Origin: Bryobacterales bacterium
GTDB lineage: Bacteria > Acidobacteriota > Terriglobia > Bryobacterales > Bryobacteraceae
NCBI GenBank assembly: GCA_009697505.1
Contig: SHUD01000023.1
Location: 1 to 37,670 of the forward strand
DNA: 37,670 nt
Direction of reading: 5' to 3'
The notes beneath the pieces were generated by a model. The model was given only the letters and a program-made list of their open reading frames with translations, did not search any database and had not been told where the DNA came from. Shown here one piece after another: positions 1-37,670 of this stretch. Position numbers and translations under genes: made by a program. Within the stretch, counting starts at the first letter, position 1; every line of letters begins with the position of its first letter.

Positions 1-37
1 CTTGAGTCCCCGGTTCGAAGTGTGGTTATACCGCCGC

Positions 38-72
38 GGAGGCTGAAGCCTCCGTTGCAGGCTAAAGCCCGC
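38..72. repeat. Palindromic REP-like intergenic repeat
   Basis: Two adjacent short palindromes are visible: GGAGGCT-ga-AGCCTCC at 38-53 and GCaGGCT-aa-AGCCcGC at 57-72. This paired 'GGCT..AGCC' form resembles dispersed intergenic repeats that I associate with Acidobacteria genomes. The dispersed nature cannot be shown from one window. No gene is recognised in 1-216. Confidence 0.5.
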
Positions 73-216
73 TCCACGCTGGGCCCCGGTATGGCTCTTT
101 CTGATCTACCTTGGGACGTTGTGAGAAATGCAGGCTAGCTTCCGCCCACACCCATGGCAGGGAGGTTCTCCCTTCACCTTCGTAGGCTGCCGCCGCGGCG
201 ATTCGGCGAAGCGGAT

Positions 217-684
217 TCACTCCTCTTTGTCGTAGACAGCGTGGTTGTCGACCGAATGATCGTAGCCCCGCGGTGTCCTGTACGTGATGGTCATTGTCTT
301 GCCGTCCGGCGAGATTTCTCGCCTGGCGGCCGCGCCCACCTTGTCGCCATGCAGTAGCGTCGACTCGGATGCACGCTCACTGATCCGCTTCAATTCGATG
401 GCATCATAATCGGGCGAACCCACCACCGGATAATCCTTGCCGTCGTAATTCGCCGTAATCAGGATTGTGAACGCATGGCCGTCCGCCTGAATGGTTCTCA
501 CTGTTACCTTGATGCCCTGTGCGTGCGCCTCGTAACTTCGCGTCGACTCCCTCGGCGCAGGCCCAGGACTAAACTTCGATTTGCTGAGGTTGAGTTTCCA
601 CGTACCCACTACTGGGTCGCCGGCCCAAGTAATAGCCGCTGTACTGAGAATTGCTGCGGCCAGTCGCAGCGTGCTTATCAACAT
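217..684 (-). CDS. Secreted hypothetical protein, 155 aa
   Basis: Function unknown. The first ~21 residues form a signal peptide (MLISTLRLAAAILSTAAITWA followed by GDPVVG). The mature part begins with a GTWKLNLSKSKF segment and is rich in short beta-like stretches, a pattern seen in lipocalin-like secreted Acidobacteria proteins; no catalytic motif is visible. The ATG at 684 is preceded on the minus strand by a good Shine-Dalgarno (GGGAGG, 5-nt spacing), which decides the start. It is transcribed divergently from rplM and is probably monocistronic. The assignment as a real gene rests on the signal peptide, the ribosome binding site and balanced composition. Confidence 0.75.
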   Translation of the reverse strand: MLISTLRLAAAILSTAAITWAGDPVVGTWKLNLSKSKFSPGPAPRESTRSYEAHAQGIKVTVRTIQADGHAFTILITANYDGKDYPVVGSPDYDAIELKRISERASESTLLHGDKVGAAARREISPDGKTMTITYRTPRGYDHSVDNHAVYDKEE

Positions 685-861
685 GTCACCCTCCCTTCGC
701 CGGTTCTGTTACCTCCTGCGATTTCTTTGTCCGAGTGCGGTATACACTCAGCTCCCGTTCATCGCGATGCCATTTTTGGCCATCCGCCGGCAGTTGAATC
801 TGGCAAGAAAAATAGTTCGACCCGAAGTGGAACGGGGATAGTCTGCCGCCCCGGCGCGGGT

Positions 862-890
862 TTGACAGCCGCCCTTTGGTTCGCTATGCT
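862..890 (+). promoter_or_regulatory. Sigma70 promoter of rplM-rpsI
   Basis: A perfect -35 box TTGACA (862-867), a 17-nt spacer and a -10 box TATGCT (885-890) lie 38 nt before the rplM start. Transcription would start near 897, giving a leader of about 30 nt that contains the ribosome binding site GGAGAAGG (912-919). This is the clearest housekeeping promoter in the window. Confidence 0.8.
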
Positions 891-928
891 TAGAAGCTGA
901 GTAACTCGCACGGAGAAGGTCTGTCTAC

Positions 929-1357
929 ATGAAAACGGTAATCCCCTCGGGCCAAAACATTCCACGGAACTGGCACTTGATCGACGCGGAAAACATGGTT
1001 CTAGGACGGTTGGCCAGCAAGGCCGCCAATATCCTGATGGGCAAGCATAAGCCTATCTACACGCCTTATATCGATATGGGCGATCACATCATTGTGGTGA
1101 ATGCCGAGAAGGTACGCCTGACGGGACGCAAGGAGGAGCAAAAGCTCTACCGGCGCCACTCCGGCTACCCCGGCGGACTCACCGAAACCAGCGCCCGCAA
1201 GGTGCGCGCCACCCGTCCGGTGCGGATGGTGGAAGAGGCGATCTCCGGCATGCTGCCCAAAAATAAGCTGGGTAAGCAGATGTACCGGAAGCTGAATGTT
1301 TACGCGGGTCCCACGCATCCGCATGACGCGCAGAAGCCGGTGGCTCTGGCGGTATAG
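929..1357 (+). CDS. rplM: 50S ribosomal protein L13
   Basis: Large-subunit ribosomal protein L13, an early assembly protein that binds 23S rRNA. The 142-aa length is the usual one. Family hallmarks visible in order are [19 protein letters not shown] near residue 15, the HKP(I)[18 protein letters not shown] segment around 40-58, [11 protein letters not shown] near 75 and the [15 protein letters not shown] helix near 110. The ATG follows GGAGAAGG at 9-nt spacing. It is followed 19 nt later by rpsI, the conserved L13-S9 operon order, and is driven by the TTGACA/TATGCT promoter at 862-890. Confidence 0.98.
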
Positions 1358-1376
1358 CTTTTCGAGGAGATTGATT

Positions 1377-1769
<393 letters not shown>

Positions 1770-1776
1770 TTTTCCG

Positions 1777-1820
1777 GCCGCGTGGAAACCCACCCGATTT
1801 CCGCATGGGTTTCTCGCGGC
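1777..1820 (+). terminator. Strong hairpin between rpsI and rpsB
   Basis: Left arm GCCGCGTGGAAACCCA (1777-1792) pairs with right arm TGGGTTTCTCGCGGC (1806-1820), about 14 bp with one small internal mismatch and a 13-nt loop. It is followed by TATTATTCATTC rather than a clean U-tract. It could terminate rplM-rpsI, or be part of an rpsB leader, since a second CCCGGT/ACCGGG pairing lies between it and rpsB. Confidence 0.6.
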
Positions 1821-1903
1821 TATTATTCATTCATCAGCCCGGTACGCAAATTCCGCTTTGGGCCGCGAACCGGGATTAACCACTGCGCAGGTAAGGAGGC
1901 ATT

Positions 1904-2782
1904 TTGCCGTCGATTAGCATGAAAGAATTGCTTGAAGCAGGCGTTCACTTCGGGCACCAGACCAAGCGCTGGAATCCAAAGATGAAAGAATACATCTTTG
2001 GCGAACGGAACGGGATCTACATCGTGGATCTCCAGAAGACTCTCAAACTCTTTAAAGATGCCATGCGCTATGTGGGCGAAATGGCCGCGCAAGGCAAGAC
2101 GGTTCTCTTCGTCGGCACCAAGCGGCAGGCCCAGGAAGCCATCGCCGAAGAGGCCACGCGCGCCGGACAGTATTACGTCAACCAGCGCTGGCTGGGCGGA
2201 TTGCTCACCAACCTGGTGACCGTCCAGAAATCCATCAAACGCCTGAAAGAACTGGACGCCATGGCCGCCGAGGGCAGTTGGGACGGCCGCGCCAAGAAAG
2301 AAATCATCCGGCTGGAGCGTGAGCGCAAGCACCTGAACCAGAACCTGTCGGGCATCAAGGACATGAACGGTCTGCCGGACCTGCTGTTCGTGATCGACTC
2401 CAATAAGGAAGCCATCGCCGTCGAGGAAGCCCGCAAACTGGGCATCCCCGTGGTCGCGGTCGTGGACACCAACTGCGATCCCGAAAAAGTGGATTACGTG
2501 ATCCCCGGCAACGATGACGCTCTGCGCGCCATCCGCCTGTTCACCACCAAGATCGCCGACGCCGTGGTCGAGGGCCGCCAGTTGGCCAGCGAACAGGACT
2601 TCACCGCCGAGAAGATCATCAGCGACGACACGCCGGTCGAGGAAATCGCCGACTTCCAGCAGTACGTCGATCCGAAATTTAACGAGCAGCTCATGTCGGA
2701 ATCCATGCCCGACGAAGACCTGCCTTCCATGTCGCTGCCGCGCCGGGCCGCCGATCTGGCCGACGAAGCTTCGACCCTTTAA
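1904..2782 (+). CDS. rpsB: 30S ribosomal protein S2
   Basis: Small-subunit ribosomal protein S2. The TTG at 1904 is preceded by AAGGAGG (1893-1899), which decides the start; the next ATG (1919) is too far from it and would remove the conserved [13 protein letters not shown] opening. Family motifs visible are [50 protein letters not shown] and [12 protein letters not shown]. At 292 aa it is longer than the typical ~240-260 aa because of an acidic, proline-containing C-terminal tail ([15 protein letters not shown]). It heads the usual rpsB-tsf-pyrH-frr order. Confidence 0.97.
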
Positions 2783-2855
2783 CCACCGGCGCAACCACCG
2801 GAAGCCGCAAGCCCAAAGTGTAAGGGCGCGGGAACCTTGAGAGACGCGAGGACAT

Positions 2856-3476
2856 ATGGAAATCAGTGCACAGCTAGTAAAGCAGCTCCGGGATCGCACC
2901 GGAGCCGGCATGATGGAGTGCAAGAAGGCGCTGGTCGAGGCCAACGGCGATCTGGCGGAAGCCGAAGTGGTCCTGCGCAAGCAGGGTATCGCCTCGGCGT
3001 CCAAGAAAGCCACCCGCTCCACCAAGCAGGGTGTGATCGGCAACTACATCCACGCGGGAGCCCAGATGGGCGTGCTGATCGAAGTCAATTGCGAATCCGA
3101 TTTCGTGGCCCGCACCGATGACTTCCAGCAATTGGTGAAGGATCTGGCCATGCAGGTGGCCGCCGCCGATCCCCAGTTCGTCCGCCGCGAAGACGTGACC
3201 GCCGCCGTGATCGAGAAGGAAAAAGAAATCGCGCGCGCGCGCGGCATCGCCGAAGGCAAGCCGGAGAAAATCCTCGACAAGATCGTCGAGGGCCGCCTGG
3301 CCAAGTTCTTCGAAGAAATCTGCCTGCTGGAGCAGCCCTTCATCCGCGAAAACACCACCACCATCGCGGATCTGATCAAGAGCAAGATCGCGAAGCTCGG
3401 CGAGAACATATCGGTTGCGCGTTTTGTCCGGTTCAAAGTAGGTGGCGGGGCGGCCGAACAGACCGCCGCCGAATAA
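2856..3476 (+). CDS. tsf: Translation elongation factor Ts
   Basis: EF-Ts, the nucleotide exchange factor that releases GDP from EF-Tu. The N-terminal UBA-like region is clear ([19 protein letters not shown], ending LRKQG near residue 45). The core then begins with [20 protein letters not shown] and the CESDFVART motif used for EF-Tu contact. At 206 aa it belongs to the short, Thermus-like class rather than the ~280-aa enterobacterial class. It lies 73 nt after rpsB, and the pyrH frame opens 1 nt after its stop, so the two are very probably co-transcribed. Confidence 0.97.
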
Positions 3477-3477
3477 C

Positions 3478-4221
3478 GTGGGCGCTCCAGCCAGTTTCGC
3501 CTCCGCCGGGAAGATACCGCACTACCGGCGGATTCTGCTCAAAGTGAGCGGCGAGGTTTTGGCGGGCGAGGGTTCGTTCGGCCTGGACACGGCGCGCGTG
3601 CAGGCGCTGGCCGTTGAGATCGCCGAAGTCGCCCGCGCCGGAGTGCAGATCGGCTTGGTGGTGGGCGGCGGCAACTTTTTTCGTGGAGTCGCCGCGGCCG
3701 CCCGCAACATGGATCGCGTGACCGCCGATCACATGGGCATGCTGGCCACGGTCATCAATGCTCTGGCCTTGCAGGATGCCCTGGAAAAGCAAGACATTCC
3801 CACGCGCGTGATGACGGCGATCACGATGAACACCGTCGCCGAACCCTACATTCGCCGACGGGCCATCCGGCATCTGGAAAAAGGCCGCGTTGTGATCTTC
3901 GCCGCCGGCACGTCCAATCCGTATTTTTCCACCGATACCACCGCGACGCTGCGGGGTCTCGAAATTCACGCCGAAGTGGTCGCCAAAGCCACCCGCGTCG
4001 ATGGCGTCTACGACAAAGACCCTCTGCAGAACGCCGACGCCGTAAAGTTCACGCAGATCGGCTATTCGGAAGTCCTCGCCAAGAACCTGCGCGTGATGGA
4101 TGCCTCGGCCGTGGCCATGTGCCGCGACAATAAAATGCGTATCCTGGTCTTCAATTTGAACGTCTACGGCAATATAATGCGTATGGCGATGGGCGAATCC
4201 ATCGGTACGTTGATTTCTTGA
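3478..4221 (+). CDS. pyrH: UMP kinase
   Basis: Uridylate kinase of the amino-acid kinase family, making UDP from UMP with ATP. Motifs visible are [14 protein letters not shown] near the N terminus, [60 protein letters not shown] and the DGVYDKDPL loop. I choose GTG at 3478, directly after the tsf stop, giving 247 aa; an in-frame GTG at 3442 would overlap tsf and add a low-complexity proline-rich extension. No good Shine-Dalgarno is seen, so translation may be coupled to tsf. A start closer to the HYRRILLK segment is also possible. Confidence 0.95.
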
Positions 4222-4241
4222 ATGAGAGACTTGAGCGACCC

Positions 4242-4841
4242 ATGAAACCTGAACCAGCCTCCGCGAACCACACATTCGAATCGGTGAAGGAAATCGAAGC
4301 GCACGCCCGCACGCGCATGGACAAAGTGTTGACGGACCTGCAGCACGAAATGGCCAGCATCCGCACCGGCCGCGCCTCCGTCGGCATCTTTGACAACCTC
4401 CGCGTGGATTACTACGGCACCCCCACGCCGCTCAATCAGGTGGCGAACCTGCATGCGCCCGAGCCTTCCCTGATCACCATTCAGCCCTGGGATGTTTCCC
4501 AGATCGCAGCCATCGAGAAAGCCATCCGCACCTCGGACCTGGGTTTGAATCCGGCCAATGACGGCAAGCTGATCCGTGTGCCCATCCCGGCCCTCACCGA
4601 AGAACGGCGCAAGGATTTGGTCAAGCGCCTGCACCACGTCGCCGAAGAGCACCGGGTGGCATCCCGAAATATCCGCCGCGACGCCAATGAGCACCTGAAG
4701 AAACTCCTTAAGGACAAGCTCATCAGCGAAGACGACGAGCGCCGCGCTCTCGATGACGTCCAGAAAATGACCGACGCCCACATCGGCAAAGTGGACGCGG
4801 CATCCAAAGCGAAAGAAGCCGGAATTCTGGGCGGCAAGTAG
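4242..4841 (+). CDS. frr: Ribosome recycling factor
   Basis: RRF, which with EF-G splits the post-termination ribosome. Hallmarks are MDKVLTDLQHEMASIRTGRAS, VDYYGTPTPLNQVANL, LITIQPWD, NDGKLIRVPIPALTEERRKDLVK and the C-terminal helix with KDKLISEDDERRALDDVQKMTDAHI. I use ATG 4242 (199 aa), about 14 residues longer than the usual 185. A TTG at 4218 overlapping the pyrH stop is in frame but adds nothing recognisable. It is the last gene of the translation block; the next gene is convergent. Confidence 0.96.
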   Translation: MKPEPASANHTFESVKEIEAHARTRMDKVLTDLQHEMASIRTGRASVGIFDNLRVDYYGTPTPLNQVANLHAPEPSLITIQPWDVSQIAAIEKAIRTSDLGLNPANDGKLIRVPIPALTEERRKDLVKRLHHVAEEHRVASRNIRRDANEHLKKLLKDKLISEDDERRALDDVQKMTDAHIGKVDAASKAKEAGILGGK

Positions 4842-4848
4842 CGCGTAC

Positions 4849-5343
4849 CTATTCCAGCGCGGCCCGCACATCCGCGAGTGTCACCAGCAGAGTCATCGGT
4901 TCATGCGTCGACGACACGAACCCGAGGGCCAGGTAAAATCGCTTCGCTTCTTCTGAAATCGCATGCACCACGATGCCGCGAATCCCGATGGCAGCCGCCG
5001 CTGAGGCCACGCGTCTGGCCGCATCCCGAAACATTGCCCTTCCCAGCCCATGCCCCTGGTAGGCACGATCCACCGCGAGCCGCGCCAATACCGCGACCGG
5101 GATCGGGTCCGGCATGTTGCGCCTGAACTTGCCCGGAGCCGTGTTCGCCACTATGGCTCCGGAGGCCAGGGCATAGTAGGCCACCACTCTCCCCGCGTCG
5201 CACACCACATATGTTCTCGACGCGCCGCTCACCTGATTAGCGCGCGCGCGCCGCCGCAGCCACTGATCGAGCGACGGTTCCCCCGAATCGAAATTCTCAA
5301 AGATGTGACGATCGCCCAGCGGCTCAGGAGCGGTAACGGCCAA
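4849..5343 (-). CDS. tacT: GNAT acetyltransferase toxin (TacT-like)
   Basis: A 164-aa GNAT-fold protein. TacT family toxins acetylate the amino group of charged tRNAs and stop translation. Family features are the opening '...FDSGEPSLDQWLRRRARANQ', an AcCoA pyrophosphate-binding loop QGHGLG at residues 96-101, and the terminal FYLALGF at 137-142, whose Tyr is the usual general acid. It lies 3 nt after an RHH/DUF1778 antitoxin on the same strand, the standard TacA-TacT arrangement, which makes the toxin role likely rather than a general N-acetyltransferase. The frr and tacT stop codons are 7 nt apart, convergent. Confidence 0.88.
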   Translation of the reverse strand: MAVTAPEPLGDRHIFENFDSGEPSLDQWLRRRARANQVSGASRTYVVCDAGRVVAYYALASGAIVANTAPGKFRRNMPDPIPVAVLARLAVDRAYQGHGLGRAMFRDAARRVASAAAAIGIRGIVVHAISEEAKRFYLALGFVSSTHEPMTLLVTLADVRAALE

Positions 5344-5346
5344 GCG

Positions 5347-5625
5347 TCAATCCCAGGGAGCCGCCGTTTGCAGCGTTTTCTTCAGTCGTTTGTTGGGCCG
5401 CGCGGGAGCGTCCAGACGTGCCAGGAATTCCGCGTAGGCCTTGGGGCTGAACTTAAAGACGGTGCGGTCAAGCAGCGCTTCCTCGGCAGCTTGGCGCGCG
5501 GCGTCCAGCATGAAATCGGTCCGGTTCTTGCCCGTGAGTTCCGCCGCGCGGTCGATCAATCCCCGTACTTCCGGCTTGATCCGGAGATTGAGAGTCGTCC
5601 TTTTCCCGCGTTCCGATACCTGCAT
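5347..5625 (-). CDS. tacA: TacA-like RHH antitoxin (DUF1778)
   Basis: Antitoxin with an N-terminal ribbon-helix-helix DNA-binding part (KRTTLNLRIKPEVRGLIDRAAELTG) and the C-terminal toxin-neutralising segment typical of the family (F-S-P-K-A-Y-A-E-F-L, then LDAPARPNKRLKKTL and the terminal PWD). I start it at the ATG at 5625 (MQVSERGKR), giving 92 aa; an in-frame upstream ATG at 5649 adds eight residues that lie partly in the operator. It precedes tacT by 3 nt. The perfect palindrome at 5648-5670 is the expected autoregulatory operator. Confidence 0.88.
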   Translation of the reverse strand: MQVSERGKRTTLNLRIKPEVRGLIDRAAELTGKNRTDFMLDAARQAAEEALLDRTVFKFSPKAYAEFLARLDAPARPNKRLKKTLQTAAPWD

Positions 5626-5647
5626 ACCAATCCGGGACCAGCATAGC

Positions 5648-5670
5648 ACGTAATGACTATGTCATTACGT
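5648..5670. promoter_or_regulatory. Perfect palindromic operator of tacAT
   Basis: Arms ACGTAATGAC (5648-5657) and GTCATTACGT (5661-5670) are exact reverse complements around a TAT centre. The site lies about 22 nt upstream of the antitoxin start, where an RHH antitoxin would bind and repress its own operon. It is AT-rich compared with its surroundings. It could also influence the divergent M16 peptidase gene at 5715. Confidence 0.8.
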
Positions 5671-5714
5671 AAGTTCTCCCGCACCCCGCCGCGCCTCCCT
5701 GTTACCCTGATGTC

Positions 5715-7226
5715 ATGAGGCTTCGTTTTCCGCTGCTGGCGCTGCTGCCGTGTCTGTTGGCCGCGCAGTCCGTCTCCGATCTTCAGAAGAGTTTTGAAAA
5801 GAAGGTCACGGAATTCACGCTCGCCAACGGCCTGCACTTCATCGTGATTGAACGCCACGACGCGCCGGTGGTTTCCTTCCATACCTATTTGAACGTCGGC
5901 TCCGTCGACGATCCCGGTGGACAAACCGGGCTGGCTCATATGTTTGAGCATATGGCCTTTAAAGGCACCTCCAGCATCGGAACCAAGAACTGGGTGGCGG
6001 AAAAAGCCGCGCTGGCCGCCGTTGAACAGGTCTACAGCCGGCTGGAAGCCGAGCGGGGCCGGGGCGCGCGCGCCGATGCCAAGAAGGTCGCCGCCCTGCA
6101 AGCCGAGCTCGCGGCGGCAATTGCAAAAGCCGACAGCCTGGTCGAGGAAAATGAGTACGATCGCGTGGTCGAATCGAGCGGCGGCGCCGACATGAACGCC
6201 AGCACCGCCGAGGACTCCACCAATTATTTCTACAGCTTCCCCTCCAACCGCATCGAGCTGTGGTTTCTCATGGAATCGAGCCGCTTCCTCGACCCCGTCT
6301 TCCGCGAGTTCTACAAAGAACGTGACGTGGTCCGCGAAGAGCGCCGCATGCGCGTCGAATCCAGCTCGCAGGGCAAACTGGTCGAAGCCATGCTGGCCAC
6401 CGCCTATTCGGCGCACCCCTACCGCAACATGCCCGGCGGCTGGGCCGGCGACATCGAACACTTCCGCCGCCCCGACGCCGAGCGTTTTTACCGCCAATAT
6501 TATGTGCCCGCGAACATGACCATCGGCATCGCCGGCGACGTCAATCCTGCCGCGGCCCGCGGCATGGCCGAGAAATATTTTGGCCGCCTGCCCGCGCGGC
6601 CTCTGCCCTCGCGTTACCGCACCGATGAACCCGCGCAGGAAGGCGAGAAGCGCGTCGCCGTGGCCTCGCCCGCGCAGCCGTTCCTGGTGATCGCCTACAA
6701 GCGCCCGGATCAATACTCTCCCGACAGCGCCGCCATCGACGTGCTCGACGCGGTTCTCTCCGACGGCCGCACGGGTCTCATCTTCAAAGACATGGTGCGC
6801 GATAAACAGATCGCGCTCGGAGCCGGCAGCCAAGCGGAATTTCCCGGAGGCAAGTATCCGTCGCTGTTCCTGTTCTATGTCGCGCCCGGCACCGGCCACT
6901 CGGTGGAAGAGAACGAGCAGGAACTCTACAAAATCATCGATCAGGTGAAGACCACTCAGGTTGACGCCGTGACCCTGCAACGCGTGAAGACCAAGCTGCG
7001 GGCCAGCCTGATCCGTAAACTTGCCGGCAATAGCGGACTGGCGTCGGAGCTGTGTAGCTATTACGTTGCCTACGGCGACTGGCGCAAGCTGTTCACCGAA
7101 CTCGACGACTACAATAAGGTAACCGCCGAGGATGTCCAGCGCGTCGCAAAGACATACCTTGTGCCCGAGCATCGCACCGTCGCTTATACGTACTCACCGG
7201 CTCCCACTACGGGAGGTGGCAAGTGA
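5715..7226 (+). CDS. M16 zinc peptidase, catalytic subunit
   Basis: Secreted M16 (pitrilysin/PqqL-like) metalloprotease. A signal peptide covers residues 1-18 (ending LLAAQS). The inverted zinc motif HxxEH is intact as HMFEH at 75-79, and a downstream Glu in ERDVVREERR (about 202-210) is the likely third ligand. An unusual Ala/Glu-rich coiled-coil segment (about 95-145) is inserted between the zinc motif and the NASTAEDSTNY strand, as in several periplasmic bacterial M16 proteins. The 503-aa length is usual for one half-clamshell subunit. Its GTGA end overlaps the start of the second M16 gene, so a heterodimer is expected. No Shine-Dalgarno precedes the ATG. Confidence 0.92.
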   Translation: MRLRFPLLALLPCLLAAQSVSDLQKSFEKKVTEFTLANGLHFIVIERHDAPVVSFHTYLNVGSVDDPGGQTGLAHMFEHMAFKGTSSIGTKNWVAEKAALAAVEQVYSRLEAERGRGARADAKKVAALQAELAAAIAKADSLVEENEYDRVVESSGGADMNASTAEDSTNYFYSFPSNRIELWFLMESSRFLDPVFREFYKERDVVREERRMRVESSSQGKLVEAMLATAYSAHPYRNMPGGWAGDIEHFRRPDAERFYRQYYVPANMTIGIAGDVNPAAARGMAEKYFGRLPARPLPSRYRTDEPAQEGEKRVAVASPAQPFLVIAYKRPDQYSPDSAAIDVLDAVLSDGRTGLIFKDMVRDKQIALGAGSQAEFPGGKYPSLFLFYVAPGTGHSVEENEQELYKIIDQVKTTQVDAVTLQRVKTKLRASLIRKLAGNSGLASELCSYYVAYGDWRKLFTELDDYNKVTAEDVQRVAKTYLVPEHRTVAYTYSPAPTTGGGK

Positions 7227-8650
7227 CGCGCCACCATCTGTTATTGACCTTTGCCCTGGCCGGAGCGGCTTTCTCGCAAGCGCCCGCGCCAGCCATACCC
7301 ACCTACAGGGACTTGAAGTACCCGCCGCTGCGCCAGATCAAGATCCCCGAACCCGTTACCTTCACGCTGCCCAACGGCATGAAAGTGTTTCTGCTGGAAG
7401 ACCATGAGTTGCCGGTGTTCAACGGTTTGGCTCTGGTCCGCACCGGCAATCTGTTCGATCCGCCCGATAAGCGCGGCGTCTCCTCGATCATGGCCGACGT
7501 GCTGCGCTCCGGCGGTACGCGCGCCAAAACCGGCGACCAGATTGACGAGGAACTCGAGAACCTCGCGGCAGCGGTCGAATCCAGCATGGGCGAAACCAAC
7601 GCCAGTATCAGTTTTTCGGGCTTGAGCGAATCCACCGGCACGATCCTGCGCATCTTCCACGATGTGTTGACCGGCCCCGAATTCCGGCAGGAAAAGATTG
7701 ACTTGACGATCACGCAGACGCACAGCGGCATCGACCGCCGCAACGACGAGCCGCAGGGCATTGCCGAGCGCGAGATCGCCAGCGTTGTCTATGGCCGCGA
7801 CAACTCCTACGGCTGGACCGTCGAGCACCAACACCTGGCCCGCATCCAACGCGAAGACTTGCAGGCCTTCTACCGCCGCTACTACTTTCCCAAGAACATC
7901 CAACTCGCTGTTTACGGCGACTTTTCGGCTGCCGCGATGCGGTCAATGCTGGAAGCGCTGTTTGCGGACTGGAACGTCGAGCAGCCTGCTGTTCCTCCTT
8001 TTCCCGCGGTGAATGTTAAGCCCGCGCCCGGTGTGTTCCTGGCCGAAAAGTCCGACGTTACGCAGACCTTCTTCACCATGGGAATGCTGGGCGGCACGTT
8101 GCGCGACCCCGATTACCCCGCGCTCGAAGTCGCCACCAACATCCTGGGCAGCGGATTTACCAGCCGCCTGATGTCGCGGATTCGCACCAAGATGGGCCTG
8201 GCGTATTCGATTGGCGCCGGCTGGGGTGCGGCCTATGACCATCCCGGCATTTTCCGCATCGTGGGCAGCACCAAGTCCGCGAGCACGGCGGACGCTGTGC
8301 TGGCCGCCCGCACCGAAGTCGAGAAGATGCGCACCACGGAGGTGACCGAGCAGGAACTGCGCACCGCCAAGGACACGGTGCTCAACAGCTTCGTCTTTTT
8401 CTTTGACAGCCCGTCGAAAACCCTCAGCCGCCTGATGAACTACGAATACTATGGCTACCCCAAGGACTTTCTGTTCGAGTACCAGAAGAAGGTTGCGGCC
8501 GTGACTCGCGCCGACGTCCTGCGCGTGTTCCGCGAGCGCGTGAATCCGGCCAACCTGAGCATCGTAGCCGTCGGCAATCCCCAGAATTTCGGCAAGCCCC
8601 TGACCGGCGTGGGGAAGGTGGAGAAGATCGATTTAAGTATTCCCAAGTAA
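7223..8650 (+). CDS. M16 peptidase-like, non-catalytic partner
   Basis: A second secreted M16-fold protein of 475 aa (signal peptide to about FSQA). The N-terminal domain reads YxLPNGMKVFLLEDHELPVF and then VSSIMADVLRSGG at the place where HxxEH should stand, so the zinc ligands are missing. The C-terminal half keeps the substrate-clamp region (NILGSGFTSRLMSRIRTKMGLAYSIGAGW). It starts at GTG 7223, overlapping the stop of the catalytic gene by 4 nt, which implies translational coupling and a 1:1 complex as in the two-chain M16B peptidases and mitochondrial processing peptidase. A substrate cannot be inferred from context. Confidence 0.9.
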   Translation: MTRHHLLLTFALAGAAFSQAPAPAIPTYRDLKYPPLRQIKIPEPVTFTLPNGMKVFLLEDHELPVFNGLALVRTGNLFDPPDKRGVSSIMADVLRSGGTRAKTGDQIDEELENLAAAVESSMGETNASISFSGLSESTGTILRIFHDVLTGPEFRQEKIDLTITQTHSGIDRRNDEPQGIAEREIASVVYGRDNSYGWTVEHQHLARIQREDLQAFYRRYYFPKNIQLAVYGDFSAAAMRSMLEALFADWNVEQPAVPPFPAVNVKPAPGVFLAEKSDVTQTFFTMGMLGGTLRDPDYPALEVATNILGSGFTSRLMSRIRTKMGLAYSIGAGWGAAYDHPGIFRIVGSTKSASTADAVLAARTEVEKMRTTEVTEQELRTAKDTVLNSFVFFFDSPSKTLSRLMNYEYYGYPKDFLFEYQKKVAAVTRADVLRVFRERVNPANLSIVAVGNPQNFGKPLTGVGKVEKIDLSIPK

Positions 8651-8659
8651 TTTGCCGCT

Positions 8660-9463
8660 ATGAAACTCGCACCACTTTTTTTGCTCCGCGCGCTGTTCAG
8701 CGCGCTGCTCTGTGCCGCGCTGGCACTCGCGCAAATTCCCAGTGACGCCCGCGCCCGCAAGGCCATCGACGACGCGGTTGCCGCCCTGGGCGGCGGCAAA
8801 TTCCTGCAGATGGAGGACCGCGTCGAAACCGGCCGGGCCTACTCGTTCTACCGCGAAAGACTTTCCGGACTATCGATCGCGAAGATCTATACGCGCTACC
8901 TGACTGTCCCTCCGGCCAAATCGGGTGAGGAGCTGGGCCTCCGCGAGCGCCAGGCTTTCGGCAAGAACGAGGACTCGGCCATCGTGTTCCGCGAAGACGG
9001 CGGCGCGAACGTGACCTATCGCGGGTCCAAGGCCATGCCCAAGGAAGATTTCGAGCGCTACCGGGAAACCATGCTGCACAACGTCTTGTACATTTTGCGG
9101 CAGCGTCTCCAGGAGCCCGGTCTCACGTTTGAATCGCGCGGCTCCGATGTAGTCGACCACTTGCCTGTCGAGGTCGTCGACATCATCGACTCCACCAACC
9201 GCGCGACGCGGGTCTACTTTCACCAGACCACCAAGCTGCCGGTGAAGCAGACCTGGTCCCGCCTGGATTCCAAGACCAAGGAACGCGACGAGGAAGTCAC
9301 CATTTTCGACCGCTACCGGGAGATTCAGGGCATCCAATGGCCGCAGCAGATCACGCGCGAGCGCAACCGCGAGCGGATCTACCAGATTTTTTCCGAATCC
9401 GTGGTCTTCAACCAGGACCTGACCGACGATCTGTTCTCTACGGAGCTGAAGCGGAAAAAGTGA
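8660..9463 (+). CDS. Secreted hypothetical protein (LolA-like scaffold?)
   Basis: A 267-aa exported protein of unknown role. It has a signal peptide of about 25 residues (FSALLCAALALAQ) followed by ARKAIDDAVAALGGGKFLQMEDRVETG and then a beta-rich body with a VEVVDIIDSTNRATRVYFHQTTKLPVKQTW stretch. That last pattern (lipid or substrate binding, 'leading to a fixed residue, then conversion') resembles LolA/LolB-type outer-membrane lipoprotein-sorting folds, but I see no diagnostic motif. It starts 9 nt after the M16 pair and is probably in the same operon. Its 3' end overlaps the convergent response-regulator gene by 26 nt. Confidence 0.75.
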   Translation: MKLAPLFLLRALFSALLCAALALAQIPSDARARKAIDDAVAALGGGKFLQMEDRVETGRAYSFYRERLSGLSIAKIYTRYLTVPPAKSGEELGLRERQAFGKNEDSAIVFREDGGANVTYRGSKAMPKEDFERYRETMLHNVLYILRQRLQEPGLTFESRGSDVVDHLPVEVVDIIDSTNRATRVYFHQTTKLPVKQTWSRLDSKTKERDEEVTIFDRYREIQGIQWPQQITRERNRERIYQIFSESVVFNQDLTDDLFSTELKRKK

Positions 9464-11045
9464 GCGCCGGATTGGGCGTTGGATGCAGCGCCGCGCGCAC
9501 CTGCTCAAGCAGAGCCCGCTGCGTATAGGGCGCCGCGACTTCCACCAGCGGCACGCCCTCGATGGGACGCGTGGCGCCGATCACCAGATCCACGTGCTGC
9601 AACTCCGCCAGCGTCCTCGCCTGTTCGTCATCGGCCGCCTCCAGCAGGTTATACCCGTTGGCCTCGAAGAAATTGTGGAGCTGCGCCCGCACTCCCTCGC
9701 GCGGTTCGACCAGCAACAGCGTCGCCACCTCGCCAGCGGCCGGCGCCGGCGCCTGCCAGCGCGGGAAAAACGCTTCCAGCCGCCGCTCGTCTTCCGGCGA
9801 TAAATAAGGAGTGATGGCGATGTCCAGCGAATCCAAATCCGCACCCTCGCCCGTGTGACTGACCGCAAAAGAAACCTGGTCGCCAGCGCGATCCTTTACG
9901 TCCGCCGTTTCGATCCGAAGCTCGCCACCGTTGGGCATGGCGGTCACCGCGTGCATGACCAGGCGCATCAGCAATTCTTCGGTATGCGCGGCATCGGCGA
10001 AAATCTTGCCGTGGGCCGCGCCCGCGTGCAGAATGACCTTGGTGCGCTCTCCCGCCAGTGACTGAATCAGCCGCGACATGCGGCGCAGGATGCCATGCAG
10101 ACTCAGTGGTTCCGGGTGCCCGGGATGCCCGCCCGCGATCCCCTCCAGCCGCCGCGTGACCCGGTCCGCGGCCGCCGCCGCTTGCTGGATTTCGTGCAGC
10201 GGCTGGCTCACGGGAGGGTAATCTTCGAATTGCCGCAGGAGGTGTTCCGCCTGATTGCGGATCGTCGCGATCAGGTTGGTATACTCGTTGGCCACGCTGG
10301 CCGCCAGCCGCGCCGTAATCTCCCCCCGCTCCATTTGCCGGAGCCGTGTTTGTTCGCGCCTTTGCCGGCTCACCTCGCTCAGCGTGAGGACCGCGCCGAT
10401 CAGTTTCCCGCCATGCTTGACCGGGGCGGCATGGCCTTCCGCCATCGCCTCCCCTACGCGCGCGGCCACGGGCACTGGAGCGTCCTCGAGAATCGCCAGC
10501 GCCACCGGATCGCCGGAAAGGATCTCCGCCACCGTTCCCGGCTTGCCTCCGAGCAGCGCTTCCGCCGCCGGATTCATCATCCGCACCTGGCCTTGCGCGT
10601 CGGTGATGACCACCGCGTCCGCGGCCGCGCCCAGAGCCGCCCGCAACCAGGCCTCGCTCTCTTCGAGTTGCCGTTCCATTTGGTGCTTGTAGAGCACGAT
10701 CTCGATGGTGGTTTGCAATGCCGCGGACGCCACCGGCTTCACGATATATCCGTACGGCCCCGCCCGCTTGGCGCGTTCCAGCGTCGAGTTGTCGGTGTGC
10801 GCCGTGAGAAACACCACCGGCAAGCGGTAGCGCTCGCGGATGATGGTCGCCGCTTCGATGCCGTCGCCCGGCCCGTCGATGCGGATGTCCATCAGCACAA
10901 TATCGGCCCCCGCCGCCTGCTCGACGGCCTCCGCCACGGTGCTGGCTGTCCCTACAACCGTGTGGCCCATGGCCTCCAGGCGCGCGGAGATGTCGGCCGC
11001 GATCAACCCCTCGTCTTCCACCACTAAGACTCTACGTGCCGTCAT
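9438..11045 (-). CDS. REC-PAS-degenerate kinase-pseudoREC protein
   Basis: A 535-aa signalling protein with an odd mixture of intact and dead domains. The N-terminal receiver (about 5-120) keeps the acidic pair E10-D11, phospho-acceptor D53 and K103. A PAS domain follows (about 130-225, DAVVITDAQGQVRMMNPAAEALLG). The next part aligns with the hybrid-kinase H-box 'LAxxIAHDFNNLL' but reads LAASVANEYTNLI, so the phospho-accepting His is Asn253. The ATPase-like region lacks a normal N-box and G-boxes. The C-terminal receiver (about 442-520) has lost its acidic pair (VEPRE), its Asp (VDLVIGATRP, Ala491) and its Lys (AAPY). It overlaps the upstream kinase gene by 14 nt, so the two are coupled. It probably acts as a receiver-controlled scaffold rather than a kinase. 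Confidence 0.85.
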   Translation of the reverse strand: MTARRVLVVEDEGLIAADISARLEAMGHTVVGTASTVAEAVEQAAGADIVLMDIRIDGPGDGIEAATIIRERYRLPVVFLTAHTDNSTLERAKRAGPYGYIVKPVASAALQTTIEIVLYKHQMERQLEESEAWLRAALGAAADAVVITDAQGQVRMMNPAAEALLGGKPGTVAEILSGDPVALAILEDAPVPVAARVGEAMAEGHAAPVKHGGKLIGAVLTLSEVSRQRREQTRLRQMERGEITARLAASVANEYTNLIATIRNQAEHLLRQFEDYPPVSQPLHEIQQAAAAADRVTRRLEGIAGGHPGHPEPLSLHGILRRMSRLIQSLAGERTKVILHAGAAHGKIFADAAHTEELLMRLVMHAVTAMPNGGELRIETADVKDRAGDQVSFAVSHTGEGADLDSLDIAITPYLSPEDERRLEAFFPRWQAPAPAAGEVATLLLVEPREGVRAQLHNFFEANGYNLLEAADDEQARTLAELQHVDLVIGATRPIEGVPLVEVAAPYTQRALLEQVRAALHPTPNPALTFSASAP

Positions 11046-12114
11046 GGTCTGTCTCCATTGAGCCTGCCTCCGTTAAGGGAAATGTAAGGCGGAAAATCGT
11101 CGCTTTCGACCGCAGCTCGCACACGGATTCAAACTTGCCCCTGAGCTGCCGCGTGAGGATGTTGACAATGCGCAGCCCCAGCGATTTCGGCTGCAACAGG
11201 TCCACCGGCTCCGGCAATCCCATGCCGTCGTCGCGGACTTCCAGAGTGACCCGCCCGTCGCGCCGGCCGCCGCGGATGCAAACCGAGCCGGTTCTCCCGT
11301 CCGCGAAAGCGTGCTTCAGTGCATTGGAAACCAATTCGTTTAAAATCAAACCCGCCGGAATCGCCTGATCCACGGCTAGCGGCAACGGTTCCATTTCCAT
11401 GCGCAGACTCACCCGTGGCTCCTCGAACCCGTAGGTGTGCAGCAGGCTGCCGGCGATGAGCGCCGCATGCCGCGCCAGATCCACCATCCTCAGGTCCCCG
11501 GCCTGATATAACTGCTCATGAATCTGCGCCATGAATTCGATGCGATTTTGCATTTCGCGCAGCATTAGCGCCAGCCGCTCGTCGGGAAAGGCTTTGGCCT
11601 GCAGCCGCAGCAGGCTGACGATCACCTGCATATTATTCTTCACGCGGTGATGCACTTCCTGGAGCAATACGTCCTTTTCGGCGAGCGACCGCGACAGTCG
11701 GTCCCGCTCGTCGCGGAGATCCCGCAGCAAACCCACCTTCTGGGTGGCTTTGTCGATGGCCATGCGCAAGCCCTCGGCCGTGATCGCGTCTTTGGACAGA
11801 TAATCCTGCGCGCCGCCCCGTAAGGCCTTCACCGCCACGCCCTCGCTAGCCAGCCCGGTCAGCATTACCACCGCCGATGCCGGAATCTCCGCCGGTGGAT
11901 CCCCCGCCAGCCGCGCCAGAAACTCTAGTCCGGTCATATCGGGAAGCTTGTAGTCCAGCAACACGCAATCCGGCGCCTGGCTCCGGCACAACGCAAGCCC
12001 CCGCGCGCCGTCCGGAGCTTCCACGAATTCCACGGCGCCCGCGTGATCTTCTTCGAGAAGCGTGCGGTACAGTTTCCGGTCGGCCGCCGAATCGTCCACC
12101 ATAATGACGCGCAT
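11032..12114 (-). CDS. REC-HisKA_2 sensor histidine kinase
   Basis: A 360-aa soluble hybrid with the receiver in front. The receiver (1-125) has D7-D8, D54 (VLLDYKLPDM) and K108. A coiled coil (about 125-150) leads to a HisKA_2 dimerisation domain with EVHHRVKNNMQVIVSLL (phospho-accepting His about 155). The HATPase domain has the N-box NELVSNALKHAF (259-270), DDGMGLP (295-301) and SLGLRIVNIL. No transmembrane or sensor domain is present, so the input is a phosphorelay through the receiver. It lies upstream of, and overlaps by 14 nt, the pseudokinase gene that also begins with an intact receiver, a plausible phosphate acceptor. Confidence 0.92.
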   Translation of the reverse strand: MRVIMVDDSAADRKLYRTLLEEDHAGAVEFVEAPDGARGLALCRSQAPDCVLLDYKLPDMTGLEFLARLAGDPPAEIPASAVVMLTGLASEGVAVKALRGGAQDYLSKDAITAEGLRMAIDKATQKVGLLRDLRDERDRLSRSLAEKDVLLQEVHHRVKNNMQVIVSLLRLQAKAFPDERLALMLREMQNRIEFMAQIHEQLYQAGDLRMVDLARHAALIAGSLLHTYGFEEPRVSLRMEMEPLPLAVDQAIPAGLILNELVSNALKHAFADGRTGSVCIRGGRRDGRVTLEVRDDGMGLPEPVDLLQPKSLGLRIVNILTRQLRGKFESVCELRSKATIFRLTFPLTEAGSMETDHDGT

Positions 12115-12172
12115 GGTCGCAATAGGGACTCCCCAGGAACTAGTGCCCCCAGCAGTCGGTTTCTCTCCCGGC

Positions 12173-12178
12173 TATACT
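12173..12178 (+). promoter_or_regulatory. -10 element 14 nt ahead of a start codon
   Basis: TATACT at 12173-12178 lies so close to ATG 12192 that the 5' leader would be only about 7 nt, and no Shine-Dalgarno is present. The same TATACT with the same spacing recurs at 13262-13267 before the paralog. No good -35 box is seen. Leaderless or near-leaderless translation is the inference. Confidence 0.45.
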
Positions 12179-12191
12179 GGCAGCATCCGCT

Positions 12192-13202
12192 ATGGAACAC
12201 GTAAAACTTCTGCTCGCGATCCCGATGGCGCTATTGGTATCGTCCGGCGCCTCCGCGCAGGCGCCCGTCGCCGTTGCAATGAAAGACGCCGCCAAGAAGA
12301 CTACCGTGGCCCCCGCCGCCAAGGTGTGGGCCCCCAGCAAGACCCTCGACGGCCAGCCGGACATCCAGGGCATCTGGACCAACCCCACCATCACCCCGTT
12401 CGAGCGCCCGGTCGAGCTCGGCAACAAGGCCACACTCACCGCGGCGGAAGTCCAGGAAATGGAGCGCAAAGCCGCCGCCAATCGCGTGGATAAGCCGCCC
12501 GCGCCCGGCGATCCCGGCGGCTACAATCAGGCCTGGTTTGACGGCGGCACGAAAGTCGTCGCCACCCGCGCGACCTCCCTCGTCGTTGAGCCCGCCAACG
12601 GCCGCGTGCCCGTCAAGGCCTCCGCCGAAGCCAAGCGCGACTACGATCTCGCCCACATCACCGATTCCTGGGAACACATGAGCGTCTGGGACCGCTGCAT
12701 TACCCGCGGTGTCCCTGGCGGCATGTTCCCGGCCGGCTACAACAACGCTTACCAGATTCTGCAGAGCTCGGGTTACGTGACCATCCTGTATGAAATGATC
12801 CACGAAACCCGTGTCATCCCCATCGGCAACAGCCCGCACTTGCCGTCCAATATTCGCTTGTGGAACGGCGATTCGCGCGGCCACTGGGAAGGCAACACGC
12901 TGGTGGTGGATATCACCAACTACAACGGCAAGGGCTGGATCGGCACCAGCGCCGCCACGCAGCGCATCAAAGGCATCCCGCAGAGCCAGAAGCTGCACGT
13001 GGTCGAACGCTTCACCCGCGTTGACGCCGGCACGCTCAACTACGAGGTCACCATCGAGGACCCCGAAGTCTACGACCGCCCCTGGAAAGTCTCCATCCCC
13101 TTAAGCCGCGATCCCGAATACACGATCTACGAGTACGCCTGCCAGGAAGGCAACATGGCGGTGGAGAACATCCTCCGCGGCGGAAGGAAGCAGGATCAGT
13201 AG
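12192..13202 (+). CDS. Secreted hypothetical protein, tandem paralog A
   Basis: A 336-aa exported protein of unknown function from a family I associate with Solibacter-like Acidobacteria. It has a signal peptide (LLAIPMALLVSSGASAQA), then an Ala/Lys-rich linker of about 25 residues (VAVAMKDAAKKTTVAPAAK) absent from paralog B. The conserved body has DGQPDIQGIWTNPTITPFER, WEHMSVWDRCITRGVPGGM, YNNAYQIL, YVTILYEMIHETRVIP, LWNGDSRGHWEGNTLVVDITNYN and a C-terminal YEYACQEGNMAVENIL. Two conserved Cys may form a disulfide. No enzyme motif is recognised. The next gene is a close copy. Confidence 0.85.
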   Translation: MEHVKLLLAIPMALLVSSGASAQAPVAVAMKDAAKKTTVAPAAKVWAPSKTLDGQPDIQGIWTNPTITPFERPVELGNKATLTAAEVQEMERKAAANRVDKPPAPGDPGGYNQAWFDGGTKVVATRATSLVVEPANGRVPVKASAEAKRDYDLAHITDSWEHMSVWDRCITRGVPGGMFPAGYNNAYQILQSSGYVTILYEMIHETRVIPIGNSPHLPSNIRLWNGDSRGHWEGNTLVVDITNYNGKGWIGTSAATQRIKGIPQSQKLHVVERFTRVDAGTLNYEVTIEDPEVYDRPWKVSIPLSRDPEYTIYEYACQEGNMAVENILRGGRKQDQ

Positions 13203-13261
13203 CGCGCGCACTTTGGCGCACGCACTCGTGCGAACCCCTGGCCGCTCGTTCCACGCCGGTA

Positions 13262-13338
13262 TATACTGGCAACATCCGCTATGGAACACGTAAAACTTCT
13301 GCTCGCGATCCCGATGGCGCTATTGGTATCGTCCGGCG
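13262..13338 (+). repeat. Second copy of a 77-bp promoter/signal-peptide segment
   Basis: Positions 12173-12249 and 13262-13338 are identical except one base (g/a at the tenth position of the stretch). The segment covers the -10 box, the start codon and the first ~19 codons. The rest of the two genes differs at many third codon positions, so this block is unusually well preserved. Confidence 0.9.
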
Positions 13339-14222
13339 TTTATGCGCAGGCGCCCGCCAAAACCCCCGACGGCCAGCCCGACATCCAGGGCATCTGGACC
13401 AACCCCACCATCACCCCCTTCGAGCGCCCCGTCGAACTCGGCAACAAAGCCACGCTCACCGAGGCCGAAGTCAGGGAAATGGAGCGTAAAGCCGCCGCCA
13501 ACAGCGTCGACCGCGCCCCCAAACCCGGCGACCCCGGCAGTTACAACCGCGCCTGGACCGACGCCGGCACCAAGGTCGTCTCCACGCGCGCCACTTCGCT
13601 GGTGGTCGAACCCGCCAACGGCCGCGTTCCCGTGAAGGCCTCCGCCGAAGCCCGGCGCAACTACGACCTGGCCCACGTCGGCGATTCCTGGGAGCACATG
13701 AGCACCTGGGACCGCTGCATCACCCGCGGCGTTCCCGCCGGCATGTTTCCCGCCGGTTACAACAACGCCTATCAGATTCTGCAAACTCCCGGTTACGTGA
13801 CCATCCTGTATGAGATGATCCACGAAACCCGCGTCATCCCCACCGGCAACAGCCCGCATCTGCCGTCGAACATCCGCCTGTGGAACGGCGATTCGCGCGG
13901 CCACTGGGAAGGCAACACTCTGGTGGTCGATATCACCAACTACAACAACAAAGGCTGGATCGCCACCAGCGGCGCCACGCAGCGCATCAGAGGCATCCAC
14001 ATCAGCGAAAAGCTGCACGTAGTGGAGCGCTTCACCCGCACCGACGCCGACACGCTCCTGTATGAAGTCACCATCGAGGACCCTGAAACTTACGAGCGTC
14101 CCTGGAAAGTTTCCATCCCCTTGTCCCGCGATCCCGAATATAAGCTCTACGAGTACGCCTGCCAGGAAGGCAACATGGCTGTCGAGAACATCCTCCGCGG
14201 CGGCCGCAAGCAAGATCAGTAG
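13281..14222 (+). CDS. Secreted hypothetical protein, tandem paralog B
   Basis: A 313-aa duplicate of the preceding gene: same signal peptide, same body motifs (DGQPDIQGIWTNPTITPFER, WEHMSTWDRCITRGVPAGM, LWNGDSRGHWEGNTLVVDITNYNNKGW, YEYACQEGNMAVENILRGGRKQDQ) but without the Ala/Lys linker after the signal peptide. The two genes lie 78 nt apart in the same orientation, and each carries its own TATACT box, so they can be transcribed independently. Substitutions such as S/T in HMSVWD/HMSTWD and K/R changes are conservative, which suggests both copies are under selection. Function is unknown. Confidence 0.85.
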   Translation: MEHVKLLLAIPMALLVSSGVYAQAPAKTPDGQPDIQGIWTNPTITPFERPVELGNKATLTEAEVREMERKAAANSVDRAPKPGDPGSYNRAWTDAGTKVVSTRATSLVVEPANGRVPVKASAEARRNYDLAHVGDSWEHMSTWDRCITRGVPAGMFPAGYNNAYQILQTPGYVTILYEMIHETRVIPTGNSPHLPSNIRLWNGDSRGHWEGNTLVVDITNYNNKGWIATSGATQRIRGIHISEKLHVVERFTRTDADTLLYEVTIEDPETYERPWKVSIPLSRDPEYKLYEYACQEGNMAVENILRGGRKQDQ

Positions 14223-14298
14223 AAGCATCTGTGCGCCGGTAATTTTCCAGAGTATGGAATCAAGGATTGCCGTGCATGAATTGAGGAAAACATGAGCA

Positions 14299-14499
14299 TT
14301 GGAGACCTGCCAGCGCCATTATTCTCACCGGCGAAGACGGTTTTACCTCAGCTATGTCATACTCACGGCACTTAAGATCTTGTCTGCCCCGTCCGTGTGG
14401 TTGTTGTTCATCATCTCGGTGTTGTTTCTCGTGGCGGAAATTTACCACAACGATTACCTCAGGATTATCTTGAATAATCGAGCAAGTACCAGGAAGTGA
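14299..14499 (+). CDS. Possible small membrane protein, doubtful
   Basis: A 66-aa frame from TTG 14299 with one hydrophobic segment (ILSAPSVWLLFIISVLFLVAEIY). No convincing ribosome binding site supports the TTG, and I recognise no homolog. An ATG at 14292 in another frame encodes only 27 residues. The 374-nt stretch 14223-14596 otherwise holds only the decayed toxin copy at 14502-14580. I list it so the gap is described. Confidence 0.2.
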   Translation: METCQRHYSHRRRRFYLSYVILTALKILSAPSVWLLFIISVLFLVAEIYHNDYLRIILNNRASTRK

Positions 14500-14501
14500 T
14501 T

Positions 14502-14580
14502 CGTCTCCTTGCGGTCAGATTATGCGTTCGATCTTGAGTTAGTGGCTGTAGTCGCGAAAGAAGACGCGATTATTGTGGCG
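14502..14580 (-). pseudogene. Decayed copy of the RelE-like toxin C-terminus
   Basis: Read on the minus strand this gives RVFFRDYSH*LKIERII*PQGD, which aligns with RVFFREHGDHIKVERVLDRKEA of the intact toxin gene at 14597-14848. Two stops interrupt it and only the last ~25 codons are left. It lies immediately downstream of the intact copy in the same orientation, so it is a tandem remnant rather than random similarity. Confidence 0.8.
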
Positions 14581-14596
14581 TGCGCTACACTTCCTC

Positions 14597-14848
14597 TTAT
14601 CGATACGCCTCCTTGCGATCTAGTACACGCTCGACCTTGATGTGGTCGCCGTGTTCCCGGAAGAAGACACGATGATTCTGGGCGCGGAGTCTGATGAGGG
14701 GCGGCTCGATGCCTTGCAGTAACTTGGGGTTGCCTTCGCCAGTGAGGACGTAACGGCCCAGTGTCTTCAGGATCTGCCAGGCAACCGGCTGCTCGATACG
14801 GCGAACGTCGGCTTTAGCCTGTTCGGTCCAGACGATGCCTTTGGGCAT
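14597..14848 (-). CDS. RelE/ParE-family toxin
   Basis: An 83-aa protein with RelE/ParE features: IVWTEQAKADVRRIEQPVAWQILKTLGRY at the start, GNPKLLQGIEPPLIRLRAQNHRVFF in the middle and a DHIKVERVLDRKEAYR end that matches the usual 'I.V..V..R..AYR' of RelE-type toxins. RelE members cleave mRNA on the ribosome and ParE members poison gyrase; which applies here cannot be decided. It lies 18 nt after a small acidic antitoxin gene. Its C-terminal region is duplicated as a decayed copy directly downstream. Confidence 0.85.
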   Translation of the reverse strand: MPKGIVWTEQAKADVRRIEQPVAWQILKTLGRYVLTGEGNPKLLQGIEPPLIRLRAQNHRVFFREHGDHIKVERVLDRKEAYR

Positions 14849-14866
14849 TCGGCTACGGCTCGCGGC

Positions 14867-15121
14867 TCATCTTCTCCCAGGCGTCCCCTCTCCTAAGCAT
14901 CCATGGGTGAGGCCCAGTTCCGCCAGCACCTGCTCGTGCGGAATGGGTTGGTTGTGTTTGCTCCACTCATCGGCTTCGGCGATGGCCTTGGCCTCGGCGG
15001 GGCTGAGGGTATCGCTGTCTTCCTCCGGCGGGATCATGGTTTCCAATAAATGCACCACGGCGGCAAGCTGGCCCGGCCCCAGGCGGTCGAGCAATTCGAT
15101 CGCGTGTTGCTTGTCACTCAT
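14867..15121 (-). CDS. Antitoxin partner of the RelE-like toxin
   Basis: An acidic 84-aa protein (DKQHAIELLDRLGPGQLAAVVHLLETMIPPEEDSDTLSPAEAKAIAEADEW) upstream of the toxin on the same strand. The ATG at 15121 follows GGGGAAG at a good distance; an ATG at 15136 is also in frame. The helical N-terminal part followed by a low-complexity acidic region fits type II antitoxins that pair with RelE toxins, and the gene order supports it. No DNA-binding motif is obvious. Confidence 0.7.
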   Translation of the reverse strand: MSDKQHAIELLDRLGPGQLAAVVHLLETMIPPEEDSDTLSPAEAKAIAEADEWSKHNQPIPHEQVLAELGLTHGCLGEGTPGRR

Positions 15122-15204
15122 AGCTTGCTTCCCCATTCTACCGTGTCGTGGATAACGTGTTACAACAGATTGAAACCATGTCCACGATTCCCAGGAGAAC
15201 CACC

Positions 15205-15687
15205 ATGCGACTCGCTTCCCTCTTGCTTCTCGCCGGCGCCGCGGCCCTGCTGGCTGCCGACCAGTCCGCCCTCCCCGCTTTCGTCAGCGCCGCCGATGTG
15301 GCCAAGCTCATCCAGCGCGCCAACACCGAGCGCAAGCCCGACCAGATCAACTTCACCCAGCGCCTGTCAAACCACGGTACCTACCGCGCCACTTTCGAAT
15401 CGCGCAAAGCGGGTAAGGCCACCAATCCGAACATCCACGAAACCGACACCGAATTGGTCTACGTGGTTGACGGAGCCGGAATGTTCACCCTCGGCGGCAC
15501 TCTGAAAGACGAGAAGCGAACCAATGAAGCCAACCGCTCCGGCTCCGGCATCAACGGAGGCAACAAGCGCCACATCGCCAAGGGCGACTTCTTCATCGTC
15601 CCCGAGGGCATCGCGCACGCCTTCACCGACGTCGAAGGGACGCTCGTGATCATTTCCGTCCACGGCCCCAAGGGCATCGACAAGTAA
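15205..15687 (+). CDS. Secreted cupin-domain protein, 160 aa
   Basis: Exported single-domain cupin. ATG 15205 follows AGGAGA (15192-15197), which decides the start over upstream in-frame ATGs. The signal peptide is MRLASLLLLAGAAALLAADQ. Cupin motif 1 is HETDTELVYVVDG, with the first His kept but the usual second His replaced, and motif 2 is GDFFIVPEGIAHAF (PxGxxH kept). A metal-dependent oxygenase or isomerase, or a sugar-binding role, is possible but not decidable. It is convergent with the metallo-beta-lactamase-fold gene and 20 nt from it. Confidence 0.85.
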   Translation: MRLASLLLLAGAAALLAADQSALPAFVSAADVAKLIQRANTERKPDQINFTQRLSNHGTYRATFESRKAGKATNPNIHETDTELVYVVDGAGMFTLGGTLKDEKRTNEANRSGSGINGGNKRHIAKGDFFIVPEGIAHAFTDVEGTLVIISVHGPKGIDK

Positions 15688-15706
15688 GGAATCGATAAGT
15701 AGGTCC

Positions 15707-16810
15707 CTACCGCGCCGCCCTGTACGTCTTGCTAAACCCGTTGCGCGTGTTGGTCACCGTGAACGTCCCATCCTGCTGGGCCGCGAGCTTGATCCAATAC
15801 GCCTTCCCGTTGTGCGCCGGCGGAGGCGGCACATTCGGCCCCGGCGCGGACGCGGGAATCGGAGCCACCGGCAGCGCGTTCGGATTCTCATCGGTCGTAT
15901 TGGCGATGAAATACCCCGGCGCCGAATACTCCGTTCCGCTCAGCAGCGAGAAGTGAATCTGCCACAGATCTTCGAACCCCGGCGATGAGTACACCGCCTT
16001 CATCGTGTCCGGCTCGCCGCCCTTGCGCGTCCCGTCATTCATGATGCCGACCCTCGGCCGCAGCGCATGAATCATCACTTCCGAGTTCGACGTCGCCTGC
16101 CCGTGGTGCAACCCCAGCAGCACGTCCACCGTGCCCAGCTTGTTCACCGGGCACATCATCTGGAACTCGATGTTCCGCGTGTTGTCGCCCAGATGCACCG
16201 TGCGGAATTTTCCGAACGTCGCGTGGATGCCCACCGACATCGGGTCCTCGGCATTGTTGTCAATCGGCTTGAAGTTGGCGCACGCCGGATTCTGCCCGCC
16301 GCCGCCCGCTATCGGCGTCTTGATCTGCTGCCCCGCCGCCGCCACCACGCGCACGTCCACGCCGCCCAGCGCGATTCTGTCGCCCGGCTTCGCCACCGTG
16401 TGCTTGGCCTTGGCGATGAGCCCCGGATAAACGTCCTTCAGAAATGTGTCGGCGATCTCCGCTGGCTGCGTGTTCGGCCCGTGGTCGATGTATTCGCGGA
16501 TCGGCACCTTCGCGGCTAACGCGGCGAGCCCCCCGAAGTGATCGCCATGCCAGTGCGTGATGATCAGGTGATCGATCTGCGTGATCCCGGCATCCTTCAT
16601 GGCTTCGACAATGCGGCCGGAGTCGCGCTCGGCTGGCATCGGTCCGAAGTTGCCCGTGTCCATCAACAACGACTCGCCCGTCGGCGAGACGAACAGCGTA
16701 GCATTCCCGCCCTCGACATCGATCACGTAAACATCCAACGTCTTCCGCCCCTGCGCAAAACACCCCGCCGCCAGCGCGATAAACAAAACAGCAATTCGAA
16801 GTGCACGCAT
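15707..16810 (-). CDS. Secreted metallo-beta-lactamase-fold hydrolase
   Basis: A 367-aa exported MBL-fold protein. The metal motif HxHxDH appears as THWHGDH near residue 87, with a further ligand region LGLHHGQ and a HIGDN-like HLGDNT. The order LDVYVIDVEGGNATLFVSPTGESLLMDTG is the ComEC/Rec2-like opening used for phosphoesterase/nuclease-type MBL proteins, here without a membrane channel domain. I start at ATG 16810 (MRALRIAVLF), which begins a clean signal peptide; longer frames run into a low-complexity repeat upstream (16863-16898). Substrate unknown. Confidence 0.85.
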   Translation of the reverse strand: MRALRIAVLFIALAAGCFAQGRKTLDVYVIDVEGGNATLFVSPTGESLLMDTGNFGPMPAERDSGRIVEAMKDAGITQIDHLIITHWHGDHFGGLAALAAKVPIREYIDHGPNTQPAEIADTFLKDVYPGLIAKAKHTVAKPGDRIALGGVDVRVVAAAGQQIKTPIAGGGGQNPACANFKPIDNNAEDPMSVGIHATFGKFRTVHLGDNTRNIEFQMMCPVNKLGTVDVLLGLHHGQATSNSEVMIHALRPRVGIMNDGTRKGGEPDTMKAVYSSPGFEDLWQIHFSLLSGTEYSAPGYFIANTTDENPNALPVAPIPASAPGPNVPPPPAHNGKAYWIKLAAQQDGTFTVTNTRNGFSKTYRAAR

Positions 16811-16830
16811 GGAAGCAGTGTAGCGCAAGA

Positions 16831-16856
16831 TCCGCGTCCATCTGTGTCCATCCGTG
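16831..16856. repeat. GTCCATC-type imperfect direct repeats
   Basis: GTCCATC recurs three times in 26 nt (tCCGCGTCCATCTGTGTCCATCCGTG). Similar 'TGTCCATCCGTG' strings occur as dispersed intergenic sequence in some Acidobacteria, Planctomycetes and Verrucomicrobia, to my knowledge. It sits in the divergent gap between the MBL gene and the second cupin. Confidence 0.45.
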
Positions 16857-16862
16857 AGCCAT

Positions 16863-16898
16863 AGCCGTAAACTCAGTCGTAAACTCAGCCGTAAACTC
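16863..16898. repeat. Tandem 12-bp repeat, three units
   Basis: Units AGCCGTAAACTC, AGTCGTAAACTC and AGCCGTAAACTC (16863-16874, 16875-16886, 16887-16898) follow directly, with one C/T difference. The array ends 19 nt before the ATG of the second cupin. It may be a regulatory binding array or a slippage product. Confidence 0.85.
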
Positions 16899-16917
16899 AT
16901 GAGATAAACTATTCGCC

Positions 16918-17481
16918 ATGCGCACGCTCTTCGCTCTGACTTTGTTCACGATCCTCCCGGCCCTCGCCCAGACCCCTGGCGACCACTCACGAGTCCCGCC
17001 CGCCCGCGTCCCGTCTCCCTACCTGAGCGCCGCCGACGCCCAGGCCGGCCTGAACCAGCTCGACCCCAAGCTGATTGCGTCCTACACCGGCGGAGCCGTC
17101 CAGGTCGGCAAAGGCCTCAACGCCACCGTCCGCCGCCGCGCCCGCGGACCCCAGTACGCCATCACGCACCCGCGCGAAATCGAGTACATGGTCATCACCA
17201 AAGGCAGCGCCACGCTGGTCACCGGTGGCACCCTCATCCCGCCAACCATTGACAGCGATCCCTATCCCAACGCCGACCCCAACGCCCTCATCCGCAGCGC
17301 CAAAGGCGTGCAAGGCGGCCTGGCGCGCAAAGTCGGCCCCGGCGATGTGATCGTCAACCTTCCCGGCACCGCGCACTGGTTCAGTGAAATCGACGGCGAG
17401 ATCGAATACGCCGAAATCCGCGTCCCCAACGTCGACCCCGCCCCCGGCATCGAGCCCTTCGCAGTGTCCCCAAAGAAATAG
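16918..17481 (+). CDS. Secreted cupin-domain protein, 187 aa
   Basis: A second exported cupin. Signal peptide MRTLFALTLFTILPALAQ. The fold is recognised from THPREIEYMVITKGSATLV (motif 1, His and Glu kept) and GDVIVNLPGTAHWF (motif 2, PGxxH kept), followed by a dual-strand IDGEIEYAEIRVPNVDP. An insert with PNADPNALIRSAKGVQGG separates the two motifs. It is transcribed divergently from the MBL hydrolase gene across 107 nt with tandem repeats. Together with the cupin at 15205 the three secreted proteins may form one functional group, but no substrate is evident. Confidence 0.85.
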   Translation: MRTLFALTLFTILPALAQTPGDHSRVPPARVPSPYLSAADAQAGLNQLDPKLIASYTGGAVQVGKGLNATVRRRARGPQYAITHPREIEYMVITKGSATLVTGGTLIPPTIDSDPYPNADPNALIRSAKGVQGGLARKVGPGDVIVNLPGTAHWFSEIDGEIEYAEIRVPNVDPAPGIEPFAVSPKK

Positions 17482-17781
17482 CGTCCATTCGCGAGCCCAA
17501 TAGCCTTGCCCCTCACTCACTTCGCGCCGCAACCCGCCCACGATCCCGCCGGCCATCCCCTAAGTTCTAACCAGGAGTTCGAGCGCTCCTCCACCGGAGA
17601 GCTTGGATCGGCCCAGCGGAAGCGAGTCGCGGCATTCTAGATCCTGTCGCGAGGGCCTGCGCACGGTGGATTGCCGGCCGGTCAACGACTGGTCCCCTCT
17701 TCGTTTCGGGTTATGAAACGGACTCCCCGCCGTGGGGGTAAATCGAGCGGCAAAAGGGCGCCCTGAATTTATAATCCGCGG
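17482..17781. other. Intergenic region, no gene recognised
   Basis: A 300-nt gap with no convincing ORF. It holds a short hairpin AGGAG-TTCGAGCG-CTCCT, and TATAAT at about 17769-17774 that might serve as a -10 box in the plus direction, though no plus-strand gene follows. It may contain a structured RNA but I cannot name one. Confidence 0.4.
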
Positions 17782-18021
17782 TTAGTGCGCGTGCCCGGCG
17801 GCCGCGCTGGCAGAGAGGGAGTTTTGTGTCCGGCGCGCCGCGCTTACGCCGAAGGCGAGTTCGGCACAGTGCGGGCACTCATCGCCCTCCAGGCCCATGA
17901 CCCGCTTCCAATGGTGCGTCTGTGTCACCGTGCATCCGCAAAGAGTGACATCCGTGGAGGGCTGGTCCGCCACAGCCAAGTGGCGTTTCACTCCCCCGGT
18001 GATGAGCTTCATGTAGGTCAT
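17782..18021 (-). CDS. Small Cys-rich protein, likely zinc-ribbon
   Basis: A 79-aa protein with a CxC (C28, C30) and a CPHC motif (C49-C52) flanking a THHWKRVMGLEGDE stretch, the layout of a small zinc-binding unit. The family pattern 'TLCG..V...H.WKRV...EGDECPHC.ELAF' is familiar from uncharacterised bacterial proteins, so I take this strand rather than the overlapping plus frame. The start may be ATG 18021 or ATG 18012. An 11-bp inverted repeat overlaps the start region and could regulate it. Role unknown. Confidence 0.6.
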   Translation of the reverse strand: MTYMKLITGGVKRHLAVADQPSTDVTLCGCTVTQTHHWKRVMGLEGDECPHCAELAFGVSAARRTQNSLSASAAAGHAH

Positions 18022-18055
18022 CGTGGCAAACTTCTATTAAACATTTTGCCACGAT
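18020..18055. promoter_or_regulatory. 11-bp inverted repeat upstream of Cys-rich gene
   Basis: ATCGTGGCAAA (18020-18030) and TTTGCCACGAT (18045-18055) are perfect inverted arms separated by 14 AT-rich nt. In RNA on the minus strand it could form a hairpin at the translation start; as DNA it has the size of a dimeric-regulator operator. Confidence 0.6.
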
Positions 18056-18071
18056 TGTGTTTTAAAGGAAA

Positions 18072-19367
18072 TTAGCGCGCCCCGGCCACTCTCCCCCGGC
18101 ACTCGCCGAAACCGATGCGGACCGCGTCTTCGCCTGCGCTAGGGCCGCGCTCGCAGTACCCCCGGAAGATCACCTCGTCGCCGTCCTCCAGGTACCGGCG
18201 CTCCTCGCCCGTGGGCAGCCGGAACGCCTCCGTCCCCCGGCGCGTGTATTCGAGCAGGCATCCCAGCGAATCCCGCGCCGTCCCCGACACCGTCCCGCTG
18301 CCCAACAGATCCCCGGGCCGCAGGTTGCAGCCGTTGCTGGTGTGGTGCGTGAGCAACTGTGCAACGGTCCAGTAGAGATCGCGAAAATTGCCCCGGCTCA
18401 CCCGCAGCGGAGCCACGCCCGTCGCGCGCATCTTTGCCGACGCCAGGTACACCTCCAGCGTCACATCGATCCCGCCACGCTCCTGATCCGCAGGTGAGAA
18501 AAGATACGGCAGCGGCGCCGGGTCGCCCGCATCCCTCCGGAACGCCGGCACGCGGAACGGCTCCAGCGCTTCCCGCGTCACCACCCACGGCGAAAGCGAA
18601 GTCATCAGACTCTTGGATAAAAATGGCCCCAGCGGCTGCGACTCCCAGATCTGCATGTCGCGCGCCGACCAGTCATTCAGCAGGCACAGTCCGAAGATGT
18701 GCGACTCCGCGTCCGCGATCGGGATCGGCTCGCCCAGCGCATTGCCCGGACCCACGAACGTGCCCACCTCGCATTCGTAATCGAGATCGCGGCAGGCCGC
18801 ATAGCGCGGCGTGTTCGTCGCCGCGTCCAGAATCTGTCCCCACGGCCGCCACACCGGGGTGCCGCTCACCACCATCGACGAAGCCCGCCCATGATACCCG
18901 AGCGGAACATATTTGTAATTCAGCGGCAGCGGACTCCCCGGCCGGAACAGTTGCCCCGCGTTCGTCGCGTGATACAGGTTCGCGAAGAAGTCTGTGTAAT
19001 CGCCAATCACCGCGGGCAGGCGCATTCTCGCGCTCTGCATCGGTACCAGCAGCGATTCCACTTTGTCCTGCTCCGCCGAGCCCGCCGTGAGCAGCTCCGT
19101 CACCCGCTCACGCAGCGCGGACCAATGCGTCCGGCCCAGCGCCATCAGCGCGTTCAGCGCCTCGCACCCGCACGCCGCCACCGTTCTCTGGTCCAGCGCG
19201 TCGAGCAGCCCCGCATCCGCGCACGCCTTCAAATCCAGAATTTGATCGCCAATCGCATTGCCAATCCGGGGCCCTAGGGAAGCCTCAAACACTCCGTAAG
19301 GCAAGTTTTCCAAGGGAAAATCCGTGTCGGGATCGTGAGCCGACTCCACCCAGCTAACTTGCCGCAT
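18072..19367 (-). CDS. fahA: Fumarylacetoacetase
   Basis: Hydrolyses fumarylacetoacetate to fumarate and acetoacetate, the last step of tyrosine catabolism. Start ATG 19367 (MRQVSWVESAHDP) gives 431 aa, close to the family's ~420. Catalytic and metal residues fall where expected: D126 (YTDFFANLYHATN), H133, E198 and E200 (DYECEVGTFVGPGN), D232 (LLNDWSARDMQ) and K252 (LSKSLMTSLSPW). The C-terminal LLGSGTVSGT and GYCERGP segments are also typical. No hmgA or hpd gene is visible next to it. It is divergent from the large metalloprotease across 161 nt. Confidence 0.95.
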   Translation of the reverse strand: MRQVSWVESAHDPDTDFPLENLPYGVFEASLGPRIGNAIGDQILDLKACADAGLLDALDQRTVAACGCEALNALMALGRTHWSALRERVTELLTAGSAEQDKVESLLVPMQSARMRLPAVIGDYTDFFANLYHATNAGQLFRPGSPLPLNYKYVPLGYHGRASSMVVSGTPVWRPWGQILDAATNTPRYAACRDLDYECEVGTFVGPGNALGEPIPIADAESHIFGLCLLNDWSARDMQIWESQPLGPFLSKSLMTSLSPWVVTREALEPFRVPAFRRDAGDPAPLPYLFSPADQERGGIDVTLEVYLASAKMRATGVAPLRVSRGNFRDLYWTVAQLLTHHTSNGCNLRPGDLLGSGTVSGTARDSLGCLLEYTRRGTEAFRLPTGEERRYLEDGDEVIFRGYCERGPSAGEDAVRIGFGECRGRVAGAR

Positions 19368-19528
19368 GGCACCAATATACAGTGCATTACGCCACACTGC
19401 GAATGCCCGAAGAGACTGTATCGTAAGGCCCTGGGTCCATTGGGTTAGTACGATCAACCTATTGTTCGAGGACGAATTCTCACGCATATTCAAAACTGTG
19501 CACCTGTTAGCGTGCCCGGAGGAAATGA

Positions 19529-22045
19529 ATGCGGATTCGTATCAGCCAGATCCTGTGCCTGCTGGCCGCCAGTGTGGTGGCGTTTGCGCAGGGTAACTCG
19601 GACAACGTCCGGAATCTTAACAACCGGGTCTTGCAGTTTCATAGCGCAATCCAGCGGGCCAACGCTGCCGAAGCCGCGCAGATCCGTGCCCAAGCCGGCG
19701 CGGTCCTCGCGGAACGCGCTGCCGCACTGACGGCGTTGATTCGGGAAGATCCCAACGCGGCTCTGGGCCTCGCCTTCGCGCAAGAATTGCTCGCCGATCT
19801 GGCGACCCGCTTTCCCGGTTCCGCCAGTTCACTCGAACAGCAGGGTACCTGGACCGGCGCCTCCGATCACCTGATCTTCGACGATCCCGCTCGCCAAGTG
19901 CGCCGCTATCAGGTGAGCATCAACGCCGGCAATAGCAACATCGAAGTTTACTCCGCGGGCGACGAGCCGCATTGCGTGTCAGGCGACAGCCTCTCAGCCA
20001 CCGGCGTCCGCGTCAATAACGTGGTCGCCGCCGGCAGCACCAGCGTCTCGGCCTCCGCGGCGGCTGGCGCCACTTGCTCCACGCTTGGGCCGCAGAACTC
20101 GGCCGTAATTCTGATTCAGTTTCCCGGCTATCCTCTGCCCAGCACCGTGACCCCAACCGCCGTCAATGACATCTTCTTTGCCAACTCCGGCAAGTCCGTG
20201 AATACGTATTGGAAGGAGGCATCCTATCAGCAGGCATCCGCAACTGGCCAGGTCTTCGGTCCCTACTCGCTGGATACCGTCTACACTTGCGATCAGTACA
20301 GCGCCATGCGTACCGCCGCCATTGCCGCCGCGGATGCGGAGGCCAACTTCACGCAGTTCACGCGTGTATTTATTGTGTTCCCCAGTCCTGGCGGATGTGC
20401 CTGGGCCGGACTCGGCACGCTCGGTTGCGGCACGTTGAGCTCCGCCGACGGAAACTTCCAGGCGTCCACTTCGTGGCTGCTTGCCACGTATATGGGAGGC
20501 GTCGACAACGGCGTGAAGCTCGCCACCCACGAAGGCGGCCACAATCTGACGTTGCATCATTCGAGCTCACGCGACTTCGCTGCGGAGGCGGTCGGCCCGT
20601 TAGGCATGGTCGGGACACTCAGCGAGTATGGAGACACCCACTCGACCATGGGAAGCTGGAACTTCGGCCACTATCCCGCGCCCCATAAAGTGCAGATCGG
20701 TTGGTTGCCTTCGAGCAACGTGACTACGGTGGAAACCACCGGCTCGCACACCATCCTGCCGTTTGAAAACACGGTGCTCGGTGTACAGGCGCTCAAAGTC
20801 CGCCGCGGAACGGGTGGCAGCACGTGGTTGTGGCTCGAATACCGCCAGCCCATCGGACTTTATGATTCGACGCTCAACACGCAGGTCCATACGGGAGCGT
20901 TGGTGCACATGCAGGACAGCTCCACGGGAACCCATACGCACCTGGTCGATTTCACCACTGGCACTTCCAGCTTCAGCGACGCCGCGCTCGCCGCTGCGTG
21001 GACCGATCCCTACACCAATGTCAGTCTCGCTGTCACCGGCGCGAATGCATCCGGTCTTTCGGTTGACGTTGGCTTCGGCGCTCTTACGTGCAATTCCCGC
21101 GTGCAGCCAGCCGTGGTCATCACGCCCGATAATCCGACGGTGATGGCCGGTACCAACTACAACTTCAGCGTGGCCGTGACCAACTACGATCCGCTGGGCT
21201 GCGGCAACAGCACGTTCAATCTCGGCTCTCTGCTGCCCTCCGGCTGGACGACGTCTTTCTCTCTGGCATCGGTCACGCTTGCTCCTGGGCAAACGCTCTA
21301 CGCAACCATGAGTAAGTCTGTCCCGGCGGGTGTCACGCCCGGAACATACGCTCTCGACGCCATTGCCAGCGACGCCAGCCATTCCGCGACCGGCACCAAC
21401 AACATCACCGTGATCGCCAGCACTTGCACCAACGTCGCGCCCACAGTCACCCTTTCGCCATCGGCCGCATCGCTGCTGCGCGGCGCCTCGCAGAACTTCA
21501 CACTCTCTGTGAAGAATAACGATGCATCGCCGTGCGCTTCCCGTACCTTCAACCTGACTTCGCTGTTGCCCTCGGGTTGGACCAGTTCTCTCAGTGCAAG
21601 CTCGCTGGCGCTGGCTGTGGGTGCGACCGGAACCGCCACGCTCTCTAAAACGGTTCCCATGGACGCGGCCTTCACGCAAACCACGGTCAACGGAACTGCC
21701 AGCGACGCTCTGAGCACAGGGGCCGCCAACGCCACCATCACCGTGGTGGAGCCCATCGCGGTTTCGCTCGCCACATCCGCGACCAGCGTCGCCGCACGTT
21801 CGACCGTAACTCTGACGGCCACCGTCACGAAGGCCGGAGGAGCACCCGCCGCGGGAGCCACCGTTACCTTCAGCATCACCCGGGGCAGCATCGGTACCAC
21901 GACGAAGAGCGTCGTCGCCAATTCCTCCGGCGTGGCCACCTACAGCTATAAGGCACAACAGAAGGGTTCGTATACCGCCGTTTCCACGGCGAGCTTGAGC
22001 GGGGCTACCGCTACCAGCAATACGGTGACGTTCACGGCCAACTAA
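19529..22045 (+). CDS. Secreted M11-like metalloprotease with C-terminal adhesion domains
   Basis: An 838-aa exported protein. Signal peptide (1-21), an Ala-rich helical pro-region (to about 105), then a metzincin-type peptidase. The zinc site is H334-E335-GG-H338-NLTLH-H344, i.e. HExxH with a third His six residues on, as in gametolysin (M11), but with Thr in place of the usual Gly. The Met-turn is EYGDTHSTMGSW (Met374). Two NEW3-like repeats follow (about 535-630 and 645-735, each with NFxLxSLLPSGWT) and a Big_1/invasin-like domain ends the protein (about 740-838). ATG 19529 follows GGAGGA at 5 nt. Likely an extracellular protease with substrate- or surface-binding tail. Confidence 0.9.
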   Translation: MRIRISQILCLLAASVVAFAQGNSDNVRNLNNRVLQFHSAIQRANAAEAAQIRAQAGAVLAERAAALTALIREDPNAALGLAFAQELLADLATRFPGSASSLEQQGTWTGASDHLIFDDPARQVRRYQVSINAGNSNIEVYSAGDEPHCVSGDSLSATGVRVNNVVAAGSTSVSASAAAGATCSTLGPQNSAVILIQFPGYPLPSTVTPTAVNDIFFANSGKSVNTYWKEASYQQASATGQVFGPYSLDTVYTCDQYSAMRTAAIAAADAEANFTQFTRVFIVFPSPGGCAWAGLGTLGCGTLSSADGNFQASTSWLLATYMGGVDNGVKLATHEGGHNLTLHHSSSRDFAAEAVGPLGMVGTLSEYGDTHSTMGSWNFGHYPAPHKVQIGWLPSSNVTTVETTGSHTILPFENTVLGVQALKVRRGTGGSTWLWLEYRQPIGLYDSTLNTQVHTGALVHMQDSSTGTHTHLVDFTTGTSSFSDAALAAAWTDPYTNVSLAVTGANASGLSVDVGFGALTCNSRVQPAVVITPDNPTVMAGTNYNFSVAVTNYDPLGCGNSTFNLGSLLPSGWTTSFSLASVTLAPGQTLYATMSKSVPAGVTPGTYALDAIASDASHSATGTNNITVIASTCTNVAPTVTLSPSAASLLRGASQNFTLSVKNNDASPCASRTFNLTSLLPSGWTSSLSASSLALAVGATGTATLSKTVPMDAAFTQTTVNGTASDALSTGAANATITVVEPIAVSLATSATSVAARSTVTLTATVTKAGGAPAAGATVTFSITRGSIGTTTKSVVANSSGVATYSYKAQQKGSYTAVSTASLSGATATSNTVTFTAN

Positions 22046-22048
22046 AGC

Positions 22049-23230
22049 CTAGCCGCCGAGCGCTTGCGCGAGGTCCGCGATGATGTCCTCGGCGGCTTCA
22101 ATCCCCGCCGAGAGGCGGACCAGGCTGTCGCGGATGCCGATCCGCTCGCGATGCTTAGGCGAGAGATCGCGGTGCGAAGACATCGCCGGATACAGCGCCA
22201 TGCTGTGCACGTCGCCCAGCGAAGTTGCGCACACGATCATCTCCAGCTTCTCCATGAACGCGAAGACTTCCTGCTTGCCCGCGCCCCTTAAATCGAACGC
22301 CACCATGGCGCCGTGCAGATCTTTGGGATACAGCCGCGCGACCGTCGCCGCGTCAGGATGGTTCGGATCACCTGGGAAATACACGCACTCGACGCGCGGA
22401 TGCGCGGCCAGCCACGCTGCCACCTTGCGCGCATTCGCGCACTGCTTCTCCATGCGCAGCGCCAGCGTCTTGATTCCGCGCATGGTCAAATACGCTTCAA
22501 ACGGCCCCAGATTCGGACCCATGGTGCGCAGCAGCGTGGTCAGGACTTCGAAATTCTCTTTGTCGGATACAATCAGCCCGCCCAGTACGTCGCCGTGTCC
22601 GGCCAGATATTTCGTGGCGCTGTGAATCACCATGCTCGCGCCCAGCTCCAGCGGACGCAGCAGCATGGGTGTGGCAAACGTGTTGTCCACGATCAGCGGC
22701 GCACCCGCGTGCCGCGAAATCGCCGCGATCTTATCCACCGCGCACACGCGCAACAGAGGATTCGAAACGCTCTCCACCACCACCGCGCCCGGCTGGTGCT
22801 CCGCTACCGCCGCTTCCAACGCCGCCAGATCGCACACGTCGACGAAGTGCGTCTCCACGCCCAGCGCGCCGAACACGGTCATCAGCATGTGCGTGGTCGC
22901 GCCGTAGAGGACGTTCCCCGCAACCACGCGTTTCGGCCGGTCCACCAGCGCGGCCAGCAGCGCCAGATGCACCGCCATCATGCCCGACGAACACGCCAGC
23001 GTCCCGTGCCCGCCTTCGAGTTCGTTCACCAGATCCTGCAGCGCGGTGACCGTGGGATTGTCATAGCGCGCGTACGACGGTCCCTGCTCCTCGCGCCCGA
23101 AGACGCGATCCAACTGGTCCATGGTGTCGTAGAAGTAGCTCGACGCCGTGTAAATCGGCGTGGTCACTGGAACGTAGTTGCCGGCCTTTTTGCGGTCGCC
23201 CGCGTGGACGGTCTTGCTTTCGAACTTCAT
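22049..23230 (-). CDS. Cys/Met metabolism PLP-dependent enzyme
   Basis: A 393-aa fold-type I PLP enzyme of the trans-sulfuration family (cystathionine gamma-synthase, cystathionine gamma-lyase, methionine gamma-lyase or O-acylhomoserine sulfhydrylase). Motifs are TTPIYTASSYFY, SYARYDNPT (PLP phosphate), LACSSGMMAVHLAL, VDNTFATP (D182) and the Schiff-base lysine K207 in HSATKYLAGHGDVLGG. The start ATG 23230 overlaps the cysS stop by four nt (ATGA). I cannot choose between the activities from sequence; coupling to cysS supports a cysteine- or methionine-linked role. Confidence 0.9.
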   Translation of the reverse strand: MKFESKTVHAGDRKKAGNYVPVTTPIYTASSYFYDTMDQLDRVFGREEQGPSYARYDNPTVTALQDLVNELEGGHGTLACSSGMMAVHLALLAALVDRPKRVVAGNVLYGATTHMLMTVFGALGVETHFVDVCDLAALEAAVAEHQPGAVVVESVSNPLLRVCAVDKIAAISRHAGAPLIVDNTFATPMLLRPLELGASMVIHSATKYLAGHGDVLGGLIVSDKENFEVLTTLLRTMGPNLGPFEAYLTMRGIKTLALRMEKQCANARKVAAWLAAHPRVECVYFPGDPNHPDAATVARLYPKDLHGAMVAFDLRGAGKQEVFAFMEKLEMIVCATSLGDVHSMALYPAMSSHRDLSPKHRERIGIRDSLVRLSAGIEAAEDIIADLAQALGG

Positions 23231-24627
23231 TGGCGCTTCCAGCGGACTCCTTCCTTGGTGTCTTCCAAGATCACGCCCAACGCCGCCAGATCATTACGAA
23301 CCTTGTCGGCGCGCGCGAAATCACGCGCTTTCTTCGCCGCCGTGCGCTCCGCGATCAGCGCGTCGATTTCCTGGTCCGTCAGCCCGCCTTCTTTCACGGC
23401 GGGCAGCAGCACATCGAAGATGGAATCGAAGCGGTCCAGGAACGCCAGCGCGGGGACGACATTGCCAGCCTTAAACTCGCCCGCATCCATGGCGGTATTG
23501 ATATCGCGAATGAATTCAAATACCGAAGCCAGCCCCTCGGCCGTATTGAGGTCGTCGTCGAGAGCTTCATCAAACGCTTTCTGCGCGGCCCCCGCGCGCT
23601 CCACCAGGCTCCTGTTCAGCCCCACCGGAAAGTGCGCCGTCTCCAGCCTCAACTTGAAATTGCGCAATCTTTCGATCGAGGTCGCCGCCGCCTTCAGCCC
23701 GTCGAAGGTGAAGTTCAGCTTCTTGCGGTACGGCACCGACGCCAGCAGATAGCGGATCGCCTCCAGCGTGTAGCTCTTCGCCGTCAGATCGCGCAACGTA
23801 TAAATGTTGCCGAGCGATTTCGACATCTTCTGGCCTTCCACGCTCAAGTGTTCCGAGTGCAGCCAGAAGCGCACAAACTGTTTGCCGGTGATGGCCTCCG
23901 CTTGCGCGATCTCGTTTTCGTGATGCGGGAACGCCAGATCCACCCCGCCGGTGTGAATATCGAGCGTCGCGCCCAGATACCGCATCGCCATCGCGGAACA
24001 TTCGATGTGCCATCCCGGCCGCCCCGCGCCCAAAGGACTTTCCCAAGCCGGCTCGGCGTCTTTCTTGGCTTTCCACAGCACAAAGTCGCGCGCGTCGTCC
24101 TTATCGTATTCGTCGACGTCCACGCGCGCGCCCGAACGGATGCCGCTGAAGTCGTTGTGCGACAGCTTGCCATAGCCCGGGAATTTCGCGATGCGGTAGT
24201 ACACCGAGCCGTCGCTCGCATACGTGTACCCTTGCTGCTCCAGCGACTGAATGGCCGCCACCATTTCCGGGATGTGTTCCGTGGCCTTGACGATGCGCTC
24301 CGGCCGCTCCAGCCGCAGCGCCGCTGTGTCTTCCAGGAACGCTTTGGTGTAGACTTCCGTGAATTCGGAGAGCGACTTGCCGGCAGCCGCCGAGTCGCGG
24401 ATGATCTTGTCCTCCACGTCGGTGATGTTCATAACGTGATCCAGCGTGTAGCCGCGCGTGCGCAGCCAGCGCCGCAGGAGGTCCGGAAAAATGAAGCTGC
24501 GGAAGTTGCCGATATGCGCGAAGTTGTACACCGTCGGCCCGCACGTGTACATGCGCACCACCTTGCCGGAAAGAGGGGCAAACGGCTCCACCGTTTGCGT
24601 AAGACTGTTGTAGAAACGCAAGGCCAT
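23227..24627 (-). CDS. cysS: Cysteinyl-tRNA synthetase
   Basis: Class I aminoacyl-tRNA synthetase charging tRNA-Cys, 466 aa. Motifs: zinc Cys29 in VRMYTCGPTVYNFAHIGNFR with the HIGN signature at 38-41, GWHIECSAMAM and HHENEIAQAEA (zinc ligands), and KMSKSLGN. ATG 24627 follows GGAGGA on the minus strand at about 11 nt. The open frame continues upstream without a stop into a radical-SAM remnant, but those residues do not belong to CysRS. It overlaps the downstream PLP enzyme gene by ATGA. Confidence 0.95.
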   Translation of the reverse strand: MALRFYNSLTQTVEPFAPLSGKVVRMYTCGPTVYNFAHIGNFRSFIFPDLLRRWLRTRGYTLDHVMNITDVEDKIIRDSAAAGKSLSEFTEVYTKAFLEDTAALRLERPERIVKATEHIPEMVAAIQSLEQQGYTYASDGSVYYRIAKFPGYGKLSHNDFSGIRSGARVDVDEYDKDDARDFVLWKAKKDAEPAWESPLGAGRPGWHIECSAMAMRYLGATLDIHTGGVDLAFPHHENEIAQAEAITGKQFVRFWLHSEHLSVEGQKMSKSLGNIYTLRDLTAKSYTLEAIRYLLASVPYRKKLNFTFDGLKAAATSIERLRNFKLRLETAHFPVGLNRSLVERAGAAQKAFDEALDDDLNTAEGLASVFEFIRDINTAMDAGEFKAGNVVPALAFLDRFDSIFDVLLPAVKEGGLTDQEIDALIAERTAAKKARDFARADKVRNDLAALGVILEDTKEGVRWKRQ

Positions 24628-24642
24628 AACTGGGGGATTCCT

Positions 24643-24868
24643 CCATCCTAGCAGCCTGGCGTGCCGTACCAGATCGATGGTGTGGGGTTTGATCAGCGCC
24701 TCGCCGCCGGACATTACCACGTGCACGCGGCCGAGCCATTGCCGCAGGCCGGTCAGCACGCGGGCCCACTGCTCTTTGGTCAAGTATTCCTTATAGCGGT
24801 TCTTCCACGGATCGCAGTGGGACGCGGTGGGCGTTGCAGTTCTCGGTGCTCGGCAGGACGATCGAAAC
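24643..24868 (-). pseudogene. Radical SAM protein remnant
   Basis: Minus-strand reading gives VSIVLPSTENCNAHRV, then, after a shift of one nt, HCDPWKNRYKEYLTKEQW, and VMSGGEALIKPHTIDLVRHARLLGW. This is the start of a radical SAM domain: CxxxCxxC followed by the SGGE motif. The middle Cys is CGC (Arg) at 24824-24826, and one extra C in the run at 24819-24821 breaks the frame. The rest of the TIM barrel is missing; the fragment stops 16 nt before cysS, in frame with it. It abuts an oppositely oriented ATPase remnant. Confidence 0.75.
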
Positions 24869-25456
24869 CGGCTTGACCGCCTGGTGCTCAAGGGCGGGGG
24901 TGTGCCGCGCGATTGTCTATCGCTGTTCTTGGAGGTGCTTGATGCGGTCCAACAGCCTAATGGCGACGGTCGGATTGGCAAAGATGATGTACGCATCCTC
25001 AGCCGCGCGAATTTTGAGAGGAGAATTGAGGAACTGAAGCAAGATTCAGAAGGAAGCGAGCAAGGCATCTTGATCAAGGGCATCTACGTGCTCCGCCAAT
25101 TCTGCATCGAGAAACGAAGCAATGTGCTACTGGTTTCGGAGGCGCTGCCGTAGCAGAACGATAGTGTACGCACGCTTCTGTATCGCCTTCTTGATTACCG
25201 GATCATACATAGCGCCGGTTCTGCGCTGACGCACAAATCACAACCTGGGACCTATCACGTATTCGCCATTGATATAGGCTGTTATGCGCACATGAGGACG
25301 CTTCATCATCGGTTCGAGGAGATCGATCTTGCCGCCGCTGACGCAAAGGAGCAAATGCGGTCAATGCCAATACTGGACGCCGCTGCGTTCGAGACTCTCT
25401 GGAACGGGGCGCCTGCCGAGACAGAAGCGGCGCTCAATGAACAAGATGATGAGTAG
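24854..25456 (+). pseudogene. ATPase-like C-terminal remnant with in-frame TAG
   Basis: Plus-strand reading QDDRNRLDRLVLKGGGVPRDCL... runs to a TAG at 25151-25153 and continues in the same frame as QNDSVRTLLYRLLDYRIIH...FEEIDLAAADAKEQMRSMPILD to a stop at 25454. The GGVPRD segment and the later helices resemble the C-terminal part (sensor-2 and winged-helix region) of ORC/AAA-type ATPases, which is a tentative assignment. There is no Walker A, so it is an N-terminally truncated gene with a nonsense mutation (or an unknown gene with readthrough). No recognisable plus-strand start exists. Confidence 0.6.
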
Positions 25457-25472
25457 CCATCGAACGATTCGG

Positions 25473-25722
25473 TTACTTCGGGTGAGGGATCACATCTTCG
25501 ACGCGATACACATCTCCGGTAATCGTGAAGTAGAAACGCCAATCGCGGTTGACTCTTCCCCGCCCAGACATTTCCGGACTCGGAGTACTTCTTAGCTCGG
25601 AGAGACGGGTGGTGGAGGTTCCCCATCAGGAACGCGAGTTGCTTCTCGAATGCCCTCTGCACCGGGGACGGAGCGTCCTGAAGACTTCGGATCGCCCGAT
25701 CCGAGAATTCCACTCGCATCAT
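25473..25722 (-). pseudogene. RelE/ParE toxin broken by a 1-nt frameshift
   Basis: From ATG 25722 or 25719 the frame reads MRVEFSDRAIRSLQDAPSPVQ..., a RelE/ParE start, up to VWAG. One base in the C run 25558-25561 (plus strand) then shifts the frame; skipping it restores RVNRDWRFYFTITGDVYRVEDVIPHPK and a stop at 25473-25475, giving a normal ~81-aa toxin. It follows the AbrB-type antitoxin gene by a few nt. It is a homopolymer indel, so a sequencing error is possible. Confidence 0.75.
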
Positions 25723-25726
25723 CGTT

Positions 25727-26032
25727 TCATGGTCGGGCTTTCTGAGCGGAAGACTTGCGAGTCTTGATCTGCTTGCGAAGGAACTTGATCGCCTTACCTG
25801 CTGTGTCGAACGGGCCGTAATACGGACCCTTGCGGGCTTCCGCAAGACGAGCGTCAATGACCCGTTTTTGCCCGGGCGTGTGTTCGCCGGTGGCGGAAGG
25901 AAGCTCAGGGATGATGTTGATGATTCCACCCGAAACCTTGAACTCCAAGCGGTCACCGGGTTTTATGCCTGCGCGTCGACGCAGGGAATCCGGCACAACG
26001 ATGGGCTTCTTGCTTTGCACCAGGGTGATCAT
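25727..26032 (-). CDS. AbrB/MazE-type antitoxin
   Basis: A 101-aa protein starting at ATG 26032 (MITLVQSKKPIVVPDSLRRR). The first 45 residues are a SpoVT-AbrB swapped-hairpin DNA-binding domain (IVVPDSLRRRAGIKPGDRLEFKVSGGIINI). The tail is basic (KAIKFLRKQIKTRKSSAQKARP). It precedes the frameshifted RelE/ParE toxin on the same strand with a gap of 4-8 nt depending on toxin start. As the only intact member of the pair it might still act as an orphan regulator. Confidence 0.8.
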   Translation of the reverse strand: MITLVQSKKPIVVPDSLRRRAGIKPGDRLEFKVSGGIINIIPELPSATGEHTPGQKRVIDARLAEARKGPYYGPFDTAGKAIKFLRKQIKTRKSSAQKARP

Positions 26033-26227
26033 GACACTTGAAGCATAGCAAACACCCTTGGTCTGTTCACTAAAGTCTGGATTGCGGAACCTGATTCGCG
26101 CGCGCAACATCCGCATGGTGCGGAGCCGCCGCGGTTTCAACTCGTGGAGCGAGCCAAGTCTTGTTTCGATGTGGATAGGACGGTGAGAGAATTTTTGGAG
26201 TTGTACGGCACATTATGACCAGACGCG

Positions 26228-27196
26228 ATGAGTCAAAATGCGTTGGTGACAGGTGCGGCGGGATTCATCGGTTCCCACCTGGTCGACGATCTCCTGAAAA
26301 CCGGCTGGGCTGTTACCGCCCTGGATAATTTCGACGCTTTCTATGACCGCTCGCTCAAGGAAACCAACGCGGCGCCGCACCGCGCTTCGGACCGCTACCG
26401 CCTGCTTGAAATCGACATTTGCGATCTGGACCGGATGCGCGCGGAACTTGCCGGCGGCTACGACGTCATCGTGCACATGGCGGCCAAGGCCGGCGTCCGG
26501 CCCTCCATCGCCGATCCCATCGGCTACCAGGAAGTGAACGTGCGCGGCACGCAAAACCTGCTGGAACTGGCCCGCGAGTGGCAGACGCCACAATTCGTCT
26601 TCGCGTCGTCGAGCAGTGTTTACGGCGTCAATCCGCGGGTGCCCTGGCGCGAGGAAGACGCCGTGCTGCTGCCCATCAGCCCTTACGCCAGCACCAAGGT
26701 CAGTGGCGAATTGCTCGGTCATGTCTACAGCCATCTGTATGGAATCCGTTTCCTGGCGCTGCGTTTTTTCACGGTCTATGGTCCGCGGCAGAGGCCCGAT
26801 CTGGCGATTCACAAGTTCACGAGGCTGATGCTGGAAGGGCGCCCGCTACCTTTTTACGGAGACGGCTCCACTCGGCGCGACTACACGTTTGTCGCTGACA
26901 TCGTAAAAGGCGTGCGTGCCGCCATGGAATACAACGCGAGCCCGTATGAAGTCATCAACCTCGGCAACAACCGAACGGTGAGCCTGGCCGAGTTGGTGGA
27001 GACCATCGAACAGAACTTGCGCGTGAAGGCGGTGCTGGACCGCCAACCCGAACAGCCCGGTGACGTTCCGCGGACCTGGGCGGACGTTTCCAAGGCCGGG
27101 CGGCTGTTGGGATACGCTCCCCGTACGCGCTTCTCCGATGGCGTTGCCGCGTTCACGAAATGGTTGCGCGGCAGAGCGTTCGCGCGATCGGCCTGA
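26228..27196 (+). CDS. UDP-glucuronate 4-epimerase-like NAD-dependent epimerase
   Basis: A 322-aa extended SDR of the UDP-sugar epimerase group. The NAD-binding motif is TGAAGFIGSH (T8-H17), and the catalytic Tyr-Lys pair is Y153-A-S-T-K157 after SSSSVYG. The DNFDAFYDRSLKE, FFTVYGPRQRPD, FYGDGSTRRDYTFVADIV and VINLGNN segments are those of UDP-glucuronate 4-epimerases, which make UDP-galacturonate; related dTDP-glucose dehydratases are less likely. It lies next to a glycosyltransferase and remnants of nucleotide-sugar dehydrogenase and asparagine-synthase-like genes, so an exopolysaccharide role is inferred. It is convergent with the glycosyltransferase (17 nt gap). Confidence 0.9.
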   Translation: MSQNALVTGAAGFIGSHLVDDLLKTGWAVTALDNFDAFYDRSLKETNAAPHRASDRYRLLEIDICDLDRMRAELAGGYDVIVHMAAKAGVRPSIADPIGYQEVNVRGTQNLLELAREWQTPQFVFASSSSVYGVNPRVPWREEDAVLLPISPYASTKVSGELLGHVYSHLYGIRFLALRFFTVYGPRQRPDLAIHKFTRLMLEGRPLPFYGDGSTRRDYTFVADIVKGVRAAMEYNASPYEVINLGNNRTVSLAELVETIEQNLRVKAVLDRQPEQPGDVPRTWADVSKAGRLLGYAPRTRFSDGVAAFTKWLRGRAFARSA

Positions 27197-27213
27197 GGCC
27201 AAGAAGGCCGCGC

Positions 27214-28422
27214 TCATGGATTTCCGGCGGCGGCTTCCGGCGCCTGGACCAGGAACGGCTCGAATTCCCGCGCTACTTGCTCCCAGGAGTAGCGCGAGGC
27301 CACCATCTCGCGGGCTGCGGTGGCGAGTCTTGCGCGCGCCGCGGTATCGCCGCACAAGTCCAGGCAGCACCGCGCGAAATCCAGCGGAGTATCCGCCAAT
27401 GCGATCGTCTCGCCATCGCTGACGTCCAGGCCTTCCGCGCCGATGGTAGTCGCGACTACCGGAATCCCCGCCGCCATGGCTTCATAAATCTTGAGTCGCG
27501 TGCCGCCCCCAATGCGAAGTGGAACCATCGCGACGCTCGCGTTCCACAAATACGGACGCACATCCGGCACGGTGCCCGTCACGTGCACAAAGCGATCACG
27601 GGCGGCCAGCGCCTGGATGCCGGCGGGAGGCATGCGGCCCACAATGGTCACCGGCAGTTCCTGGTTGCGCGCGCGGATCAGCGGCAAAACTTCTTCGGCG
27701 AACCACGTGATGCCGTCGATGTTCGGCGCCCAATCCATGGAGCCGGCGAACACCAGGCCCTGGCCTTTTGCTGTGTCCGCGGGTCGAGCGAAATACGCCG
27801 TGTCGATGCCGGTCGGCACGTAGGAGCAGGGCACGCCGAACCACTCGCGAATCGTGGCCGCGTCTTTTTCCGAGACCGCCACGACGCGCGCCGCACGCCG
27901 GCAGGCGGCCGCCTCGAAGTCCCGCATGCGGCGCTCCTGCAAGCGCATGTACAGCCGCCGCAAAGGATCGCCGGCATTCTCGCGCCGCCGCTGCCAGATC
28001 ACGCTTTCCACGTTGTGCTGGAACAGGACCGCGCGCTCCAGGCGCGGAAAGTTGACGGCGGTGACCAGGAAATCGCAGACCATCGCGTCATAACGTTCCT
28101 CGCGGATCAGGCGTTCCAGCGCGGTCCGCATCTCCGCGCAGCGCCAGCGGCCGGCCGCCAAAGGGAGCGGGGAAAACGTTGCCGCTGCCGCTTCCAGTGC
28201 GAATCGCGGCGAGGTCTTGCGCGCGGGACGGAATGCAAATGGGAACGCCCGGCTGGAGTATTCGCCGGCGCGCGCCACACCTTCCGGCCGATCGGGATCG
28301 GCCAGCGCGGCGTAATGAATCTCATGCCGCTTATGCAACTGGCGCAACATTTCCAGCGTACGGATCTGGCCCCCGCGTGTGGCCGGGTGCAGAAAATCCG
28401 AGCCGGCCCACAGCAGCTTCAT
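27214..28422 (-). CDS. Group-4 glycosyltransferase (PEP-CTERM/Stp1-like)
   Basis: A 402-aa GT-B glycosyltransferase starting at ATG 28422 (MKLLWAGSDFLHPATRGGQIRTLEMLRQL). The donor-site segment GGGTRLKIYEAMAAGIPVVATTIGAEGL is typical of GT4, and DRVVAVSEKDAATI-like and VFAGSMDWAPNIDGITWF segments lie before it. The opening and the 'GS.DW.PN.DA' motif resemble the exosortase-associated TIGR03087 group. Its ATG overlaps the stop of the truncated asparagine-synthase fragment (ATGA), which indicates that the two were once translated together, as in EPS/exosortase clusters. Confidence 0.85.
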   Translation of the reverse strand: MKLLWAGSDFLHPATRGGQIRTLEMLRQLHKRHEIHYAALADPDRPEGVARAGEYSSRAFPFAFRPARKTSPRFALEAAAATFSPLPLAAGRWRCAEMRTALERLIREERYDAMVCDFLVTAVNFPRLERAVLFQHNVESVIWQRRRENAGDPLRRLYMRLQERRMRDFEAAACRRAARVVAVSEKDAATIREWFGVPCSYVPTGIDTAYFARPADTAKGQGLVFAGSMDWAPNIDGITWFAEEVLPLIRARNQELPVTIVGRMPPAGIQALAARDRFVHVTGTVPDVRPYLWNASVAMVPLRIGGGTRLKIYEAMAAGIPVVATTIGAEGLDVSDGETIALADTPLDFARCCLDLCGDTAARARLATAAREMVASRYSWEQVAREFEPFLVQAPEAAAGNP

Positions 28423-28904
28423 ACGCGCGCCGCGGCTCCCAGCAGAGTTTCGCGCGGATCCCGCCGCTTGGCGATGAAAACTTCTCCCCACAAATGCAGG
28501 TTCAGCAAGCGCCACAGCCGGTCTGTGCCATCCAGTTGCCCGCTGCGGTGGCGCTCGAGCAGCGTCCGCACGGCGGACGCATCCACGACGGACGCCAGAA
28601 ATCCGTTGCGATCCGTCAAGCGATCCAGCAACGGCTGCACGCGCGCGTCGCGCAACCAAAGACGCAGCGGCGTGGGGAATCCCATCTTCTTGCGGTGGAC
28701 GATTGGGTGGGGGAGCAGGGACTCCGCAACGCGTTTGATCAGATACTTTCCATTGGCTCCGCGCAGCTTGAGCGACGCCGGCACGCGCGTGGAAAATTCC
28801 ACGAACGGGTGATCCAGAAACGGCACGCGGCTCTCAATTGACGCCGCCATGCTCATTTGGTCTTGCTTCATCAGCAACTCCACCAGGTACGTTTTCTGAT
28901 CGGC
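28419..28904 (-). pseudogene. Asparagine-synthase-like C-terminal fragment
   Basis: The recognisable part starts at ADQKTYLVELLMKQDQMSMAASIESRVPFLDH and runs through GKYLIKRVAESLLP, HRKKMGFPTPL and LWRLLNLHLWGEVF to the end. This is the C-terminal third of an AsnB-like amidotransferase; the glutaminase domain and the SGGxDS loop are missing. The frame stays open to ATG 28997 but those residues are unrelated. In exosortase-type EPS loci an AsnB-like amidotransferase lies next to such glycosyltransferases. The cut is at about 28893-28904, exactly where a dehydrogenase fragment begins on the other strand. Confidence 0.8.
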
Positions 28905-29144
28905 AAAGGGCGCGACCTGCGCGTCTGGGATCCGCACATCCGTCTGGAAAGCATCTACGGAAGCAATCGCGAATACATTCTCAACAGCATTCCTCACATC
29001 GGACGTCTGCTGGCCGCGGATCTAGCGGAGCTGTTCGCATGGGGCGCCGAGCATCTGGTGGTGACCCAGAAACCTTCGCCGGAGGTGAGAGAAGCGCTGG
29101 CCAAGAGCGGCCTGCCGGTGCTGGATCTTGCCGGATGGCTATAA
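28893..29144 (+). pseudogene. UDP-glucose/GDP-mannose dehydrogenase C-terminal fragment
   Basis: Plus-strand reading LIGKGRDLRVWDPHIRLESIYGSNREYILNSIPHIGRLLAADLAELF matches the C-terminal UDP-binding domain of nucleotide-sugar 6-dehydrogenases (the SIPHI..LL segment is characteristic). The N-terminal NAD domain and the catalytic Cys domain are absent. An ATG at 28857 opens the frame but belongs to the asparagine-synthase fragment's antisense. It is head-to-head with that fragment and its 5' end is not preceded by a promoter, so it is a remnant. Confidence 0.8.
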
Positions 29145-29374
29145 GGGGCTTGCGATTCCGCTTGGACCCGGCATCCCGCCGCTCCCACCCCGGCAGGCCG
29201 GGAAAATCTGGACTCAACCTCGGGACTCAACCCTGGAATTCCACAGGCACCTTCTGGTTAAGGCTTTGCCAATTGGCAGGGTTCCCAACTTCCGTTCGAA
29301 CAGTGTATACTTTTTAACGACCGGGTGGCCCACGCCTAATTCCGGGTCATTAGATCTTTGTGAAGGAGAGGCCC

Positions 29375-30619
29375 ATGAAGTCGAAACCAACCAATCGCAG
29401 GGGATTCCTAAAGGGTGGCGCAGCGCTGGCCGGTCTGGCCGCCGGCGCAGTACAATCCGTCAAAGCCCAGCCGCCAGACACCTTTCTGCGGCCGCGAGGC
29501 ACCAGCAAGGAACAGATCGCCTATGGCGAGCGCTCCAAGTATGTAACCTCGAAGCGCGAACCCGCCCCGGGCAGAGCTTCTCCAGACGCGTTCGGGCTGG
29601 CGTTCCACATCGGCACTCCGCTGCAGGATCAGATCGGATCGGTGACTCCGTCCGCGTTGCACTATGTGGCGACCCACCGCGGCGCGTTCGTTCCGGAAAT
29701 CGATCCCAAAGAGCACCGCTTCATGATCCACGGCATGGTGGACCGGCCGCTGGTGTTCACCATGGACGAGCTGATGCGCTTCCCGTCGGTCAGCCGCTTC
29801 CACTTTATCGAGTGCGCCGGCAACCGTGCGCGGACGACGCACAAGACCGTTCAGCAAACGCATGGCTTGACCAGCAACTCCGAATGGACCGGCGTGCTGC
29901 TGTCGACGTTGCTCAAAGAATGCGGCGTACAGAGTGCCGGAACCTGGATCGTTGCCGAGGGAGCCGAAGAAGTCAAGGGCAACTCCAGCATCCCGATGAC
30001 CAAGGCCCTGGACGACTGCATGATCGCTTACGGCCAGAATGGCGAGCCGTTGCGTCCGCAGCAGGGCTTCCCCTTACGGCTGCTGGCTCCCGGATATGAG
30101 GGCATTTTCCAGGTGAAGCACCTGCGCCGGGTCAAGGTCGTGGATCGCTACTACTGGACCTATAACGACTATGGCCATCGCCGTTCCGAAGCCAGAGAGG
30201 CCGCCTTGGCTACCGTTTGGGGACCGAAGTCGGTCATCACCTTCCCCTCCGGCGGACAGAAGGTGGCTGGCCCCGGAATTTACGAGATCAGGGGCTTGGC
30301 CTGGTCCGGCCAGGGCGCCGTCAAGACCGTGGAAATTTCCATGGACGGCGGCAAGAGCTGGAAGGCCGCGCAACTCAAAGGGCCGACCTATAAGATGGCG
30401 CACGTCGCCTTCGGCCTGCAATGGAATTGGGACGGCAAAGAGTGCGAACTGCAGTCCCGCTGCACCGACGACCAGGGTTCGATTCAGCCGTCGCTGCCCC
30501 AGGTCGCCAAGTACTGGAATTTGCCCGCGGGCAAGGAGATCCGCGTGAAGGGTCTCGACAATCCGATTCACCCCTGGAAGATTGCCAGTGATGGGAGCGT
30601 GACTAATGGCATGGCGTAA
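29375..30619 (+). CDS. soxC: Sulfite/sulfane dehydrogenase molybdopterin subunit, SoxC-like
   Basis: Periplasmic molybdenum-cofactor oxidoreductase of the sulfite oxidase family. A Tat signal is visible (NRRGFLKGGAALAGLAAGA). SoxC features follow: SALHYVATHRGAFVPEIDPKEHRFMIHGMV, the Mo-ligating Cys147 in FIECAGNRA, LLSTLLKECGV, IVAEGAEE, NGEPLRPQQGFPLRLLAPGYEG and a C-terminal immunoglobulin-like dimerisation domain. The ATG follows AAGGAGA at 5 nt; an in-frame GTG at 29360 is not favoured. A TATACT box lies at 29306-29311. soxD overlaps its 3' end by 14 nt. No soxYZ/AX/B genes are in the window, so it works alone, perhaps as a sulfite dehydrogenase. Confidence 0.9.
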   Translation: MKSKPTNRRGFLKGGAALAGLAAGAVQSVKAQPPDTFLRPRGTSKEQIAYGERSKYVTSKREPAPGRASPDAFGLAFHIGTPLQDQIGSVTPSALHYVATHRGAFVPEIDPKEHRFMIHGMVDRPLVFTMDELMRFPSVSRFHFIECAGNRARTTHKTVQQTHGLTSNSEWTGVLLSTLLKECGVQSAGTWIVAEGAEEVKGNSSIPMTKALDDCMIAYGQNGEPLRPQQGFPLRLLAPGYEGIFQVKHLRRVKVVDRYYWTYNDYGHRRSEAREAALATVWGPKSVITFPSGGQKVAGPGIYEIRGLAWSGQGAVKTVEISMDGGKSWKAAQLKGPTYKMAHVAFGLQWNWDGKECELQSRCTDDQGSIQPSLPQVAKYWNLPAGKEIRVKGLDNPIHPWKIASDGSVTNGMA

Positions 30620-31220
30620 ACTCCTATTGCCTTTCGCTTTACTGGGAGTCTGCGCCTGGGCGCAGGGTCCCACGTATAAGATGGGGCGCACGCCGTCGGC
30701 GGATGAAGTCAAAGCCATCGACATCGCGATCAATCCGGTCACCGGCAAGGAACTTCCGGCCGGACAGGGAACCGCTGCCGAAGGCACGAAGCTCTTCGTC
30801 TCCAAGGGTTGCGCGGGCTGCCACGGGGCCAACGGATACGGGGGCCGCGCTCCCACGTTGATCGTGCCCAAGGGCTTCCCGACCGGAGCCGGCAAAGGGC
30901 CGGAGAAAATTCCGAATCTCGCGCCGGGGATGGAGATGGGCATCATGGGACCGGGTTTGATGGCGGTCCATGCACCCTATGCTCCGGTGATTTGGGACTA
31001 CATCAACCGCGCCATGCCTCTCAACCGCGAAGGTACGCTGACTCCCAACGAAGTCTACGCGATCGTCGCCTTCCTGATGTGGAAGGGCGAAGTGATCAAG
31101 GAAGACGAAGTGATGGATCAGAATACTCTTCCCAAGGTCAAGATGCCGCATCTGGATATGGCGACGGAATCGCCCATCTGGAAGCCCAGCAGTAAGAGGG
31201 TTACAGGTTACCCCTACTAG
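30606..31220 (+). CDS. soxD: SoxD-like monohaem cytochrome c
   Basis: The electron-accepting subunit of the pair, 204 aa. A signal peptide (WRKLLLPFALLGVCAWAQ) leads to a GRTPSADEVKAIDIAIN segment typical of SoxD N-termini, one haem motif CAGCH (C69-C72-H73), and the SoxD-like C-terminal IWDYINRAMPLNREGTLTPNEVYAIVAFLMW. At 204 aa it carries one haem, while many SoxD are longer and dihaem. Its ATG lies inside the soxC 3' end (14-nt overlap), so translation is coupled. A strong hairpin follows 25 nt after the stop. Confidence 0.88.
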   Translation: MAWRKLLLPFALLGVCAWAQGPTYKMGRTPSADEVKAIDIAINPVTGKELPAGQGTAAEGTKLFVSKGCAGCHGANGYGGRAPTLIVPKGFPTGAGKGPEKIPNLAPGMEMGIMGPGLMAVHAPYAPVIWDYINRAMPLNREGTLTPNEVYAIVAFLMWKGEVIKEDEVMDQNTLPKVKMPHLDMATESPIWKPSSKRVTGYPY

Positions 31221-31244
31221 TCCGATTGCAGTTTTGGAAAACGG

Positions 31245-31270
31245 AGCCGGGATGCGCAAGCATCCCGGCT
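31245..31270 (+). terminator. Rho-independent-type terminator of soxCD
   Basis: AGCCGGGATGC (31245-31255) and GCATCCCGGCT (31260-31270) are perfect 11-bp arms around a GCAA loop (GNRA), followed by TTGTC. The run of U is short, but the stem is strong and placed right after soxD. Confidence 0.75.
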
Positions 31271-31293
31271 TTGTCATGTGAGCGCGGGTTGCA

Positions 31294-31640
31294 ATTTCGG
31301 CCCTGGATGAGTTGGGCAGCGTGGTCCATTGCATCGAAATGGGTGCGGAGGACTATCTGGCCAAGCCCTTCGACCGCGTGTTGCTGCGCGCCCGTATCGG
31401 CGCCACTCTGAAAAAAAAGTGGCTGCGAGACCGGGAGAGCCGCAAGACCAGGGAATTGGAACAAACGCTGCAGCTTCTGGAGAGAGCGCAGGCCCAGCTC
31501 GCGCTGCAGGCTTCCCAAGACGCGTTGACGGGCCTGGCCAACCGGTACTGCGTCAATGCGCATCTGGAGAAACGCACCAAGGGTACGAGACCTTTCAGCG
31601 TAGTTTATATCGACCTCAACGGCTTCAAGAAGATCCGCCG
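31294..31640 (+). pseudogene. REC-GGDEF diguanylate cyclase remnant
   Basis: The frame reads ISALDELGSVVHCIEMGAEDYLAKPFDRVLLRARIGATL, the C-terminal end of a receiver domain with the conserved Lys in AKPF, then a coiled coil and ASQDALTGLANRY, YIDLNGFKKI, the start of a GGDEF domain. After FKKI the frame reads RRRPGGG and loses similarity, so the GG[D/E]EF active loop is missing. The N-terminal part with the phospho-acceptor Asp is also missing. The frame itself stays open to 31797. No start or ribosome binding site supports expression. Confidence 0.75.
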
Positions 31641-31772
31641 CCGTCCGGGTGGCGGCAGTAGTACCGCGGCTCTAGTCCTCTCATGCCCAGGGTTCTATAC
31701 TCGGCAGAGCCGATTCGGCGATAACGTTAACGTGAAAGTATACGTTCGGTCGCACAACGTTACGGAGGCAAC

Positions 31773-31946
31773 ATGTACGACTTACTGCTGCGGTTAAAAC
31801 TGATGAAAAATCCTGAATTTCAGGACCTCATCCAATACACACTTCTGTCCGTGCTGATGGCTGGTTTTCTGGTCACCGCGGTGGTTGATGCATGCCGCGA
31901 ATTGCGGCGCGCATCCCCGCGATATTTGCGCAGGTGGCATCACTGA
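31773..31946 (+). CDS. Small Flp-pilin-like membrane protein, 57 aa
   Basis: A short gene preceded by ACGGAGG (31761-31768 region) and ATG 31773. It encodes MYDLLLRLKLMKNPEFQDLIQYTLLSVLMAGFLVTAVVDACRE... The 'F.DLIQYTLLSVLMAG' stretch resembles the Flp/Fap pilin helix 'G.DL.EYAL', but the usual Glu is Gln, so pilin assembly is uncertain. One hydrophobic helix is followed by a basic tail (RELRRASPRYLRRWHH). It stands alone, without tad/cpa genes nearby. Confidence 0.5.
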   Translation: MYDLLLRLKLMKNPEFQDLIQYTLLSVLMAGFLVTAVVDACRELRRASPRYLRRWHH

Positions 31947-32022
31947 CGGGCTGACTATACTGGACTTCATACCGTCTCTCCGCGCCCCGCGGCGCCGAGG
32001 GCGGCGGTGAAACCCAGCCCTC

Positions 32023-32931
32023 ATGAGTCTGCTCATTTCGATTCTTCTTTCCGACATCCTGCCCATCTTTGCCATCGCCAGCGCCGGCTTTCTGCTGGCG
32101 CGCTTTGCCGCGGTGGAGGTGAAGACGGTGTCGCGCGTGGTCTTCTACGCGCTCCTGCCGTGCCTGGCGTTCCGGATGCTGGTGGCCTATGACCAGCCGG
32201 GCACTCTGGTGGGCCGGCTGATGCTGCTGGCGGCCCTGATCATGGCCGCGATGGCGGCGCTGGGTTACGTGGCGGGTAAAGGTTTTGGGCTGGGCGGCAA
32301 GCACCTCCGCTCATTTCTGATGGTGGTGATGTTCTCCAACAGCGGCAACTACGGCCTGCCGGTGGTACGCTTCGCCTTTGGTCCGGAAGCGCTCACGGAT
32401 GCCACCGTCTTTTTCTTGACGGGCTCCGTGCTTACGTATCTCGCCGCTTCCTTTTTCGCCGGCAGCCACCGCGGGCGGCTGGCGGGGGCACTCGAAAAGG
32501 TATGGCGCATGCCTTCGCTCTACGGCGTAGCCGCGGCCCTGCTGGTGCGGGCGGCCGGATGGCAGGTTCCCCAGGGTCTGCTGCGGCCCGTGGAGATGCT
32601 GAGCGATTCCGCGCTTCCGGTCATGATCCTGGTGCTGGGGATGCAACTGGAGCGCGCCGTCTGGCCCGCGCGTCCGGGAATCGTGATGCTGGCCGTGGGC
32701 ATTTCGCTGCTGGTGACGCCGTTTGTGGCGCTGGGTCTGGCGGCGTTGCTGGGCATCACGGGTCCGGCCCGGCAGGCGGCCGTAGTCCTCTCCTCCATGC
32801 CGGTGGCGGTGATGACCACGATCCTGGCGCTGGAATTCGAAATGTCCCCCGAGTTCGCCACCAGCGCCGTGTTCCTCTCGACCGTGTTGAGCCCGCTCAC
32901 GCTGGCGCCGCTCATCGCGTACTTGCAGTAG
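32023..32931 (+). CDS. AEC-family (auxin efflux carrier-like) transporter
   Basis: A 302-aa integral inner-membrane protein with about ten hydrophobic segments. The pattern (N-terminal half FAIASAGFLLARFAAVEVKTVSRVVFYALLPCLAFRML; NSGNYGLPVVRFAFG, the AEC 'NxGxxGLP' motif; C-terminal half VVLSSMPVAVMTTILALEF) is that of the AEC family, which exports organic acids or auxin-like compounds in bacteria. The substrate cannot be told. A weak TATACT box occurs near 31957. The last five codons and the stop are duplicated downstream (32932-32946). Confidence 0.9.
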   Translation: MSLLISILLSDILPIFAIASAGFLLARFAAVEVKTVSRVVFYALLPCLAFRMLVAYDQPGTLVGRLMLLAALIMAAMAALGYVAGKGFGLGGKHLRSFLMVVMFSNSGNYGLPVVRFAFGPEALTDATVFFLTGSVLTYLAASFFAGSHRGRLAGALEKVWRMPSLYGVAAALLVRAAGWQVPQGLLRPVEMLSDSALPVMILVLGMQLERAVWPARPGIVMLAVGISLLVTPFVALGLAALLGITGPARQAAVVLSSMPVAVMTTILALEFEMSPEFATSAVFLSTVLSPLTLAPLIAYLQ

Positions 32932-32946
32932 GCGTACTTGCAGTAG
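32917..32946. repeat. 15-bp tandem duplication of a stop codon region
   Basis: GCGTACTTGCAGTAG occurs twice without a gap (32917-32931, 32932-32946). The first copy is the end of the AEC gene (A-Y-L-Q-stop), so the gene has two in-frame stops. Confidence 0.95.
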
Positions 32947-32993
32947 GCCGCGCGAGCGCCTGACGCCGGACTTCCGCCGTTGAGCGAAGGGCG

Positions 32994-33308
32994 CTAAGCC
33001 ACGCGCCGCGACGGTGGTTTGATGCGGAAGTCAACCTCCAGGCCCGCATCGGAAAGCATGTTCACCAGCGTGTCTAGCGAGAACCTGCTGATCTTTCCGC
33101 GAGTCAGATCGGAGACCCTGGGCTGACTCACCTTCAGGCGCTTGGCGGCGTCTGCCTGGGTCAAGCCTTCCTTTTCGATATACTTCCGCAGCGCCGTCAT
33201 CATTTGGGATCGGATCCGCAAATTACGGGACTCGGCGGGCGAGAAACCGAGGTCGGTGAAGACATTGCCGCCGCCCTTTGTGATCATCGTTCCGTTGATC
33301 GATTTCAT
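32994..33308 (-). CDS. higA: HigA-like XRE antitoxin
   Basis: A 104-aa antitoxin with a helix-turn-helix (LTQADAAKRLKVSQPRVSDLTRGKISRF, residues about 50-78), the XRE/HigA-type DNA-binding domain, and a short N-terminal region facing the toxin. The start ATG 33308 would overlap the restored toxin stop as ATGA. The order toxin-then-antitoxin is the higBA order. It probably binds the toxin and represses the shared promoter. Confidence 0.85.
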   Translation of the reverse strand: MKSINGTMITKGGGNVFTDLGFSPAESRNLRIRSQMMTALRKYIEKEGLTQADAAKRLKVSQPRVSDLTRGKISRFSLDTLVNMLSDAGLEVDFRIKPPSRRVA

Positions 33309-33648
33309 GTCCGTCCTCTTCTCCCTTCCAGCATCGTGGTGTACGCTTCTTGCCTATGTCGATGTCGGCCTTGCGTGTTGCCCGAGTCTTCTTGACGAAA
33401 GCATGCGGCACATAGACTGCCTCTTCGAATCGGGCGACGTAGAAAACCCGAAACTCGTTGTCGCCGTGAAGCCGAATCTCCATCACGCCCGCGCCGATAT
33501 CCGGCATCGGTTTGAAATCCGCCGGGGTCTCGCCGCGTTGGACCAAGTCCAACTGGTAGCCCGCATCTGAACGAATGTCAGCGGGAGCGGTCCGCAATCG
33601 AGATAAGCTGTCACCAAGCCAGATGATCGGTGGCAAGCTCGACACCAC
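33223..33648 (-). CDS. higB: HigB/Gp49-like toxin with shifted C-terminus
   Basis: A phage Gp49/HigB-like (DUF891) toxin, related to mRNA interferases. Visible motifs are IIWLGDSLSRLRTAPADIRSDAGYQLDLVQRGETPADFKPMPDIGAGVMEIRL, DNEFRVFYVARFEEAVYVPHAFVKKT and KADIDIGKKR. The start is GTG 33648 (or GTG 33645), just after a TATAAT box. At about 33341-33346 one base seems missing: the open frame runs on to 33223, overlapping higA for 86 nt, whereas the alternative frame gives YTTMLEGRRGRT and a TGA overlapping the higA ATG. Only the last ~12 residues would differ, so activity may be kept. Confidence 0.75.
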   Translation of the reverse strand: MVSSLPPIIWLGDSLSRLRTAPADIRSDAGYQLDLVQRGETPADFKPMPDIGAGVMEIRLHGDNEFRVFYVARFEEAVYVPHAFVKKTRATRKADIDIGKKRTPRCWKGEEDGHEIDQRNDDHKGRRQCLHRPRFLARRVP

Positions 33649-33652
33649 CTCT

Positions 33653-33658
33653 ATTATA
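33653..33658 (-). promoter_or_regulatory. -10 box of higBA, leaderless type
   Basis: On the minus strand TATAAT (33658-33653) ends 5 nt before GTG 33648, so transcription would begin at or near the start codon. A palindrome GATATATC lies at 33667-33674 and may be part of the operator. No clear -35 box. Confidence 0.5.
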
Positions 33659-33723
33659 CAAGATTGGATATATCTATCGTGCTGGAGCTTTGTGAAGGTT
33701 TGGGTGTGGGCTTATGCTAGAAA

Positions 33724-33800
33724 TGGTCGGGGCGAGAGGATTCGAACCTCCGGCCTCCTGGTCCCGAACCAGGCGCTCTACCAGGCTGAGCCACGCCCCG
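33724..33800 (-). tRNA. tRNA-Pro (anticodon CGG)
   Basis: Minus-strand tRNA of 77 nt including an encoded CCA (complement of TGG at 33724-33726). Acceptor arm CGGGGCG pairs with CGCCCCG, the D-arm is GCTC/GAGC, the anticodon stem CCTGG/CCAGG closes loop TTCGGGA (anticodon CGG), and the T-arm is GGAGG-TTCGAAT-CCTCT. Discriminator is A. CCG codons are frequent in this GC-rich DNA. Confidence 0.95.
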
Positions 33801-33939
33801 ACGAAGGAAAAGCCAGCCTAGGCCAAGGTGAACTGCGCATTGGGCCTTTCGGGATCACTGCCGACTCTCGCTCAGTATAGCATCCTGTCTGGCAGGACTG
33901 CCCAAAAGAAGCTCGCGAAAAAGTGGTTTCATAGAGCGT

Positions 33940-34797
33940 ATGGCACAATCTCCCGCCGCCCCGTTCACGGCCGCTCCGTTTACGTTAGAGGGCAAGACCG
34001 CGCTGGTGACCGGCTCCGGCCGCGGCATCGGACGCGCCGTGGCGCGCCAGTTGGCTTCCTGCGGCGCCTCGGTGATGCTGACGGACATCGATCCGGCGCC
34101 GCTTGAAGAAACAGCGACCGAGCTAGGGGCTCACGCCCGTTTCCTCGCCGGAGATCTGACCGCGCCCGATTTTCCGCAGCGGCTGGTGGACGCCACGATC
34201 GCCGCGTTCGGGTCGCTCGATATCATCGTCAACAACGCCGGCTATGTGTGGGACAACGTCATCCAGAAAATGACCGACGAGCAGTTTCAGGCCATGCTGA
34301 ATATCCACCTGGTTGCGCCCTTCCGGGTTCTGCGCGCGGCCTCGCCATGGATTCGCGACGCCGCCAAGCGGGAAGCCGCCGAGGGCCGCCGCGTGATGCG
34401 CAAGGTGGTGAACATCACGTCCGTGTCCGGTGTGGACGGCATCCCCGGGCAAGCCGGCTATGGGGCGGGGAAGGCGGGCATCAACGGGCTCACCAAGGTG
34501 CTGGCCAAGGAGTGGGGCCGCTACAACGTCAACGTGAATTCGGTTGGCTTCGGCCTGATCGACACGCGCCTGATTCAGCCTATAGACAAGAACGCGCCGC
34601 CGGTGATCGAGATGGCGGGCCGCCAAATTCCGGTGGGCGCGTCGCCGGCGCTGCTGGACGCCGCCAAGGCCGCCTGCCCGCTGGGGCGCATCGGCACGGT
34701 GGAGGAAGCCGCGGGCGCGGTTCTGTTCTTCTGCTCGCCTCTATCGGACTACGTTTCCGGCGAGATCCTGATCGTCAGCGGCGGCGCGCGCGGCTAG
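33940..34797 (+). CDS. Short-chain dehydrogenase/reductase (FabG-like)
   Basis: A 285-aa classical SDR. Nucleotide-binding TGSGRGIG at 24-31, NNAG at 98-101, catalytic Ser in NITSVSG (about 161-163) and the Y174-GAGK178 pair are intact. It resembles 3-oxoacyl-ACP reductases, but the final tail (ASPALLDAAKAACPLGRIGTVEEAAGAVLFFCSPLSDYVSGEILIVSGGARG) is common to many SDRs, so the substrate is open. It has a 57-nt convergent overlap with the 3-methyladenine glycosylase gene. Confidence 0.9.
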   Translation: MAQSPAAPFTAAPFTLEGKTALVTGSGRGIGRAVARQLASCGASVMLTDIDPAPLEETATELGAHARFLAGDLTAPDFPQRLVDATIAAFGSLDIIVNNAGYVWDNVIQKMTDEQFQAMLNIHLVAPFRVLRAASPWIRDAAKREAAEGRRVMRKVVNITSVSGVDGIPGQAGYGAGKAGINGLTKVLAKEWGRYNVNVNSVGFGLIDTRLIQPIDKNAPPVIEMAGRQIPVGASPALLDAAKAACPLGRIGTVEEAAGAVLFFCSPLSDYVSGEILIVSGGARG

Positions 34798-35346
34798 TCG
34801 CTGTGAGCCAAGCCCACTCACGTAGCGGTTGCCCTTAATGAAAAAGCGCAGCGGCAGGCCGTCCGCCTTTTTGATTCCAATGCGTGGAGAAACGCCGATC
34901 TCGAATGTTAAGGGCCGCTCCGGCGCGCACACGGTCTCCGGCGTGCACACAGTTAAAGACCCGCGGGTCAGATCCACGCCGTAATGTTCCAGCGTGATCC
35001 CCAGTGCCCGCGTAAGCCTGCCGGGGCCGTTGGTGGGGAGAGTCACGTCCGCGATCGGTTCCACCGCGCGAAGCAGCACGCAGCCGGCATTGCCCGTGCG
35101 TTCCACGGCGATATTCAAACAGTGATGCATCCCGTAGATCAGATACACGTAGGCGTGCCCTGGGGGGCCGAAAAGTACTTGCGTGCGAGGTGTCAGCCCG
35201 CGCGCCGAGTGCGCCGCGGCATCGTTTTCGCCGAGGTAGGCTTCCACTTCCACAATGCGCGCCGACGCTGTCCCGTGCCGCAGAATGGCTCCGAGAAGGT
35301 CGCGCGCCACCTCCACCGCGGGCCGCGCATAAAATGCGCGGGTCAT
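34741..35346 (-). CDS. 3-methyladenine DNA glycosylase (AAG/MPG type)
   Basis: Base-excision repair enzyme removing 3-methyladenine and other alkylated or deaminated purines. Family segments: RDLLGAILRHG, ARIVEVEAYLGENDAAAHSARG (catalytic Glu), NxxxFGPPGHAYVYLIYGMHHCLNI, GCVLLRAVEPI, NGPGRLTRALGI and RIGIKKADGLPLRFFIKGNRYVSG. About 20 residues (from LGSQRLAA on) lie in the SDR's 3' end and look like an extension beyond the usual family end, with a natural stop only at 34741. The start is ATG 35346 or, five codons upstream, ATG 35361. Confidence 0.9.
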   Translation of the reverse strand: MTRAFYARPAVEVARDLLGAILRHGTASARIVEVEAYLGENDAAAHSARGLTPRTQVLFGPPGHAYVYLIYGMHHCLNIAVERTGNAGCVLLRAVEPIADVTLPTNGPGRLTRALGITLEHYGVDLTRGSLTVCTPETVCAPERPLTFEIGVSPRIGIKKADGLPLRFFIKGNRYVSGLGSQRLAARAAADDQDLAGNVVR

Positions 35347-35381
35347 GGGAGCGCTCCGCATACTACACTAAATAGTTTCGC

Positions 35382-35942
35382 ATGCGATTATTCGTGGCTA
35401 TCGATATTCCCGACGCCGTCCGGGCCGCGCTCGAGGCCTTTCAGCGGCTTCTGCGGCCCACCGCGAAGTTGAGTTGGAGCGCTGTGGCGAATCTGCATAT
35501 CACCACCAAGTTCATCGGCGAGTGGCCCGAGGACCGCATCGCGGATGTGACGCTCGCGCTGGGGACGGTGCCGGTGGCGGGTCCCATCGAAATTCGCGTA
35601 AAAGGCATTGGCTGGTTTCCCAACGAGCGCCGGCCACGGGTGTTCTGGGCCGGCGTCGAAGGCGGTGAGGCATTGCGCGCGCTGGCGCGAGACACCGGGC
35701 AGGCGGTAGCCGCGCTGGGAGTTCCCGCCGAAGGCCGGCCGTACTCGCCTCATCTGACCCTGGCGCGTATCCGTGAAACTGTGCCCCATGAAACGGTTCC
35801 TCTGGAAGCGCTCCAGGAGAAGCTGCGGATGCTTCCCGCCGGCTGCGGCTACGATTTTGGCGTCTTCCGCGCCACCCGCTTTTTCCTCTATCTTTCCCGC
35901 GGCGGCAAGTACACGCAGCTCGCCGGGTTTCCCTTGGAGTAG
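35382..35942 (+). CDS. thpR: RNA 2',3'-cyclic phosphodiesterase
   Basis: 2H phosphoesterase acting on 2',3'-cyclic RNA ends (formerly 2'-5' RNA ligase). Two HxT motifs are present: H39-I-T-T42 in NLHITTKFIGEW and H124-L-T126 in YSPHLTLARI. The 186-aa length is typical. It opens a plus-strand cluster thpR-plsY-gpsA, with 2 nt to the plsY ATG, so co-transcription is likely. It diverges from the glycosylase gene across 35 nt. Confidence 0.92.
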   Translation: MRLFVAIDIPDAVRAALEAFQRLLRPTAKLSWSAVANLHITTKFIGEWPEDRIADVTLALGTVPVAGPIEIRVKGIGWFPNERRPRVFWAGVEGGEALRALARDTGQAVAALGVPAEGRPYSPHLTLARIRETVPHETVPLEALQEKLRMLPAGCGYDFGVFRATRFFLYLSRGGKYTQLAGFPLE

Positions 35943-35944
35943 TG

Positions 35945-36544
35945 ATGCTTGGATTGCTTGCCGTCGCGGTTGCTTACTTGCTGGGTTCGGTGCCCTTCGG
36001 ATATCTGCTGGTGAAGTGGTCCAGCGGCGCGGATGTGCGCGAAGCCGGCAGCGGGAACATTGGAGCCACGAATGTCTTCCGCACAGCGGGGCGCGGCGTT
36101 GGCTTGGCAACCCTGTTGCTTGATATGGGGAAGGGCTTCGCGGCCGTGTGGGTGGCTGCCCAGCTTGCCGGCGGTGCCGCGGAGTGGACCAGTCTGGCCG
36201 CGCTGGCCGTCCTGGCGGGACACTCGTATCCGGTGTTCTTGAAATTCCAGGGCGGTAAGGCCGTGGCGAGTTTAGTGGGAGCGTTTGCCTTCTTGACACC
36301 GTTGCCTTTGGCCGCGGTGACGATTGTGTTTGCCGCGACGCTAGCCGTCACCCGCCGTGTTTCGGCGGGGTCGATTTTGGGCGCCGCCGCATTTCCATTC
36401 GGGGTGTGGCTGATTCTCCATCCCCCTTTTCAAATCACGGCCGCCGCGTTTGTGGCGGGAGCGTTCGTCATCTACCGCCATGAATCCAACTGGAAGCGCC
36501 TGCGCTCGGGAACCGAGGATGTTTTCTCGTGGAGCGCCAAGTGA
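35945..36544 (+). CDS. plsY: Glycerol-3-phosphate acyltransferase PlsY
   Basis: Polytopic membrane enzyme that acylates glycerol-3-phosphate using acyl-phosphate, opening phospholipid synthesis. Motifs are GSVPFGYLLVKWSSGADVREAGSGNIGATNVFR (the GSGNIGATN motif), LLDMGKGFAAV and GGKAVASLVGAFAFL. About 199 aa. ATG 35945 follows GGAG at 6 nt and lies 2 nt after the thpR stop; an in-frame GTG at 35942 is less likely. Adjacent gpsA makes its substrate. Confidence 0.93.
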   Translation: MLGLLAVAVAYLLGSVPFGYLLVKWSSGADVREAGSGNIGATNVFRTAGRGVGLATLLLDMGKGFAAVWVAAQLAGGAAEWTSLAALAVLAGHSYPVFLKFQGGKAVASLVGAFAFLTPLPLAAVTIVFAATLAVTRRVSAGSILGAAAFPFGVWLILHPPFQITAAAFVAGAFVIYRHESNWKRLRSGTEDVFSWSAK

Positions 36545-37536
36545 CTTTAGCCATTCTGGGCGGAGGCAGTTGGGGCACGGCGCTGGCCGTGGTGCTCGCG
36601 CCTCGCTTCGCAAGCATACGTCTGTGGGTCTTCGAGCAGGACCTGGCCGCGCGCATGGCAGGGTCGCGCGAAAACGACGTCTATTTGGCGGGAATTCGCA
36701 TTCCGGACAACGTCAGTGTCGTCTCGGACCTCAGTGCCGTGATCGACGGCGCGCGCATCCTGTTGTGTGTCGTGCCCTCCAGGCACGCGCGCCATCTTTA
36801 CGAGCGCATTGTTCCCCGGCTCGACCCAGCGATGATCTTTGTCAGCGCGACCAAAGGACTCGAGAACGAAACCCTATTGCGGATGTCGCAGGTCTTGGGC
36901 GAGACCGCCGGACGCGAAGCCCGCATCGCCGTGCTCTCCGGTCCGACCTTTGCCAGGGAAGTGGCCCAGGGCGAGCCAGCGGCCGTGGTCATCGCGTCGA
37001 GTGACGCGGAAGTTGCCGGCGCGGTGCAGGCCGCGTTCTCCGGCCCGACGTTCCGTCTTTACACCAATACGGATGTGGCCGGCGTCGAAGTTGGCGGAGC
37101 ATTGAAGAACGTGATCGCGATCGCGGCGGGAGTGGTGCAAGGGCTCGGGCTGGGCAACAATACACAGGCCGCGTTGATCACGCGCGGGCTCGCGGAGATC
37201 ACCCGATTAGCCGTGGCGATGGGCGCGCAGCCCATGACGCTGGCGGGACTGGCCGGGCTGGGCGATCTGGTGCTCACTTGTAGTGGCGAATTAAGCCGCA
37301 ACCGGCGTGTGGGCATCGAACTGGCGCGCGGCAAGACATTAGCGGAGGTTACCGCATCCACTCCGATGATCGCCGAGGGCGTGGAGACCTGCCGCGCCGC
37401 CGTGACTTTGGGCGCCAGGCATGGCGTGGACTTGCCCATCATTCGACACATGGACGCGGTGCTGCATCACGGCGAAGACCCTCGCGATGCGGTTCGCGAC
37501 CTGATGGAGCGCTCGCTTAAGGGCGAGTGTCGGTAG
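36541..37536 (+). CDS. gpsA: Glycerol-3-phosphate dehydrogenase [NAD(P)+]
   Basis: Makes sn-glycerol-3-phosphate from dihydroxyacetone phosphate for phospholipid synthesis. The Rossmann motif GGGSWGTALA opens the protein, with PSRHARHL, SATKGLE, LSGPTFAREVAQGEPAAVVIAS, the catalytic Lys in VGGALKNVIAIAAGV, GLAGLGDLVLTCSGELSRNRRVG and PMIAEGVETC. I choose GTG 36541, overlapping the plsY stop (GTGA) with GGAG 7 nt upstream; GTG 36529 adds four residues and lies inside plsY. plsY-gpsA is a functional pair in glycerolipid synthesis. Confidence 0.94.
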   Translation: MTLAILGGGSWGTALAVVLAPRFASIRLWVFEQDLAARMAGSRENDVYLAGIRIPDNVSVVSDLSAVIDGARILLCVVPSRHARHLYERIVPRLDPAMIFVSATKGLENETLLRMSQVLGETAGREARIAVLSGPTFAREVAQGEPAAVVIASSDAEVAGAVQAAFSGPTFRLYTNTDVAGVEVGGALKNVIAIAAGVVQGLGLGNNTQAALITRGLAEITRLAVAMGAQPMTLAGLAGLGDLVLTCSGELSRNRRVGIELARGKTLAEVTASTPMIAEGVETCRAAVTLGARHGVDLPIIRHMDAVLHHGEDPRDAVRDLMERSLKGECR

Positions 37537-37543
37537 TAAGTCA

Positions 37544-37584
37544 ATCTGTCCGGTTTTGTTCACACGTGATCTGTCCGGTTTCGT
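37544..37584. repeat. 16-bp direct repeats, possible IS terminus
   Basis: ATCTGTCCGGTTTTGT (37544-37559) and ATCTGTCCGGTTTCGT (37569-37584) differ at one base, with a 25-nt period, beginning 8 nt after the gpsA stop. Repeated short terminal motifs of this kind occur at ends of some insertion sequences (for example IS21-type). The element itself is outside the window, so this is tentative. Confidence 0.5.
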
Positions 37585-37634
37585 CTATTCACCCCGTTGC
37601 ACCTCTACGGCTGGCCGAAGGAGGTTTTCTGGTT

Positions 37635-37670
37635 TTGGTTCGCAAGAAAGGAACAGTCGTCGGAGCGGTG
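37635..37670 (+). CDS. Possible 5' end of an ORF at the window edge
   Basis: AAGGAGG (about 37618-37624) precedes TTG 37635, which opens VRKKGTVVGAV to the window end. A basic start of this kind after terminal repeats would fit a transposase, but only 12 codons are visible. Confidence 0.25.
   Translation, partial: MVRKKGTVVGAV

Follow-up and report, generated by a model that had tools for sequence, protein, structure and literature searches.

A two-gene signaling module in an uncultured member of the Bryobacteraceae pairs an intact HisKA_2 histidine kinase with a 535-amino-acid partner whose live N-terminal receiver is followed by a kinase module and a second receiver that are both catalytically dead. 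The view that this pseudokinase with its dead receiver is kept for a noncatalytic role has good support: it is conserved throughout the genus, it evolves under purifying selection, new residues have become fixed in it, and its losses center on the active sites. At the sequence level, a live receiver, dead DHp, ATPase, and receiver domains, an intact kinase, and conservation throughout the genus occur together in one module. The features below lie in a 37,670-nucleotide stretch of contig SHUD01000023.1 (the window), from an assembly that is 65 percent complete.

11032..12114, minus strand: REC-HisKA_2-HATPase_c kinase gene, 360 aa, upstream gene of the pair (ORF and Pfam)
9438..11045 (coding 9441-11045), minus strand: REC-PAS-pseudoDHp-pseudoATPase-pseudoREC gene, 535 aa, downstream gene of the pair
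10701..11039, minus strand: live receiver 1, aa 3-115 (Pfam Response_reg, E 3e-24), with E10, D11, D53, T81, and K103
10362..10664, minus strand: PAS domain, aa 128-228, which is shorter in the window clade and follows a long helix, aa 107-140
10116..10337, minus strand: pseudo-DHp, aa 237-310, with N253 in place of the His; E254 and N257, which may form an ExxN phosphatase motif, retained
9750..10115, minus strand: pseudo-ATPase, aa 311-432, N-box H365, G1 H397, ATP lid absent
9486..9725, minus strand: pseudo-receiver, aa 441-520, with P448, A491, and A505; conserved segments 453-472 (RAQLHNFFEANGYNLLEAAD) and 507-513 (YTQRALL)

A preliminary description of this DNA had called the upstream kinase intact and placed a 14-nt overlap between the two genes, and both statements hold: the coordinates of the two minus-strand open reading frames give that overlap, and the 360-aa protein passes the Pfam cutoffs for HisKA_2 (E 1.4e-23), HATPase_c, and Response_reg, with REC D54, the H-box HHRVKNN, the N-box, and the G-boxes all in place. 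The same description proposed that the downstream protein has Asn253 at the H-box His position and a last receiver lacking its acidic pair, Asp, and Lys. Residue checks agreed as to Asn253 and the loss of the Asp (Ala491) and Lys (A505), but the acidic pair is only half lost, with E447 kept and its Asp changed to P448. Beyond these sites, the ATP site is dead too, as the N-box Asn is H365, the G1 Asp is H397, and the F-box/G2 lid is deleted, so that the H-box His, N-box Asn, G1 Asp, and ATP lid expected of an active histidine kinase are all missing. HATPase_c scored 18.1 bits, below its Pfam cutoff of 26.4. A weak match to PF10090 (HPTransfase) reached 20.4 bits and missed the cutoff of 22.9, and this, with no His at 253, sets the protein apart from HPTransfases of the ChpT/Spo0B type.

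An AlphaFold model of the 535-aa protein, read at the domain level only because its pTM was 0.39, contains a DHp hairpin, an ATPase sheet, and a mini-receiver without alpha3-beta4-alpha4. Kinase structures headed the list in a Foldseek search of the PDB with this model, and the LvrB structure 8vc9 was among the best matches; TM-scores of the kinase structures were low when taken over the full chain. The earlier claim that phosphotransfer residues are lost after the PAS domain is sustained, but its companion, that the fold-level pattern is kept, was too generous for an ATPase modeled without its lid and a reduced receiver. We class the protein as a pseudo-histidine kinase, with the kinase fold retained and catalytic functions lost (AlphaFold, Foldseek, and purifying selection), that carries a pseudo-receiver, a reduced receiver fold without phosphotransfer residues. 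Its architecture is that of an LvrB-type hybrid response regulator, a live N-terminal receiver followed by a dead kinase module, with no DNA-binding domain.

The dead state is a property of the genus. Orthologues, called by a gap in bit score (at least 690 versus at most 260 bits), are present in 19 of 23 genomes of this Bryobacteraceae genus; at E ≤ 1e-40, 21 of the 23 match, and G003 and G007, which have only lower matches, are excluded from the 19. The preliminary description would have given way to orthologues with His253 and Asp491, a sign of loss in this strain only. No such strain-only loss is seen. Across the 19, His253 occurs once and ten different residues occupy that position, the N-box Asn and G1 Asp occur in none, and in the last receiver Asp491 is found in nine and Lys505 in none. 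Two alignments disagree slightly at 397 and 505 (one or two sequences), with identical counts for His253, Asn365, Asp397, Asp491, and Lys505. HATPase_c is still recognized at E ≤ 0.01 in 15 orthologues, and PF10090 is seen in 2. No copy has a stop within the match (that of G016 ends at a contig end), and a copy in another genome is 86 percent identical to that of the window.

The dead DHp, ATPase, and receiver domains are under purifying selection. Comparing the window copy with G002, dN/dS was 0.23 for the pseudo-DHp (inflated by a low dS of 0.26), 0.14 for the pseudo-ATPase, 0.11 for the pseudo-receiver, and 0.07 for the live receiver; the 11-codon C-terminal tail, by contrast, gave 0.89. 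Across six pairs, the dead domains ranged from 0.06 to 0.38 (one domain of one pair being saturated), versus 0.17 to 2.7 for the final 15 residues, for which a ratio was computable in four pairs (7 to 12 codons each). These low ratios and the 19 orthologues in 23 genomes make the pseudokinase state more than chance.

As judged from the alignments, conservation is shifted away from the active sites, and loss is centered there. Of the 36 sites in its helix, position 253, where the phospho-His once stood, is the least conserved, and no His is found among the invariant or nearly invariant columns of the pseudo-DHp. In the pseudo-receiver, the nearly invariant block 450-472 (alpha1-beta2) ranks first of 79 circular blocks, its mean pairwise identity of 0.72 comparing with 0.70 for the live receiver and 0.25 for the catalytic stretch 491-503. 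All 19 orthologues share the same residue at 13 positions of the pseudo-receiver, the first R453 and the last L512, and seven residues of the protein (R263, R321, E356, F460, N466, D472, and T508) are fixed in all 19 where the 16 intact rows used favor another residue. Because selection has preserved them, the dead parts are probably still functional, acting by binding rather than catalysis.

The N-terminal receiver tells a different story from the domains behind it. E10, D11, D53, and K103, on which the preliminary description had based its activity, are present in the window copy and in all 30 dead homologues sampled, and Asp53, Thr81, and Lys103 are kept in 19/19 genus orthologues. Receivers of PdtaR, EutV, and PhyR are partners of HisKA_2/HWE kinases, and solved structures of these kinds were among the matches of receiver 1, ranking higher for it than for the last receiver of an intact relative or for the kinase's own receiver. 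Against this, the top solved match was 3cg0, a diguanylate cyclase receiver and not a HisKA_2 partner, and PdtaR was also matched, more weakly, by the intact relative's last receiver, used as a control. The kinase itself has orthologues in 18 of the 23 genomes (E ≤ 1e-40); in 17 of the 18 loci of the genus that could be assessed, its gene lies next to that of the pseudokinase in the same orientation. Genome G021, which has the pseudokinase but no kinase orthologue at that threshold, runs counter to the pairing; other HisKA_2 kinases are present there (L024). Since receiver 1 is live in every dead homologue sampled, resembles PdtaR, EutV, and PhyR receivers, and lies beside a kinase so consistently, it is a good inference that the partner is controlled by phosphorylation.

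We propose that the partner is an LvrB-like hybrid response regulator in which the effector kinase has turned into a binding module like DivL, with Asp53 phosphorylation as the switch, a full two-gene model that we hold to have about an even chance of being right. The REC-HisKA_2 kinase would autophosphorylate and pass its phosphate to Asp53 of receiver 1, and the phosphorylated receiver would act on a presumably dimeric pseudo-DHp/pseudo-ATPase body by way of its long C-terminal helix and the PAS domain. Kinase catalysis is gone from this body, but its conformation would serve in binding and regulation. A docking face, which we place on alpha1-beta2 and the start of alpha5 of the C-terminal pseudo-receiver by assuming the usual receiver topology, may join this body in binding and regulating another signaling protein, either the paired kinase or a kinase or regulator elsewhere. 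Some observations sit less well with the model: in the L013/L016 comparison, the domain with the highest dN/dS among the five is the live receiver (0.16), and the PAS, ATPase, and pseudo-receiver domains are shortened further in the window copy and the two relatives closest to it, which could mean a shrinking role.

The main rival is a pseudokinase that is solely a phosphatase, with the pseudo-DHp dephosphorylating a regulator, which might be receiver 1 or the receiver within the kinase. HisKA phosphatases carry an ExxT/N motif after the H-box His, and their activity is usually assisted by the nucleotide site. An acid is found at 254 in all 19 orthologues and is accompanied by Asn or Thr at 257 in 11, but 257 is Ser in seven and Gly in one, the combination is kept in none of 12 dead homologues from other lineages, and the nucleotide site is gone in all 19. 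Loss of the conserved His need not be fatal to such a role, as it is described as contributing to HisKA phosphatase activity without being essential (PMC12632262). We consider this reading unlikely, if worth keeping in mind. Somewhat less probable is a phosphate sink or timer, with receiver 1 draining phosphate from the kinase and the remainder an inert leftover. In four of six pairs, dN/dS is lower in receiver 1 than in any of the other four domains, its residues persist in all dead homologues sampled, and some dead homologues (L193, L195, L203, and L204) have no last receiver, but an inert remainder fits poorly with dead domains that are more constrained than the last 15 residues and with the 13 invariant pseudo-receiver positions. 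Phosphate relay between receivers by a DHp without kinase activity, in the manner of Spo0B, ChpT, or RcsD, appears improbable: the subthreshold PF10090 match, seen in 2 of 19 orthologues, points that way, as does G016, where the ATP site is dead but both His253 and Asp491 are retained, which leaves room for a relay-type intermediate that may have existed or may still exist there, but 18 of 19 orthologues lack His253, Lys505 is lost in all, and the pseudo-DHp has no invariant or nearly invariant His. Gene decay or an assembly error, for which the shortened domains of the window clade and the incomplete assembly might speak, can be set aside with little hesitation, as the dead state is common to 19 of 23 genomes and the uninterrupted matches, the 86 percent identical orthologue, and the low dN/dS refute it.

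Relatives outside the genus bear on how the binding module proposed here arose. The homologues fetched were selected by hand and by their score with A1 and are not a random sample; the alignment had 59 rows, four of which were left out of the tree and the live/dead counts: FL046_10 and FL047_1, which lack receiver 1; FL200_2, a mirror case in which receiver 1 is receiver-like but dead and the His is lost while the ATP site and last receiver are intact, which speaks against the model; and FL207_11, which has a long 5' frame extension, looks dead, and has a live receiver 1 (including it gives 31/31). Another four rows (L011_17, FL067_10, FL075_11, and FL202_11) are mixed and were labeled neither dead nor intact. 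On the tree of sampled homologues, the dead state requires five changes, four of them forced by well-supported branches. A search of 299 genomes of the class at E ≤ 1e-85 matched 16 (8 from the genus, 5 from the family, and 3 from elsewhere), and no dead orthologue was found in other families, the three matches there (L213-L215) being intact. Intact relatives exist, and 12 of 21 have a HisKA_2 match in the fetched flank, which suggests that the partner was present first beside a HisKA_2 kinase and lost catalysis later. The preliminary description had it recruited as a scaffold for the kinase; "recruited" is a doubtful word for such an origin, and G021, with the pseudokinase but not this kinase, counts against the putative scaffold role.

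Kinase and pseudokinase occur together in at least four different gene neighborhoods. In 15 fetched neighborhoods and the window, no conserved operon or output gene was found beyond the pair, and flanking genes differ; in L183, the pair was missed by the ORF picker in this comparison and is present by sequence match. Convergent genes that by eye resemble M16 peptidases, and a 267-aa neighbor gene with no Pfam match, are common to part of the genus only.

Known systems resemble parts of this module. The PdtaS/PdtaR, EutW/EutV, and PhyK/PhyR pairs also join a HisKA_2/HWE kinase to a receiver of a type near receiver 1, but their output is RNA-binding or anti-sigma, whereas here it is a pseudokinase. 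LvrA/LvrB of Leptospira is likewise described as an operon encoding a cytoplasmic kinase together with a REC-kinase protein that has no DNA-binding domain, in which the kinase phosphorylates the Asp of its partner's N-terminal receiver; LvrB, however, keeps a phosphorylatable His161 and autokinase activity, whereas the effector kinase and second receiver here are dead (PMC5863495). DivL of Caulobacter is reported as a PAS-bearing histidine kinase fold, devoid of kinase activity, that has been repurposed as a reader of receiver phosphorylation, but it reads DivK~P, a separate protein, and carries Tyr in place of the His, whereas here the receiver is part of the same chain and the H site varies (PMC4211667). 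ShkA also joins a receiver fold without phosphotransfer residues (REC1) to a kinase fold, but its pseudo-receiver is a c-di-GMP-binding domain in control of a live kinase, and the kinase fold of the 535-aa protein is dead (PMC7010744).

A 2025 review reports the phospho-His to be missing in 722 of 76,471 HisKA domains, a rare event, and the phospho-Asp in 3,111 of 152,269 receivers, an uncommon one, and calls the switching of bacterial pseudo-receivers a mystery (PMC12632262). Few pseudo-histidine kinases are described as studied, with DivL, a ChrS variant, and RocA as examples. Both losses are combined in one protein here, in a state that is conserved in the genus and recurs in other lineages. 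Searches by title or abstract of open-licence papers on pseudo-histidine kinases, pseudoreceivers, LvrB, ShkA, PakF/KipF, HisKA_2 without histidine, and Acidobacteria signaling found none on this protein or pairing. With a likely catalytic partner next door, intact relatives, and a conserved and recurrent state, the question of what a dead kinase fold does becomes testable with a few purified proteins. We tentatively suggest, as a possibility to which we give less than even weight, that hybrid response regulators related to the partners of HisKA_2 kinases repeatedly become receiver-gated pseudokinase switches. The kinase module would have been disarmed several times independently, often with His replacing the N-box Asn and Tyr or His replacing the G1 Asp of the ATP site, and the receiver fused to it would have stayed live. 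If true, noncatalytic, phosphorylation-controlled signaling proteins in which a phosphorylated receiver is read in cis would have arisen along a path that evolution has taken more than once.

Two overlapping genes encode an intact kinase and a pseudokinase that carries a receiver and a PAS domain ahead of degenerate DHp, ATPase and receiver domains:

11032-12114, minus strand: kinase gene, 360 aa (ORF)
9438-11045, minus strand: pseudokinase gene, 535 aa, downstream of the kinase gene (ORF)

The genes share 14 nt. In the kinase, REC, HisKA_2 and HATPase_c each score above the Pfam cut-off, and inspection of residues found its receiver, H-box (HHRVKNN), N-box and G-boxes all intact. In the 535-aa protein, the Pfam search recovered a single convincing receiver (E 3e-24) together with a PAS domain; HATPase_c and HPTransfase scored 18.1 and 20.4 bits, each short of its cut-off, and HisKA was not among the matches listed. 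Its H-box His is replaced by N253, the N-box Asn by H365 and the G1 Asp by H397, and its last receiver reads E447-P448, A491 and A505; given these losses, neither ATP binding in the usual mode nor phosphate transfer should be expected. The N-terminal receiver (receiver 1) should be phosphorylatable, since E10, D11, D53, T81 and K103 are all there.

The preliminary description of a dead kinase with a dead last receiver, a live receiver 1 and an intact kinase partner was borne out and extends wider than noted, as pseudokinase orthologues, counted by a gap in match scores, occur in 19 of 23 genomes examined from the genus. The kinase has orthologues in 18; both genes are found in 18 genomes, and neither is found in four that have a completeness of 95 percent or more (G001, G003, G007 and G014). 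The pair adjoins on one strand at 17 of 18 testable loci, including the window; the contig breaks off at the G016 locus, and a fragment of the kinase sits on a different contig. Genome G021 (L003/L179) has the pseudokinase only: the kinase has been lost naturally there, and its partner persists with a live receiver 1. There a gene that appears dnaX-like by eye lies directly upstream of the pseudokinase, at the position that the kinase occupies in other genomes, and G021 has other HisKA_2 kinases (L024).

Across the 19 orthologues, Pfam at E <= 0.01 found Response_reg in 19, PAS in 19, HATPase_c in 15 and HisKA in 1. Position 253 holds ten different residues, with His in one protein (G016); the N-box Asn and G1 Asp are never present, and position 365 is His in 17. 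The last receiver has its Asp in 9 and its Lys in none (Arg in 16), and receiver 1 keeps D53, T81 and K103 in 19/19 and E10 and D11 in all 18 where readable. The sole orthologue with His253, L011 of G016, has a dead ATP site and so may represent either a reversion or an intermediate capable of phosphotransfer only.

Domain-by-domain dN/dS in six sequence pairs was 0.05-0.16 for the live receiver, 0.06-0.26 for PAS, 0.06-0.25 for the pseudo-DHp (one pair saturated), 0.08-0.26 for the pseudo-ATPase and 0.08-0.38 for the pseudo-receiver; the last 15 residues served as a small internal control and gave 0.17-2.7 in the four pairs where a value could be computed. The live receiver had the lowest value in four of six pairs; in one pair it came second, and in L013/L016 it was the highest. 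Position 253 is the least conserved of the 36 sites in its helix. Within the pseudo-receiver, conservation peaks at block 450-472, which ranks first among 79 circular blocks (0.72), and 491-503 (0.25) is the worst of the stretches given. R263, R321, E356, F460, N466, D472 and T508 are fixed in 19/19, residues not favoured there by 16 intact rows. Receivers dock to DHp domains via alpha1 and the start of alpha5.

The AlphaFold model of the window pseudokinase (mean pLDDT 78, pTM 0.39) places, in order, receiver 1, a long helix, PAS, a DHp hairpin, a lid-less ATPase sheet and a mini-receiver modeled as beta1-alpha1-beta2-alpha2-beta3-beta5-alpha5. The model of a more complete orthologue, L102 (pLDDT 84.6), retains a larger share of the ATPase domain and has a receiver lacking only alpha4. 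In Foldseek, PAS-kinase structures rank best and LvrB next, matches informative on domains only because whole-chain TM-scores are low (0.2-0.3).

Searches of the family and class yielded full-length relatives, and the final tree of 55 rows holds 21 in which His, N-box Asn and G1 Asp are all kept, 30 in which both His and N-box Asn are absent, and four mixed. On the maximum-likelihood tree of the receiver-PAS part, which is midpoint rooted with some weak placements, the genus groups as a single clade (100/99). The dead state takes five changes on this tree, and well-supported branches force four of these. Among the intact relatives L213, which comes from another family, scores best; its receiver, PAS, HisKA and HATPase_c all pass their cut-offs, and a HisKA_2 kinase adjoins it. 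In the short flanks fetched, a HisKA_2 match was present for 8 of the 12 dead relatives from outside the genus and for 12 of the 21 intact relatives, two of the latter 12 (L064 and L074) being partial or weak. A change of the N-box Asn to His recurs among dead proteins in three lineages (the genus, L199/L201/L202 and L071/L194), two of which also have Tyr in place of the G1 Asp. Locus L201 (G137) has two dead kinases in tandem; L202 (G182) pairs a dead copy with one bearing Arg at the H site and an intact ATP site; the flank fetched there gave no HisKA_2 match. All 30 dead proteins keep E10, D11, D53 and K103. FL200_2 (L200, G234), left out of the tree, is a mirror case, with receiver 1 dead, H-box His changed to Asn, and ATP site and last receiver intact; receiver 1 is therefore not sacrosanct across the wider family.

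The best solved matches of receiver 1 are 3cg0 and 3h5i (diguanylate cyclase receivers), Rv1626 (PdtaR), EutV and several PhyR-type regulators. PdtaR-, EutV- and PhyR-type regulators have HisKA_2/HWE partner kinases. In contrast, the last receiver of an intact relative best matches other hybrid kinases and Spo0F, with Rv1626 lower, and the kinase's own receiver matches 6oap, LuxO, PleD and DivK. From this comparison we infer that the 360-aa kinase would phosphorylate Asp53. As no DNA-binding or enzymatic output is in sight for the pseudokinase, the most likely output would be a conformational change of the dead kinase body, read by a binding partner. DivL is an example of a dead kinase fold that can carry such signals (PMC4211667), and LvrA to LvrB phosphotransfer is known within a comparable operon pair (PMC5863495).

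The best rival is a pseudokinase acting only as a phosphatase. E254/N257 of the window copy fit the ExxT/N phosphatase motif, as do 11 of 19 genus orthologues, but none of the 12 dead relatives of other lineages does.

Other features of the window were also observed. Immediately upstream of the kinase gene, two tandem genes that closely resemble each other lie on the opposite strand (12192-13202 and 13281-14222, plus strand; 336 and 313 aa), and the 336-aa gene has no Pfam match. The kinase's own receiver (11755-12114, minus) is unusually near that of PDB 6oap, 'Dual sensor histidine kinase' (E 9.4e-29, against 8e-12 for the match that follows). At 4849-5649 (minus), a GNAT-like gene directly follows a small gene resembling a ribbon-helix-helix antitoxin, presumably resembling a TacAT-type toxin-antitoxin pair.

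As for the role first proposed, a phosphorylation-controlled scaffold for the kinase, the findings support it in part: a pseudokinase controlled by phosphorylation is likely, and serving as a scaffold for its own kinase would be one possible role. The pseudokinase, for which no description of such a combination was found in the literature searched at title/abstract level, combines known kinds of protein: a hybrid response regulator, a pseudo-histidine kinase and a pseudo-receiver.
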